Of a DNA stretch of 64,000 bases, positions 1-64,000 are shown one piece after another. A program made the translations under genes and the position numbers. The notes beneath the pieces were generated by a model. It saw only the letters and a list, made by a program, of their open reading frames with translations, did not search any database and had not been told where the DNA came from. Each line of letters opens with the position of its first letter. Position 1 is the first letter of the stretch. Origin of the DNA: Vulcanimicrobiota bacterium (GTDB lineage Bacteria; Vulcanimicrobiota; Vulcanimicrobiia; Vulcanimicrobiales; Vulcanimicrobiaceae); assembly GCA_003140855.1 (NCBI GenBank), contig PLLF01000065.1:1-64000 (forward strand), written 5' to 3'.

Positions 1-822
1 GGATACGGCTGCGAAGATCCGCGCGTCACGTTCATACCGGCGCTCGATCAGTACGTGATGGCGTACACCGCTTTCGGGCCGCAAGGTCCGCGGATTGCCA
101 TTGCGACGTCTAAAGACGGCTACAGCTGGCAACGCGTAGGAAAATTGGTGTTCGACAAACCCGGCATGCACATCGGCGACGACAAAGACGCGGCATTTTT
201 TCCGGAGCCGGTGCGATCTCCGGCGGGCGTGACGTCGCTCGCGTTTTACCATCGTCCGATGCTTCATCTCTCGGCGGTCGACGGCCGAGCCTCGATTCCG
301 ATCATCGAGCGCATGCCGTACAACGACCGGGAATCGATCCGCATCGGGTACATCCCGCTCGAGCCTGCATTGAAAGATCGCGAAAAGTTACTCGATGTTT
401 GCGAAAGCGAACTGGTGTTGGCGCCCGACGGGAACTGGGGCTCGCTCAAAGTCGGGTGCGGCACGCCGCCCTTGCGCATCGACGAAGGCTGGATGTCGAT
501 CTTCCACGGAGTCGACGTGATCGGCGAAGGCGCGCGGCCCAAACTGCGATACGCTGCGGGTCTTATGATCCACGACTTGCAGGACATCCAGAAGATCGTG
601 TATCGATCGGCGAAGCCGATTCTGAGACCGGAAGACGAGTCGGAGCTGCACGGCATCGTCGACAACGTCGTTTTTCCGACCGCGACCGATCCGCGCCCCG
701 ATCTCGGAGCGCGCGTATTCGATTTTTACTATGGTATGGCCGACTGGTCGATCGGAGCGGGCCGTTTGATGCTCGGAGGAGGCCCGGGCACGCAGCGCGA
801 GTCGGCCGAAAGCGCTGCTTAG
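1..822 (+). CDS. GH130-like glycosidase / mannoside phosphorylase family, 5' truncated by window edge
   Basis: Frame is open from base 1 (GYGCEDPRVTFIPALDQYVMAYTAFGPQGPRIAIATSKDGYSW...); GCEDPR and AFFPEPV motifs fit the GH130 five-bladed propeller. Confidence 0.8.
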   Translation, partial: GYGCEDPRVTFIPALDQYVMAYTAFGPQGPRIAIATSKDGYSWQRVGKLVFDKPGMHIGDDKDAAFFPEPVRSPAGVTSLAFYHRPMLHLSAVDGRASIPIIERMPYNDRESIRIGYIPLEPALKDREKLLDVCESELVLAPDGNWGSLKVGCGTPPLRIDEGWMSIFHGVDVIGEGARPKLRYAAGLMIHDLQDIQKIVYRSAKPILRPEDESELHGIVDNVVFPTATDPRPDLGARVFDFYYGMADWSIGAGRLMLGGGPGTQRESAESAA

Positions 823-862
823 GTTCTATGCGATCTCGGCGGCGATCGTTCTTACGATTGCA

Positions 863-1303
863 GTGATCGTCGCCGGTTACGCCAACCGCGATCCGATCAA
901 GTTGAAGATCGCTTCGGTGTACGTTCCGGTTCCGCCCAAAGCCGCGCAAGCCGATCTGGCCACGCGCCGGCGCGAACACGCTTTGGGCGTGGCTGCGCCG
1001 TGGGTGCTGTCGGCGCTCCCGGAGTGTTTGCGGCAAACGTTCGAAGGATTCGGCTCGCACGCGTACGTCAGCTCGCTCCTTCCTTCGGGTTATGCGATCC
1101 AGCCGTCCGGAACGCAGCTGCAGTTCGGCGACTGCAGCGTCGTCGCGCGCGAAAAAGACGTTTTGGTGCGCCGCGGCCAAGATAGGTTTTATGTTCCGGC
1201 TCCCGCACAGCTCTTCAAAAAAGGTTCTTCCATCGCGCTGATGCACGAGGCCGGCGCGCGCGTAACCCTGCGCATCTACGAACCGGCGACCTCCAAGCTG
1301 TAA
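863..1303 (+). CDS. hypothetical protein, possibly membrane-anchored
   Basis: ORF with GTG start; in-frame upstream codons encode a hydrophobic stretch (FYAISAAIVLTIAVIVAGY), so the start is uncertain; ends abutting prfC. Confidence 0.55.
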   Translation: MIVAGYANRDPIKLKIASVYVPVPPKAAQADLATRRREHALGVAAPWVLSALPECLRQTFEGFGSHAYVSSLLPSGYAIQPSGTQLQFGDCSVVAREKDVLVRRGQDRFYVPAPAQLFKKGSSIALMHEAGARVTLRIYEPATSKL

Positions 1304-2958
1304 TGAGCGACCTGGCATGCGAAGTGCGCACGCGGCGCACGTTCGCGATCATTTCACATCCCGACGCCGGCAAGACGACCCTGACGGAAAAATTGCTGCT
1401 CTATGGCGGCGCCATACAAACCGCCGGGCAGGTTTCGGCGCGGCGGGCACAACGCGCCGCCACTAGCGATTGGATGGAGCTCGAAAAGCAGCGCGGAATT
1501 TCGATCACGTCGACGGTTTTGCAGTTCGAGTACGGCGGCTGCACCGTGAATTTGCTCGACACGCCCGGCCACCAAGACTTCGGCGAAGACACCTATCGCA
1601 CGCTGCTGGCCGCCGACAGCGCGGTGATGCTGATCGATGCCGCCAAAGGCGTCGAGCCGCAAACCAAAAAATTGTTCGCGATCTGCCGCGCGCGCCGCGT
1701 TCCGCTCTTGACGTTCATCAACAAGATGGATCGCCCCAGCCGCGACCCGCTCGAACTGCTCGACGAACTCGAGAACGTCTTGGGCATCGGCGTCTTTCCA
1801 ATGAACTGGCCGCTCGGCAACGGCCCGTCCTTCAAGGGCGTCTTCGATCGCGCCACGCAGCGCGTGCACCTGTTCGAACGCGCCACGCACGGATCCAAGC
1901 GCGCGAACGTTCAGGTTACCGGCGTCGACGATCCGCAGATTCGCGAACTGCTCGACGACCGGTCGTACGGCCAGTTCCTCGAGGAGATCGAACTGCTCGA
2001 AGGTGCGGGCGCCGAGTTTGACGCGGGCGCCATGCTGCGCGGCGACGTCTCGCCGGTCTTTTTTGGAAGCGCCGTGACCAATTTCGGAGTGCAGCTTTTC
2101 CTCGACGATTTCATAAAGCTGGCTCCCTCGCCCACGCCACGCCGCGTTGTTGACGGGGGTCAAGAGTGTCATGGTGAGCCTGTCGAACCACGCCCGAGCG
2201 AAGTCGAGGGCCGCATGATCGACCCCACTTCCGATCAATTCACCGGGTTTGTGTTCAAGATCCAAGCGAACATGGATCCGCGCCACCGCGATCGCGTGGC
2301 GTTCGTCCGTATTTGCTCGGGGCGGTTCGAGCGCGACATGACGGTGCGCAACGGCCGCACCGGAAAAGACGTGCGGTTGTCGCGCGCGATGCGGTTGTTT
2401 GCGAGCGAGCGCGAGTCGCTCGAGGTCGCCTACGCCGGCGACGTGGTCGGCTTGGCTAACCCCGGCGTGTTCGCGATAGGAGATTCGTTGAGTGAGGGCA
2501 AGCCGGTTCTGTTCGAGCGATTTCCGGCTTTTGCGCCCGAGCACTTCGCGCAAGTGCGCAGCGTCGACGCGGCGAGCTACAAGTCATTCGGCAAGGGGAT
2601 CGCGCAGTTACGTGAAGAGGGAGCGATTCAAGTGATGTATCCGCTGGGATCGATGCGCACCGAACCGGTCCTGGCAGCCGTGGGCGAGCTGCAGTTCGAG
2701 GTGGTGAAGCATCGCCTCGAATCGGAATACAATGTCAAGACGCTCTTTACGAAGCTGCCGTTTTCCATCGCGCGCCGCGTCCAAGGCGATTCGGAAAGCG
2801 TGCGCGCCGCGCAATTGCCTTCGAGCGCCAAACTTCTGGAGGATTGGGACGGAGCTCCGGTAGCGCTTTTCGAGTCGGATTGGAGCGTGCGTCTGGCCGA
2901 AGAGTGGAATCCCAAGTTGCGTTTTGTGGAGTTCGCAGGTGAAGGCGCCGTCGTTTAG
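1303..2958 (+). CDS. prfC: peptide chain release factor 3
   Basis: GTPase motifs HPDAGKTTLTEKLL, DTPGHQDF, NKMDR and the RF3-characteristic FTGFVFKIQANMDPRHRDRVAF. Confidence 0.95.
   Translation: MSDLACEVRTRRTFAIISHPDAGKTTLTEKLLLYGGAIQTAGQVSARRAQRAATSDWMELEKQRGISITSTVLQFEYGGCTVNLLDTPGHQDFGEDTYRTLLAADSAVMLIDAAKGVEPQTKKLFAICRARRVPLLTFINKMDRPSRDPLELLDELENVLGIGVFPMNWPLGNGPSFKGVFDRATQRVHLFERATHGSKRANVQVTGVDDPQIRELLDDRSYGQFLEEIELLEGAGAEFDAGAMLRGDVSPVFFGSAVTNFGVQLFLDDFIKLAPSPTPRRVVDGGQECHGEPVEPRPSEVEGRMIDPTSDQFTGFVFKIQANMDPRHRDRVAFVRICSGRFERDMTVRNGRTGKDVRLSRAMRLFASERESLEVAYAGDVVGLANPGVFAIGDSLSEGKPVLFERFPAFAPEHFAQVRSVDAASYKSFGKGIAQLREEGAIQVMYPLGSMRTEPVLAAVGELQFEVVKHRLESEYNVKTLFTKLPFSIARRVQGDSESVRAAQLPSSAKLLEDWDGAPVALFESDWSVRLAEEWNPKLRFVEFAGEGAVV
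2167..2212. repeat. REP-like dispersed repeat, copy 1 (inside prfC)
   Basis: TGTCATGGTGAGCCTGTCGAACCACGCCCGAGCGAAGTCGAGGGCC; resembles the copies at 28329 and 49566. Confidence 0.7.
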
Positions 2959-3892
2959 CTCGGTCCAAGCCGCCGCAGAACGTTTGCGCGGCGTGGCGCA
3001 CCGCACACCCGTGCTGACATCGCGTACGCTCGACGAGCTCGTGGGCAGTTCCGTATTTCTCAAGTGCGAGAACTTTCAACGCATGGGCGCCTTCAAGTTT
3101 CGCGGAGCGTACAATCGCATCGTACAGCTCGATGCACAAGCGCGCGCGCGCGGCGTCGTGGCGTTTTCCAGCGGCAATCACGCGCAAGGCGTCGCGCTTG
3201 CCTGCAAGCTGCTCGGCATTCCCGCAACGATCGTCATGCCGTCGGATGCGCCGGCTTCAAAAACTGCCGCGACGCGCGATCTGGGAGCCGAGATCGTTAC
3301 CTACGATCGGCACAAATCGCATCGCGCGGAGATCGCGCAAGAGCTATGCAAGGGCGGCGCGACGCTGGTCCCGCCGTTCGACGATCCGGAGATCGTCGCC
3401 GGCGCTGGAACTGCAGCTCTGGAGTTGCTGGCGGACGTTCCCGACATAGACGTCATCGTGACACCGGTCGGCGGAGGTGGGCTGCTTTCGGGAACGGCCT
3501 TAGCTGCGCACGGCATCAACTCGGCGATCGACCTCCACGGAGTGGAACCCGAGGCGGGCAACGATTTTCAGCAGTCGCTCGAACGCGGGGAAATCGTGCA
3601 GACCGACGTTCCGAAGACGATCGCCGATGGCTTACAAACGACAGCGCCCGGCGAAATCACGTTTCCGATCGTGCGCAGCCACGTGAAATCGATCGTAACG
3701 GTGAGCGACGGCCAACTGTGCGAGGCGATGCGCTTCGCCTTCGAGCGCATGAAGATCGTCATCGAGCCTAGCGGCGCAGCCGCGCTTGCGGCAGTCATGC
3801 AACGGAAGCTGCCGGCGCAGGGCAAGCGCATAGGCATCGTCATCAGCGGCGGTAATATCGACGCCGGCAGATTCGCGTCGCTTACTGCGTAA
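2924..3892 (+). CDS. threonine/serine dehydratase family PLP enzyme
   Basis: FKFRGAYN PLP-lysine motif, SSGNHAQG, VGGGGLLSG; start may be GTG 2939. Confidence 0.9.
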   Translation: MWSSQVKAPSFSSVQAAAERLRGVAHRTPVLTSRTLDELVGSSVFLKCENFQRMGAFKFRGAYNRIVQLDAQARARGVVAFSSGNHAQGVALACKLLGIPATIVMPSDAPASKTAATRDLGAEIVTYDRHKSHRAEIAQELCKGGATLVPPFDDPEIVAGAGTAALELLADVPDIDVIVTPVGGGGLLSGTALAAHGINSAIDLHGVEPEAGNDFQQSLERGEIVQTDVPKTIADGLQTTAPGEITFPIVRSHVKSIVTVSDGQLCEAMRFAFERMKIVIEPSGAAALAAVMQRKLPAQGKRIGIVISGGNIDAGRFASLTA

Positions 3893-3901
3893 CCGCTGAA
3901 G

Positions 3902-4480
3902 TTACGGTTTGCGGCCCATCGAATAGAACTCATCGTTCGGACGCATGTCCATGAGCCCAGCCATGCGGTTTGAAAAACCGAAGAACGCGGCAATCGCGGC
4001 GATATCCCAAATGTCGTCGTCGCTGAAACCGGCCAAGTGCATTTCGTCGATCTCGTGTTCGGTTGCCGCGAAACCCGGCTCGTTCACGCGCGACGCAAAC
4101 TCCAGCATAGCGCGCAACCTTATCGGCAGCTTCGCAGTGCGCCAGTTGTTGGCGATTTGTTCGGCGAGAATCGGATCTTTGCTGAGAACGCGCAGGGCAG
4201 CACCATGCGCGACCATGCAATACTGACAGCGGTTTTCGGACGAAACGGCGACGACGATCGCCTCGCGCTCGACACGGCTGAGGTTTCCGGGACCTTTCAT
4301 TAGCACGTCGTGGTACGCCATGAAAGCGCGGAAGTGTTCGGGCCGCCTAGCGTACGCGCGAAAAACGTTTGGGACGAATCCCAATTTTTCGCGATTCTTC
4401 GCGTAGACTTCGGCTATATCGGCGGGCAGATCGCTTTCTGCCGGTTCGCCGAAGCGCGATATGGCGTTACCGTGGGCCAT
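3902..4480 (-). CDS. peroxidase-related / AhpD-like carboxymuconolactone decarboxylase family protein
   Basis: SSENRCQYCMVAHGAAL (CxxC...H) motif typical of AhpD-like proteins. Confidence 0.85.
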   Translation of the reverse strand: MAHGNAISRFGEPAESDLPADIAEVYAKNREKLGFVPNVFRAYARRPEHFRAFMAYHDVLMKGPGNLSRVEREAIVVAVSSENRCQYCMVAHGAALRVLSKDPILAEQIANNWRTAKLPIRLRAMLEFASRVNEPGFAATEHEIDEMHLAGFSDDDIWDIAAIAAFFGFSNRMAGLMDMRPNDEFYSMGRKP

Positions 4481-7460
4481 TTAGATCGCGATCGACGACA
4501 TTTACCGCCGCGATCGCTTGCGGCGTGGGCGCGGCGTCCGCGGATTCGACCACGTCCAGCAGCGAAGCGAGCTGATCGTTGTCGCCGCCGTAACGTTGCG
4601 CGGCGGCAGTGTCTTTGCGCGCCGTTGCCTGCTGCATCCGGGCATAGCTGACTCCCATGAGGCTTGTGATTCGCATCGCTAGTGTAAACTGCGAGCGGAG
4701 GGCAGGCATGCCAATCGTTACGCGCGGATCCATTTTCAGTTGTAGCGTGGCGCTTTGGGTCCTGGTCATCCCGTTGACGGACAGCTTTACCGTATACGTG
4801 CCGGGCAGCGCGAGTGCGCCTTGCGGCACCGGCGGCGTGTCGTGCACGATCGCCGAGATCGGATAGTCATACGAAACAGCCGGAGGATACGAGTAGCGGT
4901 AATCCCACGTGAATCGATGCGCGCCCGCGGTGGTCGACGGAATTTGCGACGGGCGAACCCAGTATGCCGGCACGCGAAGCGCGGGAACGATTGGGTCGCT
5001 TTTTCCGGTGCTGGACCATTCGCGCACCAGATTTCCCACCGAGTCGTAAACTCCGACGCTCACCGCGCCGTGCACGTCCTGCGGTAAATAATAATCGATG
5101 ATCGCGCCGTCCGGCGGATTCTTGCCGGCGGGTTCCTCCGGCGGAAGGGGCGTGTCGGTCCACGTGTCGCGCCGCACGCGATACGCTGTTTGGGCGACAA
5201 ATAAACACGGGCAGATCGGTGGCGCAATGAAGTCCGTTCCGGTCTTGCGTTCTTCTGCGAATACTGCAGCTACCTCGCGGAGCGGTGCGATGTCGTCGAG
5301 AATCCAAAACGAGCGCCCGTGCGTTCCCGCGACGAGATCGTCGCCGTGGATAACGAGATCGCGAATCGAAGTGGACGGCAGGTTAAGCTGCAGCGATTGC
5401 CACCTCGTCCCGTCGTCGTAGGAAAAATAGACCGTGTTCTCGGTTCCCGCAAAGAGCAGGCCGCGCTGTTTGGGATCTTCGCGCACCGTGTCGACCGGCG
5501 CGTTGTCCGGCAAGTCGCTGTTCAAAAGCTCCCAGTGCGCGCCGAAGTCGTGCGTGCGGTAGATGTACGGATGCATGTCGTCCAGACGCAAGCGCGTGAC
5601 GGCAACATATGCCGTTCCGCGATCGAAATGAGATGAATCGATTTGCGAGATTTTCGACCACGAACCCGACGCCGCGGCTAGACCCGGCGGCGAAACGTTA
5701 CTCCAATGCTTGCCGCCATCGCGCGTCAGCCAAATCCATCCATCGTCGGTGCCAGCCCACAAAAGATTCTTGTCGATGTATGACGGCGCCAAACTGTAAA
5801 CGACGCCGCGATGGACGCCTTGCGCCAGCGGGCTTTGCGTAAACGGTCCGAGGTTGGCCGGGACGCCCGGGTCCGCGCGCGTGAGATCGGGACTGATGGT
5901 CCGCCAGTGCCGTCCGCCGTCGGTCGTCGCAAAGACGACGTTCGATCCCAAGTAGAGCGTCCGATTGTCGGCGCGGCTGAAAACGAGCGGATTGGTTCGG
6001 TTGTAGCGGTACTTCCCGCGTTCGTAACTGGGCGAGACGTCCTGCGTCTGCTGCAGCGTCTCGTCGTAACGCGAGACAACGCCGCCACCCGCGCCGTAAA
6101 TGATCGTCGGATGCAGCGGATCGGGCGCGACGTAGCCGTACTCCGACGCGCCGACCGGATGCCAGTAGCGAATCCAAATCGCGCCGTCGTCGCTGCGGCT
6201 GGGCACTTCCGCGCTGCCGCTCTCCTGTTGGCCGCCGAACACGCGGTACGGAAAGCGATCGTCGGTGATGACGTGATAGAACTGCGCCGTCGGCTGGTTG
6301 TACCACGAGCTCCACGTCCGGCCATAGTTTACTGAAAGCGTTGCGCCTTGATCGCAGCCGAGCAGAATGATGTTGCGATCGCCGGGATCGATCCAGACGG
6401 TGTGGTAATCGTCTCCGCCGGGCGCGCCCTTGAACCCAATCCACGTTTTTCCGGCATCGGCCGAGCGGTAGGTCTGCGTATTCGCTGCAAATACAACATC
6501 GCGATCGGACGGATCGACGGCGAGTCCCGAAAAATCGTCCCCGCGCCCGCACACGCGCGATTCGGAGCTCGCTTGGATCCAGCTCGCACCGGCGTCGCTT
6601 GTACGATAAATCCCGCACCCCTTATCGTCGTTCACCCATGCGTACAGTCTTTGCGAATCTCCCGGCGCAATTGCCAAACCGATGCGGCCTACGTTTGCGG
6701 GAAGGCCGGTGCGCAGCTGCGTCCAGGTCGTGCCGCCGTCCGCCGATTTATAGAGTCCGCCGTCTTGGAAGAGCTGCAGAATATCGCGCAAGCGCCACGG
6801 CGGATTGCGTGAAGCCCACAACGCGGCGTAAACGATATTGGGATTTCGCGGATCGATCAGGACGGTAGCCGCGCCGGTGTTTTCATCTTTGCCCAGCACT
6901 TTTTGCCAGGACTGACCGCCGTCGGTGCTGCGGTAAAGGCCGCGCTCGTCGTTCGGCCCGTACGGGTGCCCTAAAACAGCGGCGAAGACGCGATTGGGAT
7001 TGCGCGGATCGATTGCGATGCCGGCGATCTGCCGCCCGTCGCGTAAGCCAAGATGCACCCAAGTCGCGCCGGCGTCGGTCGATTTGTAAATCCCGTCGCC
7101 AACGGAAAGATCGGGACGGCGCAAACCTTCGCCCGAACCGGCGTACAAGATATTCGGGTCGCTTGGCGCGACGGCGAGCGCGCCGATCGAGCCGGTGTAT
7201 TGCCCATCGAAGATTGGATCCCACGTGCGTCCGTAGTCGGTGCTCTTCCAAATCCCGCCGTCGGTCGCGGCCATGTAATAGGTTCCACGCTGCGACGGAA
7301 CGCCGGAGACTGCGACCGTGCGGCCTCCGCGAAACGGACCGATCATCCGCCACTGGAGTGCGCCGTAATATGCGGCCGGAACGGTTTGCGCATGCGCCAG
7401 GAAGGTCGTTCCGACGGCGAGCGCGGCAAGCGCGGCCGCGAATAAGAACGCGCGGATCAT
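4467..7460 (-). CDS. secreted BNR/VPS10-type beta-propeller protein
   Basis: 997 aa, signal peptide, repeated G-x-[WL]-[KR]-[ST]-[TS]-D-x-G-x-[TS]-W motifs. Confidence 0.85.
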   Translation of the reverse strand: MIRAFLFAAALAALAVGTTFLAHAQTVPAAYYGALQWRMIGPFRGGRTVAVSGVPSQRGTYYMAATDGGIWKSTDYGRTWDPIFDGQYTGSIGALAVAPSDPNILYAGSGEGLRRPDLSVGDGIYKSTDAGATWVHLGLRDGRQIAGIAIDPRNPNRVFAAVLGHPYGPNDERGLYRSTDGGQSWQKVLGKDENTGAATVLIDPRNPNIVYAALWASRNPPWRLRDILQLFQDGGLYKSADGGTTWTQLRTGLPANVGRIGLAIAPGDSQRLYAWVNDDKGCGIYRTSDAGASWIQASSESRVCGRGDDFSGLAVDPSDRDVVFAANTQTYRSADAGKTWIGFKGAPGGDDYHTVWIDPGDRNIILLGCDQGATLSVNYGRTWSSWYNQPTAQFYHVITDDRFPYRVFGGQQESGSAEVPSRSDDGAIWIRYWHPVGASEYGYVAPDPLHPTIIYGAGGGVVSRYDETLQQTQDVSPSYERGKYRYNRTNPLVFSRADNRTLYLGSNVVFATTDGGRHWRTISPDLTRADPGVPANLGPFTQSPLAQGVHRGVVYSLAPSYIDKNLLWAGTDDGWIWLTRDGGKHWSNVSPPGLAAASGSWSKISQIDSSHFDRGTAYVAVTRLRLDDMHPYIYRTHDFGAHWELLNSDLPDNAPVDTVREDPKQRGLLFAGTENTVYFSYDDGTRWQSLQLNLPSTSIRDLVIHGDDLVAGTHGRSFWILDDIAPLREVAAVFAEERKTGTDFIAPPICPCLFVAQTAYRVRRDTWTDTPLPPEEPAGKNPPDGAIIDYYLPQDVHGAVSVGVYDSVGNLVREWSSTGKSDPIVPALRVPAYWVRPSQIPSTTAGAHRFTWDYRYSYPPAVSYDYPISAIVHDTPPVPQGALALPGTYTVKLSVNGMTRTQSATLQLKMDPRVTIGMPALRSQFTLAMRITSLMGVSYARMQQATARKDTAAAQRYGGDNDQLASLLDVVESADAAPTPQAIAAVNVVDRDLNGPR

Positions 7461-8134
7461 CTACGGAGCGAGTTTTTTTTGCGGTGTTTCGGCTGGAAGG
7501 GCGGTCCGATTTTCAGCACTTTGTCGCGCGGGAGATCCTTGTTTACGTCGTCGCAGCCGATCGGCGAGAAGTCGCGGCAGTCCGCCGGGCGGCCTTCGTA
7601 TATTCCGCAGTAAAAGCGTCCGGGGCGCGATTCCTTGAGGAACACGCATTGATCCGCGATGTCGTCGGTGACTTTTCGCAGATAGCCCAGATGATATCCA
7701 TCGGCCGAGGTGCGTTTGACGACGTATTCGTCGAGCACTTCCTGCGAGGTCATATGCAAGTGCGCCGCGATGCGGTCGACGTCGGCACGGCTCACGAAAG
7801 GTTCGTAGCCGCTGCAGCATTCGGCGCAGCCCGGCGGGCAGGCGACGTTCTCGGGCAAATCCCGCAGGTGCTTGCGCGCCAATTCGATCACGTGAGCGAC
7901 GGCCGCAACGAACTCGGGATCTTCGTTATATTTGTAGATCCACTCGCGTTCGATGTTCTCGCTCGAGTTGTAGTAGTGGTTGATCGTTTGGTTGTAGGTG
8001 ATCGTAATGTGCTCTAGATCGATCTCGATGTCTTGGACTCGTTCCATCGGCGTCGTATCGAGCATCTCCGGATGCGTGGGTTGTCCGGTTTCGAGCGTGA
8101 ACTTTTTCAGGGCGGTCAAATCGATGGTAGTCAT
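7457..8134 (-). CDS. YkgJ-type cysteine cluster protein
   Basis: CPPGCAECCSGYEP ... CVFLKE ... CGIYEGRPADCRDFSPIGC. Confidence 0.85.
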   Translation of the reverse strand: MTTIDLTALKKFTLETGQPTHPEMLDTTPMERVQDIEIDLEHITITYNQTINHYYNSSENIEREWIYKYNEDPEFVAAVAHVIELARKHLRDLPENVACPPGCAECCSGYEPFVSRADVDRIAAHLHMTSQEVLDEYVVKRTSADGYHLGYLRKVTDDIADQCVFLKESRPGRFYCGIYEGRPADCRDFSPIGCDDVNKDLPRDKVLKIGPPFQPKHRKKNSLRR

Positions 8135-8191
8135 ATCGCCGGAGTTATTCGACGGAGGTTTTTTAAGGCCCCGGCGAGAGAAGCATAAACA

Positions 8192-9142
8192 GTGCGCACA
8201 GCTATCGGTGTCGACCTCGGAGGCTCACACGTTACCGCCGGAATCATCGGCGAAGACGGCGCGATCCTCGGCCAGTTCGAGCAGGACATCGAAGACCGCT
8301 CCTTCGACGCGGTCGTCGCTTCGCTGCAAACCGTCGTAGACAACGCGCTCAAGGACGGCAAGGCAAAGGACGCGATCGGAATCGGCGTGGGCTCGCCGGG
8401 CAATATCGACCCTCGCAGCGGCGCCGTCTTGTATTCGCCCAATCTCTTGTGGACGAACGCTCCGCTGGGCGAGCGTCTGCGCAAGCGCTATCCGCTGCCG
8501 GTCTTCGTCGCCAACGACGCGCGCTGCGCGACGCTCGGCGAGCACACGTTCGGAAGCGGGAAAGACACGCAAGACTTCGTGCTGCTGACGATCGGTACGG
8601 GAATCGGCGGCGGCATCGTTTCGGGCGGAAGGCTGCTGATCGGCAACCGCGCGGGCGCGGGCGAAATCGGCCACCACCAAATACGCCCGACCGACGGCTT
8701 TATCTGCGGATGCGGAAAAACCGGATGCTTTGAAGCGCAAGCCTCCGGCACTGGACTCATTCGGCACGCCTTTGTGATCGCGCCCTCGTTTCCGCGCAGC
8801 CAACTGCTCGAACGCGAACGCGACAAGCTCGGATCGAAAGCGATCAGGCGCGGCGCGCAAGCCGGCGACGCGCACGCCTCGGCCGCGTGGCGCAATTTTG
8901 CCGCCGATCTCGCGCTCGGACTTGCAAACATCATCGCTTTTGTAAATCCGGAAGTGATCGCGCTGGGCGGCGGCGTCAGCAGCGCGGGCGACTTCATGCT
9001 CGACTCGGTGCGAGCTCACGTTGACGAATTGACCACGATGGTCCCGCGCGGCACGACCAGGCTCGAGATCGCGAAGCTCGGCAACGACGCCGGCCAAGTA
9101 GGCGCCGCAAAAATGGCATTCCAAGGCGGCCTCACACCCTGA
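8192..9142 (+). CDS. ROK family sugar kinase (glucokinase-like)
   Basis: GVDLGGSHV, GTGIGGGIV, GEIGHHQI and CGCGKTGCFEA zinc motif. Confidence 0.92.
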   Translation: MRTAIGVDLGGSHVTAGIIGEDGAILGQFEQDIEDRSFDAVVASLQTVVDNALKDGKAKDAIGIGVGSPGNIDPRSGAVLYSPNLLWTNAPLGERLRKRYPLPVFVANDARCATLGEHTFGSGKDTQDFVLLTIGTGIGGGIVSGGRLLIGNRAGAGEIGHHQIRPTDGFICGCGKTGCFEAQASGTGLIRHAFVIAPSFPRSQLLERERDKLGSKAIRRGAQAGDAHASAAWRNFAADLALGLANIIAFVNPEVIALGGGVSSAGDFMLDSVRAHVDELTTMVPRGTTRLEIAKLGNDAGQVGAAKMAFQGGLTP

Positions 9143-9156
9143 AAGTTTTCGCCGTT

Positions 9157-9600
9157 TTGTATCTCTCCATGCTAGCGGTGAAGCTCCCGTTCGGCCTGAC
9201 GCCGGAAATCATCAAGATGATCATGACGCCGCTGAAAGGCCATCCGGCCGCGATGCCGGCAGACACGGTTCCCTTCGAAGGCTGCGTTCCGGCGATGGGT
9301 TACCACTATGCCAAGCCCAAGGACTTTCCGTTCGGGCCATTCTACGGTTACTACAACGGTAAAGCGGTGTTCACCGAAGTGATGATCGACAAGCGATCGT
9401 TCGAGCAGGGAAAGAGTTGGAACGATCTTCTGAAACCGCTGCCGGGATACGCGATCGATCACGTTGACATTTGGTTCGAACCGTATGGCCATCCGGGCTA
9501 CCGGCTCGCGCACTACGACCTGCACGCATGGTACGTTCCGCATCGCGTGCACATGAGGTTCTGCGGAAATGCCACCGGGAAGCGGCCAGCTTACCTATAG
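9157..9600 (+). CDS. TTHB210-like (DUF5602-like) domain protein, copy 1
   Basis: Strongly similar to the next ORF (GYHYAKPxxFPFGPxYGYYNGKAxFTEVM); family name is my recollection. Confidence 0.6.
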   Translation: MYLSMLAVKLPFGLTPEIIKMIMTPLKGHPAAMPADTVPFEGCVPAMGYHYAKPKDFPFGPFYGYYNGKAVFTEVMIDKRSFEQGKSWNDLLKPLPGYAIDHVDIWFEPYGHPGYRLAHYDLHAWYVPHRVHMRFCGNATGKRPAYL

Positions 9601-9660
9601 CGCTCAGAATGACAAAGTGATTTGTTGCTGAACCTGCCCCTTGCAATGGAGGTTGCATAA

Positions 9661-10179
9661 GTGAAAAAACGCGCTTTTCTTTTGGGTCTTTCGCTCGCTG
9701 CCGCCGCGAGCTTGCTGGCAGCGACGCCGGCTCCTAAAGCACCGCCGACGGGTAAACTTCCGCCGGGAATGACGCCCGCGATCCTTCAGATGATGATGAC
9801 GCTGCCCAAAGGGCCGCATCCGTCCGTTATGCCGGCCGGTACCGTGCCGGTTTCGGGGTGCATTCCGACGATGGGCTATCACTATGCCAAGCCGGGAAAT
9901 TTCCCGTTCGGCCCGGTCTACGGCTACTACAACGGCAAAGCGACGTTCACCGAAGTGATGGTCGACAAGGCGCAATTCACGAAGGGCGCGAGCTGGGACG
10001 AGGTTCTAAAGCCGCTGCCCGGCTACAAGATCGATCACGTCGACATCTGGTATGAATCGCACGGGCATCCTGGTTACACGATTCCGCACTACGACATCCA
10101 CGCGTGGTACATTCCGCACAGCGCGCACATGACGTTCTGCGGCAACACGTCCGGGAAGCGCCCCGCGTTCTTGATGTAA
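9661..10179 (+). CDS. secreted TTHB210-like (DUF5602-like) domain protein, copy 2
   Basis: Signal peptide MKKRAFLLGLSLAAAASLLAATPA then the same domain as copy 1. Confidence 0.65.
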   Translation: MKKRAFLLGLSLAAAASLLAATPAPKAPPTGKLPPGMTPAILQMMMTLPKGPHPSVMPAGTVPVSGCIPTMGYHYAKPGNFPFGPVYGYYNGKATFTEVMVDKAQFTKGASWDEVLKPLPGYKIDHVDIWYESHGHPGYTIPHYDIHAWYIPHSAHMTFCGNTSGKRPAFLM

Positions 10180-10180
10180 A

Positions 10181-11368
10181 CTAGACGCTAATAGCTTCGC
10201 GCAGCGGCACGTACTCGTCGTCGGACGGGATCGTGCCGCGCAGCGCGATCTGCGCGATGAGCGCCGCGATGCGGCGCGAACTGCGTTTGGGAGCGATCAG
10301 CTCCTGGTTGCGCTGCATCGCTTCGAGGCGGCGCGGGTTGCGCACCAGTCCGTCAACGGCCCGCACGATCTCGGCGATGCTGTTGATGGCGACGACGCCG
10401 ATTCCGTTATTGCGCACGAAGTCCACGTTGCCGCGCTCTTGCCCGGGAATGTAGTCATAAACCACGACCGGCAGCTGCGCGGCGTTGGCTTCGGCCAGCG
10501 TTCCGGGGCCGGCCTTCGTTACCAGCAGATCCGCGGCGCGCATCAATTCGGGAATTTTGTCGGTGAATCCCAAGACGGTCATCGGCGTCGGAAGCGTGCG
10601 CGCGAACTCTTCGATTTTCGCGCGCATCGTTTCGTTGCGGCCGCACACGACCACCAAGTGCATCGGGAGCCGCGCTTTAGCCAAGCGCAAAGTAGCGTGC
10701 AGCAGTTTGCCGCCGCCTTCCCCGCCTGCCATCAATAACGTCACGAATGTATTTTGCGGCAAACCCAGTTGCGCGCGCAGCTCGTTCTTGCCGCCGGTAA
10801 CGTCGTCGAAGTTGGGATGAATCGGCTGGCCGAGCATTCGTAAATGGTTTATGGGAACGCCGCGCGAGAGCGCGCGTTCGTACACTTCGCGTGCGGGCAC
10901 GACCACTGCATCCGCTTCCGGCGTGAGCCACGACTCGTGCACCTTCCCGAGATCGGTAATCACCGTTACGATGGGAATGTGTTGCATCGCAGCGTCGGCG
11001 CGCGCGCGCAGAGCCGCATGGTTGAGCAGCGGATGGATCGAGACGATCACGTCGGGTTTATAATCCAGAAACAGATCGCGTAAGCGCTCGCGATAGAGCG
11101 GTTCGCAGAAACGAACCAGCGCCTTGTAGCGGCGCCGTCCGTTGGTCGCATAGTACAGCGCGCCGTACACCGGCGGTGCGTATCGAAGCGCTGCCGAGTA
11201 GCCCCAACCCAGCTGCGTGAGCGGAAAAGCGCAGTGCGCGGCCACATCCTCGATGCGTTGCTCGAACTCCGGATTGCGGATTTCGTCCAAGGCGACCGCA
11301 ATCGCGTTGGCGGCGCTGCGATGGCCGCCACCGGTATCGGAGATCAGAAAGAGGGCGCGTTTCTTCAA
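10181..11368 (-). CDS. MGDG synthase/UgtP-like glycolipid glycosyltransferase
   Basis: SDTGGGHRSAANAI N-terminus, GGEGGGKL, KAGPGTLAEA donor-binding motif. Confidence 0.88.
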   Translation of the reverse strand: MKKRALFLISDTGGGHRSAANAIAVALDEIRNPEFEQRIEDVAAHCAFPLTQLGWGYSAALRYAPPVYGALYYATNGRRRYKALVRFCEPLYRERLRDLFLDYKPDVIVSIHPLLNHAALRARADAAMQHIPIVTVITDLGKVHESWLTPEADAVVVPAREVYERALSRGVPINHLRMLGQPIHPNFDDVTGGKNELRAQLGLPQNTFVTLLMAGGEGGGKLLHATLRLAKARLPMHLVVVCGRNETMRAKIEEFARTLPTPMTVLGFTDKIPELMRAADLLVTKAGPGTLAEANAAQLPVVVYDYIPGQERGNVDFVRNNGIGVVAINSIAEIVRAVDGLVRNPRRLEAMQRNQELIAPKRSSRRIAALIAQIALRGTIPSDDEYVPLREAISV

Positions 11369-11868
11369 GCTTTGACTCCTGGGGGCGCCGTGCGGCGCCG
11401 TCTGGTTGGAGAGAGTGCGGCCAGAAGCGCCCGCGCAGGGGCGTCATAAAAGCGAAAAATGTCGCCGAACTCAGTTGCTGGATTTCGGTGATGCCCGTTG
11501 TGGTCCTCGGGCAGCACGATTCCGAGCGTGCCGAAGGCTGCCCGCAGTGCGGGTGGAGAGCGCCACCCCAGGTCGCCCGAGTGCCGCCACCACACGTGCA
11601 GCTGCCCGACCGCCAGGCCCGCCAGGGCGCCCGCCCAAGAGACGCGCCAAAGCAATGCTGCGACCGCCAGGTAAGGCAGCGCGCCCAGCAATCCGTCGAG
11701 CAGTACGGCCGGATCGCGCGACATCACGGCGTGGTCCCAGTACGAGCGCCGGCGGTCGTGATGCGTGCGCAGATGCAGAGTGAACCATAGGTGCTGCGGC
11801 ACATGATAGAAGAACGTCGATCCAAAATCGCCGGCTACGAGGACCACAAACGCTGCCAGGAATGCCAT
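11365..11868 (-). CDS. fatty acid hydroxylase/sterol desaturase-like membrane protein
   Basis: Histidine clusters HLRTHHDRR and HNGHH with TM segments. Confidence 0.6.
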   Translation of the reverse strand: MAFLAAFVVLVAGDFGSTFFYHVPQHLWFTLHLRTHHDRRRSYWDHAVMSRDPAVLLDGLLGALPYLAVAALLWRVSWAGALAGLAVGQLHVWWRHSGDLGWRSPPALRAAFGTLGIVLPEDHNGHHRNPATEFGDIFRFYDAPARALLAALSPTRRRRTAPPGVKA

Positions 11869-12545
11869 TGACGTGCCGCCTTCGCGCTGCCGCGGGAGTT
11901 TGCTTGGCGATCTGCGCGTGCGCCGGGCCTGCTCCCGAGACGACGCCGAACACCAAGGTGTTCATACCCACCGTCGTGGACGCCGCGATGTCGTGGCATC
12001 TGCCGACATATGCAAACGTTCTCCACGGCATGCGCCTCCTGCAAGACGGACCGCCCACGCGCAGCGCGACGCTCGCTATCGCGCGCACGATACTGTACAC
12101 GAATTCAAAGCTGGCGCCCGTTGACGCGCTCGAGCTGGCCGACGCTACCGAGCGCGCCGCACGCGCGCAGGATCTGCCGCCCGAATTCCTAGCCGCGACG
12201 CTGCTGCAAGAGTCTGCTTTCGATCCGCGTGCGCTCTCGGCCGCGGGCGCGATCGGCATCGCGCAATTTATGCCTGAAACGGCCGCGGATGCGGGAATCG
12301 ATCCGTTCGATCCGTTCGAGTCGATCCGCGGCGCGGCATCGCTGCTCGGCTCGTACGTGCGAGCCTATGATACGACGTATCCAAATCCGATCACCGCCGC
12401 ACTGGCGGCCTACAATGCCGGGCCAGGCGCCGTGGCTGCCTACCATGGCATTCCGCCGTATGCCGAGACGCATGCATATATCAACGACGTGATCGACCGC
12501 TGGGCAAAGATTACAGGTTATGAAAAGCCAATAGAACGGCAATGA
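11862..12545 (+). CDS. lytic transglycosylase (SLT domain)
   Basis: LLQESAFDPRALSAAGAIGIAQFMPETA and AYNAGPGAV motifs. Confidence 0.9.
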   Translation: MPLTCRLRAAAGVCLAICACAGPAPETTPNTKVFIPTVVDAAMSWHLPTYANVLHGMRLLQDGPPTRSATLAIARTILYTNSKLAPVDALELADATERAARAQDLPPEFLAATLLQESAFDPRALSAAGAIGIAQFMPETAADAGIDPFDPFESIRGAASLLGSYVRAYDTTYPNPITAALAAYNAGPGAVAAYHGIPPYAETHAYINDVIDRWAKITGYEKPIERQ

Positions 12546-13018
12546 AACGTTCTATTGCGGCGGTTCTTTTCGCTTCGTTGGCGTTGGCGGGCTGCGGCAG
12601 TGCGACTGACGGTCTCGATTTTAAGGCTCCTGCCGGCTGGACAGCGCTGCCTGCGTTCATCGGTTTCGGACATTTACAGATATGGACCAAAAAGGCTTCC
12701 GATAATAAACAAGACGAGATGCTCATGCTCGTGCGCGGCCAATCGACGACGACGCTGGACTTAAAGACGCTGCCTCAGACGGGCATGGGAGCGCTCAAAG
12801 CGCAAAGGCAATCGACGATCAAGATTTGCGGGAACCGTAGTGCGCAATACCTCAGCGCAGTTGGTTCAGGCCATAGCGGGAAGCCGCAGGCGTTGGAAAT
12901 GGTCTCGACGCCGGTGGGCGGTCAGATCTTCCTCGCGATGTATATTCGTCCGCAGTCGGATCCCGCCGACCCGCAAGCTGAGGCTGCTATTCGATCGCTT
13001 TGCGCCGCTAAGACCTAA
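12542..13018 (+). CDS. hypothetical lipoprotein
   Basis: MKRSIAAVLFASLALAGCGS lipobox; overlaps the upstream stop (ATGA). Confidence 0.65.
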   Translation: MKRSIAAVLFASLALAGCGSATDGLDFKAPAGWTALPAFIGFGHLQIWTKKASDNKQDEMLMLVRGQSTTTLDLKTLPQTGMGALKAQRQSTIKICGNRSAQYLSAVGSGHSGKPQALEMVSTPVGGQIFLAMYIRPQSDPADPQAEAAIRSLCAAKT

Positions 13019-13782
13019 CCTTCAAAACAGTCTTGCAAGAAGGCTTGCACGAGATTCCACGAGTCCGCCACCGCAGTGGCAACCGCTTCGTCTGAGAATC
13101 GTTCTTGCCGGGCGACCGCGCGCGGCGTGCCTTGCCGGAAGAACGCATGGCCGACACCGGGATAGACCTCGAGCTTGTATTTGATTCCGTGCGCATCCAG
13201 CTCTTTGCGGATGCGCTCGATGTCCTCGGGCGGAATGCCGCGATCTTCCGCGCCGAAGCACAACAGCAGGGGTGCGCGAATCTTGTCGACTTCTTGCAGA
13301 GCTCCGGGCTCGCCGCTGCCGAACGGCTTCACGATCGATCCACCGTAGAAACAGATCGCGCCGCGCACGTCCGGAAGCGTCGTGCTCAAGAACGCGACCG
13401 CGCCGCCCATGCAAAATCCCCAGGTCGCGATCTTGCCGTCGCGCACGAAGTCTTGATCCTTCAGCCATGCGATCGCGGCGCCCAGGTCGGCATATAACGT
13501 CGCACGTGTAACGCTATTGCGCGCTTCGAGCGCTTTTTGCATGGATGATTCGTCGTACGCGAGATCGAGATTCGGATGGGTTCGATGGTAATAGTTGATG
13601 GCGAGGGCGGCATAGCCGGCGGCCGCCAGCATATCGGTTATGCGCCGCATCTCGGCGTTCACACCGAACACTTCTTGCAGCACGATGACGGCAGGGTGAG
13701 GTCCGGAACCGGACGGAGGGCGCGCAAGATAGGAATCCATCTGCGAGCCGTCGACAGAAATATTCACAGCCTGACTTATCAT
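13015..13782 (-). CDS. dienelactone hydrolase family protein
   Basis: VIVLQEVFGVN, GFCMGGAVAF nucleophile elbow, GVGHAF. Confidence 0.9.
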   Translation of the reverse strand: MISQAVNISVDGSQMDSYLARPPSGSGPHPAVIVLQEVFGVNAEMRRITDMLAAAGYAALAINYYHRTHPNLDLAYDESSMQKALEARNSVTRATLYADLGAAIAWLKDQDFVRDGKIATWGFCMGGAVAFLSTTLPDVRGAICFYGGSIVKPFGSGEPGALQEVDKIRAPLLLCFGAEDRGIPPEDIERIRKELDAHGIKYKLEVYPGVGHAFFRQGTPRAVARQERFSDEAVATAVADSWNLVQAFLQDCFEG

Positions 13783-13813
13783 CGCTCTCCTCTTCCCCGG
13801 GAGGCTCCCACTT

Positions 13814-14815
13814 ATGCGCGCGGTTACTACGGCTCCTATGGACCGCCTTCAGATCGTCACGGTGCCGCAGCCCCTGCGTCTTCCAAGTTTTGCCGAGGAC
13901 GTCGCTGCCGGGTTTGCCGCGCGCCCGAAAAAGCTGAACTCAAAGTACTTCTACGATGCGGTCGGGTCGGCGCTTTTCGACGCGATCACGCTACTGCCCG
14001 AGTACTATCTGACGCGCGCGGAAACCGCCATCTTACGCGAATGGGGTTGGGAAATCGTACGGGCGCTCGGCAACCCGGTCGAGTTCGTCGAGCTCGGCAG
14101 CGGCAGTGCGGCCAAGACGCGCATTTTGATCGAAGAGGCGCTGCGCGTGCAGCGCACGCTGCGCTACTCGCCGATCGACATTTCTGCCGAAGCGCTCCGC
14201 GCGTCTGCAGGCTCTCTCGTTGAAAGTTACCCTGCGCTGCGCGTGTGCGGTTATGTCGCCGATTATTTTTCGATCCTCGATACGCCGCATCTGCGGCGAA
14301 CCGAAAAAGTACTCTTTATGTTCATGGGTTCGAACATCGGCAATTACGAGCCACCCGAAGCTGTTGCATTGCTGCGCCGGGTCGCCGCGCTGCTGAAACC
14401 GGGCGACGGCTTGCTGCTCGGCGCGGATTTAAAAAAAGATAGACGCGAGCTGATGCTTGCCTACGACGACGCAGCCGGCGTCACCGCGGCGTTCAACAAG
14501 AACGTGCTGGTGCGGGTCGATCGCGAGCTGCAGGCTGACTTCGACGCCAAGCAATTCGAACACGTCGTCGAGTACGATGAAAAAACCGGCGGACTACATT
14601 CATACTTGGTCGCGCTAAGCGAACAGACCGTTACGATTGGAGCTCTTGGAACTACCGTGCATTTTAACGATGGCGAACGCATCCACACCGAGTCGGCGTA
14701 CAAGTACTCACCCGAGGATATCGCGGAGATGGCGCGAGCTGCCGGATTGAGCGTTTCGCGCGCATGGTTCGACGGCGACCGGCGCTTCAGCGTCAATCTG
14801 CTGGTGCGCGCGTGA
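13814..14815 (+). CDS. egtD: L-histidine N-alpha-methyltransferase
   Basis: LNSKYFYDAVGSALFDAITLLPEYYLTRAE, ELGSGSAAKT, FMGSNIGN motifs. Confidence 0.92.
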   Translation: MRAVTTAPMDRLQIVTVPQPLRLPSFAEDVAAGFAARPKKLNSKYFYDAVGSALFDAITLLPEYYLTRAETAILREWGWEIVRALGNPVEFVELGSGSAAKTRILIEEALRVQRTLRYSPIDISAEALRASAGSLVESYPALRVCGYVADYFSILDTPHLRRTEKVLFMFMGSNIGNYEPPEAVALLRRVAALLKPGDGLLLGADLKKDRRELMLAYDDAAGVTAAFNKNVLVRVDRELQADFDAKQFEHVVEYDEKTGGLHSYLVALSEQTVTIGALGTTVHFNDGERIHTESAYKYSPEDIAEMARAAGLSVSRAWFDGDRRFSVNLLVRA

Positions 14816-16887
14816 TCGCGCGCGCCGTTGCTTTCTGCGCGGCGGTGGCGTTCGCCGCCGCCATCCCGGGCGCCGCACTCGCCGCGCCCCGGCCCGTCGT
14901 GCCTGAAGATCTTTTTAAGTTTACGTTCATCACCGGCCCGCAGATCTCGCCCGACGGTACGCGCGTCGTCTTCGTCGTGACGCGCCTCAATGGTCCCAAA
15001 GAAACCTACGACAGCAATCTTTATCTCATTCCGGTCTCGGGTGGCGAGCCGAAACGGCTGGCGAACACGGGGCGCGACGGCGGTCCGGTCTGGTCTCCCG
15101 ACAGCCGGACGATCGTCTTCACGCGGGCTCCCGCCAAGAAGGGCACGCGTCCGCAGCTCTACGCGTACGACGTTGTGAGCGGCCGGCTGCGCCAGCTGAC
15201 GCATCTGAAAGCGGGCGCGAGCGGAGCCGCGTTTTCGCACGACGGGAAACGCATCGCCTTCCGGGTTGTTTCAATCGATCCGGCGCCCGCGGCGCGCATC
15301 GATTTCGCCGCCGCCGGCTTTAGACCGAAGAAAGATCAGACCAAGAGCGACGTGCGCGTGATCACGCAGATGCACTTCGAGGGCAACGGCGCGGGTTACA
15401 CCTACGACCGGCACCCGCACATTTGGGTGATGAACGCGGACGGCAGCGGCGCGCGCGCGCTGACGAGCGGAGTTTGGTCCGAAGGCAATCCGCGCTGGTC
15501 GCCCGACGATAAAGCGATTGCGTTCGACTCCTTGCGTTACCATTCGCCCAGCTTGGGCCCCAATGACATCTATACGATTCCGGCCGCGGGCGGAGCGATG
15601 CGCAAACTGATTTCAAACCAGCCTTCGAACGGTTTATTGGATTACGATCGCGGCCGCGAACTCTGGTTCTTCAGCGGCGGCGTGCGCGACCCGGCGGAAT
15701 TCCCCGCGCTCGTGCGCTCGCTTCCGGACGGCTCGCACCGCAAGACCGTGGTGCCCCTAAACACGATCGACTTCGGCGACAGCGTTCTCGCCGACATGGG
15801 CGAGCCGGGCGGATTGTGCGGGCCATATTTCGCTCCGCACGAGAGCTTCGTGTTGACGAACGTGGAAGAACCCGGTTACAGCGCGCTGGTGAAACTGGAT
15901 CCGCGCACGGGCAGCGTGCAACAGCTGACGACCTCGGGCGAAGCTACGGATTGTTCGATGGACGAAAGCGGGCATTACGCGGCTTACACGCTTTCGGATT
16001 TCACGCACCCGCGTGAAGTGTACCTGATCGATCTCACGACGGGTCAAAGCAAACGCCTCACGAGCATGAACGATGCGTTTCTCGGGCAGCTCCAACTTTC
16101 GACCCCGCAACCGTTTTCGATCGTCGACGACGCCGGTTTTACCGTGCGCGCGTGGTTTATGCCGGCCATCGGTTTGAAACCCGGAGAAAAGCGCCCGACC
16201 ATTCTGGATATTCACGGCGGTCCGGAAACGCAGTTCGGCGAGACGTTTTTTCACGAACTGCAAGTTTGGGCGGGTCTCGGATACAACGTCGTGTTTAGCG
16301 ATCCGCGGGGCAGCGTCGGCTTCGGCTACCCTTTTGAAGAGGCGCTGGCCAAGCACTGGGGCGCCGCGATGTGCGACGACGTCCAGCGCGTGATGGACGC
16401 GGCAATCAAACGGCCGGAGGTCGATCCCAACCGGCTCGGCGTCGCGGGCGGAAGTTACGGCGGCTACGCTACGCTGTGGGTCGTCGGCCACACGCGGCGC
16501 TATAAAGCGGCGATCGCGGAGCGCGTCGTCAGCAATTTGGCAACCGAGCAGCTCGCGGCGGATCTCGCTTCGGATAATGCGCTCGGCGGGCGCTACTCTT
16601 GGGGTCTGCCGTGGCAGGCGGGCAATTTGTATCTGCAGCAGTCGCCGATCTCGTCGGTCGCGAACGCGGTCACGCCGCTGCTGATTCTCCATTCAGAGGA
16701 AGATACGCGCACGCCGATCGATCAGACGCTGCAATGGTTCAACGCGGCGAAAATCCTAGGCCGCCCGATTGAGTACGTCGCCGTGCCCGGTGAGAACCAC
16801 GATCTCTCGCGCACGGGTTCGCCCATCCACCGGGTAGAGCGGCTGCACATTCTCGCGCAATGGTTCGCGCGCTACTTAAAACCCTAG
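14812..16887 (+). CDS. S9 family peptidase (prolyl oligopeptidase/acylaminoacyl-peptidase type)
   Basis: TolB-like propeller plus C-terminal GGSYGGYATLW nucleophile, HSEEDTRTP, GENHDLS; GTG 14812 overlaps the egtD stop. Confidence 0.92.
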   Translation: MIARAVAFCAAVAFAAAIPGAALAAPRPVVPEDLFKFTFITGPQISPDGTRVVFVVTRLNGPKETYDSNLYLIPVSGGEPKRLANTGRDGGPVWSPDSRTIVFTRAPAKKGTRPQLYAYDVVSGRLRQLTHLKAGASGAAFSHDGKRIAFRVVSIDPAPAARIDFAAAGFRPKKDQTKSDVRVITQMHFEGNGAGYTYDRHPHIWVMNADGSGARALTSGVWSEGNPRWSPDDKAIAFDSLRYHSPSLGPNDIYTIPAAGGAMRKLISNQPSNGLLDYDRGRELWFFSGGVRDPAEFPALVRSLPDGSHRKTVVPLNTIDFGDSVLADMGEPGGLCGPYFAPHESFVLTNVEEPGYSALVKLDPRTGSVQQLTTSGEATDCSMDESGHYAAYTLSDFTHPREVYLIDLTTGQSKRLTSMNDAFLGQLQLSTPQPFSIVDDAGFTVRAWFMPAIGLKPGEKRPTILDIHGGPETQFGETFFHELQVWAGLGYNVVFSDPRGSVGFGYPFEEALAKHWGAAMCDDVQRVMDAAIKRPEVDPNRLGVAGGSYGGYATLWVVGHTRRYKAAIAERVVSNLATEQLAADLASDNALGGRYSWGLPWQAGNLYLQQSPISSVANAVTPLLILHSEEDTRTPIDQTLQWFNAAKILGRPIEYVAVPGENHDLSRTGSPIHRVERLHILAQWFARYLKP

Positions 16888-17507
16888 CCGCTAACGCGGC
16901 GCGTCGCGAGACGTTCCATGGCTCGGAACGCGGCATCGGCTGCAATCGCCAGGAGCGCGGCGGGAATGCTGCCCGCCAAGGTTTGTTCGACGTAACGGCG
17001 CTGCAGTCCGAAGAAGATCTCGCTTCCCAGACCGCCGGCGCCGACGTAGCCGCCCAACATCGCGATCGCAATCAACGCAACGGTGGCCAATCGCAAGCCG
17101 CCGAGCATGACCGGCGAGGCGAGCGGCAACTCCACGCGCCAAAATTGCTGCCACGCCGACATGCCGATTCCGCGCGCGGCGTCGAGCTGCGCCGCCGGCA
17201 CGGCGCGCAGTGCCGCGGCGATGTTGCGCACGAGAATGAACTGGGCGTACGCAGCGAGCACGATGATTACGGGGAGCGCGCCCAATCCGAAATACTTTAC
17301 GAGCAGCGCGAGCAGCGCGAGCGACGGAATCGCGTAGATCGCGCCGAGCACCCCGAAGAGCGGGGCCGCGGCCCGCTGCACGCGCGCCGCAAAAATTCCC
17401 AGCGGCAGCGCGATTGCGAGCGCAATGCCTAGCGCCGTGAAAACGAGCGCCACATGCTGCAGCGTTAAGCCTGCAATCTGCCCGGCGTGCGAGAAAAGGT
17501 AGCTCAT
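16884..17507 (-). CDS. OpuCB-type ABC transporter permease
   Basis: Betaine/choline-type permease motifs (GVLGAIYAIPSLALLALL, ARGIGMSAWQQFWRVELPLA). Confidence 0.88.
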   Translation of the reverse strand: MSYLFSHAGQIAGLTLQHVALVFTALGIALAIALPLGIFAARVQRAAAPLFGVLGAIYAIPSLALLALLVKYFGLGALPVIIVLAAYAQFILVRNIAAALRAVPAAQLDAARGIGMSAWQQFWRVELPLASPVMLGGLRLATVALIAIAMLGGYVGAGGLGSEIFFGLQRRYVEQTLAGSIPAALLAIAADAAFRAMERLATRRVSG

Positions 17508-18288
17508 TCGCGCGCCAGCTCCGCGCGCAAGGCCTCGTAACGGCGCAGATCGGCATTCATCGCGAACAGCTGCGCTACGTACGGGCTCGCGGGCGCGCGC
17601 AGCACCTCTTCGGGCGTTGCGTACTGCACGAGTTTGCCTTCGCGCATGACCGCGATGCGATCGGCCAGGCGCAGCGCTTCCTCAACGTCGTGCGTCACGA
17701 ACAAGATCGTCGTCTGCAGCGTGCGCACGATCCGCAGCATTTCGTCTTGCAGAGATCTGCGCGCGATCGCGTCGACGGCGCCGAAGGGTTCGTCCATCAG
17801 CAGAACTTGCGGTTCGGCGGCGATCGCGCGGGCGACGCCTACGCGCTGCTGCTCGCCGCCGGAAAGCTCCCGGGGGGCGCGATTGCGGTAACGCTGCGGA
17901 TCGAGTCCGACGAGTTCGAGTAATTCGTCCACGCGCCGCGCTATGCGTTCGCGGTCCCAATGCAAAAGCTCCGGAACGATCGCAATGTTTTGCGCAACGG
18001 TCATGTGTGCGAAGAGTCCGACTGCTTGAATAACGTACCCGATGCTGCGGCGCAGCGCAGTCGGTTCGAAGGAGGCGACGTCGCGATCGCCGAGCGTTAC
18101 GGTACCGGCCGTTGGAATGACCAGCCGGTTGACGGTGCGCAGCAGCGTGCTTTTTCCGCAGCCCGACGGGCCCAGCAGTACTGTAAAACTTCCGGCGGGC
18201 ACCTGGAACGAAACGCCGTCAACAGCATTCCGGTCGGCTTGGGGATACCGTGCGGTGACCGAGTCAAAGCCAACGCTTACGCTAATAG
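17504..18288 (-). CDS. OpuCA-type ABC transporter ATP-binding protein
   Basis: Walker A GPSGCGKST, LSGGEQQRVGVARAIA, Walker B VLLMDEPFGA; frame stays open to the upstream stop, true start unclear. Confidence 0.88.
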
Positions 18289-19151
18289 ATGAACTCCGCA
18301 GCGACTTCGCCCGGGTCGCGTTTGTTCAGATCTACTTCGACGTTGAGCCTGCGCAGCGCCGTGTCGGTGAGTACTCCGGAAACGCGATTGAGCGTCGCGA
18401 CGATCGGGCGGCGGCCGACGAAGAGTGAATCCAATCGTACGACCGGGACGATGTTGTACGGCGGCCAAAACCGGCGATCGTCCTCCAGTACGACGAAATT
18501 GTTCGCGGCAATCAGCGCATCCGTCGTGAAAGCTGTTGCCACGTCGGCATCGCCGCGTTTGAGCGCTTCGTATTGCAGGCCTATCTCGAACGTGCGCACG
18601 CTCTTGAACTTGAATCCACCGTAGAATTTCTGCAGGCCCGGCAGCGCGTCGGCGCGCGCCACGAATTCCGGTACGGCAGCCAGCCTGAGTTGCGGGGCCG
18701 CTTGCGCGCACTGCGAGAGCGTGCGGACGTTATATTTTTGCGCGACGGCGCGCGTTACGACCAAGCCTTGTGAATCGCTCCCAGGCGACGGGTTGAGGAT
18801 CGTCAGCCCAAACCGTTTCTCGTATTCACGCTTGACGGTTGCGAATAATTTCTTGGGATCGCGCATCGGCGGCATGTGCAGCACGTCGATCAACGCCGTT
18901 CCCGTATATTCCGGATACAATTGAATGTCGCCGCGCTGTATTGCGGCCATCGCAATCTGCGTGCTTCCTAAGTTCATGTGGCGGTCGATCCTAATCCCTC
19001 GCGTCTCCAGCGCGGCCGCGTAAACTTCGGCAACCGTAATGTTCTCGCTGAAATTCTTGGAACCGATCCGGAGCGCGCTAGTACGGCCGCATTGCGGCAG
19101 AACGAGTGCGGAACCGAAAAGCGCCATCGCGCGCGCGCGGGTCAGCTTCAT
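18282..19151 (-). CDS. glycine betaine/choline-type ABC substrate-binding protein (OsmF/OpuCC-like)
   Basis: IGSKNFSENITVAEVYAAALE and YPEYTGTAL motifs. Confidence 0.9.
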   Translation of the reverse strand: MKLTRARAMALFGSALVLPQCGRTSALRIGSKNFSENITVAEVYAAALETRGIRIDRHMNLGSTQIAMAAIQRGDIQLYPEYTGTALIDVLHMPPMRDPKKLFATVKREYEKRFGLTILNPSPGSDSQGLVVTRAVAQKYNVRTLSQCAQAAPQLRLAAVPEFVARADALPGLQKFYGGFKFKSVRTFEIGLQYEALKRGDADVATAFTTDALIAANNFVVLEDDRRFWPPYNIVPVVRLDSLFVGRRPIVATLNRVSGVLTDTALRRLNVEVDLNKRDPGEVAAEFIY

Positions 19152-19748
19152 GTCTTTACCTCCAGGCGGCGTTGCGTGAAAGCCAGTCCGAATTCGGCCG
19201 CCAGCGCGATCGCGGCGATCGTTCCCACGCCCAGCAGAAGCAGCTGCGGCTGATTGGCTTGCAAGCCCGTCGTTATATATTCACCGAGGCCGCCTGCACC
19301 GATGAACGCCGCCAGCACGGCGCTTGCGATCACTTCGGTCGTTGCCGTGCGCACGCCGGCGAACAGAACAGGAAACGCGAGCGGCCACTCTACGCGGCGC
19401 AAGATCTGCCCATCGGTCATTCCCAGGCCGCGCGCTGCATCGATCGCGGCGGCCGGCACGCTGCGAAAACCGAGATCGGTATTGATCGCGACCGGCGGGA
19501 TCACCAAGAGCGCGAGCGCGGCGAGCGCAGGCGCGAAACCGACTCCGAATAACGGAAGCATGAACGTAAGCACCGCCAAGCTTGGAACGACTCGCCCCAC
19601 GTTAGCGGCGATCAATACCGGCGCGCGCGCGCGCGGCACGTGCGATGCAAGCACGCCCAGCGGGATGCCTACGGTGCTGCCGGCTGCGAGCGCGGCAGCC
19701 GCCAGCTCGAGATAGGTTTGCACGTGCTGCCACAGATCGCCCCAGTTC

Positions 19749-19750
<2 letters not shown>
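19148..19750 (-). CDS. OpuC-type ABC transporter permease
   Basis: GIPLGVLASH, VVPSLAVLTFMLPLFGVGF, GAGGLGEYITTGL; overlaps the SBP gene. Confidence 0.88.
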
Positions 19751-21905
<2,155 letters not shown>

Positions 21906-22022
21906 GGTCGAAGGGCGCCCCATCGTTTAATCGTTTCTTAATCGAACATTATGGAATCGTTTAGGCGATGAAAAGCTGCGACGGTAATCGTCGCGGCCAT
22001 TCTTCCATAAATAGGAGGACAC

Positions 22023-24923
22023 GTGAGTAAATATATCCGCATCCTGACCGCTACGGCATTGGCGCTGGGTCTCGTCGGGCCTTTGAGTATGGCGACGAGC
22101 TACGCCCAAACGCCGGCGGCGGCTCCAGCTGCCTCTACAACCGCCGGCACCGTCAACGGTGCAATACACGATTCATCGGGCGCGCCGGTCGCGAACGCGA
22201 CCGTCAGGATTACCGGCCCGTCCAACATGACGATCACGACGAACGCGCAAGGAAACTTTTCGTTCAGCAACGTTACGCCGGGGATCTACGCATTCGCGGC
22301 TACCAAGCCGGGGTACAACACTGCGACAGAATCGACCGTTGCCGTGCTCGCGGGCCAGACACAGACGCTGGCCGTTGTGATGAGCGCCATCACGTTCACG
22401 TCGCTGCGTACGATCGCCTCAGTGCGTTCCGTAGGGCATGGAACCTTCAATACGACGCCCGCTTCCGTTAGCGTCGTGACCTCGCAGGTCTTCCAGAACC
22501 AAGCGCAGCCGCAGGTCCGCGACGTGCTCAACGAGATCCCCGGCATCCAGATATCGCTCCCGGGCGGCTCAGCCAACGGCGCTGCGCCGGGGGCGATTAC
22601 GGTAGCGACGATCCGCGACGCCGCCTCGTACGAAACCGCCACCTTGATCGATGGGCACCCACTCTCCGTCGAAGACTACGGCGACTATGTCACGACCTTC
22701 CTGAACAGCTTCATGTTCAGCAACGTCGAGGTGATTAAGGGACCCGGCGCGACGGCGCCCGAAGTTAACAACGCGATCAACGGAACGGTAAACTTCCGCA
22801 CGAAGGACCCGACCTTGACGGCCACGCCCGACTACCAGTTCGGGTTCAACAACTTCGGCGGAACGTGGGCGAACTTCGGCATCGCGGACACGATCGGACG
22901 GCTCGGCTTCGTCGTCGACTTCGCGAATTTCAACGACCCGTCGGTGTTGAACGGAAGGAACGTACTCATAGACCCTTCCGGCTATTACCTCGGCCCGACG
23001 GCCACCTCCGATTCGCTATCGGGAACGGCGACGTATACGACCATCCCCAACACGGAGAGTTCCATCCAGACCGGCTATTCGCTGCTCGCCTGCTGCTACA
23101 CTATCCAGGGCTATCTCAACAGCACCTCGGAACTCATGAAGCTGCGCTACCACTTGTCTTCAGCAACGAACCTCACCGTGAGCTACCTCGGTGGACAGGC
23201 GTACAGCGACCAGACCAGCAATGTCGGCAACATCACGAACGCCACCTTCGCCCCCGGGGCCGGATACACGGGTTCACTCGCTCCTGGAGCATATCAGGTT
23301 GCCTATCTCTATCCTGCAAACGTGGAAACCAACAACGAGCCGATGTTCCAAGCTGAGTTCAGCTCGTCGATCGGCAACGATACGATCCTCGCGCGCTACT
23401 ACCACGCCTCGATTTACCGCGACGTCAATGCGAGTTCGGCTCCGGACGTCCTTGCCCCGTATAGGTTTAACCTTTACGGCACGTCCACCAATAATATCAA
23501 TACTTTCCCTTACCCCTACTATCCGGCGACCTACAACGGTGGTAGCACGACCGTCTTCAACCAAAATTATTACCGCCAGGTCGAAGCCGACCAGCTTGCC
23601 GGCTGGTCGTTCCAATACGATCATCCCTTTGCGACAGAAGACAACATCTCGCTTGCAATCGATCAGACGAATACGCAAGGCAAGGTCTATTCGTTGTTGC
23701 CGACGTACTCCAGCATTAGTTTGCCGCAAGGCTCCTCGCAGCTCTTCACGACCGTGCAGTTGCGTGCCGACCTGTTTTTGACTCCGAAGCTCGAGGCGAC
23801 GCTGGCGGATTACATGAACGTCTACCGCAGCACGTATCCGGCGAGCTGTCCATTCGCGTTCGGCTTCTCGAACTGCGCGCTCGACGGCAGCAACGTCACT
23901 TTCGCGACGACATCGACGAGTCATAACGACCCGCGCCTCGCACTCGAATTCCGACCCAATCCGAACATCGCGGTTCGCTTCGCGGCCGGCAGCGCGATCG
24001 CGCCGCCCTACCTCGGGTTGCTGAGCCAGATCTCGGCCCCGATAGCGTCGTACAATTCGACGACCGGCATCGCGACGATTACCAGGAACAGCGGGCAACT
24101 GAAGGCCGAGACCGCGTTCGGATACGATCTCGGCGCGGACTGGCGGCTGTTCGATCAGCAGACGATCGTCTCCGGCGACATCTACTTGAACAACCTCTTC
24201 AACCACTACTTCGGCCAATCGGTCAACAGCGGGACGATCTGTGGTACGCCGACTCCCTGCTCCGCTGGCGCCCCACCCGGCACACCCGTCTACTACGTGA
24301 CCAATACGAACATCAGCAACTTCCGCTTCGAAGGCGTCGAGCTTTCGATCAGCCGTCACCCCGTGACCGGCTTCGGCTACACGCTCTCGGGCGGCGTGCA
24401 GCGCGGTTACGTCTACAATCTCCCGCTGGGATTTTACTGTAGCCGCCCAGTCCCGTCGTGCATCAACAACCCCAACAAGTGGGATCAAAATCTGAACATC
24501 ATCGCAGGCCAGAACCTCAACGGCGAAGGTGCTGGGTCGGTTAGCTTCTATCCGTACTACGGGTTCAGCAGTACCGTGGGTTCACTCAACACGCGCGAGC
24601 CGTACTCCCAAGGGTACGGTGAACTCTCCTACGCGTTCCACGGTGGAGGCTACGTTTCGTTCGGCGACACCTACTACGGCAACAACAACTCCTTCAACCA
24701 GCGTCCGTTCATGATCGCGAACGCGACGGTACGGTTTCCGATCACCGGGGATATAGCACTTCAGGTTTCCGGGGAAAATCTGTTCAATACCCTCTCGGGG
24801 TACTTCCCGATCTACGGCGGCGGCCTGCCGATCTCGCTAGCCAACGGCGGCAGCGCCGCAACGACTGGCAACGTCTTTGGACCTGCGGTCTATACCATGG
24901 TCCTATCCAAGCGTCTGCCCTAG
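22023..24923 (+). CDS. TonB-dependent receptor with N-terminal carboxypeptidase-regulatory-like domain
   Basis: Signal peptide, GTVNGAIHDSSGAPVANATVRITGP domain, plug (VEVIKGPGA), beta-barrel; SD AGGAGG upstream of GTG. Confidence 0.9.
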   Translation: MSKYIRILTATALALGLVGPLSMATSYAQTPAAAPAASTTAGTVNGAIHDSSGAPVANATVRITGPSNMTITTNAQGNFSFSNVTPGIYAFAATKPGYNTATESTVAVLAGQTQTLAVVMSAITFTSLRTIASVRSVGHGTFNTTPASVSVVTSQVFQNQAQPQVRDVLNEIPGIQISLPGGSANGAAPGAITVATIRDAASYETATLIDGHPLSVEDYGDYVTTFLNSFMFSNVEVIKGPGATAPEVNNAINGTVNFRTKDPTLTATPDYQFGFNNFGGTWANFGIADTIGRLGFVVDFANFNDPSVLNGRNVLIDPSGYYLGPTATSDSLSGTATYTTIPNTESSIQTGYSLLACCYTIQGYLNSTSELMKLRYHLSSATNLTVSYLGGQAYSDQTSNVGNITNATFAPGAGYTGSLAPGAYQVAYLYPANVETNNEPMFQAEFSSSIGNDTILARYYHASIYRDVNASSAPDVLAPYRFNLYGTSTNNINTFPYPYYPATYNGGSTTVFNQNYYRQVEADQLAGWSFQYDHPFATEDNISLAIDQTNTQGKVYSLLPTYSSISLPQGSSQLFTTVQLRADLFLTPKLEATLADYMNVYRSTYPASCPFAFGFSNCALDGSNVTFATTSTSHNDPRLALEFRPNPNIAVRFAAGSAIAPPYLGLLSQISAPIASYNSTTGIATITRNSGQLKAETAFGYDLGADWRLFDQQTIVSGDIYLNNLFNHYFGQSVNSGTICGTPTPCSAGAPPGTPVYYVTNTNISNFRFEGVELSISRHPVTGFGYTLSGGVQRGYVYNLPLGFYCSRPVPSCINNPNKWDQNLNIIAGQNLNGEGAGSVSFYPYYGFSSTVGSLNTREPYSQGYGELSYAFHGGGYVSFGDTYYGNNNSFNQRPFMIANATVRFPITGDIALQVSGENLFNTLSGYFPIYGGGLPISLANGGSAATTGNVFGPAVYTMVLSKRLP

Positions 24924-24944
24924 ACGGAGCGGAACCATCAAAAC

Positions 24945-24980
24945 GCGGAGCGCCGGCGGGAACGGCGCTCCGCTTCTCTT
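24945..24980 (+). terminator. intrinsic terminator after TonB receptor
   Basis: 10-bp perfect stem GCGGAGCGCC/GGCGCTCCGC then TTCTCTT. Confidence 0.7.
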
Positions 24981-24984
24981 AGCG

Positions 24985-26070
24985 GCGTGACCTCGCAGAC
25001 GTTCGAGTACCGCGGCGAGTCGCAGGTAATGCACGTGCTCGACGTAGTGCCGGGCTTGCAGATAAGCGTTGCGGGCAACAGCGTCAACGCGGCTTCGCTG
25101 GCGGAATCAGCTTCGCGAACATTCGCGCCGCACGTTCGTACGAAACCTCGACGCTGATCGATGGCCACCCACTTTTTGTCGGCGATTACGGCGACTACGT
25201 CGCCAACTTCTTGAATAGCTTCATGTTCAAGGACGTTGAAACCGTCAAGGGTCCCGGAGCAACGGTTCCCCAGGTGAACTTTTGCGCTCGGCGGCACGGT
25301 CAACTTTCGCACGAAGGACCCGACGTATCTCCCGACCGGCGAGTTGCAAGTCGGCGCTGACAATCACGGCAGCACGATCCTGAATTTCGGATTTTCCGAT
25401 ACGGTCGGTCGTCTGGGCTACGTCGCGGCGTTCAGCTCGAACGTTTTGGAATCCGGCGTGAGCGGGGCGAGCGTTTTTATTTCGCCGCAAAGCCCGCAGC
25501 AGGCATCTTCAAGTAGAACAGCTCGACCGGAACGGCAGCGGGTTTCAATGACGTCTATCCGACGCCGATCGTCCCCGGCACGGTTTCCGGAGTCGAAAAC
25601 TCATACAACTTGGTGGCCTGCTGTCAAACCGTGAACAGCCTTTTTCAGAATGTCAGCGAGCTGCTCAAAATTGCGCTACCGGCTTTCGGGCGCAACGAAC
25701 GTTACCTTCACCTATTTAGGCGCGCAAACAACTGCCAATCAAGCCGCAAACACTGGCGATCACGCCGTCAACGTTTTCGATGAGCCCGTCGCAAGCCGCC
25801 GGCTACAGCGGCTCACCCGCGAACGGCAGCGTTTTGGACATCGGGTACGTCTGGACGCCCGAAACGGAGATCAACAACGAGCCGATCCTCGAAGGCGAAA
25901 TCCCCATCACGCTCAATCAGGACACCTTGTTGGCCCGGTACTACGCGGCGGGAATCCACCGGCTTATCTTTCAAGGCGCGATCGTCCACGTCACCGACGC
26001 TCATGATGCTCCGGGTGACCGGGCAGTATGCGGCAACGCAAGTAAATGTACTTGTCCCTAGCACGATCAG
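24985..26070 (+). pseudogene. degenerate TonB-dependent receptor remnant
   Basis: Fragments in shifting frames match the upstream receptor: SYETSTLIDGHPLFVGDYGDYVANFLNSFMFKDVETVKGPGA, GTVNFRTKDPT, SDTVGRLGYV, LRYRLSGATNVTFTYLGAQ, TEINNEPILEGEIPITLNQDTLLARYYAAGI. Confidence 0.88.
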
Positions 26071-26140
26071 AGTGTTTCTCACCAAATTCCTGGCAACGCA
26101 AACCCATAAGCAACCACAACTTTAGGTACCCGGTGTCGTG

Positions 26141-26602
26141 CTACGGAGTTCTGCGCAACTCTAAAACGGTTGCCCATTCGTGCGGCATCACCGGCTGCAC
26201 CGACAGGCGCGAACCTTTGCGCAACAATTCCATGCCGACCAGTCGCGGCTCGGCGCGCATGCGCGCCAGCGTGACCGGATGCGCGAATTCCTCAACGAAT
26301 GCGACGTCGACCATCTGCCACATGGGCTTAGCAGGCGTGCTGCGCGGATCGTAGTACTCGCCGCCTTTTTCGAACGCGGTAAAATCGGGATACGCCTCTT
26401 TTACGACTTTACAAATTCCCATGGCCGCGGGTTCGGCAATGCTCGAATGATAGAACAAGCCGAGATCGCCCAGGTGCATCTCGATCATGTTGTTGCGAGC
26501 TTGGAAATTGCGCACGCCGCTCCACGGCGTGGTGCCGTCGTTCTTGAGCTGCTCGAAGCTGAAGGCATGCGGTTCGGTCTTGAAAAGCCAGTATCGAGGC
26601 AC
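26141..26602 (-). CDS. EVE domain-containing protein
   Basis: VPRYWLFKTEPHAFSFEQLKNDGTTPWSGVRNFQARNNMIEMHLGDLGLFYHS. Confidence 0.92.
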   Translation of the reverse strand: MPRYWLFKTEPHAFSFEQLKNDGTTPWSGVRNFQARNNMIEMHLGDLGLFYHSSIAEPAAMGICKVVKEAYPDFTAFEKGGEYYDPRSTPAKPMWQMVDVAFVEEFAHPVTLARMRAEPRLVGMELLRKGSRLSVQPVMPHEWATVLELRRTP

Positions 26603-26642
26603 GCCGGAAGAATACGGTGCGTCGTTTGCGAAAACCCACGCG

Positions 26643-27137
26643 ATGGAAAAGACGACGCAAAAACGCGTGACGCGCGCGAACCGCAAGGGCTGGGATGGGG
26701 TCGAGGTCGAGGGATACCGCCCGGGCGCGGCCACCGGAGTCGAGCGCCACACGATCGTCGGCGGGCGCAAAGAGTCCGCGAGCGACCCTGGGCCCGGCAT
26801 CGAGGTACGATACTTCGAGTTAGCGCCGGGCGCCGTTTCGAGACTTGAAAAGCACGAGCACGAGCATTTCGTCATCGTAAAATGCGGACTCGGGCATGCG
26901 GTCATCGAGCAAGACGTTACGGAAATCGCCGCCAACGACGTCATCTACGTTGCGCCGCTGGAACTGCATCAGTTCGTCAATCGCGGTGAGGAGCCGTTCG
27001 GTTTTTACTGCATCGTCAATGCGGTGCGAGATTTTTCCCAAGAACCCAGCGCCGAAGACTTGGCGCGGCTCAATGCTTCGCCGGCCGGCAAGATCGCCAA
27101 ACCGTTTGCAGTCCCGCCGCCAGCGCGCAAGGATTAG
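26643..27137 (+). CDS. cupin domain protein
   Basis: Cupin motifs KHEHEHFVIVKCGLGHAVIEQDV and APLELHQFVN. Confidence 0.85.
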   Translation: MEKTTQKRVTRANRKGWDGVEVEGYRPGAATGVERHTIVGGRKESASDPGPGIEVRYFELAPGAVSRLEKHEHEHFVIVKCGLGHAVIEQDVTEIAANDVIYVAPLELHQFVNRGEEPFGFYCIVNAVRDFSQEPSAEDLARLNASPAGKIAKPFAVPPPARKD

Positions 27138-27973
27138 CCGGTAGCGACCGGCCGCGCCGGGTCGGCGATCCACTCACTCCACGAGCCCGGATAGAGGCGC
27201 GATCCTTCGAGGCCGGCGATCTCCATCGCGAGCAAATTGACGGCCGATGAAACGCCGGAGCCGCACTGGTGCACCAAGCGCTTTGGATGCACTCCCAGTT
27301 TTTCGTATTCGTCCCGCAATTGCGCCGGCGTTTTGAACATTCCGCGTTCGTCGAAATTTTGTTTGAACGGACGGTTGAGCGCTCCCGGAATATGCCCGGC
27401 AACGGGATCGATCGTTTCATTTTGGCCGGCGAAGCGATCGGCGGCGCGCGCGTCGAGCAACGTCAGCGTGTCGTCTGCCAGCGAGGCGTGGACGGCTCGT
27501 GCGTCAACGGTCATCTCGTGACGCGGTCGCGCTGCGATCGTTCCGTTTTGGGGGCGCGCCGGTTCCTGTGTGCTCACCGGCTTTCCGGCCGCGATCCACG
27601 CGGCAAAACCGCCGTCGAGAACTGCGACGGCATCGTGCCCGGCGTGCCGCGCCAGAAACCAGAATCGCGCCGCGAACATGTCCGCGCCCGCGTCATAGGC
27701 CACTACCTGCGTCGTCGGACCGACGCCGAGCTCGCGCAGGAACGCCGCGAATTGCGGGGGATCGGGCATCGGGTGACGGCCGTTCGTGCCGGTTTTTTCT
27801 CCGGCGAGCTCCGTTTCGACGTCAGCGAAAAATGCGCCGGGAATATGCGCCTGCGCGTACGCGCGACGGCCGGCGGTGAAGTCTTGCAGCGAGTGCCGGC
27901 AGTCGACGATTATCCAAGCGGGATCGTTCGCATGCGCGGCGAGCTTTTCGACCGAAACGATCGTGCGGTGCAC
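27134..27973 (-). CDS. sseA: thiosulfate/3-mercaptopyruvate sulfurtransferase, two rhodanese domains
   Basis: IIVDCRHS, AHIPGAFFADVETELA and catalytic HQCGSGVSS. Confidence 0.9.
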   Translation of the reverse strand: MHRTIVSVEKLAAHANDPAWIIVDCRHSLQDFTAGRRAYAQAHIPGAFFADVETELAGEKTGTNGRHPMPDPPQFAAFLRELGVGPTTQVVAYDAGADMFAARFWFLARHAGHDAVAVLDGGFAAWIAAGKPVSTQEPARPQNGTIAARPRHEMTVDARAVHASLADDTLTLLDARAADRFAGQNETIDPVAGHIPGALNRPFKQNFDERGMFKTPAQLRDEYEKLGVHPKRLVHQCGSGVSSAVNLLAMEIAGLEGSRLYPGSWSEWIADPARPVATG

Positions 27974-28323
27974 TACTGCAGGTTGATCGTGGTTTTCGGC
28001 TGGGCGGCTTCTCCGAATGTTTCTTGCAGAATGGTTTGCAGCTCGCCGTTTTCGGCCATCGGGCCCAAGATGTCGGTGTCCCCGTAAAACTTGCCGTTAA
28101 TGAAGACTTTCGGCAGCGTCGGCCAGTTGGTTAGCTCGGCAAGTTCTTCGCGCTTGCGCATGTCTTCCAGCACGTCCACGACTTCGAACGGGTAGCCGAA
28201 GCGATCGAAAAATTGGATCGTTTCCAGCGTGAACCCGCAGCGCGGCATCGTCTTGGTGCCTTTGCCGTAGACGAGAATCTTATTGTTGGCGATCTCGGAA
28301 TCGATTTGTTCGCGTGTGTTCAT
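27973..28323 (-). CDS. grxD: monothiol glutaredoxin (Grx4 family)
   Basis: GTKTMPRCGFTLETIQFF (CGFT-type site), WPTLPKVFINGKFYGDTDI. Confidence 0.93.
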   Translation of the reverse strand: MNTREQIDSEIANNKILVYGKGTKTMPRCGFTLETIQFFDRFGYPFEVVDVLEDMRKREELAELTNWPTLPKVFINGKFYGDTDILGPMAENGELQTILQETFGEAAQPKTTINLQ

Positions 28324-28605
28324 TTATGTGTCATCCTGAGCTTGTCGAAGGACCCCTGAGCTTGTCGAAGGGCCATCCGGAAGTAGCGTTTTCAGTTCGA
28401 CCGCGTGAACGCGGCCGTCTTTTAGCGCGGGTTTTAACGCGCTGTATACGATTTGGTGCTGTTCGATCAGCGTTTTGCCGGCGAATCCGCCCGACCTAAC
28501 CGTAACGTTAAAGTGATCCATCGTGCCGGTGCGATCGACGATCTCGACGCGCGCGTCGGGCAGCTGGGATCGAATCAGCTCCGTGAGCGAGGCGTTGTCG
28601 ATCAT
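28324..28605 (-). CDS. bolA: BolA family protein
   Basis: HFNVTVRSGGFAGKTLIEQHQIVYSAL..HAVELKTLLP; paired with Grx4. Confidence 0.88.
   Translation of the reverse strand: MIDNASLTELIRSQLPDARVEIVDRTGTMDHFNVTVRSGGFAGKTLIEQHQIVYSALKPALKDGRVHAVELKTLLPDGPSTSSGVLRQAQDDT
28329..28374. repeat. REP-like dispersed repeat, copy 2 (bolA 3' end)
   Basis: TGTCATCCTGAGCTTGTCGAAGGACCCCTGAGCTTGTCGAAGGGCC, with internally duplicated CCTGAGCTTGTCGAAGG unit. Confidence 0.85.
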
Positions 28606-28829
28606 GGACGCAGGCGCGCCGGCTCGTGACGCATCGTTTGAGCGAGCGCGCGAGCTTCGCGCAGCGTCTCGGGCAAATTGCTCGCGCTTTTGGCGAGCGC
28701 AGCTGCGATGACGACACCCGTCGCCGCGACCAGCACGGCCGGAACGCCTTTCGCCCGGAAAGGACCGGCTTCGATCGAGAAGGTGCGCGTGACGCGCGAA
28801 AGCCCTTTGAAAAACTTTTTGAAATTCAC
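28602..28829 (-). CDS. small membrane protein, hypothetical
   Basis: 75-aa ORF with one TM segment (AVLVAATGVVIAAALA), overlapping the bolA start. Confidence 0.55.
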   Translation of the reverse strand: MNFKKFFKGLSRVTRTFSIEAGPFRAKGVPAVLVAATGVVIAAALAKSASNLPETLREARALAQTMRHEPARLRP

Positions 28830-28865
28830 GGAGGCCTTAATAGTACGGGGATTTCTCGCCGGGGC

Positions 28866-29396
28866 CTATCGCCGAAGTCGCCGCCGGGGAGCCCGCGCGC
28901 GCTCCATGCACGGGAGCCCGCACCAGCGGCGCGAGCCGTTCTTGGTGTTATCCCAAAAATATGCGGCGCATGACTCGTTCGCGCAGCGGCACAGGCGGCT
29001 GAGATCCGCGGCGATCAGGCTCGCAATCGCAAGCGCGAGCGGAAAAAGGACCGCGGCGGCGCTCTCGTCGACCGAATATGCGACCGCCGGCGGGTTGCCG
29101 TGCAATTGCATCGTTCCGCGGCGGAGCGCGCCGCTGATGACGGCCACGGACGCCTCGGACGGACGGCCGCCGCGCGTGACCTCGCCGACTGTTTCCAGCG
29201 CCGCGGTCTGCAGCGTCCGCAATTCCAGCGCCATGGACGCGTCGAAGCGGGGCTTCGGAGCGCCTGCGAGAGGAGGCGCCTCAAAGGCGCCATTTCGTAC
29301 GCCGCCCCACCACTGAGCGGCGGCAAGGGGGTCTTCGAACGCGCCTTTCGCGTTCAGGAACGCGAGAGTCAACGAGAAAGCCGTACTCTGCTCCAT
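28866..29396 (-). CDS. ABATE/CGNR-type zinc-finger domain protein
   Basis: LCRCANESCAAYFWDNTKNGSRRWCGLPCMERARAPRRR resembles the zf-CGNR module. Confidence 0.8.
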   Translation of the reverse strand: MEQSTAFSLTLAFLNAKGAFEDPLAAAQWWGGVRNGAFEAPPLAGAPKPRFDASMALELRTLQTAALETVGEVTRGGRPSEASVAVISGALRRGTMQLHGNPPAVAYSVDESAAAVLFPLALAIASLIAADLSRLCRCANESCAAYFWDNTKNGSRRWCGLPCMERARAPRRRLRR

Positions 29397-29537
29397 GACT
29401 AACGATATTTTGCTATGGAAACCTGCATATCATGCCGCGCGAGCCGACCTCACAGAATGCAACCCAAGTCTAAATACATATAGACATGGAGACTAGTGCG
29501 AGAAGGGCTGCTGTGCGGCGAAAACGCAAGGCACCCC

Positions 29538-30512
29538 ATGCAGGCGGTGCGTTTACACGAAACCGGCGGTCCCGAGAAGCTCCGGCTCGAGGACGTCCCC
29601 GCGCCGGAGGCCGGCGCTGACGAGACGATCGTGCGCGTCCACGCTGCGGCGCTGAACCACCGCGACGTGTTCATCACGCGCGGCCTCTATCCGAACATCG
29701 TCCTGCCCCGGACCCTTGGCGCTGACTGCTGCGGCGAAGCCGGCGGCGCGGAAGTGGTCATCGACCCGACCATCGGCTGGGGCGACGACGAACGGGTCTG
29801 GAACCCTGATGCCACGATCTTGGGCGTGCCGCTCGACGGCACGTTCGCACAGTTCGTGGCGGTCCCGCGAGAAAACGTGCACCCGAAACCGGAACATCTT
29901 TCCGTTGAAGAAGCCGCTGCGCTGCCGCTCGGCGGCGTGACCGCTTACCGCGCAGCCTTTGTGCGCGGCAAGTTACAGGCCGGCGAAACCGTGCTGATCA
30001 CCGGCGTCGGCGGCGGGGTGCAAACATTCGCGTTGCTCTACGCCAAAGCTGTTGGTGCACGCACCGTCGTAACATCGAGCCGCGACGGAAAGCTCGAGCG
30101 CGCCAAAGCGCTTGGCGCCGACGTCGCGATAAACTACGCGACTACGCCCGATTGGCACAAAGCGGTGAAAGCTGCGGTCGGCGCGGTCGATCTCGCAATC
30201 GATTCGGCCGGCGGCGATTCGTTCGCAAAGGCGCTGAGCGTCGTGCGCCCCGGCGGGCGTGCCGTCACCTATGGCGGCACCAGCGGCGACACGTCGCTCA
30301 AAATGTTTCCGATCTTCTGGCATCAGCTCTCGATATTCGGAACGTCGATGGGAAGCCCAGCGGACTTTAAAGCGATGCTTGCTTTCGTTTCGCAGCATCG
30401 CATCAAACCGATCGTGGATCGCGTCTACGAACTAGCGGAGATCAAGAGCGCGATGCAGCGCATGGACGACGCGCTGCAGTTCGGAAAGATTGTGCTGCGA
30501 ATTCCTCAGTAG
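29538..30512 (+). CDS. zinc-type alcohol dehydrogenase / quinone oxidoreductase family (MDR)
   Basis: MQAVRLHETGGPEKLRLEDVP, AALNHRDVFI, LITGVGGGVQTFALLYAKA Rossmann motif. Confidence 0.92.
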   Translation: MQAVRLHETGGPEKLRLEDVPAPEAGADETIVRVHAAALNHRDVFITRGLYPNIVLPRTLGADCCGEAGGAEVVIDPTIGWGDDERVWNPDATILGVPLDGTFAQFVAVPRENVHPKPEHLSVEEAAALPLGGVTAYRAAFVRGKLQAGETVLITGVGGGVQTFALLYAKAVGARTVVTSSRDGKLERAKALGADVAINYATTPDWHKAVKAAVGAVDLAIDSAGGDSFAKALSVVRPGGRAVTYGGTSGDTSLKMFPIFWHQLSIFGTSMGSPADFKAMLAFVSQHRIKPIVDRVYELAEIKSAMQRMDDALQFGKIVLRIPQ

Positions 30513-30536
30513 CACATCCCACAGCACGGGATGCGC

Positions 30537-31460
30537 TTATTGGGAATTCGTAACTAGCGTATAGACGCGGAGGCGATCGATCCGAAGGTCTGCGCCGAGC
30601 TCTTCCTCCACGATCGCAGCATGTTCGGGGCCGACAACCGTGCTCCAAGGCGGGTTTAACAAGGATTCGTCCTGCGGTTCCAGTGGCGAGTTCGTTTCAT
30701 GTGAATGCACGCGACCTTCGCGTTCGAGCGCGACCAGGTAAGCGAGGATTTGCCGGGCCGCGGCAGCCCAGAGTTTCGGATCGGTACGCGCGTAAATTGA
30801 GCGCACGAGTTCGGGAACCGTCCGTTCGCCGTCTTTCAACGCGCCGATGATCTCCTGTTCGCGAATGCGCCGGTGCTCCAAGTATTCATCCAGCTTGGCG
30901 CGCGGGTCGCGCACCGGTTCGCCGTGTCCGCCGTAAATGGTTTGCGCTTGCGCGTACTCTGCGCGCAGGCGCTGCAAAGTGCGCACGTATGCGCGCATGT
31001 CTCCGTCGGGCGGTGCGACCACGACGTAACCTTCACCCAAAACGACGTCGCCGGTGAAGAGTGCGCGTTCGCTACCTTCGTAGAAGACCACGTGATCGGA
31101 GGAATGTCCGGGCGCGGCGATCGTTTGCAGCACAACGTTGCCTGTCGCGATCGTATCGCCGTCATTCAAGTCGCGGTCATGAGCGATGCGGCTGTTCGCA
31201 TTCGCGGCAACTTTTGCGCCGGTTCGCGCGCGCAAGAGCGCCGCCGCCGGGGCGTGGTCGGGGTGTCCGTGCGTCAGGCAAATCCATGCCAGGCGGGAGT
31301 TGATTCGGGCACATTCGGCGGCGAGAGCGTTGACGTGCGTCTCAATCGCCGGACCCGGATCGATGCAGATTGCCTCGCCGTTACCGCAGTCGATGACGTA
31401 CGAATTCGTGCCAGTCAACGTCATCGGCGACGGATTCGGAGCGCGGACCAGCGTTACCAC
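30537..31460 (-). CDS. MBL-fold metallohydrolase (LACTB2-like)
   Basis: THGHPDHAPAA, APGHSSDHVVF, FTGDVVLGEG, C-terminal winged-helix-like region. Confidence 0.9.
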   Translation of the reverse strand: MVTLVRAPNPSPMTLTGTNSYVIDCGNGEAICIDPGPAIETHVNALAAECARINSRLAWICLTHGHPDHAPAAALLRARTGAKVAANANSRIAHDRDLNDGDTIATGNVVLQTIAAPGHSSDHVVFYEGSERALFTGDVVLGEGYVVVAPPDGDMRAYVRTLQRLRAEYAQAQTIYGGHGEPVRDPRAKLDEYLEHRRIREQEIIGALKDGERTVPELVRSIYARTDPKLWAAAARQILAYLVALEREGRVHSHETNSPLEPQDESLLNPPWSTVVGPEHAAIVEEELGADLRIDRLRVYTLVTNSQ

Positions 31461-32206
31461 GCGTCTTCCAATGCAGCCGGCAGCGCAAATCCGTTTTCCA
31501 CGGTATCGGGCGTCAACGCGAGAATCGGCTTGGTGCGCGCGAACTCTAGAAGATCGTCGACGTTTGCAAAGGCCGCGAGCCTTTGTAGGTGTTTGATCGT
31601 GGGATAAACCAGATGAAGCTCGCCGGCGGCATTGCGCGCGAGCGCGTCCGCGGGCGAGATCCAGAGACCGTCATGTGTTTCATGAGTGTCGGCTGCCGCG
31701 ACCGCATCCGGCAGTGTGCGCGCCAGAAAAAAATGTGTGTTGTAACGATCCGGAAATTGGGCCGGCGTAAGCCACTGCGAAAAGAACGTCAGCGCGCGCG
31801 CGTCGGCGTACAGGTCGCGCGTCTCCAACAGCTCGAGAAAATTTGCGCGCGATTCCGGCGCGCCCGCGGCGATCGCTTCGCCGCGTACATCACGCGCGAG
31901 CAGGACGCCGGCCTCCTCTAATAATTCGCGCAAAGCCGCGAACAGGAGCCCGGCCGCTTCGCGATTCGACGCTAACGGAACAGTGGACCCGGGTGCGGCC
32001 CGCGCCCTGAACTGCGCGTCGATGTCGTTGGGCGAAATGCGCATTCGCGCGAGCGCGCGCTCGCTTAGATCGGTTTCCGAGACAGTACCGCCGGGAAAAA
32101 CATAGGCGGCGGGAACGAAATGACTGCTGTGACTTCGCCGCAGCATGAACACTTCAAAGCGAGCGCCTGCCGGACGAACGAGCATCACGGTGGCGGCTAA
32201 ACGCAC
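31454..32206 (-). CDS. NUDIX hydrolase
   Basis: PGGTVSETD...AALRELLEEAGVLL Nudix-box-like sequence. Confidence 0.85.
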   Translation of the reverse strand: MRLAATVMLVRPAGARFEVFMLRRSHSSHFVPAAYVFPGGTVSETDLSERALARMRISPNDIDAQFRARAAPGSTVPLASNREAAGLLFAALRELLEEAGVLLARDVRGEAIAAGAPESRANFLELLETRDLYADARALTFFSQWLTPAQFPDRYNTHFFLARTLPDAVAAADTHETHDGLWISPADALARNAAGELHLVYPTIKHLQRLAAFANVDDLLEFARTKPILALTPDTVENGFALPAALEDAW

Positions 32207-32242
32207 AGGGAACCCTGTTGGAAAGGGGAGCGTTTCAAGTAT

Positions 32243-32665
32243 ATGAACACGCGATTTGTTTCCGGCTTTGCCGCCGTCCTTTTAGCGCTTACGTGCAGCG
32301 TATCGGCTTTTGCCGGCACCGGCACGAACGCGGCGCCGACGCCGCCTCCGACCGCGTCGCCGAACCCGCTGCCGACGCTGCCGGGCAGCATCGTCAACGA
32401 CGCCATCAACGCGCTCGGCGGGATCGTCAAAGCGGCCTACGGCTGGAACGATACGGAGTCACTCGGCACCGTTACGTTTTATCGCGGCTATGACATGCAG
32501 CTGCGTCTGCAGCTCAACCGGTATCGCGCGATTCGTCTGCATCGCGGTACCGTGATCAATCCGCGCGGCTATTCGATCCACGAGGGCGATACAGTCGACG
32601 TGCGCGGCCGCCCGCAACCGGACGGCTCGCTCGAAGCCGACATGATCGTCGTACAGGGCCACTAG
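32243..32665 (+). CDS. hypothetical small secreted protein
   Basis: Signal peptide MNTRFVSGFAAVLLALTCSVSAFA, Pro/Thr linker, small conserved-looking domain. Confidence 0.6.
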   Translation: MNTRFVSGFAAVLLALTCSVSAFAGTGTNAAPTPPPTASPNPLPTLPGSIVNDAINALGGIVKAAYGWNDTESLGTVTFYRGYDMQLRLQLNRYRAIRLHRGTVINPRGYSIHEGDTVDVRGRPQPDGSLEADMIVVQGH

Positions 32666-32688
32666 CCGCCTCCTCCAAATCACTTCCC

Positions 32689-33114
32689 ATGCGCATCGCA
32701 CTGGGAAGCGACGAGTCCACGGAATTGACGGCTGCGCTCGAGCGCGATTTGCGCGAGCGCGGCCACGAGGTCGTATTGCTTGGCGCGCTCAAAGCCGGTG
32801 ACGACGAAGCCTGGCCCAGCGTCGGCCGCCGCGTCGCTGAAGCCGTCGCGGCGAAAAGCTGCGATTACGGCGTGGTCTGCTGCTGGTCCGGAACCGGCGT
32901 CAGCATCGCCGCCAATAAAGTGACCGGGGCGCGCGCGGCGCTTTGCAACGATCCCCAAACCTCTGCGCTGGCGCGCGAATACAACGACGCCAACGTCCTC
33001 GCCCTGAGCCTGCGTGCGACGCCGCTTTCGGAAGTGAAAGCGATATTGGATGCGTGGTTTACCACGCAGCCGACCGCCGATCCGAAATATCGCGCCATGA
33101 TCGAACAGACCTAG
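32689..33114 (+). CDS. RpiB/LacA/LacB family sugar-phosphate isomerase
   Basis: MRIALGSDES, CCWSGTGVSIAANKVTGARAALCND. Confidence 0.88.
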   Translation: MRIALGSDESTELTAALERDLRERGHEVVLLGALKAGDDEAWPSVGRRVAEAVAAKSCDYGVVCCWSGTGVSIAANKVTGARAALCNDPQTSALAREYNDANVLALSLRATPLSEVKAILDAWFTTQPTADPKYRAMIEQT

Positions 33115-33171
33115 GGCTGCAATCCAAACCGAGCTCCCGCCCGTTCTCTCAAGCGAAAGGAGCTTCCACAC

Positions 33172-33783
33172 GTGTTTACTTTTCGTCATATCCTTGCAGC
33201 CGTTGCGCTTTGCGCGCTCGCTGCGCCGGCGGCTGCGGCCGCTTCGGGGATGGCTTCCTCCTCGAGCATGATCAAAATGGAGCCATCTCGTTTTTCAGGT
33301 CCGGGTGTCTACACTGGACCGCCCGCGTTACCCGTGACGCTTTCGCTTATCATGGCCGGAGGCGGCCCGCAGCATTTCGATACGGTGATGCTGCTCAAAG
33401 TTCTCGCGGGTAAAAACTTCAACGCCGAGGTTGCGAAGCTCACGAAACAATACGGCAAGGCTAAGGTCGGTAATTTTCTGACCGTGTTCAACTTCGTGAT
33501 CGCCGACTCGCTGAAAATCGTAACGGCGGCTAAAGTCAAACTGCCGTCAAAGCCCTCACCCGATCCGAAGAACGGTAAAGCTTTGGCCGCCGCGCTTTGG
33601 AATGCCGGCGTGATTCCCGGCGGGTGGAGCGTCGAAGTGATGCTCGACCGCGCGGTTTCACACCCAATCCATCTGCAAGTTATGAAAGATATCGATGCGA
33701 AATACGGCATCGCCGAAGATGCCGACTATCACATCATTCTCACCACCGCGATGCAGGATCTCAAAGCCGCCTACATGCTGTAA
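33172..33783 (+). CDS. hypothetical secreted protein
   Basis: Signal peptide MFTFRHILAAVALCALAAPAAAAA; no family recognised. Confidence 0.6.
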   Translation: MFTFRHILAAVALCALAAPAAAAASGMASSSSMIKMEPSRFSGPGVYTGPPALPVTLSLIMAGGGPQHFDTVMLLKVLAGKNFNAEVAKLTKQYGKAKVGNFLTVFNFVIADSLKIVTAAKVKLPSKPSPDPKNGKALAAALWNAGVIPGGWSVEVMLDRAVSHPIHLQVMKDIDAKYGIAEDADYHIILTTAMQDLKAAYML

Positions 33784-33794
33784 GCCTGTCGCCC

Positions 33795-33837
33795 CTTACA
33801 AGAAGAAAGCGTGCTCTGCACGCTTTCTTCTTGTAAG
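33795..33837. terminator. bidirectional hairpin, probable terminator
   Basis: Perfect 20-bp inverted repeat CTTACAAGAAGAAAGCGTGC-TCT-GCACGCTTTCTTCTTGTAAG between convergent genes. Confidence 0.65.
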
Positions 33838-33923
33838 CACCGGCGGTAGACTCAGCTCCCGGGCTCCGGTGAGAATCCCGGATTACTCTCGAGATAAGCG
33901 GGATTATACCCATGCAAGGCCCG

Positions 33924-34304
33924 CTAAACAAGCCACGGCAAGATGAGGGCAAGCGACCAGTTGACGGCATGGGCGGTCCAGCAGTACGGACACTTTTTCT
34001 TCGTTACGAAAAGTAGGCTGTACGCCAAGTACGCGGACGTCCCGGCCGCACATAGGGCTGCCAGCTCGGTGAGTATGAAGAAGATTTGCGCGTGGGCCAG
34101 CCACGTAACCGCGACGACTCCCACGTAGTAGAGTATTCCGAACAGCGCGTTCGGCAGCCCAGCGAATAGCTTTGCGCGGGGCGACTTGACGACGCTTGGC
34201 CCTTTGACCTCGCCGTGCTTGGCACGGATGCTCTTTCGGAGCATGAAAACGGAAGCGTAAAACCCCACGGCGCATAAAAACGAAACGATGGAGCGTAGGA
34301 GCAT
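33924..34304 (-). CDS. VKOR-like membrane protein (atypical)
   Basis: SPRAKLFAGLPNALFGILYY and CPYCWTAHAVN motifs with about four TM segments. Confidence 0.7.
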   Translation of the reverse strand: MLLRSIVSFLCAVGFYASVFMLRKSIRAKHGEVKGPSVVKSPRAKLFAGLPNALFGILYYVGVVAVTWLAHAQIFFILTELAALCAAGTSAYLAYSLLFVTKKKCPYCWTAHAVNWSLALILPWLV

Positions 34305-34346
34305 CCGATTACCCGTCTACGATCGCTAGCCCGCCGCCTGGCGGGC

Positions 34347-34973
34347 ATGGGGCTGCTGCTGGCGTCGTTTGCGCTCGCGGCGCTCGTTATCCGTTACCAG
34401 CCTTACGTAGAGCATCATATCCTCCGGCCCATCGGTCCCAAGGTGGCGATTCCGCTGGCCACCGTTCTCTTCGCGCTCGTTGCATCCGCGCCGTTTTCCG
34501 TGACGGACGCCCTCGCGATCATGAACGGCGTCGTCTTCGGGCGGTTTTGGGGATCGCTCATCGACATCGTGGGCATCATCTTCGCGGCGATGATCGGCTA
34601 CTGGATCAACCGTCACGCCACCCATTTGTTGGACCTCCACAAGGCGATCTCGAAATTGCCCGCCTGGATGAAGCGGTTCCGCGTCGGCTCGCCGATGTTC
34701 CTCATCGTCGTGCGGGTTATTCCCGGTTTCGGCGGCACCGTCGCTACCGCCACCGCGGCGGCATTCAAAGTGCCGCTTTGGATCCATGTCGTCACGATGT
34801 CGGTCGTGGCGATTCCGCTATGCGTCTTGCTGACGCTGTTCGGCGACCAGGTTACGACGCTCGTCCACGGCGCCGAAGCTCGCGCGCACATGTACATCTT
34901 GCATCACCGCCCGCATTGGCACATCCACTTGCGGCGCCGGACGCCGCACATACCGGCCGGCCCGACGCAATGA
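34347..34973 (+). CDS. TVP38/TMEM64 (VTT/DedA-like) membrane protein
   Basis: GVVFGRFWGSLIDIVG, VVRVIPGFGGTVATATAAAFKVPLW; start uncertain. Confidence 0.85.
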   Translation: MGLLLASFALAALVIRYQPYVEHHILRPIGPKVAIPLATVLFALVASAPFSVTDALAIMNGVVFGRFWGSLIDIVGIIFAAMIGYWINRHATHLLDLHKAISKLPAWMKRFRVGSPMFLIVVRVIPGFGGTVATATAAAFKVPLWIHVVTMSVVAIPLCVLLTLFGDQVTTLVHGAEARAHMYILHHRPHWHIHLRRRTPHIPAGPTQ

Positions 34974-36145
34974 CGAGCGTACAAAGCGTCGATACGCCGC
35001 AAGGGTTGGAAGAACTTCGCAAACGTCTCGAGAGTGCCGAACGCGTGGGCGTCGACACGGAATTCCACAACGAACGAAGCTACACGGCCCGGTTGATGGT
35101 CGTGCAGATTGCTTTCGCAGACGGCTTCGCGGTCGTCGATCCGTTGGCGTTGCCGGATTTGATGCCGCTCGCGCAGGCGCTGGCGAAAACGACCGTCGTA
35201 GGGCACGCGCTTGGAAGCGACCTTAAGATTTTCGCCGATCGCTTCGGCATCGTTCCGCAAAATGTTTTCGATTGTCAGATCGCGGCCGCGTTTTTAGGAT
35301 ACGGGCTGTCCATCTCGCTGGCCGACCTCGTGCGCGACGTGCAGGGAGTGCGTTTGAGAAAACTTCACACCGTCAGCGATTGGTCGAAACGGCCGCTTTC
35401 CGAAGGTCAACTCGAGTATCTGATCGACGACGTCGCGCACTTGCTCGCGATGCACGATCATCTCACCCGCCGGCTGATAGAAAAAAATCGCTACGAGTGG
35501 GCGCTGGAGGAGTGCCGTCAACTAGCGGATCTCAATCGTTACCGCGTCGACGAACGGCGCCTGTACGCGCGCATTCCCGGCGCGAATCGCATGAACCGGC
35601 GCGAGCTGGCCGTTCTTTCGGAGCTCGCAGTCATGCGCGACCGGCTCGCGCGCGAGCGCGACGTTCCTTTGAAATACGTCATGCCCGACGACGTGCTGGC
35701 GGGTCTTGCAACGCTGCGGCCGCATCGTCTCGAGGAGTTGACGCAGTTGCGCAGATTGGATCCGGGCGGGCGCCGCGCGCTCGGTCCGGCAATTCTCGAA
35801 GCGGTGAAACGCGCCGAAGCGTTGCCGGAAGATGAGTTGCCTCCGCGGTTGAGCCGGCCGCTCGGCAACGCGCGCGAAACGCTGGTTGCGCTGATGAGCG
35901 TGCTGGTCGGGGAAATCGCGCGCGAAAATGAGGTTCCGTCGAGTTTGCTGGCGCCGCGGGCGGTGCTCGAGCGCGTCGCGCGCGAACTGCCGTCCGATCG
36001 TGAGGCTTTTGCGCGGGCGCTCGATCTCACGCCGTGGCGCATGCACCTGGTCGCCGAGCGTTTGTGGCAACTGCTTTCGGGCGAGGCTGCGCTGCGCATC
36101 GAAGGCTATGCGGGCGGCGATCCGCGAATCCTCTTGCAATCGTGA
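34970..36145 (+). CDS. rnd: ribonuclease D
   Basis: VDTEFHNERSYTARLMVVQIA, GHALGSDLKIF, HRDC domains; ATG 34970 overlaps the upstream stop. Confidence 0.9.
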   Translation: MTSVQSVDTPQGLEELRKRLESAERVGVDTEFHNERSYTARLMVVQIAFADGFAVVDPLALPDLMPLAQALAKTTVVGHALGSDLKIFADRFGIVPQNVFDCQIAAAFLGYGLSISLADLVRDVQGVRLRKLHTVSDWSKRPLSEGQLEYLIDDVAHLLAMHDHLTRRLIEKNRYEWALEECRQLADLNRYRVDERRLYARIPGANRMNRRELAVLSELAVMRDRLARERDVPLKYVMPDDVLAGLATLRPHRLEELTQLRRLDPGGRRALGPAILEAVKRAEALPEDELPPRLSRPLGNARETLVALMSVLVGEIARENEVPSSLLAPRAVLERVARELPSDREAFARALDLTPWRMHLVAERLWQLLSGEAALRIEGYAGGDPRILLQS

Positions 36146-38892
36146 TTCAATACGCCGGCAGCTTCAAGGCCATCGACCGCTTGCCCGTCGGCGATCGCTC
36201 CTACTCTTATATAAGACTGGCAGCGCTCCAGGATGCGGGCATCGCAAATCTCGCCCAGCTGCCGTTTTCTCTGAAGATTTTGCTCGAGAATCTGCTGCGC
36301 TTCGAAGACGGCGTTTCGGTGGAACGCGCCGACGTTGAAGCGCTGGCGCGCTGGCACCCGAGCCAGCGAAGCGATCGCGAAATCGCATTCCGTCCCGCGC
36401 GCGTCTTGCTGCAAGATTTTACGGGCGTTCCGGCGGTGGTCGATCTGGCCGCGATGCGCGATGCGATGGCGGAGATGGGCGGAGATCCCAAGGCGATCAA
36501 TCCGCTGCAGCCCGTCGAGCTGGTGATCGATCATTCGGTGCAAGTCGATGCGTTTGGATCGAGCAAGGCTTTTGCAGAGAACGCGCGCCTGGAGTTCGCG
36601 CGCAACCGCGAGCGTTATGCCTTCTTGAAATGGGGCCAGGAAGTATTGCACAATTTCCGCGCCGTTCCGCCGGATACCGGAATCGTGCATCAGGTGAACA
36701 TCGAGTTCTTGGCGCGCGTCGTATTCGGCGCCGGGGGAGCTGGGATCGACGGAAGCACGTTGGCCTTCGCGTATCCCGACACTGTCGTAGGTACTGACTC
36801 GCACACCACGATGGTCAACGGTTTGGGAGTTCTTGCGTGGGGTGTCGGCGGTATCGAGGCAGAGGCGGCGATGCTAGGACAGCCGATCACGATGCTGATC
36901 CCCGACGTTATCGGTTTCCGGCTGGAAGGAAAGCTCAAACCCGGAGTTACCGCCACCGATTTGGTTTTGACCGTAACGAACATGCTACGCAAGAAAGGCG
37001 TCGTCGGTAAATTCGTCGAGTTTTACGGCCGCGGCCTTTCGAATCTTCCGGTCGTCGATCGCGTGACCATCGGAAACATGTCGCCGGAATACGGATCGAC
37101 GTGCGCGATCTTTCCGATCGACACGCAAACGCTGGATTATCTCCGCCTGACCGGGCGCGGGCCCGAGCAGATCGCGCTGGTTGAAGCTTACGCGAAAGCG
37201 CAAGATCTCTTCCGTACGGACGAAACGCCTGATCCGTTGTTCAGCGACACGCTCGAACTCGATCTTGGCACGGTCGAAACGAGTTTGGCGGGACCGCGCC
37301 GCCCGCAGGATCGCGTCGCGCTGTACGACGTAAAACGCACGTTCAACATCGCGCTGGGGGAATGGCAAGCCCTGCGCGACGCAAAGCCTGGCAGCAACGA
37401 CGCGCGCATGGAGAGCGAAGGCGGTATGGGCACAGCGGTCGCCGTGAAGCCAAAAACGGAAATCGCCGACGGCTCGGTTGTGATCGCCGCAATCACGAGC
37501 TGCACGAACACCAGCAACCCCAACGTGCTGATCGGCGCCGGACTGCTCGCGCGCAACGCGCTGAAACGCGGGCTGAAAACAAAACCGTGGGTCAAGACGT
37601 CGCTCGCGCCCGGCTCGAAGGTCGTGACCGAATACCTCAAGCGAGCCGGCTTGCAAAAATACTTGGATCAGCTCGGCTTTTATCTGGTCGGATACGGCTG
37701 CACGACCTGCATCGGGAACAGCGGGCCGCTACCGCTCGAGATTGCAGAAGCGGTGGCCGAACAAGATGCGATCGTGGCGGCGGTGCTTTCGGGAAACCGC
37801 AACTTCGAAGGGCGCATTCACCCGCAAGTTCGCGCGAATTATTTGGCTTCGCCGCCGCTGGTGGTGGCATATGCGCTGGCCGGCCGCATGGACATCGATC
37901 TTACGACCGAGCCTTTAGGTGCGGACGAAGCCGGCAAGCCGGTCTATTTAAAAGATATCTGGCCCGACGATGCGGAGATCTCGCAGGTCATCGCCGAAGC
38001 GATCAGCGACGAACTCTTTAAGGCCAACTATCGCAACGTGTTCGCGGGCGATGAGAATTGGGCGAAGCTGCACGTGCCCGCCGGCGAACGGTATGCCTGG
38101 GATCCGAAGTCCGAATACGTCAAGCGGCCGCCCTATTTCGAACGCATGCCGGCCGAACCGCCGCCGCTGAGCGACGTGCGCGGTGCGCGCGTGCTGGTCA
38201 TGGTGGGCGACAGCGTGACGACCGATCACATCTCGCCGGCAGGCAACATCGCGCGCAACAGTCCCGCCGCCAAGTATTTGATGGAACACGGAATCGAGCC
38301 GCCCGATTTCAATTCCTATGGTGCGCGGCGCGGAAATCACGAAGTGATGATGCGCGGCACATTTGCCAACGTACGCTTGCGGAATCTATTGGTTCCCGTC
38401 GAAGGCGGATACACGCGCTTGTTGCCGTCCGGTGAGCAGATGTCGATCTACGATGCGGCAATGCGCTACAAAGCCGAAAACGTTGCGCTGCTGGTGCTGG
38501 CCGGCAAGGAGTACGGCTCGGGATCTTCGCGCGATTGGGCCGCCAAGGGTCCGCATCTCTTGGGCATCAAGGCCGTGCTGGCCGAATCGTTCGAGCGGAT
38601 TCATCGCAGCAATTTGATCGGCATGGGCATTTTGCCGCTCGAATTCATCGGCGGCGCGGATCGTTCGACGTACGCGCTCACGGGTGAAGAAGTGTACGAC
38701 ATTACGGGCTACAGCGAAGGAATCAGGCCCGGCATGCACGTGGACGTCCGCGTCACCGGCCCGCACGATCGTTTCCTCGATTTCAAAGTGCTGCTGCGGA
38801 TCGACACACCCAACGAAGCGGAGTATTTCCGGCACGGCGGCGTGCTGCAGTTCGTGCTGCGCCAGTTACGCTCGCGCCGCCCAACCGCGTGA
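36142..38892 (+). CDS. acnA: aconitate hydratase
   Basis: VLLQDFTGVPAVVDLAAMRDA, GTDSHTTMVNGLGVLAWGVGGIEAEA, ITSCTNTSNPNVLIGAGLLARNA, GSGSSRDWAAKG. Confidence 0.97.
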   Translation: MIQYAGSFKAIDRLPVGDRSYSYIRLAALQDAGIANLAQLPFSLKILLENLLRFEDGVSVERADVEALARWHPSQRSDREIAFRPARVLLQDFTGVPAVVDLAAMRDAMAEMGGDPKAINPLQPVELVIDHSVQVDAFGSSKAFAENARLEFARNRERYAFLKWGQEVLHNFRAVPPDTGIVHQVNIEFLARVVFGAGGAGIDGSTLAFAYPDTVVGTDSHTTMVNGLGVLAWGVGGIEAEAAMLGQPITMLIPDVIGFRLEGKLKPGVTATDLVLTVTNMLRKKGVVGKFVEFYGRGLSNLPVVDRVTIGNMSPEYGSTCAIFPIDTQTLDYLRLTGRGPEQIALVEAYAKAQDLFRTDETPDPLFSDTLELDLGTVETSLAGPRRPQDRVALYDVKRTFNIALGEWQALRDAKPGSNDARMESEGGMGTAVAVKPKTEIADGSVVIAAITSCTNTSNPNVLIGAGLLARNALKRGLKTKPWVKTSLAPGSKVVTEYLKRAGLQKYLDQLGFYLVGYGCTTCIGNSGPLPLEIAEAVAEQDAIVAAVLSGNRNFEGRIHPQVRANYLASPPLVVAYALAGRMDIDLTTEPLGADEAGKPVYLKDIWPDDAEISQVIAEAISDELFKANYRNVFAGDENWAKLHVPAGERYAWDPKSEYVKRPPYFERMPAEPPPLSDVRGARVLVMVGDSVTTDHISPAGNIARNSPAAKYLMEHGIEPPDFNSYGARRGNHEVMMRGTFANVRLRNLLVPVEGGYTRLLPSGEQMSIYDAAMRYKAENVALLVLAGKEYGSGSSRDWAAKGPHLLGIKAVLAESFERIHRSNLIGMGILPLEFIGGADRSTYALTGEEVYDITGYSEGIRPGMHVDVRVTGPHDRFLDFKVLLRIDTPNEAEYFRHGGVLQFVLRQLRSRRPTA

Positions 38893-39434
38893 ACGAATCC
38901 AAGGACGAAACCGAACAGCGGCTTATTCGCCGGCTGGAGTCGTTCTCCGACATCATCATCGGTTTTAGTTTGGCGCAGCTCGCGCTCAGTTTGACGATTC
39001 CCAAGAACGGCGCCCTTGGGTTACTCGAGAATCCCGCGCCGCTGATCGCATTTGTCATTACATTCACGATCGTATGCGGCATGTGGTGGGCCCATCATAA
39101 GCTCTTCGTTCATTATTTCGTGCCGATTCCAGTCATGGTCATACTGAACTTCGTGACCCTCGCCGGCGTGAGCTTCGCGGTTTACAGCGTACAGTTGATG
39201 CTGCATGCCGGGACACCAGCGACACCCGGACATCCGGCCATTCCCGGTCACGCATCGCTGGATTTTGCTTTTTATGAATGGTCGCTCGCGGTCGTATACG
39301 TGCTGCTCGCCGTCCAATATTTCTATGGATGGACGGTGCGGCGGAAGCTCGTGCCGCCGGGAATCGCCGATCGTGGCTTACGTGCAGCGCTCCTGCTCGG
39401 CGGAATCGGCATTACCTTCGGTGTTGTCCGGTAA
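38889..39434 (+). CDS. TMEM175-like membrane protein (DUF1211)
   Basis: RLESFSDIIIGFSLAQLAL matches the RxxxFSD motif; several TM segments. Confidence 0.8.
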   Translation: MNESKDETEQRLIRRLESFSDIIIGFSLAQLALSLTIPKNGALGLLENPAPLIAFVITFTIVCGMWWAHHKLFVHYFVPIPVMVILNFVTLAGVSFAVYSVQLMLHAGTPATPGHPAIPGHASLDFAFYEWSLAVVYVLLAVQYFYGWTVRRKLVPPGIADRGLRAALLLGGIGITFGVVR

Positions 39435-39536
39435 TATCGGTGCGCGATGGCGTCCGCGTGAGTGGGCTGCAGTACATCGGCTACTTGATCGTCGCGTACG
39501 CAGTTCCGTTACGCTTGCTATTTCGTTACTTAGAAT

Positions 39537-40775
39537 CTAGACGAGCGCCCGGCGCAAATCGGCTAGCACCGTAGCCAGGTAGGCCGCGAAACGCGCTGCC
39601 GATGCGCCGTCGATCACGCGGTGATCGTACGATAACGAAAGCGGCTGGATCAAGCGCGGAACGAACTGCTCGCCGTCCCACAGGGGCCGCACGGCAGCGC
39701 GGCACGCGCCGAGGATCGCCACTTCGGGAGCGTTGATGATCGGCGTGAAGTACGTCCCGCCGATGCTTCCGAGGCTGGAAATCGTAAACGTGCCGCCTTG
39801 CATTTCGGCGGACGTGAGCTTTCCTTCCCGCGCTTTGGCGGCGAGATCGGAAGTCTCTTTAGCCAGATCCGCGATGCCCTTGCGATCGGCTTGCTTTATG
39901 ACCGGCACGAGCAAACCGTCCGGCGTATCGGCAGCGAACCCGATGTTGTAATATTTTTTGTACACGAGCTCGCCGCCGTCGAGCGAACTGTTGAAATCCG
40001 GGAACCGCTTGAGCGCGGCTACCGCGGCTTTGATCAAGAACGCCAGCATCGTAACCTTGATGCCGCGCTTGCCGAGCTCCGCATTGAGTTCTTTACGAAA
40101 CTCTTCGAGGTCGGTGACGTCGGCGTCGTCGTCTTGGGTCACGTGCGGAATCGTCACCCAATTGCGTTGCAAGACCGGGCCGGAGATTTTTTTGATGCGC
40201 GAGAGCGGTTTGCGTTCGATCTCACCGTATTGCGCGTAGTCGATCTTCGGCATCGGCGCCAATTGTAAGCCGCCCGCGCCCGTGCGAGCTCCACCATCTC
40301 GCACTGCACTTTTCACGAAATTCTGAACGTCTTCGCGCGTGACGCGCCCATTTGGTCCGCTCGGCGCGACCGCATGCAAATCAACGCCGAGCTCACGCGC
40401 GAACCGGCGAATGGAAGGACTCGCGTGCACGGAACCGTTTTCACCCGCGCGGCTTTCCGCAGCCGCGGGCGCAGCTTTAGGAACTTCCGCGGCAGGCGCA
40501 ACTTTGGGAGAGTCAGCCTGTGGTGCCGGCGCGTTTTCCGTTTGCGCGGGCTCGAGTGTCGCGATGATCGAGCCTTTTGAAACTTTGTCACCGACCTTCA
40601 CGCGCACGTCACCGAGCACGCCGTCGGCGGTCGCCGGCACTTCCAGCGCGGCTTTTTCGGACTCGAGCGTGATCAGTGAATCGTTCTTCTTGACCTTGTC
40701 GCCCGGCTTGACCAGTACTTCGATAACGAGAATGTCTTTGAAGTCACCGATATCCGGAATTTTTAGTTCGATCAC
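39537..40775 (-). CDS. aceF: pyruvate dehydrogenase E2 (dihydrolipoyl acetyltransferase)
   Basis: Lipoyl domain (LITLESEKAALEVPA), E3-binding domain, catalytic SYDHRVIDGA. Confidence 0.93.
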   Translation of the reverse strand: MIELKIPDIGDFKDILVIEVLVKPGDKVKKNDSLITLESEKAALEVPATADGVLGDVRVKVGDKVSKGSIIATLEPAQTENAPAPQADSPKVAPAAEVPKAAPAAAESRAGENGSVHASPSIRRFARELGVDLHAVAPSGPNGRVTREDVQNFVKSAVRDGGARTGAGGLQLAPMPKIDYAQYGEIERKPLSRIKKISGPVLQRNWVTIPHVTQDDDADVTDLEEFRKELNAELGKRGIKVTMLAFLIKAAVAALKRFPDFNSSLDGGELVYKKYYNIGFAADTPDGLLVPVIKQADRKGIADLAKETSDLAAKAREGKLTSAEMQGGTFTISSLGSIGGTYFTPIINAPEVAILGACRAAVRPLWDGEQFVPRLIQPLSLSYDHRVIDGASAARFAAYLATVLADLRRALV

Positions 40776-43459
40776 ACGGTCACCGGATTGGGCTTCTCCG
40801 GGTTGAGTCCGTACTTCTTGATCGCGGCCGTTACCACTCCAGGTTTGATTCTACCGTCATCGGCCAGCGCTTTCAGCGCCGCGACGGCCACATAGTAACG
40901 GTTGACCTCGAAGAACTCGCGCAGCTTGCGGCGCAGATCGCTGCGCCCGAAACCGTCGGTGCCGAGCGTGACGTAACGGCGATCGAGATACGGACGAATT
41001 TGGTCTGCGAACGTCCGGATGTAATCCGTGGAGGCGATTGCCGGACCTTCGCGGCCGTGCAAACACTGCGCGACATAGGATTGGCGCGGTTTCTCTTCGG
41101 GATGCACGAGATTCCAACGTTCGGCGCCGATGCCGTCCCGGCGCAGTTCGTTGAAGCTGGTGACGCTCCACACGTCGGCGGCTACGCCGAAATCGGCTGC
41201 GAGCAGTTCAGCGGCGGCCTCGACCTCGCGCAAAATTGCGCCCGATCCAAGCAACTGGACCCTGCCGTTCTTTCCGGCAACACCCTCATGCAACAAATAC
41301 ATGCCGCGCAGAATGCCTTTTTCGACGCCTTTGGGCATGTCGGGATGGCGGTAGTTTTCGTTCATGACCGTGATGTAGTAGTAGACGTCTTCTTGGTCGT
41401 GCAGCATCCGGCGCAAACCGTCTTGGATGATTACCGCCAATTCGTACGCATAGGTCGGATCGTACGAGACGCAGTTTGGAATAAATGAAGCGAAAACTTG
41501 GCTGTGCCCGTCTTCGTGCTGCAGTCCCTCGCCGTTCAGCGTCGTGCGGCCCGACGTGCCGCCGATGAGAAAGCCGCGCGTGCGCGAGTCCGCTGCCGCC
41601 CACGCGAGATCGCCGACACGCTGAAAACCAAACATTGAATAGAAGGTATAAAACGGCACCATCTGTACGCCGTACGTCGAGTATGACGTGCCCGCTGCAA
41701 TCCACGACGAGATCGCGCCGGCTTCGTTGATGCCTTCTTGCAGAATCTGTCCTTGTTTGTCTTCGCGGTACCACATCAGCTGGTCGGCGTCTTGCGGGTG
41801 ATAGAGCTGTCCGACCGACGAGTAGATGCCGAGTTGGCGGAACATGCCTTCCATGCCGAAGGTGCGCGATTCGTCGGCGACGATCGGCACGAGCCGCGGC
41901 CCGAGGGTCTTATCTTTGATCAGCGCGCTCAATATGCGCCCGAACGCCATGGTCGACGAGATCTCGCGGTCGCCCGTGCTCTTCAATTGCGCATCAAATG
42001 CCGATAGCGGCGGAACTTCAAGCGCTTCGGCTTTCGTGCGTCGCGACGGAATGTAGCCGCGCCGTTTGACCAAATCGCGCAGGTACTTCATCTCCGGCGT
42101 ATTTTCCGCCGGCCGGAAAAACGGCAACTGTTCGACTTGATCGTCCGGAATCGGCAGGTGAAAGCGGTCGCGAAACGCGCGCATCGATTCCACTTTCATT
42201 TTCTTGGCTTGGTGCGCGATGTTCTGCGCTTCGCCGGATTCACCCATCCCATAGCCTTTGATGGTCTTGGCAAGGATGACGGTCGGTTGGCCTTTGTGCG
42301 CAACGGCGGCCGCGTACGCTGCGTAGACTTTGCGCGGATCGTGGCCGCCGCGTTGTAACGCCCAAATGTCGTCGTCGCTCATGTGCGCGACGAGTTCCGC
42401 CGTCTCGGGATAGCGATTGAAAAACTTTTCGCGCACGAAGCGCCCGTTGTTGGCTTTGAACGTTTGATAGTCGCCGTCGACGCACTCGCTCATCACCTGA
42501 ACGAGCTTGCCGCTATGATCGCGCTCGAGCAGCGGATCCCAGTTGCTGCCCCAGATCACTTTGATTACATTCCAGCCCGCCCCCTTAAAGTCGGTTTCGA
42601 GTTCCTGAATGATCTTGCCGTTGCCGCGGACGGGACCGTCAAGACGCTGGAGATTGCAATTGACGACCCAAATCAAGTTGTCGAGTTTCTCGCGCGCCGC
42701 CAGCGCGATTGCACCCATCGATTCGGGTTCGTCCATTTCGCCATCGCCCAAAAACGCCCACACTTTGCGATCGCCCGCCTCGATGATGCCGCGGTCGTTC
42801 AGATAATGCATGAAGCGCGCTTGGTAGATCGACATGATCGGCCCCAAGCCCATCGAGACCGTCGGGAACTGCCAGAAGTCCGGCATCAGCCAAGGATGCG
42901 GATAGGACGAGAGGCCTTTTCCGTCAACCTCGCGCCGGAAATTTTCGAGCTGCTCGGCGGTGATGCGGCCTTCGATAAAGGCGCGGGCGTAGAATCCGGG
43001 CGCAGAGTGTCCTTGAAAGTACACGAGATCGCCGAGTGTCTTTTCCGACGGAGCCCGAAAAAAATAATTGAAGCCGACGTCGTACAGCGTTGCCGCGGAA
43101 GCAAAGCTTGCGACGTGGCCGCCGAGTTCGGAGGATTCTTTGTTCGCGCGCGCGACCATGGCCATCGCGTTCCAGCGCACATAGTGGCGGATGCGCGTCT
43201 CGAGCTCGTCGTTGCCCGGCATCGGCTGCTGCTCGGCCGTGGGAATAGTGTTGACGTACGGCGTCGATAATCCGAGCGAGACGTGTGCGCCGCCGCGCTG
43301 CGCGGCTTCGACGATCGCGCCGATCAGCTCTTGTGCGCGAGCCGGTCCTTCATGTGCGAGGACACCTTGAATAGCTTCTACCCACTCGCGCGTTTCTTCC
43401 GAGTCGGGCTGCGTGGACGAGGCTGCCGGAGCGGCCTGGTCCTCCGCCGTTGTACTCAT
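40772..43459 (-). CDS. aceE: pyruvate dehydrogenase E1 (homodimeric)
   Basis: HSAPGFYARAF, GDGEMDEPES, AGTSYSTYGVQMVPFYTFYSMFGFQR. Confidence 0.96.
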   Translation of the reverse strand: MSTTAEDQAAPAASSTQPDSEETREWVEAIQGVLAHEGPARAQELIGAIVEAAQRGGAHVSLGLSTPYVNTIPTAEQQPMPGNDELETRIRHYVRWNAMAMVARANKESSELGGHVASFASAATLYDVGFNYFFRAPSEKTLGDLVYFQGHSAPGFYARAFIEGRITAEQLENFRREVDGKGLSSYPHPWLMPDFWQFPTVSMGLGPIMSIYQARFMHYLNDRGIIEAGDRKVWAFLGDGEMDEPESMGAIALAAREKLDNLIWVVNCNLQRLDGPVRGNGKIIQELETDFKGAGWNVIKVIWGSNWDPLLERDHSGKLVQVMSECVDGDYQTFKANNGRFVREKFFNRYPETAELVAHMSDDDIWALQRGGHDPRKVYAAYAAAVAHKGQPTVILAKTIKGYGMGESGEAQNIAHQAKKMKVESMRAFRDRFHLPIPDDQVEQLPFFRPAENTPEMKYLRDLVKRRGYIPSRRTKAEALEVPPLSAFDAQLKSTGDREISSTMAFGRILSALIKDKTLGPRLVPIVADESRTFGMEGMFRQLGIYSSVGQLYHPQDADQLMWYREDKQGQILQEGINEAGAISSWIAAGTSYSTYGVQMVPFYTFYSMFGFQRVGDLAWAAADSRTRGFLIGGTSGRTTLNGEGLQHEDGHSQVFASFIPNCVSYDPTYAYELAVIIQDGLRRMLHDQEDVYYYITVMNENYRHPDMPKGVEKGILRGMYLLHEGVAGKNGRVQLLGSGAILREVEAAAELLAADFGVAADVWSVTSFNELRRDGIGAERWNLVHPEEKPRQSYVAQCLHGREGPAIASTDYIRTFADQIRPYLDRRYVTLGTDGFGRSDLRRKLREFFEVNRYYVAVAALKALADDGRIKPGVVTAAIKKYGLNPEKPNPVTV

Positions 43460-44397
43460 ACGGCCGCCTTCACCTCATAGCGGGCCTCTCCCCGCCGCTC
43501 CTCGCGTATGAAAATACCGATGGCGCCCAAGACGAGCAAGCCGCCGGCGACGGCGATCGCGGTAAGGCGTTCGTTGAATATCGCCAGCGCGAGCAGCGCC
43601 GCGACGACCGGCTCGACCAGCGTAGTGAATGCAACGGCGCTCGCGCTGAACCAGCGAAGCGCCGCGTTCATCGCCGTATGTCCCAGCAACTGCGAGACGA
43701 GGGCCATCGCGATGATTCCGCCCCACGCGACGCCGTCGTTGAGCGGAGGCGGCGGCTGACGGGTTGCGATCGCCGCGACGACGAGCGCGAGGGCCGCCCA
43801 TGTATAGGTTTGCGTGACGATCGCGCGCGTGCCGAACGATGCGCGCACCTCCCGTATCAAAATGAAGTAGACGGCGATTCCGATCGCGCCGGCGATCGCG
43901 AGGCTCGCGCCGAGAACGGCGTGTCCCGGAATGGGCGGCGGCGTCGCGGTGAATCCGACGACCATCACGAGCCCGGCCGCGGCGGCCGCGAAACTGAAGA
44001 AGGCCGGCGCCGAGAGTTTGAGACCGCGCGCGACCGCATCGTACAGCGCGGTCCAAATGGGCGTCGTCGCAACCAGTAACGTCGATATTGCCACCGAGGT
44101 GTATTGCAGCGACCAAATCCACGCTGCGAAATGGATCGCAAGCGCCAGTCCCGCCACGGCAAAGATCGCGCGGTCGCGGCCTGACATTTTGATGCGCTCG
44201 CGCGGCCTGCGGATCGCCGCCAGCGCCAGCAGGGCAATCGCCGCAATCGTCAGGCGCGACGCCGAGACGGCGATCGGGCCCGCGCCGGTCAGCGCAAAGC
44301 GCGCGAATATCGCTGCCGCGCCGACGGCGATCTGCGCCACCATCAGAACGAAGTACGGGCGAAGGCTTGCTTCGCGTGGCGCTGAACGCTTTGTCAT
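43456..44397 (-). CDS. DMT/EamA family transporter
   Basis: About ten TM helices, two EamA repeats; downstream of the first ORF start, MTKRSAPREA... is more plausible. Confidence 0.82.
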   Translation of the reverse strand: MTKRSAPREASLRPYFVLMVAQIAVGAAAIFARFALTGAGPIAVSASRLTIAAIALLALAAIRRPRERIKMSGRDRAIFAVAGLALAIHFAAWIWSLQYTSVAISTLLVATTPIWTALYDAVARGLKLSAPAFFSFAAAAAGLVMVVGFTATPPPIPGHAVLGASLAIAGAIGIAVYFILIREVRASFGTRAIVTQTYTWAALALVVAAIATRQPPPPLNDGVAWGGIIAMALVSQLLGHTAMNAALRWFSASAVAFTTLVEPVVAALLALAIFNERLTAIAVAGGLLVLGAIGIFIREERRGEARYEVKAAV

Positions 44398-46093
44398 GCG
44401 GCGATTTTTCATCGTGCTATTGGGTCTGGCGATAATGTCGGTCGTCGTCTTCCAATACTGGCACCCGCTGACGTTCACGACCGGCATCGGTTTGGCTCCT
44501 AGGCCGGCTCCGGGCCAGCCCGGGTGGTTCTTGGCCGATCATCCTCGGGCCGGATCGGGTGTGCGCAAGGGCGATCTGGTAAATACAGGCGCCCTCGCTA
44601 CCGTGCAGTCGTACCGCTTGAGATCCGCGGCTCACGGATACCACGTGACGGTGCGAGTGCGGCGCGGAGGGTCAGAATTTCCGGTGCGGCTGACCGCCAA
44701 ATTTCCAGCGCCTATCCCTGTCGACTGGGTCGAGCTGCTGACCGACTTTGTGTGGATCGGACTGGCCACGGTCATCGCCGCGCGTAAGCCGAACGCGATG
44801 ACGGTTTCGTTCTTGGCATTTACGGCGTTCCTGGTGAATTTCGTTCCGGCCGTCTCGTCATTTGGATTCTTGAACGATGCCGCGTTTGCGGTCGCTGCTT
44901 ATGTATTACCACCACTCATCGCAACGTTTCCAAATTTCTTCCTAGCGCTGTTTGCGGTATATTTTCCGTCGGGCCTGAACAGGCCGTGGCGGCGTTACGC
45001 ATCCTATGCAATTTACGTTGCAATGACGATCGTGCTCATCTCGGATGCGATCTTGTTGCCGCGCGGCGTGTTGCCTTTCAGCGACGTGCTGGCTCTTACC
45101 GAGATTTGGATCATGGCGCTTGGCGTCTTTGCGATTGCGATTGCTTCTTACGTTCAGGCGACTGCAGCAGAACGGCCCCGGATCGGGCTCGTGCTTGCGG
45201 GGTTGACGATTTCACTCGGAGCGACGACGATATTCGATTCGTACTTCATCGTGTCGTCGGGCCCCATAAACGTTGCCTTTGTAGACGCGATGCGTATCGT
45301 GAGCGTCGCGCTGCCGCTTTCGGTAGCATATGCCGTGCTGCGGTACCGCGTAATCGACATCGGGTTCGCCCTGAACCGGACGGCAGCGTATGGCATCACT
45401 TCCGTGCTGCTGATTGCGCTGTTCGCAGCGCTCGAGTGGGCTGCGGAGCGATTCATCGCGACAACGAACCACGTCGAAAGCGCGCTCATCGATTTGGCGA
45501 TCGCGCTGATCGTTGTCTTTTCGTTCAGGTTCGTCCACCTCCGCGTCGATCGCGCGGTCGACAACCTGCTCTTCCGAAAGCGTCACGAAGACGAGGCCGC
45601 TCTGCGCCGCTTTGAAGAGAACGCCCATTTTTACACGGATCCGCACGCTCTGCTGCGCGACGCGCTCGCAGTGATAAAAAAGCGGTGCGAGGTGGCATCG
45701 GCGGCGATCTACTTGCGGACCGACGCGGGCTACGAGCCGGCAGGGTCGTCGTTCGCGGCCCCCAGCGCCGTCGATCCGAACGATGCCGCGCTTGTGGACG
45801 TCCGTGCGCACCGAGCCGTCGTGGATTTGACCGAACAGCATAGCTCCGTGCCGGGCATTCGCTTATATCCTATGCTGGTCGCGGCAGACTTAGCCGGATT
45901 CTTGACCATCGGCGAGCGCGATGGCTTCGAAGAAATGCCCGCCGATATTGACCGCGCTCTGACGTCGCTCGTGATCTCCCTGGCGCATTCGCTCCACGCA
46001 CTGAAACATGCCGAGAAAGAGGCGGAGATAAACCGGCTGCGCGACCAGCTCGCCTCGCTTTCACTCAAAGGAATCCAAGCGCAGTTCGGGTAG
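44396..46093 (+). CDS. multi-TM sensor-like protein with PDZ-like extracytoplasmic and GAF-like cytoplasmic regions
   Basis: Begins MRRFFIVLLGLAIMSVVVFQYW; multiple TMs; ends in a coiled coil with no kinase or output motifs seen. Confidence 0.65.
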   Translation: MRRFFIVLLGLAIMSVVVFQYWHPLTFTTGIGLAPRPAPGQPGWFLADHPRAGSGVRKGDLVNTGALATVQSYRLRSAAHGYHVTVRVRRGGSEFPVRLTAKFPAPIPVDWVELLTDFVWIGLATVIAARKPNAMTVSFLAFTAFLVNFVPAVSSFGFLNDAAFAVAAYVLPPLIATFPNFFLALFAVYFPSGLNRPWRRYASYAIYVAMTIVLISDAILLPRGVLPFSDVLALTEIWIMALGVFAIAIASYVQATAAERPRIGLVLAGLTISLGATTIFDSYFIVSSGPINVAFVDAMRIVSVALPLSVAYAVLRYRVIDIGFALNRTAAYGITSVLLIALFAALEWAAERFIATTNHVESALIDLAIALIVVFSFRFVHLRVDRAVDNLLFRKRHEDEAALRRFEENAHFYTDPHALLRDALAVIKKRCEVASAAIYLRTDAGYEPAGSSFAAPSAVDPNDAALVDVRAHRAVVDLTEQHSSVPGIRLYPMLVAADLAGFLTIGERDGFEEMPADIDRALTSLVISLAHSLHALKHAEKEAEINRLRDQLASLSLKGIQAQFG

Positions 46094-46102
46094 TCGCGTA
46101 TT

Positions 46103-46178
46103 ACGCGGGAGCTTGAGTGCTGAGAGGGCAGATTTGCCGACCGCCGTCACCTGATGCGGGTAATGCCGCCGGAGGAAG
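46103..46178 (+). promoter_or_regulatory. TPP riboswitch (THI box)
   Basis: CTGAGAGGGCAGATTTGCCGACC...CACCTGATGCGGGTAATGCCGCCGGAGG just upstream of thiC. Confidence 0.93.
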
Positions 46179-46181
46179 TAG

Positions 46182-49107
<2,926 letters not shown>

Positions 49108-49608
49108 ATGATGAAGCCGTGCGCCGTGTTCTTCGATCGCGATGGTACGCTGATCGAAAACGTCCCTTACAACGGTGACCCTGAAGCCGTGCGTCCGTTC
49201 CCGGGCGCGCGCGAGGCGCTCGATAAACTTCGCGCGCAAAAAATTCCGCTCGGCGTCATTTCAAATCAGAGCGGGATCAGCCGCGGGTTTTTTACGCGCG
49301 AGCAGGCTGAAGCAGTGAACCGGCGCGTGGAGGAGTTGCTCGGGCCGTTCGACGTTTGGCTCTTCTGTCCGCACCAGCCCAATGACGAGTGCGAGTGCCG
49401 TAAACCCAAGCCAAGGTTGATCCTGGATGCGGCGCGCGCGCTCGGCGTCGAGCCTGAGTGCTGCATCATGGTCGGCGACTTGCCGAGCGATCTGGAAGCT
49501 GCGCGCAACGCCGGCGCGCACCCGATGGCGATCGACGTGAACCGATCGCTGGTTCAGGCGATCGATGTCATCCTGACCCTTCGACAAGCTCAGGATGACA
49601 AAGTATGA
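49108..49608 (+). CDS. gmhB: D-glycero-D-manno-heptose-1,7-bisphosphate phosphatase-like HAD phosphatase
   Basis: FFDRDGTLIENVPY, SNQSGISRG, CPHQPNDECECRKPKP zinc loop, MVGDLPSD. Confidence 0.9.
   Translation: MMKPCAVFFDRDGTLIENVPYNGDPEAVRPFPGAREALDKLRAQKIPLGVISNQSGISRGFFTREQAEAVNRRVEELLGPFDVWLFCPHQPNDECECRKPKPRLILDAARALGVEPECCIMVGDLPSDLEAARNAGAHPMAIDVNRSLVQAIDVILTLRQAQDDKV
49566..49600. repeat. REP-like dispersed repeat, copy 3 (gmhB 3' end)
   Basis: TGTCATCCTGACCCTTCGACAAGCTCAGGATGACA; 11-bp perfect arms. Confidence 0.88.
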
Positions 49609-49618
49609 GGCTAACTCA

Positions 49619-50263
49619 TTAGCGGGAAGCGGACCAGTACTGGACGTCCGGCGACCCGTAGATCACCCGAACTTTTGAAGCCGCGGGGCGAACGTGAACG
49701 TCGCGGCTCAAGCGCTTCCACGCGTTCATCACTTTGACGACGTAGTGTTGCGTTTCATAATAAGGCGGAATGCCACCGAATTCCGATACTGCGTTTGGTC
49801 CGGCATTATATGCAGCGAAGGCTAGCGAGTAGCGGTGCGGACTGTTGCGATATTTTTTCAGGAAGCCGCCCAGATAATGCGCCGAGCCCTGCAGATTCTG
49901 ATACGGATCGCGCGGGTTGACGTGCAACGAGCGTGCCGTTCCGGGCATCAGTTGGCCAAGGCCGATCGCGCCTGCATAGGAGCGCGCGTGCGTGCGCCAA
50001 GCCGACTCGACGCTGACGAGTGCGACCAAAATATTCGCATCGACGCGCCAGCGCACGGCATTTTGCAGGACGTGTTTAGCGAGGCTGGAGCTTTGCCATA
50101 ACGGCAGATGCGGATTGAATTTGCGCAGTATGCGCGCATATGCGCTCACCGCTGCCGGATTACTGGCGACGACGGCCGGCGCTGCCGAGGCTGCCAGGCT
50201 GGCGAGCGGAACGAGGCACAACGCAAAAAAGGCCGCGACTATGAACGCGATGAGTCTGCGCAT
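49619..50263 (-). CDS. lytic transglycosylase (SLT domain)
   Basis: LVSVESAWRTHARSYAGAIGLGQLMPGTA, AYNAGPNAV. Confidence 0.9.
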   Translation of the reverse strand: MRRLIAFIVAAFFALCLVPLASLAASAAPAVVASNPAAVSAYARILRKFNPHLPLWQSSSLAKHVLQNAVRWRVDANILVALVSVESAWRTHARSYAGAIGLGQLMPGTARSLHVNPRDPYQNLQGSAHYLGGFLKKYRNSPHRYSLAFAAYNAGPNAVSEFGGIPPYYETQHYVVKVMNAWKRLSRDVHVRPAASKVRVIYGSPDVQYWSASR

Positions 50264-50351
50264 ACCGTGGAATACGAATGGAGGGTGCGTCTCCCTCCCG
50301 CGCAGGACCCCCCTGCTAGTAAATCCTTACAATAACCGAACACGCCCCCTC

Positions 50352-50492
50352 GTGAGCCGCCGCGGTTGGTTATACGTCATTGCCCTTTTTTTCGTGGTGA
50401 TGTGCGGGATGATCGCCTTTAGCGAGTGGTGGGCGTACAACAAGAACGTACCTTATTACGAGAACGTAGGGAAAAGTCACGCAGCGCACTAA
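50352..50492 (+). CDS. small single-pass membrane protein
   Basis: GTG start; MSRRGWLYVIALFFVVMCGMIAFSEWWAYNKNVPYYENVGKSHAAH. Confidence 0.55.
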   Translation: MSRRGWLYVIALFFVVMCGMIAFSEWWAYNKNVPYYENVGKSHAAH

Positions 50493-50502
50493 AGCGCGGT
50501 TC

Positions 50503-53500
50503 ATGTTGCGACGCATTCCGGTTTTCGTTCTTTTTCTGTTTTTCGGCTTTGTTCTGGCGCCACAAGTTGCGCGCGCACAAGCCACGCCCGCGCCGGCGCC
50601 CCGGCCCGGTTCGACCGGCCAGCCGAAGCCGCAAAATCCGACTCCGGTTCCGAGCCCCAGTCCCAGCCCCGGACCGCCGTTTTCGAACATGCAGTGGCGG
50701 TCGATCGGGCCGGCGCTCCCGGGCGGGCGCGTCGCGGCCGTCGCGGGTTCGCAGCGCGACGTCAACCTCTACTATTTGGGAGCCGCGGGCGGCGGCGTTT
50801 GGAAATCCACCGACGGCGCCGAGACGTGGCAGCCGGTCTTCGACAAGCAAAAGGTTTCCGCGATCGGCGCAATCGCCATCGACCCGGCCAACGACGACAC
50901 CGTCTGGGTCGGAACGGGCGAATCGAATCCGCGCAACGACGTCAGCTACGGCGACGGCGTGTATAAATCAACCGACGGCGGCAAGACCTGGACGAATGTA
51001 GGCCTCACGCTGACCCGGCATATCTCGCGCATCTTGATCGATCCGCGCGACCCGAACCACGTGATCGTGGGCGCGCTCGGCGACGTCTTCGGCCCCAACG
51101 AGAATCGCGGCGTCTACGTCACCGACGACGGCGGTAAAACGTGGAGCAAGACGCTGTACGTGAGCGATCAGAGCGGCGTTTCGGACATGGCGATGGACGT
51201 GCAGAACCCGAACGTCGTGTACGCCGGCATGTGGCACTTCTTGCGCCAGCCTTGGACTTTTACGAGCGGCGGTTCCGACGACGGACTCTATCGTTCCGCC
51301 GACGGCGGACGCACGTGGACGAAACTCACGGGGACGGCAAAGGGTCTGCCCACCGGGTTTACGGGCCGCATCGGATTGGCCGTTGCGCCGAGCGACGGAA
51401 ACCGGGTGTACGCTATCATCGAATCGCCTGACGGCATTCTTTGGCGATCGGATGACGCGGGTTCGACGTGGACGATGGTTAGCAACGACACGCTCGTCGA
51501 TCAGCGGCCTTTTTATTTCACGCACCTTATCGTCGATCCGAAAAATTCCGACAAGGTGTATGCTATTTCAGAGTTTCTGGCCGTCTCCACGAACGGCGGC
51601 AAGAAATTCACGGAAACGGCACAGCAAGTGCACGTGGACTATCACGCGGCGTGGATCGCGCCGGACAATCCAAACCGCATGATCATCGGCGCCGACGGCG
51701 GCATCGCGCGCACCGTTGACGGCGGCGGCAACTGGTTCTTCGACCGCAACATTCCAATCGGTCAGGTCTATCACATCGGCATGTCAAACGAAAATCCGTA
51801 CTGGGTGTGCGGCGGCTGGCAGGATAACAACGGCTGGTGCGGACCCAACAATTCGCTTGATCCGTCGGGCAATTTGAACAAGTATTGGGTGGCCGCGGTC
51901 GGCGGCGACGGCGAATGGGTCGTGCCGGATCCGGCGGATCCGAACTGGCTTTGGGGCGATTCGGAAAACGGTTTCCTGACGATCTACAATAAGGTGACCA
52001 AAGATACGATCATCGCGCTTCCTTATATTCAGAACGCGATCGAAAGCTACGATCTTTCGAAGAGCAAGTTCCGTTTCAATTGGGATTCGCCGATCGCATT
52101 CGCGCCCTGGAATCCGCACATCGGCTGGCTGGGCGGAAACGTTATATTCCAAACGATCGATCGCGGCCGCCACTGGACGATCATCAGTCCCGATCTTACG
52201 CTCAACGATAAGGCGCACCAGCAGCCCAGCGGCGGACCGCTGGTCCACGACGTGTCGGGCGCCGAATATTCCGACAACCTCCTTTATATTGAAGGCTCGA
52301 CGCTGCACAAGGGTGAGATCTGGGTCGGCACCGACGACGGGTTGGTGCAAATGACGCTCAATGGCGGCAAGAGCTGGCGCAACGTCACGCCTCCGGGCGT
52401 TCCGCCTTACGGGCGTGTCGAAACGGTTGCGCCGTCGGCGCTGCACGACGGCACCGTCTTCGTGAGCATCGACCGGCACAAGTCGGGCGACTTCAAACCG
52501 TACCTGTTCGCATCCAATGACTTCGGCAAGACGTGGACCTCGATCGTGAGCAACTTGCCGGTCGATCAGTACGTGCGGTCGGTTAGGCAAGATATTCACG
52601 ACGGCAACATCTTGTATGCCGGTACCGAAAATGGCGTGTGGATATCGTTCGACGGCGGCAAATCATGGCAAGACTTCCGCAACAACATTCCGGCGGTATC
52701 GGTCCGCGAGATTCGCTTTCAACCGCAGTTCAACGATCTGGTGATCGCCACGCACGGCCGTTCGATCTACGTCATGGACGATATGCGCGTCATTCAGCAG
52801 CTGCAGAAGGCGATCGCGCAAGGATCGCTGGTCATCGGTCCGCGCACGGCTTATGAATACACGCTGCACTCCGACGATGAAGGAACCTACACCGACTACA
52901 GCGCGGACAATCCGCCCTACGGCGCGGCCGTGTACTTCTACCAAAAAACGCCGGGCAAGACCGCACCGGTCGTGCAGATATTGAATTCGGCCGGGCAAGT
53001 TATCCGGACGGTGCAAGGGTCACGCACGAGCAACAGCGGCAAAGAGACGCCGCGCGTGACCAACAAAGTGGGCATCAACCGCTACGTTTGGGATTTCCAA
53101 ATCGACGGCCCGGTTAAGTGGACCGGCGCCGCCAAGGTTTCCTACCAAGGCCCGGACGAAGGCGCGTATGTTCCCCCAGGACGCTACGCGGTGCGCATGA
53201 CGGTCGGCGGCAAGACGTCTACCGAACCGTTCACCGTCAAACCCGACCCGCGTTCGCAGTTCAAACATGCTGACTACGTTGGCAGCTACGAGTTCGTAAA
53301 GAAATATGCGCGTGAATTTTCGACCGTGGATACGATGTTGAACACGCTGGACTCGGTCAAGAAGCAGCTCGACGCCGCCGGCGCCGATCCGAAGGCGAAA
53401 GCCAATTCGGCCCTCGCCCAGCAAATTGCGGCCGCGATGACGGCTCGAGACACGCTATTCCACCAGTTGACCGCCGACTACCACAACGATGAAGACGGGA

Positions 53501-53733
53501 TACAAAAACCCGGGGCGTTACGCGAGGATCTGCAGGGCGTATTCTTCTTCGGCTTCGGGTTAATCACGCCCGCGATATCGGAGTTTGGGAAGCGCATGGA
53601 TGTTGAGTACAAAGGCGCTGTAGGCAATTATAACTCTTTCATCCAAACGACGATTCCGGCGCTGAATACCGCACTCACCGCGGCGGGACTGAAACCTATT
53701 ACCGGCGCCGCGCCGGTTGCAACCGGCATTTGA
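50503..53733 (+). CDS. secreted BNR/VPS10-type beta-propeller protein
   Basis: 1076 aa; signal peptide, repeated GGVWKSTDGAETW / GGKTWTNVG motifs; similar to 4467..7460. Confidence 0.88.
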   Translation: MLRRIPVFVLFLFFGFVLAPQVARAQATPAPAPRPGSTGQPKPQNPTPVPSPSPSPGPPFSNMQWRSIGPALPGGRVAAVAGSQRDVNLYYLGAAGGGVWKSTDGAETWQPVFDKQKVSAIGAIAIDPANDDTVWVGTGESNPRNDVSYGDGVYKSTDGGKTWTNVGLTLTRHISRILIDPRDPNHVIVGALGDVFGPNENRGVYVTDDGGKTWSKTLYVSDQSGVSDMAMDVQNPNVVYAGMWHFLRQPWTFTSGGSDDGLYRSADGGRTWTKLTGTAKGLPTGFTGRIGLAVAPSDGNRVYAIIESPDGILWRSDDAGSTWTMVSNDTLVDQRPFYFTHLIVDPKNSDKVYAISEFLAVSTNGGKKFTETAQQVHVDYHAAWIAPDNPNRMIIGADGGIARTVDGGGNWFFDRNIPIGQVYHIGMSNENPYWVCGGWQDNNGWCGPNNSLDPSGNLNKYWVAAVGGDGEWVVPDPADPNWLWGDSENGFLTIYNKVTKDTIIALPYIQNAIESYDLSKSKFRFNWDSPIAFAPWNPHIGWLGGNVIFQTIDRGRHWTIISPDLTLNDKAHQQPSGGPLVHDVSGAEYSDNLLYIEGSTLHKGEIWVGTDDGLVQMTLNGGKSWRNVTPPGVPPYGRVETVAPSALHDGTVFVSIDRHKSGDFKPYLFASNDFGKTWTSIVSNLPVDQYVRSVRQDIHDGNILYAGTENGVWISFDGGKSWQDFRNNIPAVSVREIRFQPQFNDLVIATHGRSIYVMDDMRVIQQLQKAIAQGSLVIGPRTAYEYTLHSDDEGTYTDYSADNPPYGAAVYFYQKTPGKTAPVVQILNSAGQVIRTVQGSRTSNSGKETPRVTNKVGINRYVWDFQIDGPVKWTGAAKVSYQGPDEGAYVPPGRYAVRMTVGGKTSTEPFTVKPDPRSQFKHADYVGSYEFVKKYAREFSTVDTMLNTLDSVKKQLDAAGADPKAKANSALAQQIAAAMTARDTLFHQLTADYHNDEDGIQKPGALREDLQGVFFFGFGLITPAISEFGKRMDVEYKGAVGNYNSFIQTTIPALNTALTAAGLKPITGAAPVATGI

Positions 53734-53777
53734 TCTAGGAGCTGACATGCGCGGTCCGGCGAGCTTGCCGCGACCCA

Positions 53778-54596
53778 TCACATGTTCAGACGCTTTAAGA
53801 ATGCTTCGTGTTTGAACGAACCGCCATTGCCGAAGCGAACGACGACCGATCGCGCAGACGGAATAACGTAGAGCGCTTGGCCGCCGGAGCCGCTCGCATA
53901 AACCGAATCGGGTGCGGCGCCCGGCGGTGCCAGCCACCAGCACAGACCGTAGCGCGGATTGGCCTGCGTCCCTTGGAAACATTCTGCGAATTCCTCGTGA
54001 CGCGCTAACACGCATTGCCCATAATGCACCCAATTGCGCGCCGTCAGAAAGGCCCCCGTCGGCAGCGGTTGGGTTCCATCCGCCAACTTTCGCCACGACG
54101 CTATCGCTACGCCGGCATCGTTCAAAATGCGCGCGCGCAAGTAATCGTGCGGCGACAGTCCGAGCGCGGTTAATTTTTTTGCCAGCACCGCGCCGAAGAT
54201 CTGCAGCGGGATCCCGCCGTATGTAAAACGATCGCCGGGCGGATCGCGCAGCAGCGTCGCCAGCGCCTTGTCATAAACGGGCACCGTGTTGCCGAGGCCG
54301 CCGAAGCCGATGCCGGCCGTGAGCGTCAGCAAATGGCGCAGCGTCACCTTCCGTTTAACGGGGTCGTCGCGCCAGGCGGGAAACGTCGCCCCGACGGTTT
54401 CATCGAGCTGCAGCAGGCCTTCGCGTTGCGCGATGACGGCTAGCGGACCCCAAAAACTTTTCGTTCCGCTATACAGTGCGTGCGGCTTGTCGCCGGAAAA
54501 TCCACCGCCGTAGTTTTCGAGAACCACGTTGGCGCCGCGCAAAACGATCAGCGCTTGCGGTTTGTGGCGCTCGTGATATGCGACGACCTCTTGCAT
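53778..54596 (-). CDS. serine hydrolase, beta-lactamase/PBP-like
   Basis: YSGTKSFWG (SxxK), RHLLTLTAGIGF; beta-lactamase-family layout. Confidence 0.82.
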   Translation of the reverse strand: MQEVVAYHERHKPQALIVLRGANVVLENYGGGFSGDKPHALYSGTKSFWGPLAVIAQREGLLQLDETVGATFPAWRDDPVKRKVTLRHLLTLTAGIGFGGLGNTVPVYDKALATLLRDPPGDRFTYGGIPLQIFGAVLAKKLTALGLSPHDYLRARILNDAGVAIASWRKLADGTQPLPTGAFLTARNWVHYGQCVLARHEEFAECFQGTQANPRYGLCWWLAPPGAAPDSVYASGSGGQALYVIPSARSVVVRFGNGGSFKHEAFLKRLNM

Positions 54597-54628
54597 GATG
54601 CGACGCTTCTGCGGCGTACTAGGAATGC

Positions 54629-55195
54629 ATGCCCGAATTCAACGCCGGCCACGCTCTAGACGAGGCGATGGAACGCCACGAACAGGTCGCGCAAGGCGGC
54701 ATCCTCGTTCCCGTCGCCGCCGCCGTTATCGCAGTCTTTGCCGCGCTCGCAACGCTGTTTGCGAATCATAACTCGATCTCGGGTTTGGCCGAAAAAAACG
54801 AAGCGATTCTCTATCAAATCAAATCCGCGGACCAATACGGCTATTATGAATCGAGCCGGATAAAGAGCCACGTCTACCAGGCGTTGCTGGGCAGTGGAGT
54901 CGTCGCTGCTAACGCGAAAGCGAAAATGCAGAGCACCATCGCGCGCGAGCAAACGAAGGCCGACAAGATTCTAAAGATCGCGCAAGAAGACGACGTGTCG
55001 GCCGCCGAGCACTTCAAGGACTCCGAGGGCTACATGAAAGCCTACGAAAAATTCGAGGTGGCTACAACGCTTTTTGAAGTGTCGATCGTGCTCGTTTCGA
55101 TTACGGCGCTGATGCGGACGCGCGCGATGCTTTTGGTGGCTGCCGGCGCAACCTCAGTGGGAATCGTGTTCTTCGTGCTCGGCTTTACTCACTAG
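54629..55195 (+). CDS. DUF4337-like membrane protein
   Basis: VPVAAAVIAVFAALATLFANHNS...DQYGYYESSRIKSHVYQ layout with C-terminal TMs. Confidence 0.75.
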   Translation: MPEFNAGHALDEAMERHEQVAQGGILVPVAAAVIAVFAALATLFANHNSISGLAEKNEAILYQIKSADQYGYYESSRIKSHVYQALLGSGVVAANAKAKMQSTIAREQTKADKILKIAQEDDVSAAEHFKDSEGYMKAYEKFEVATTLFEVSIVLVSITALMRTRAMLLVAAGATSVGIVFFVLGFTH

Positions 55196-55948
55196 AGCCT
55201 GCGCAGCGGCGTTCAATTTCGACGCCATCTCGCGCGCGTGGCGCGCGAGATTCTCAGCGCTGTAGGCAAAAATCTCGCGCCACAGCTCGGCATTCGAGTT
55301 TCCCAGGCGCAGTAGCTCGGCCGCCACCGGCCCACAGAACGATTCGACGTCGGCAATGCTCTGCTGGCGCAGCGACTTGGAGAAGAGCGTTGCCATTAAC
55401 TGCGGAAGATGTGAGGTCAGTGCGAGAATGTCGTCGTGCGCTGCCGGGTCGCTCGGGATCGCGCGCGCTCCCATCGCCGCAATGAAATCGCGCGCCCGCA
55501 TTTCGAGAGCTTTGTCGGCGGCCGGCACGTAGATCCAAGGTTTACCGAAGAACATCGTGGCCCGTGCGGCGCTCGGTCCGCTGCGATCGGAGCCGGCGAG
55601 GGGATGGGTTGCAACGAAGCTTGCAACGCCACGCGCGGCGTCGCAAATCGGAGTCTTTATCGAGGCGACATCGAGCACGAGCGTGGCACGCACGCTGCGG
55701 GCGCGCAGTGCTTCGAGTTCTTCCACAGTTGCGCGCGGCGGGACCGCGATCACGACCGTGTCGGCGTGTTCGTAGAGCGCGTCGTGCGTGACGATTTCAT
55801 CGATCGCGCCGCGCTGTAGCGCGGCATCGGCTGCCGCCGCCTGCGCGTCAAACCCAACCACTCGCCATCCGAGGTCGCGGCCGCGCAATCCAATCGAAGC
55901 GCCGATTAGCCCGGTGCCGATGATGCCGAGGGTCACGGGCGCGTTCAC
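55154..55948 (-). CDS. tyrA: prephenate dehydrogenase
   Basis: GIIGTGLIGASIGLRGRDLGWRVVGFD Rossmann motif, THPLAGSDRSGPSAA. Confidence 0.92.
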   Translation of the reverse strand: MNAPVTLGIIGTGLIGASIGLRGRDLGWRVVGFDAQAAAADAALQRGAIDEIVTHDALYEHADTVVIAVPPRATVEELEALRARSVRATLVLDVASIKTPICDAARGVASFVATHPLAGSDRSGPSAARATMFFGKPWIYVPAADKALEMRARDFIAAMGARAIPSDPAAHDDILALTSHLPQLMATLFSKSLRQQSIADVESFCGPVAAELLRLGNSNAELWREIFAYSAENLARHAREMASKLNAAAQALVSKAEHEEHDSH

Positions 55949-56319
55949 GGAGAGTCTTTGCCGGCGATATCCGGACGCAAAACCCACGCGCCTTCCAAGT
56001 ACGCGTGCTCGATCTCTGCTTGTTTGCGTTCCGTTTCCACATGCATCAGCACGCGCACGCAGCGCGCCATGGCGCCGGGAACGTCAATTTCGGTGAAGTG
56101 CAGCATGGGGACGTGCACCCATCCCATTTCGCGGGCGCCCAAAGCCGGGAAAGCGGCGTGGAGATCCGGCGTCATGCTGAAAAGCACCGACGCGATGTCG
56201 TCGAGCTCGATGCCGTTGCGCCCGGTCATCTCGGTCAGCAGACGTTTGGTTGCGTCGAGGATCGCTTGCGGCTCGTCCGCATCGACAGTAATAGCGCCGC
56301 GTATACCGCGCATCTTCAT
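55945..56319 (-). CDS. aroH: chorismate mutase, AroH type
   Basis: RGIRGAITVDADEPQAILDATKRLLTEM, SVLFSMTPDLHAAFPALGAREMGW. Confidence 0.95.
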   Translation of the reverse strand: MKMRGIRGAITVDADEPQAILDATKRLLTEMTGRNGIELDDIASVLFSMTPDLHAAFPALGAREMGWVHVPMLHFTEIDVPGAMARCVRVLMHVETERKQAEIEHAYLEGAWVLRPDIAGKDSP

Positions 56320-56378
56320 GCGCCGGGTTTCGCCGCGGCGAGGCGGGCTTACCGCTTGGACCGGAGAAGTCAGACGGC

Positions 56379-57086
56379 GTGGTCGGTCTAGAACACGTTA
56401 TCTTGAACATCGGCTTATGCAGAGCCGCCGCCCGGCTTTCACCCAACGCGACGGTCGCGATGCACGTCGTCGTAACCGATCGCATCAACCGGGCGGAGCT
56501 CGATCGCACGTACCCGATTCGGCGCGATACGAACAATCAAGCGCGGGTCGAATTCGATACGGCTTGGGGAACGTACCGGATCGCGATGAACATTCCGAAA
56601 TACCGCTGCAACGGAGTCGACTTCCTTCAAGTGCTGCCCGATCACGACCGCAGCTTGAACACGCACGTGCTGGATGGGCCGGCCAATGCGATGGCACCCG
56701 TATTGATTCTAGGGTCGCTGCCACAATCGTTCGCGTACGCGCAGCCATCGGTTGTGATGTTTCCCGCGACGCAGCGCTGCAATGGAGCCGTGGGCGATCC
56801 GCAGACAACCGGCATCGATAACCAACTTGAGCAAGACGCCTACTACGCATCGATTCGGACGCCGGCGCTCTATCATCAGCCGATCGCGGTCACGTTGGCG
56901 GTGCGGCTGCAAGATTCGAGCGGCGGGTTTCATTACGTGCGCATGCCGTGGAAATTCGAGTCGGGTTACGCGTGGCCGTCGGTGGGCCAACTGAACATCG
57001 ACGATGCCGTACTCGGATGGGTCGCCGAGCAGACCGAAGATATTTTGCTCTGCCCGCGCTTCTATGGAACGTCGGTCGTACACTAA
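56379..57086 (+). CDS. hypothetical protein
   Basis: 235-aa ORF, no family recognised; start uncertain. Confidence 0.5.
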   Translation: MVGLEHVILNIGLCRAAARLSPNATVAMHVVVTDRINRAELDRTYPIRRDTNNQARVEFDTAWGTYRIAMNIPKYRCNGVDFLQVLPDHDRSLNTHVLDGPANAMAPVLILGSLPQSFAYAQPSVVMFPATQRCNGAVGDPQTTGIDNQLEQDAYYASIRTPALYHQPIAVTLAVRLQDSSGGFHYVRMPWKFESGYAWPSVGQLNIDDAVLGWVAEQTEDILLCPRFYGTSVVH

Positions 57087-57101
57087 GCGGCGGTAACAAA
57101 G

Positions 57102-57131
57102 AAAAAAGCCCGAATTGCTTCGGGCTTTTTT
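57102..57131. terminator. bidirectional intrinsic terminator
   Basis: AAAAAAGCCCGAA-TTGC-TTCGGGCTTTTTT, 13-bp stem between convergent genes. Confidence 0.92.
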
Positions 57132-57148
57132 AATTTCGGCTCTAGGGT

Positions 57149-57649
57149 TTAGTGGTAGATGTTTTGGTGCGGTCCGGTCACCATGAAGAAGATCATCGGG
57201 ATGGAAAGCATCGTGTTTACGCGCGATGCCAGGAACGCAACGCGCCGCGCTTTGTTTTTCTCTTCGTCGGTCGCCGGCACGATGCCGAGCAGTTTCTTCT
57301 GGTTCATCCAGATGAACGTCCAAACGTTGATCAGCATGATCGTGCCCAACCACGCGCCGATGCCGATCGGTGCGAGTGCGCCTTGCAGACCAAACGCGTC
57401 TCCGATGCCTTTGAAACCGGCGAAGCTATAGAGCAGCGCCGCGCCGAAAACCCACGTCGCGACCGCGCCCCAGCGGAAGAACAGCAACGCGCGCGGCATG
57501 ATGTATTTGCTGATCGGGCCGGCTTCGCCGGCGGCAGTAGCCTCCTTGGTGGCCGCCGCGTTAACGAAGTTAAAGAAGTAGAGCAAGCCGATCCACATGA
57601 TGCCGGCGAGCACATGCAGCCAGCGCAGGATGATTTCACTCCATTCCAT
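57149..57649 (-). CDS. PuuD-like (urate hydroxylase membrane domain) protein
   Basis: WLHVLAGIMWIGLLYFFNFVNA, RWGAVATWVFGAAL, LINVWTFIWMNQKKLLG. Confidence 0.75.
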   Translation of the reverse strand: MEWSEIILRWLHVLAGIMWIGLLYFFNFVNAAATKEATAAGEAGPISKYIMPRALLFFRWGAVATWVFGAALLYSFAGFKGIGDAFGLQGALAPIGIGAWLGTIMLINVWTFIWMNQKKLLGIVPATDEEKNKARRVAFLASRVNTMLSIPMIFFMVTGPHQNIYH

Positions 57650-57766
57650 CTATGCACCAACTCCTGCGGAATGTCTCACGATTGTTTCCGCAACCCAGTA
57701 TAGAATGCCGGTCAGGATCACCCCGCAGATGATCGTGCCCCACAACGAGTCCAACGGATTTTTCAC
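57650..57766 (-). CDS. 38-aa single-pass membrane protein (not in supplied ORF track)
   Basis: VKNPLDSLWGTIICGVILTGILYWVAETIVRHSAGVGA*, GTG start preceded by AGGAGGAACCTGGA. Confidence 0.75.
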   Translation of the reverse strand: MKNPLDSLWGTIICGVILTGILYWVAETIVRHSAGVGA

Positions 57767-58041
57767 TCCAGGTTCCTCCTATTTCGGCGGTGGCGGGGTG
57801 GTGCGGCCCGTTGCTACGGCTGCATTCCCATCGTTTATTTCCCAGATCGCAATGGCGGCTTCGCTGCGAGTCACGCGCTGGCCGCGATGACTGAAACAAG
57901 ACGTCTCATCCGAAGCGTCGGATTCTGCGCTCCCCGGACCCCTCCTCGCCTTAGGGGGCTGACGACCGAGCGCGGAGTACGTAGCCCGTCCAACCGGCCG
58001 AACGCGGTGCTACGGGCACCAGGAGGGGTAAAGGGACGAGT

Positions 58042-58464
58042 ATGATGATAAGAATTGTTCTTGCCCTCTTCGTTTTCGTTCAAGGCTCGACGGGCTTGGC
58101 AAACGCCGCCTGCAAGGGCGCGGACCCGGCGATTGTTTCAGCCGCCGTCAAAGGCATAACGTCGGACGGTCGCATCAACCGGTATGCTTTGAGCATACGC
58201 GTAGTCAACTTCGGCAGCATGAAGCAGCCTTCGAACCTCTTGCAATCGGTGGAGATCTATCAGAACGGCATCAAGCTCGATACGAAGGGCTTGCCGCCGC
58301 TCAAACCCGGACAAGCCTACGCTTTTCCATATGTCTTTCAGCGTTCAGTCGACGCGGGAGACGGCACCTCGACCTTAATGCTCAAGCTGGTGATGCGCCA
58401 ACCGTCGCCGCCTGGAAATATGGATTGTAACGCCGCCAACGATACGTACACGGTGACTTTCTAA
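58042..58464 (+). CDS. hypothetical secreted protein with CARDB-like beta-sandwich
   Basis: Signal peptide; YALSIRVVNFGSMKQPSNLLQSVEIYQNG...LPPLKPGQAYAFPYVF. Confidence 0.65.
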   Translation: MMIRIVLALFVFVQGSTGLANAACKGADPAIVSAAVKGITSDGRINRYALSIRVVNFGSMKQPSNLLQSVEIYQNGIKLDTKGLPPLKPGQAYAFPYVFQRSVDAGDGTSTLMLKLVMRQPSPPGNMDCNAANDTYTVTF

Positions 58465-58524
58465 GTTCATGCGCCGCGCGGCTCTGACGCACCGGCTGCT
58501 GTGGTTTCGGATTTTTTTGCTGGA

Positions 58525-59607
58525 GTGAAATTGAAGCGATTAATTGCGGGGACCATAATGGTCCTCGCGATTTCGCTGGCGTGCTCGCTCGCGCAAGGCC
58601 CGGCAGTTGCCTTCGCCGTTGAGCCCGAGCGTCCAGGGCAGGGTTCGTTCCTAACGCGCGCGGTTGTTGTGCAGGGACAATTGTGGACCCTCTCGGACGC
58701 GGGCGTGTTGTCCAGCGTGAAATTGGATTCGCGCGTGATGCTTCGCCAGGGCATTGCGGGCGCGGTTCTTGACCTCTGCGTAAGAACCGGCAGCCCGCAA
58801 ATAGCAGTAGCCAATCGCGGGAACGATGCCTGGGCGATACAACACTTATCAAACGGCAAGTGGTTGATCGACGGTGTGGTTAAAACGCGTGGGGATCAAT
58901 TCATCGCGCTCGATTGCAGCGGTAACGATTTGACAGTGCTGATGTCGCGCCGTCTAATAGTCATTCACCGGGGCGCGCAACGAGTCGTGACGCTCTCCAA
59001 AAAACTCGTTCCCTACGACGTTGCATCGGTGTTCGGCACATCAAAGAATGTGTTCGTGGGTATAAATGCAGGCGAGTGGGGTGGCGGCCTACGCCGCATT
59101 GATCGGCAAACGGGTGGAGTCACCGTCATCCTGCGGAACGTCAGCGGCGCTTTGTGTGATGGACCTCTCAATACTGATTGCGATCCCGTCACCGCCATCG
59201 CGTCGGACCCCTGGAACGACCGGTGTGTGGTAATCGCTATCGGTCTCGAACACATGGCATCGCATGGGCGCATTGACGAGGTTTGCGGTGACAGCGTTCG
59301 GAGAGTTTACTATAAGAAAGTCACGTCCGCGTTCAGAGCGGATTGCAAGGAACCATCGGGCGAACCGTGCGAAACGGTCGCATTCTTTGGAATAGCACAG
59401 AAGGGTGACGAGGTGTTGGCGGTCGGCAACGACGGGCTCTATCAAATCCGAAAGGACGGTTCGGCCACGTACTCACGATTGCCGAAGTTTGTGACTGCGG
59501 GCGACGTCTACCTCAGCTACGATTTACCGGGATTCGTCTTAGTTCTCACTGACGTTAACAAACGACGGTCCGTAAGCGGTAGCGTTCCGCTGCTCATTCC
59601 GCGATAG
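58525..59607 (+). CDS. hypothetical secreted protein
   Basis: Signal-peptide-like VKLKRLIAGTIMVLAISLACSLAQGPAVAFA at GTG 58525 inside ORF 58501..59607. Confidence 0.6.
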   Translation: MKLKRLIAGTIMVLAISLACSLAQGPAVAFAVEPERPGQGSFLTRAVVVQGQLWTLSDAGVLSSVKLDSRVMLRQGIAGAVLDLCVRTGSPQIAVANRGNDAWAIQHLSNGKWLIDGVVKTRGDQFIALDCSGNDLTVLMSRRLIVIHRGAQRVVTLSKKLVPYDVASVFGTSKNVFVGINAGEWGGGLRRIDRQTGGVTVILRNVSGALCDGPLNTDCDPVTAIASDPWNDRCVVIAIGLEHMASHGRIDEVCGDSVRRVYYKKVTSAFRADCKEPSGEPCETVAFFGIAQKGDEVLAVGNDGLYQIRKDGSATYSRLPKFVTAGDVYLSYDLPGFVLVLTDVNKRRSVSGSVPLLIPR

Positions 59608-59618
59608 GCTGGACTTTG

Positions 59619-59691
59619 TGGAGATGGGGGGACTCGAACCCCCGACCCCTTACATGCGAAGCAAGTGCTCTACCAGCTGAGCTACATCCCC
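59619..59691 (-). tRNA. tRNA-Ala (anticodon CGC), CCA not encoded
   Basis: GGGGATGTAGCTCAGCTGGTAGAGCACTTGCTTCGCATGTAAGGGGTCGGGGGTTCGAGTCCCCCCATCTCCA; full cloverleaf with G3:U70. Confidence 0.95.
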
Positions 59692-59720
59692 ACGATTTCA
59701 CGTAAACGGCAGCGCGGCTG

Positions 59721-59750
59721 ATTATACGGCCCTGCGAAAGGGCCTGTCAA
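59721..59750 (-). promoter_or_regulatory. sigma70-type promoter of tRNA-Ala
   Basis: Reverse strand TTGACA-18 nt-TATAAT, about 30 nt upstream of the tRNA 5' end. Confidence 0.85.
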
Positions 59751-59765
59751 AGCGGCGAAGGTCAA

Positions 59766-59790
59766 AGAATGATTCTGCGAATGATTCGCA
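59766..59790 (+). promoter_or_regulatory. tandem Fur-box-like operator
   Basis: AGAATGATTCT and TGCGAATGATTCGCA palindromes centred 12 bp apart, 12 bp before the Fur-family gene. Confidence 0.75.
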
Positions 59791-59802
59791 AATTAAGGGC
59801 AT

Positions 59803-60186
59803 ATGCGTGCCCAGTACTCGACCAAGCCCCGCGAGCAGGTTTCGGCTATCCTCAAACGCGAGCAGCGGTACCTCTCGGCGGCTGAAATTCACGGCCTGCT
59901 GCGCAAATCGCGGCAGAACGTTTCGCTTTCGACGGTCTACCGCACGTTGGATTTGCTCGCCGGCAAGGGCGAGGCAAGCGCGCGCGTTGACGCGGGCGGC
60001 GAAACGACGTATGTGGTCTGCGATCAAACGCACCACCACCATGCGGTCTGCAGAAAATGCGGCAAGGTGCAAGACGTTTCGTGTGAAGCGATCGAAAGCG
60101 TCGCGTCGGCTTTACGCACGCACCACGGATTTAAACTCGCCGATCATGAGATGCAGTTCTTTGGCACGTGTGGGGCGTGCAAATGA
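59803..60186 (+). CDS. Fur family transcriptional regulator
   Basis: Winged helix LSTVYRTLDLLAGKG, HHHHAVCRKCGKVQDV, FFGTCGACK. Confidence 0.93.
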   Translation: MRAQYSTKPREQVSAILKREQRYLSAAEIHGLLRKSRQNVSLSTVYRTLDLLAGKGEASARVDAGGETTYVVCDQTHHHHAVCRKCGKVQDVSCEAIESVASALRTHHGFKLADHEMQFFGTCGACK

Positions 60187-61046
60187 AATACATCGCTGCC
60201 GTTCTTATCGCCGCGCTATCGGCGTGCGCGTCTCCATCAGTCGCGACGAGCAACGGCCGCATTCCCGTCGTTACCACGTTTTCGACGCTTAATTCATTTG
60301 TCGAGGCGGTCGGCGGACAGTACGTAACCGTTCACAATCTCGTGCCGATCGGAGCCTCGCCCGAAACCTATCAGCCGACGCCGCAAGATATCGCGACGCT
60401 TGCCGATGCGCGGCTGCTCGTTGAGAACGGGAGCGGGATCGAATTATGGCTGCAGCACACGATCGCGACGGCCGGCAACCCGGACCTGCGGATCCTCATC
60501 CTCTCCGACGGCCTTCAAAGAATCGATCACAACCCGCATCTCTGGATGGATCCGGTGCTGGCGCGCGCCTACGTCGCCAAAGTCGCGCGCGCGCTCAGCC
60601 TCATGGACCCGGGACACGGTGGAGTCTATCAGCAGAACGCGCGGGCGTACGAGCAAAAGCTGGTTAGTCTTCAAGACGAGATCGCAAAAGCGATTGCAAC
60701 CATTCCGCCGCAGCGGCGCACGATGATCGTCTTCCACAACGCATGGCAATACTACAACAACCGTTTCGGCATCCGGACGGTCGGCGTGATCGAACTCGCG
60801 CCCGGCCAAGAACCGAATCCGTCCTATATCGGCAGCCTCGTCGACCTCGCGCGCAAATACAATGTGCGCGCGGTGTTCTCCGAACCGGAGTACAGTCCGA
60901 AAATCGCGCAGACGCTGGCCAAGAGCGCCGGCATTCGAACCGTCAGCGATCTCTATGACGATTCGATCGCCAACAATTCGCGCGTTCACGACTACATAAG
61001 CATGCTCCGTTACGACACGGGCGTCATCGTTCGGGCACTAAAATGA
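60183..61046 (+). CDS. metal (Zn/Mn/Fe) ABC transporter substrate-binding protein
   Basis: DHNPHLWMDP, FHNAWQYY, FSEPEYSP, LYDDSIA candidate ligands of cluster A-I metal SBPs. Confidence 0.9.
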   Translation: MKYIAAVLIAALSACASPSVATSNGRIPVVTTFSTLNSFVEAVGGQYVTVHNLVPIGASPETYQPTPQDIATLADARLLVENGSGIELWLQHTIATAGNPDLRILILSDGLQRIDHNPHLWMDPVLARAYVAKVARALSLMDPGHGGVYQQNARAYEQKLVSLQDEIAKAIATIPPQRRTMIVFHNAWQYYNNRFGIRTVGVIELAPGQEPNPSYIGSLVDLARKYNVRAVFSEPEYSPKIAQTLAKSAGIRTVSDLYDDSIANNSRVHDYISMLRYDTGVIVRALK

Positions 61047-61828
61047 GCGATGCGATCGTCGTTCGCGATCTCGCCGTACGTTATGAAAATTTCATGGCGC
61101 TCGAGGGCGCGAACCTCACCGCGCGTTTCGGCGAAGCGTTGGGAATCGTCGGGCCGAACGGCTCAGGAAAATCGACGCTGCTCAAGACGATCGCCGGGCT
61201 GCTGCAGCCATCAGCCGGAAGCGTGTGCGTATTGGATAAAGAACCGCGCGAGCTGCCGCCGGGCACGATCGCCTACGTTCCGCAAATCGAAGCTGTCGAC
61301 TGGAGTTTTCCGGCGACGGTTTGGGACGTCGTTGCCATGGGCCGTTTCCCGCGCCTTGGTTTGTTTCGCCGCTTTGGAGCCGAAGATCGCAAGGCCGTGC
61401 ATCACGCGCTCGCGCAGCTGCGTATGCAAGACCTGTCGGACCGGCATATCTCGGCGCTCTCCGGCGGCCAACAGCAGCGCGCGTTCGTCGCGCGCGCCAT
61501 CGCGCAAGAACCGCGTGTGCTCTTACTCGACGAACCGACCACCGGCGTCGACGAGCAAACCGAAGAGTCGTTGCGCCGCGTCGTGCGCGAGCTGGTCGCA
61601 AGCGGCTTGCCCGTACTGATGGCGACGCACGATCTCGAACGCGCATCCGATTGGTTCGATCGGATCGTCGTGATCGACCGGCGCGTGCTCGCCATCGGCA
61701 CGCCAGATGAAGTCCTGAAAAGCGGCGCATATGCCGCCATCCGCGAGCACACGCATACGCACGGTCACTTGCGCACGGATCATGAATCGCATGCCGGCCA
61801 TGCCGCTCACCCGGAGATCACCCGTTGA
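61043..61828 (+). CDS. metal ABC transporter ATP-binding protein
   Basis: Walker A GPNGSGKSTLLK, LSGGQQQRAFVARAIA, Walker B VLLLDEPTTGVD. Confidence 0.93.
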   Translation: MSDAIVVRDLAVRYENFMALEGANLTARFGEALGIVGPNGSGKSTLLKTIAGLLQPSAGSVCVLDKEPRELPPGTIAYVPQIEAVDWSFPATVWDVVAMGRFPRLGLFRRFGAEDRKAVHHALAQLRMQDLSDRHISALSGGQQQRAFVARAIAQEPRVLLLDEPTTGVDEQTEESLRRVVRELVASGLPVLMATHDLERASDWFDRIVVIDRRVLAIGTPDEVLKSGAYAAIREHTHTHGHLRTDHESHAGHAAHPEITR

Positions 61829-62658
61829 TCGAGCATCTGGTAGCGCCGTTCCACTACGCGTTCATGCAGCGCGCGTTTTTGACGGCGATTCTGGTCGGCG
61901 TGCTCTGCTCGACGATGGGAACCTACGTTATCCTGCGGCGCCTCGCGTTCATCGGCGACGGGATCGCGCATGCCTCGTTTGCCGGCATCGTCATTGCGTA
62001 TCTGCGCGGCACCAATTTCTATCTCGGGGCCGGCATCGTCGCGGTGTTGACCGCACTCGGCATCGGTTTCGTGCACCGCCGCGGACGAATCTCACTCGAT
62101 ACGACGATCGGCGTGCTGTTTACCGGCGCATTTGCGCTCGGCATCTTCCTGATGAGCCGGCAACGGTCGTATTCGGTCGACCTGCAAAGCTTTCTCTTCG
62201 GCGACATTCTATCGGTCAGCGCGCAAGACGTGCTGATGATCGTCGCGCTCGCGCTGGTCGTCGCCGTCGTTACGGCGCTCCTGTTTCGCGCGCTGCTCTA
62301 CACATCGTTCGATCCAGTGGTCGCGCAGGCCAGCGGCATGAACGCGGGCGCCATCGAGTATGTACTGCTGGTGTTGATCGCGCTGACGATCATCATCTCG
62401 CTGCAGGCGGTCGGCATTATCTTGGTCGCGGCGCTACTGGTTACGCCCGCCGCGGCGGCCTACCAGCTGACCAATCGTTTTGCGCCGATGATGGCGTTAT
62501 CCGCGCTCTTCGGCGCGCTGTGCGCCGTGGGCGGATTGTACTTGTCATACTATCTGGCGAGTGCGAGCGGCGCGACGATCGTGCTGCTGGCTACCGTCTT
62601 GTTTTTTGCGGCGGTCGGAGGCAAGCAGGTGCGGCTGGCTATTGCGCGGCGAACGTAA
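61825..62658 (+). CDS. metal ABC transporter permease (ZnuB/MntB type)
   Basis: GTYVILRRLAFIGDGIAHASFAGIV, GIILVAALLVTPAAAAYQLTNRF. Confidence 0.93.
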   Translation: MIEHLVAPFHYAFMQRAFLTAILVGVLCSTMGTYVILRRLAFIGDGIAHASFAGIVIAYLRGTNFYLGAGIVAVLTALGIGFVHRRGRISLDTTIGVLFTGAFALGIFLMSRQRSYSVDLQSFLFGDILSVSAQDVLMIVALALVVAVVTALLFRALLYTSFDPVVAQASGMNAGAIEYVLLVLIALTIIISLQAVGIILVAALLVTPAAAAYQLTNRFAPMMALSALFGALCAVGGLYLSYYLASASGATIVLLATVLFFAAVGGKQVRLAIARRT

Positions 62659-63430
62659 GCGGCGCCGTGTAGATCGATGTGCCGTCGTCGAATTGTAACC
62701 ACATGCGATAGAGTCCCTTTGCAAGCGGCGGAAGTCGTAGCGCGTAGTCGCAGCATATTCCGCGATTGATTGCAGCGTCAATGCGCGTATACGACAGCGA
62801 TGACGTATTGATGAGAATTGCGTGCACCCACGCCACGTGATAGGGAGCGACGCCTGGAGTACGCGGGTTGCGTGTAATGTCGGCGGTCACGAGCTGCGGC
62901 TGCGCAGCGTGCACGCGCGACTGGTCGAGCGAAACGTCGTAAGGACCCGCACGCGCGTGAACCGCCGGCGCAACGACCGATGTGATGAGGTGACGCGGCG
63001 CGGTTCCCGACTCTAAGACAAAGCGAAACACGTGTTCGCGCAAACCCGCCGGCTGCGACGCCACGTATGCGTAGTACCGGTGCCCGCGCTCCAGCAGATA
63101 CGGCAAGCGGAAAACTCCGCTTCGCGACATCTGCGGATGCACGTGCCCGAACGAGAGAAAATCGTCGCGGACGATCACGATGTGCAGCGGCTCGTCTTCG
63201 GTCGGCGCGTAACGCGTGAGCGGTGCCGTGGAATGCGGCGCATATTGAATCAAGACGAGTGTTTGCAAGCCGTTAGCGCCGTTGACGAGCGAAAGCCTCG
63301 AAACCATCTGCGGTTTTCCTTGCGCGAGCGCGTATTGGCCGGTTTGCTGCAAAACCGCCGCGCGCGCAACGAAAACAGTCAGCGCACACGCAATGGCTGC
63401 AACTACTCCGCGGACCGTACGACTCTCCAT
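62639..63430 (-). CDS. secreted protein with HVHP motif, possibly metal-associated
   Basis: Signal peptide; PLHIVIVRDDFLSFGHVHPQMSRSGVFRLPYLLERGHRYYAYVASQPAG. Confidence 0.6.
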   Translation of the reverse strand: MESRTVRGVVAAIACALTVFVARAAVLQQTGQYALAQGKPQMVSRLSLVNGANGLQTLVLIQYAPHSTAPLTRYAPTEDEPLHIVIVRDDFLSFGHVHPQMSRSGVFRLPYLLERGHRYYAYVASQPAGLREHVFRFVLESGTAPRHLITSVVAPAVHARAGPYDVSLDQSRVHAAQPQLVTADITRNPRTPGVAPYHVAWVHAILINTSSLSYTRIDAAINRGICCDYALRLPPLAKGLYRMWLQFDDGTSIYTAPLTFAAQ

Positions 63431-63663
63431 GTTTCCTTTCCGGATCGCTCCAAGAAACCGGCGGCGGCCAGTGCGTCCAGCGCCTCGGCCAGCGCCGCCC
63501 GCTCGTTCTTATTAGGCATACCCGCCCAGCGCATCGCCGCATCACCGAGATGAATATCCGCGCCTTCTCGCAGCAACTCGGAAAGGAAGCCGGCCGTTAG
63601 CTTCACGCGCTCCATGCGGCGCGCCACGGGCTCGAGCGCGCGTTCGAAATCGGTTTCAGCCAT
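63403..63663 (-). CDS. hypothetical protein
   Basis: 86-aa ORF overlapping neighbours in an apparent operon. Confidence 0.5.
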   Translation of the reverse strand: MAETDFERALEPVARRMERVKLTAGFLSELLREGADIHLGDAAMRWAGMPNKNERAALAEALDALAAAGFLERSGKETWRVVRSAE

Positions 63664-64000
63664 GCTTAGAGGCGTACGCTCTATAGGCTGCCTTCACCCC
63701 GTCCGGCAGCGCGGCGAACCACGAATCTTCGTACACGATCGGCGGCGGCGGTGCGATCGCGTGCCGGTTTTCCGCTGCGAAGGATTTGAGCACGCGCGCG
63801 ACCGGCTTCTCGCTGCCGTCGTCGCGGATGATGCCGAAGTTCAGCTCGTGCGGCGCGCAGTCGCAAGGCGGCCATGCGCGCAATTCCTCGACGTAGTCGG
63901 CCCAGCACCACCAAAACGCGCCAAGCGCGCCGCGTGCGTGGAGCCGGTCCAGCACGTCATAAGCATAGCGTGCCATTTCGTCTTCGCTCAAGCATGCAAA
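63656..64000 (-). CDS. glycoside hydrolase C-terminal part (GH5-like), truncated by window edge
   Basis: Frame open to the window end; GALGAFWWCWADY...APHELNFGIIRDDGSEKPVARVLKSFA. Confidence 0.6.
   Translation of the reverse strand, partial: FACLSEDEMARYAYDVLDRLHARGALGAFWWCWADYVEELRAWPPCDCAPHELNFGIIRDDGSEKPVARVLKSFAAENRHAIAPPPPIVYEDSWFAALPDGVKAAYRAYASKHG

Follow-up and report, generated by a model that had tools for sequence, protein, structure and literature searches.

A TGTC-tagged palindromic repeat is read in frame at a linker of release factor 3 and in other conserved genes of an Eremiobacterota genus

The Rickettsia palindromic elements (RPE; Ogata et al. 2000, reviewed in PMC2229807) are repeats of 105-146 bp that lie between genes and also, in frame, inside conserved protein genes, where they are presumably tolerated near-neutrally. 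The CGTC/TGTC-tagged REPs (Di Nocera et al. 2013, PMC3733652) are hairpin units that open with an unpaired CGTC or TGTC followed by AT at the base of a stem of 8-9 bp with a loop of 4-5 nt, end in a short unpaired tail (mostly CCA) and form dimers of opposite orientation; no dedicated transposase was found for them, intragenic members occur in repair genes, DNA ligase and tRNA synthetases, and CGTC repeats were recorded in five other phyla, Eremiobacterota (now also called Vulcanimicrobiota) not being among these. Two species of Xanthomonas carry different REPs at about the same site of recB (PMC3733652). The GTAG REPs and REPINs, which go with a RAYT (Y1 transposase) in the genome, are likewise dispersed short palindromes that form inverted pairs (Bertels and Rainey 2011, PMC3116915). 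The element described here, from a genus of Eremiobacterota, is closest to the RPE as a phenomenon and to the TGTC-tagged REPs as a sequence type. Intragenic REPs being already known, what is new is the phylum, the occupancy of the same linkers throughout a genus and the exchange of hairpins inside genes; a literature search in one open-access library returned no prior description of such genus-wide occupancy or of single-hairpin exchange within genes, nothing relevant to the letters of the repeat, and no title or abstract on palindromic repeats of Eremiobacterota.

The window, by which we mean the whole stretch of 64,000 nucleotides that was analysed, holds at 1303-2958 (+) a prfC gene for peptide chain release factor 3 (RF3) of 551 residues. 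Its identity is secured by the NCBIfam prfC equivalogs NF001964 and TIGR00503 (738 bits for a cut-off of 473 and 704 bits for one of 467), by a Pfam RF3_C match above its cut-off and by Foldseek, whose best matches to the AlphaFold model of the frame are RF3 structures; the closest named record in the genome collection, 'Candidatus Eremiobacterota bacterium isolate palsa_1493', has an RF3 that is 87-91% identical. An earlier note on this DNA had proposed that a dispersed repeat of 46 bp lies inside this frame, and so it does, at 2167-2212, reaching 2218 with its usual tail CGCATGA; the frame is open through it.

Motif counts in the window alone cannot tell such a repeat from chance: short pieces of it with 3 mismatches are no commoner there than in shuffles, and a GC-rich coding region might be suspected of producing the resemblance by composition. 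Besides the RF3 copy, the 5' motif TGTCATNNTGAGC has three further copies in the window, at 9602-9614 (-, a TC variant), 28329-28341 (+, CC subtype, adjoining the start of a minus-strand gene) and 49588-49600 (-, CC subtype). At the scale of the 2.28-Mb genome of this soil bacterium (G000), by contrast, there are 63 exact copies of the motif and none of its reversed control, and BLASTN with the 106 bp around the RF3 copy as query yields matches at 37 places with an E-value of about 2e-4 or better, with 89-98% identity over 46-63 bp at unrelated loci and up to 98% over 46 bp. These counts refute chance and compositional bias, to which we assign a negligible probability.

All seven genomes examined in the genus (G000 to G006), which are metagenome assemblies, some of them incomplete, hold the motif in abundance: copy numbers range from 63 to 155, with 78 in G003 at 56% completeness and 77-155 in the near-complete congeners other than G000, where the control gives 0-1. 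In other genera of the same family it is patchy, from 0 to 436 copies, and some genomes from farther afield in the phylum are also rich in it; over the relatives as a whole the count runs from 0 to about 590. Rfam holds no family for the element, its only matches in the window being a TPP riboswitch (46095-46194, +) and a tRNA gene (59619-59691, -), and the plasmid records searched gave no match. Exact GG-type hairpin-1 sequences also turn up in 27 stretches of IMG/VR contigs (L291-L317), which are possibly host sequence or proviruses.

Comparison of the copies reveals a common layout, TGTCAT-hairpin 1-AC-hairpin 2-CGCATGA, mostly 45-80 bp long, with GA/GA mismatches in both stems. In the RF3 copy the whole element spans 2167-2218 (+). 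Hairpin 1 (2167-2190, +) begins with TGTCAT, pairs the arms GGT GAGC and TCGA ACC around a CTG loop and closes with A; hairpin 2 (2192-2211, +) pairs GCCC GAGC with TCGA GGGC around GAAG. The variable pair of the 5' motif is nearly always GG or CC in G000, and its partner bases in hairpin 1 are complementary: among 116 copies from G000 and G003, GG goes with CC 65 times, CC with GG 46 times and CG with CG once, leaving 4 exceptions. The stem pairs of hairpin 2 likewise covary between C-G and G-C. Because the folding energy of the RF3 copy is ordinary against shuffles (z -0.68 as DNA, +0.11 as RNA), the word palindromic, which the earlier note had applied to this copy, holds for the family through covariation and not for the RF3 copy taken alone.

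Seen more broadly, the element behaves as a REP in the wide sense: it is short, dispersed and present in many copies, it forms stem-loops by the covariation just described, and it is mainly intergenic, sites in frame inside genes making up 8 of 62 in G000, 7 of 78 in G003 and 19 of 102 in G002 as counted by a single script, while most of the remaining sites have no one coding frame common to both flanks. With the CGTC/TGTC family it shares a terminal TGTC followed by AT, a test that rests on the BLASTN copies, which start (G)TGTCAT, since the copies from the motif search do so by construction. Shared too are the hairpin units, the intragenic units in tRNA synthetases, DNA ligase and repair genes, and the pairs of opposite orientation, which G003 has at several places with a spacing of about 130-180 bp; such REPIN-like pairs are frequent on its contigs C17, C23, C33, C88, C124 and C130. 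The likeness stops at the stem, which is broken here by GA/GA mismatches, at the loop, which runs from 3 to about 30 nt and in its long forms is mostly a palindrome itself, as seen directly in the copies, and at the tail, where ACG or similar and a second, different hairpin, often ending in a CGCATGA-like tail, stand in place of CCA. Some copies are more complex. At L265 in G003 and at L068 and L004 in G000, partial 5' arms stand in tandem (TGTCATGGTGAGC...TGTCATGGTGAGC), spaced by about 20-30 bp, on the upstream side of a complete element, as though copying had begun again at hairpin 1. On contig C61 of G000 (L013 and L068) a copy is broken at AGT/CGA by a single hairpin unit (AATGTCATCCTGAGC..GTCGAAGGG), giving a nested element.

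As for the spread of the element, the earlier note had called it mobile. Dispersal and an orthologous site that is occupied in one species and empty in the other (near window position 16886 the flanks abut, whereas G003 has an inverted pair of elements within about 270 extra bases) point to mobility, which is thereby inferred rather than demonstrated. Active mobility is unproven because a search for the Y1_Tnp transposase (PF01797) found it in none of the 7 genus genomes, incomplete assemblies included, whereas 5 of 14 control genomes gave a match. The lack of a spreader enzyme among our findings agrees with what Di Nocera et al. reported for CGTC-tagged REPs (PMC3733652) and, together with the missing GTAG tag, sets the element apart from the GTAG REPs and REPINs. 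Since the element departs from the CGTC family in stem/loop geometry and in the tail and no Y1 transposase was found, we do not file it in either of the described REP superfamilies, although it works like them.

Within RF3, codon 289 is the TGT at 2167 and the two hairpins are read in frame as residues 289-303 (CHGEPVEPRPSEVEG; one peptide covering the insert would be VVDGGQECHGEPVEPR). Relative to the solved RF3s (7siq, 3vqt) the protein has an insertion of about 19-20 residues, so that the extra linker of roughly 20 residues noticed earlier is real, although the repeat itself encodes 15 of them and the rest is variable linker. In an AlphaFold model built from 41 sequences (mean pLDDT 82), residues 286-301 fall below 50; they lie between short strands at 280-282 and 304-306, where the G domain (Pfam match 11-275) passes into domain II (from 313). 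The insert is thus predicted to be a disordered loop, and the absence of predicted structure at this passage between domains is likely the reason why it is tolerated, in keeping with the suggestion of a repeat accommodated at a domain linker in the manner of the RPE. The conserved motifs of the protein and its 88-97% identity among congeners suggest that this RF3 still works. The description of RF3 as an essential-class factor fits only loosely, prfC being dispensable in Escherichia coli; a copy is also present in IleS, an enzyme that is generally indispensable.

RF3 is not an isolated case: in G000 the analogy with the RPE covers at least seven further genes. In-frame copies were found there in the genes for IleS, PurL, biotin carboxylase, HutI, NuoG, an Lhr-type helicase, which has two tandem in-frame copies, one of them partial, and in a frame of 529 codons with no NCBIfam hit. 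The AccC locus encodes a biotin carboxylase/biotinyl protein and has its copy at the end of the biotin carboxylase part. The intragenic scan scored the codon usage on either side of each copy, the window having served to train the score; HutI, whose copy is near the N terminus, was added by eye, and its TIGR01224 match spans the insert. One sister species has 18 genes with in-frame copies, and those of G002 include UvrC, a DNA polymerase III alpha-type protein, NAD-dependent DNA ligase, PurL, IleS, AccC and HutI.

To follow these sites through the genus and beyond it, orthologues of RF3, IleS, PurL, AccC, HutI and NuoG were compared. The 5' motif, with at most 2 mismatches, is present in 33 of the 36 gene-species pairs within the genus, a figure that is biased upwards, the six genes having been picked for the copy that G000 carries there, and whose pairs are not independent. 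In 29 of the occupied pairs the element is forward and in 4 it is on the reverse strand. Fifteen of the forward copies are read in phase 0, as C-H-x-E, and 14 in phase 2, as V-M-V-S or V-I-L-S, whereas none of the 29 is in the third phase, which holds an in-frame TGA. The orthologue searches read through stops, and the genus members had no in-frame stop when these were counted; the argument from stop-free phases is confined to these orthologues, because the intragenic scan requires an open frame and its inclusion would be circular. Such a pattern fits selection on the reading frame and bears on the idea that ribosomes skip the hairpin, so that the segment is missing from the mature product. 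Phage T4 gene 60 and the mitochondrial byp elements are instances of ribosome bypass, and hairpins inside genes, such as those seen here, are typical of bypass elements; a bypassed segment, however, would have no need to keep its frame or to avoid the TGA phase, and we consider bypass highly improbable.

The RF3s of other genera join the AP.P..R motif to the FTGFVFKIQA block by a short linker, different in sequence and with no clear element, whereas all six congeners have the element or its remains at this very place. G003, G005, G001, G004 and G002 carry five different versions, and G006 is left with a stub that ends in TGTCATCCTGA and is followed directly by TCGACCCC. The two closest species are the most instructive: their RF3 proteins are 97% identical over residues 1-337 and their DNA is identical from GCCCGAGC to GATCGACCCC, hairpin 2 included, yet hairpin 1 is of the GG type with a 3-nt loop in G000 and of the CC type with a nested hairpin of 30 nt in G003. 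Similarly, G001 and G005 have hairpin 2 and the downstream junction in common and differ in hairpin 1, with a different frame at the 5' end and the same frame at hairpin 2. At other orthologous sites of G000 and G003, classed by eye, hairpin 1 is exchanged and hairpin 2 identical (L014/L285 and L062/L273), both are kept (L026/L257 and L006/L272) or both are changed (L029/L274). As hairpin 2 is identical while hairpin 1 is exchanged between the two closest species, the comparison indicates that the RF3 element is remodelled in place. The Xanthomonas recB case is a precedent for differing elements at one orthologous coding site, but involves one gene in two species, whereas the present comparison takes in six genes and six or seven species, with hairpins exchanged singly; in the RPE comparison, too, the difference is that the same sites are occupied genus-wide by different variants, besides the length of mostly 45-80 bp, the two short hairpins and the other phylum, and the two are likened by description, not by sequence alignment.

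Could each species instead have acquired its copies in events of its own, by repeated insertion into the same few permissive linkers and with no exchange in place? The PurL copies lend themselves to that explanation, four being on the reverse strand (found in G000, G001 and G005) and two forward (G002 and G006), as do the frames of AccC and IleS, which differ among species, and a 3-hydroxyacyl-CoA dehydrogenase whose element is forward in G003 (L254) and reverse in G002 (L376) in apparently the same N-terminal stretch. It nevertheless fails to account for an identical hairpin 2 and junction next to a different hairpin 1, in G000 and G003 as in G001 and G005, which calls for exchange within one inherited element, and an occupancy of 33 in 36, inflated by ascertainment as it is, would be hard to attain in this way; we therefore regard it as possible but doubtful. 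As to relationships, a tree of five of the six proteins groups G001, G004, G005 and G006, which places G000 and G002 outside that group. G001 has two PurL matches (G001:C1 and G001:C2; L188 and L196), 83% and 81% identical to the query and each with a different reverse-strand element; given an estimated contamination of 7% in G001, one of them may be foreign. Exaptation offers a different answer, namely that selection maintains the mRNA hairpin or the extra loop for something it does, such as pausing translation at a domain boundary or tuning RF3. The persistence of the element at the same linkers throughout the genus and the position of some copies at domain boundaries (between G domain and domain II in RF3, at the end of the biotin carboxylase part in AccC) would suit such a role; peptide, frame, strand and length all vary among species, however, the RF3 of G006 and the IleS of G005 retain only remnants, and the RNA of the RF3 copy is of unremarkable stability, all of which makes exaptation distinctly unlikely.

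We consider it very probable that a REP-type element of the TGTC-tagged type, acting like the Rickettsia palindromic elements, has spread in the genus, is selected into permissive loops and keeps turning over there. In this explanation a two-hairpin selfish repeat with a 5' TGTC tag would have multiplied in this Eremiobacterota genus, mostly between genes, and its insertions into genes would survive only in surface loops or domain linkers that tolerate extra residues, provided that they keep the frame and are read in a stop-free phase, selection acting as a filter. The RF3 copy, probably near-neutral for the factor, would be translated into the mature protein as an unstructured loop of about 15 residues that joins the G domain to domain II. 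Once inserted, hairpins would be swapped in place for other subtypes, giving different peptide loops per species at one site; most likely a stalled or cleaved hairpin would prompt break repair or template switching with another of the dispersed copies. Only tentatively do we suggest that a DNA-level process recognising or breaking the hairpins actively exchanges the modules inside genes, in which case loops of core enzymes (RF3, IleS, PurL, DNA ligase, UvrC and others) would be continually rewritten in fresh peptide sequence while selection keeps the frame.

Intragenic selfish repeats have so far come mainly from Rickettsia and some other bacteria, and the present case adds a poorly studied phylum in which, throughout a genus, the same linkers of core genes hold repeat-derived peptides in varied frames, strands and hairpin types. 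Comparison within such a genus can test repeated arrival of intragenic repeats against inheritance with remodelling, and can address how short palindromes with no known transposase spread and change. The occupied sites are, in addition, natural maps of insertion-tolerant loops in RF3, IleS, PurL and other proteins, and they illustrate that selfish-looking DNA can be tolerated and rewritten within important proteins.
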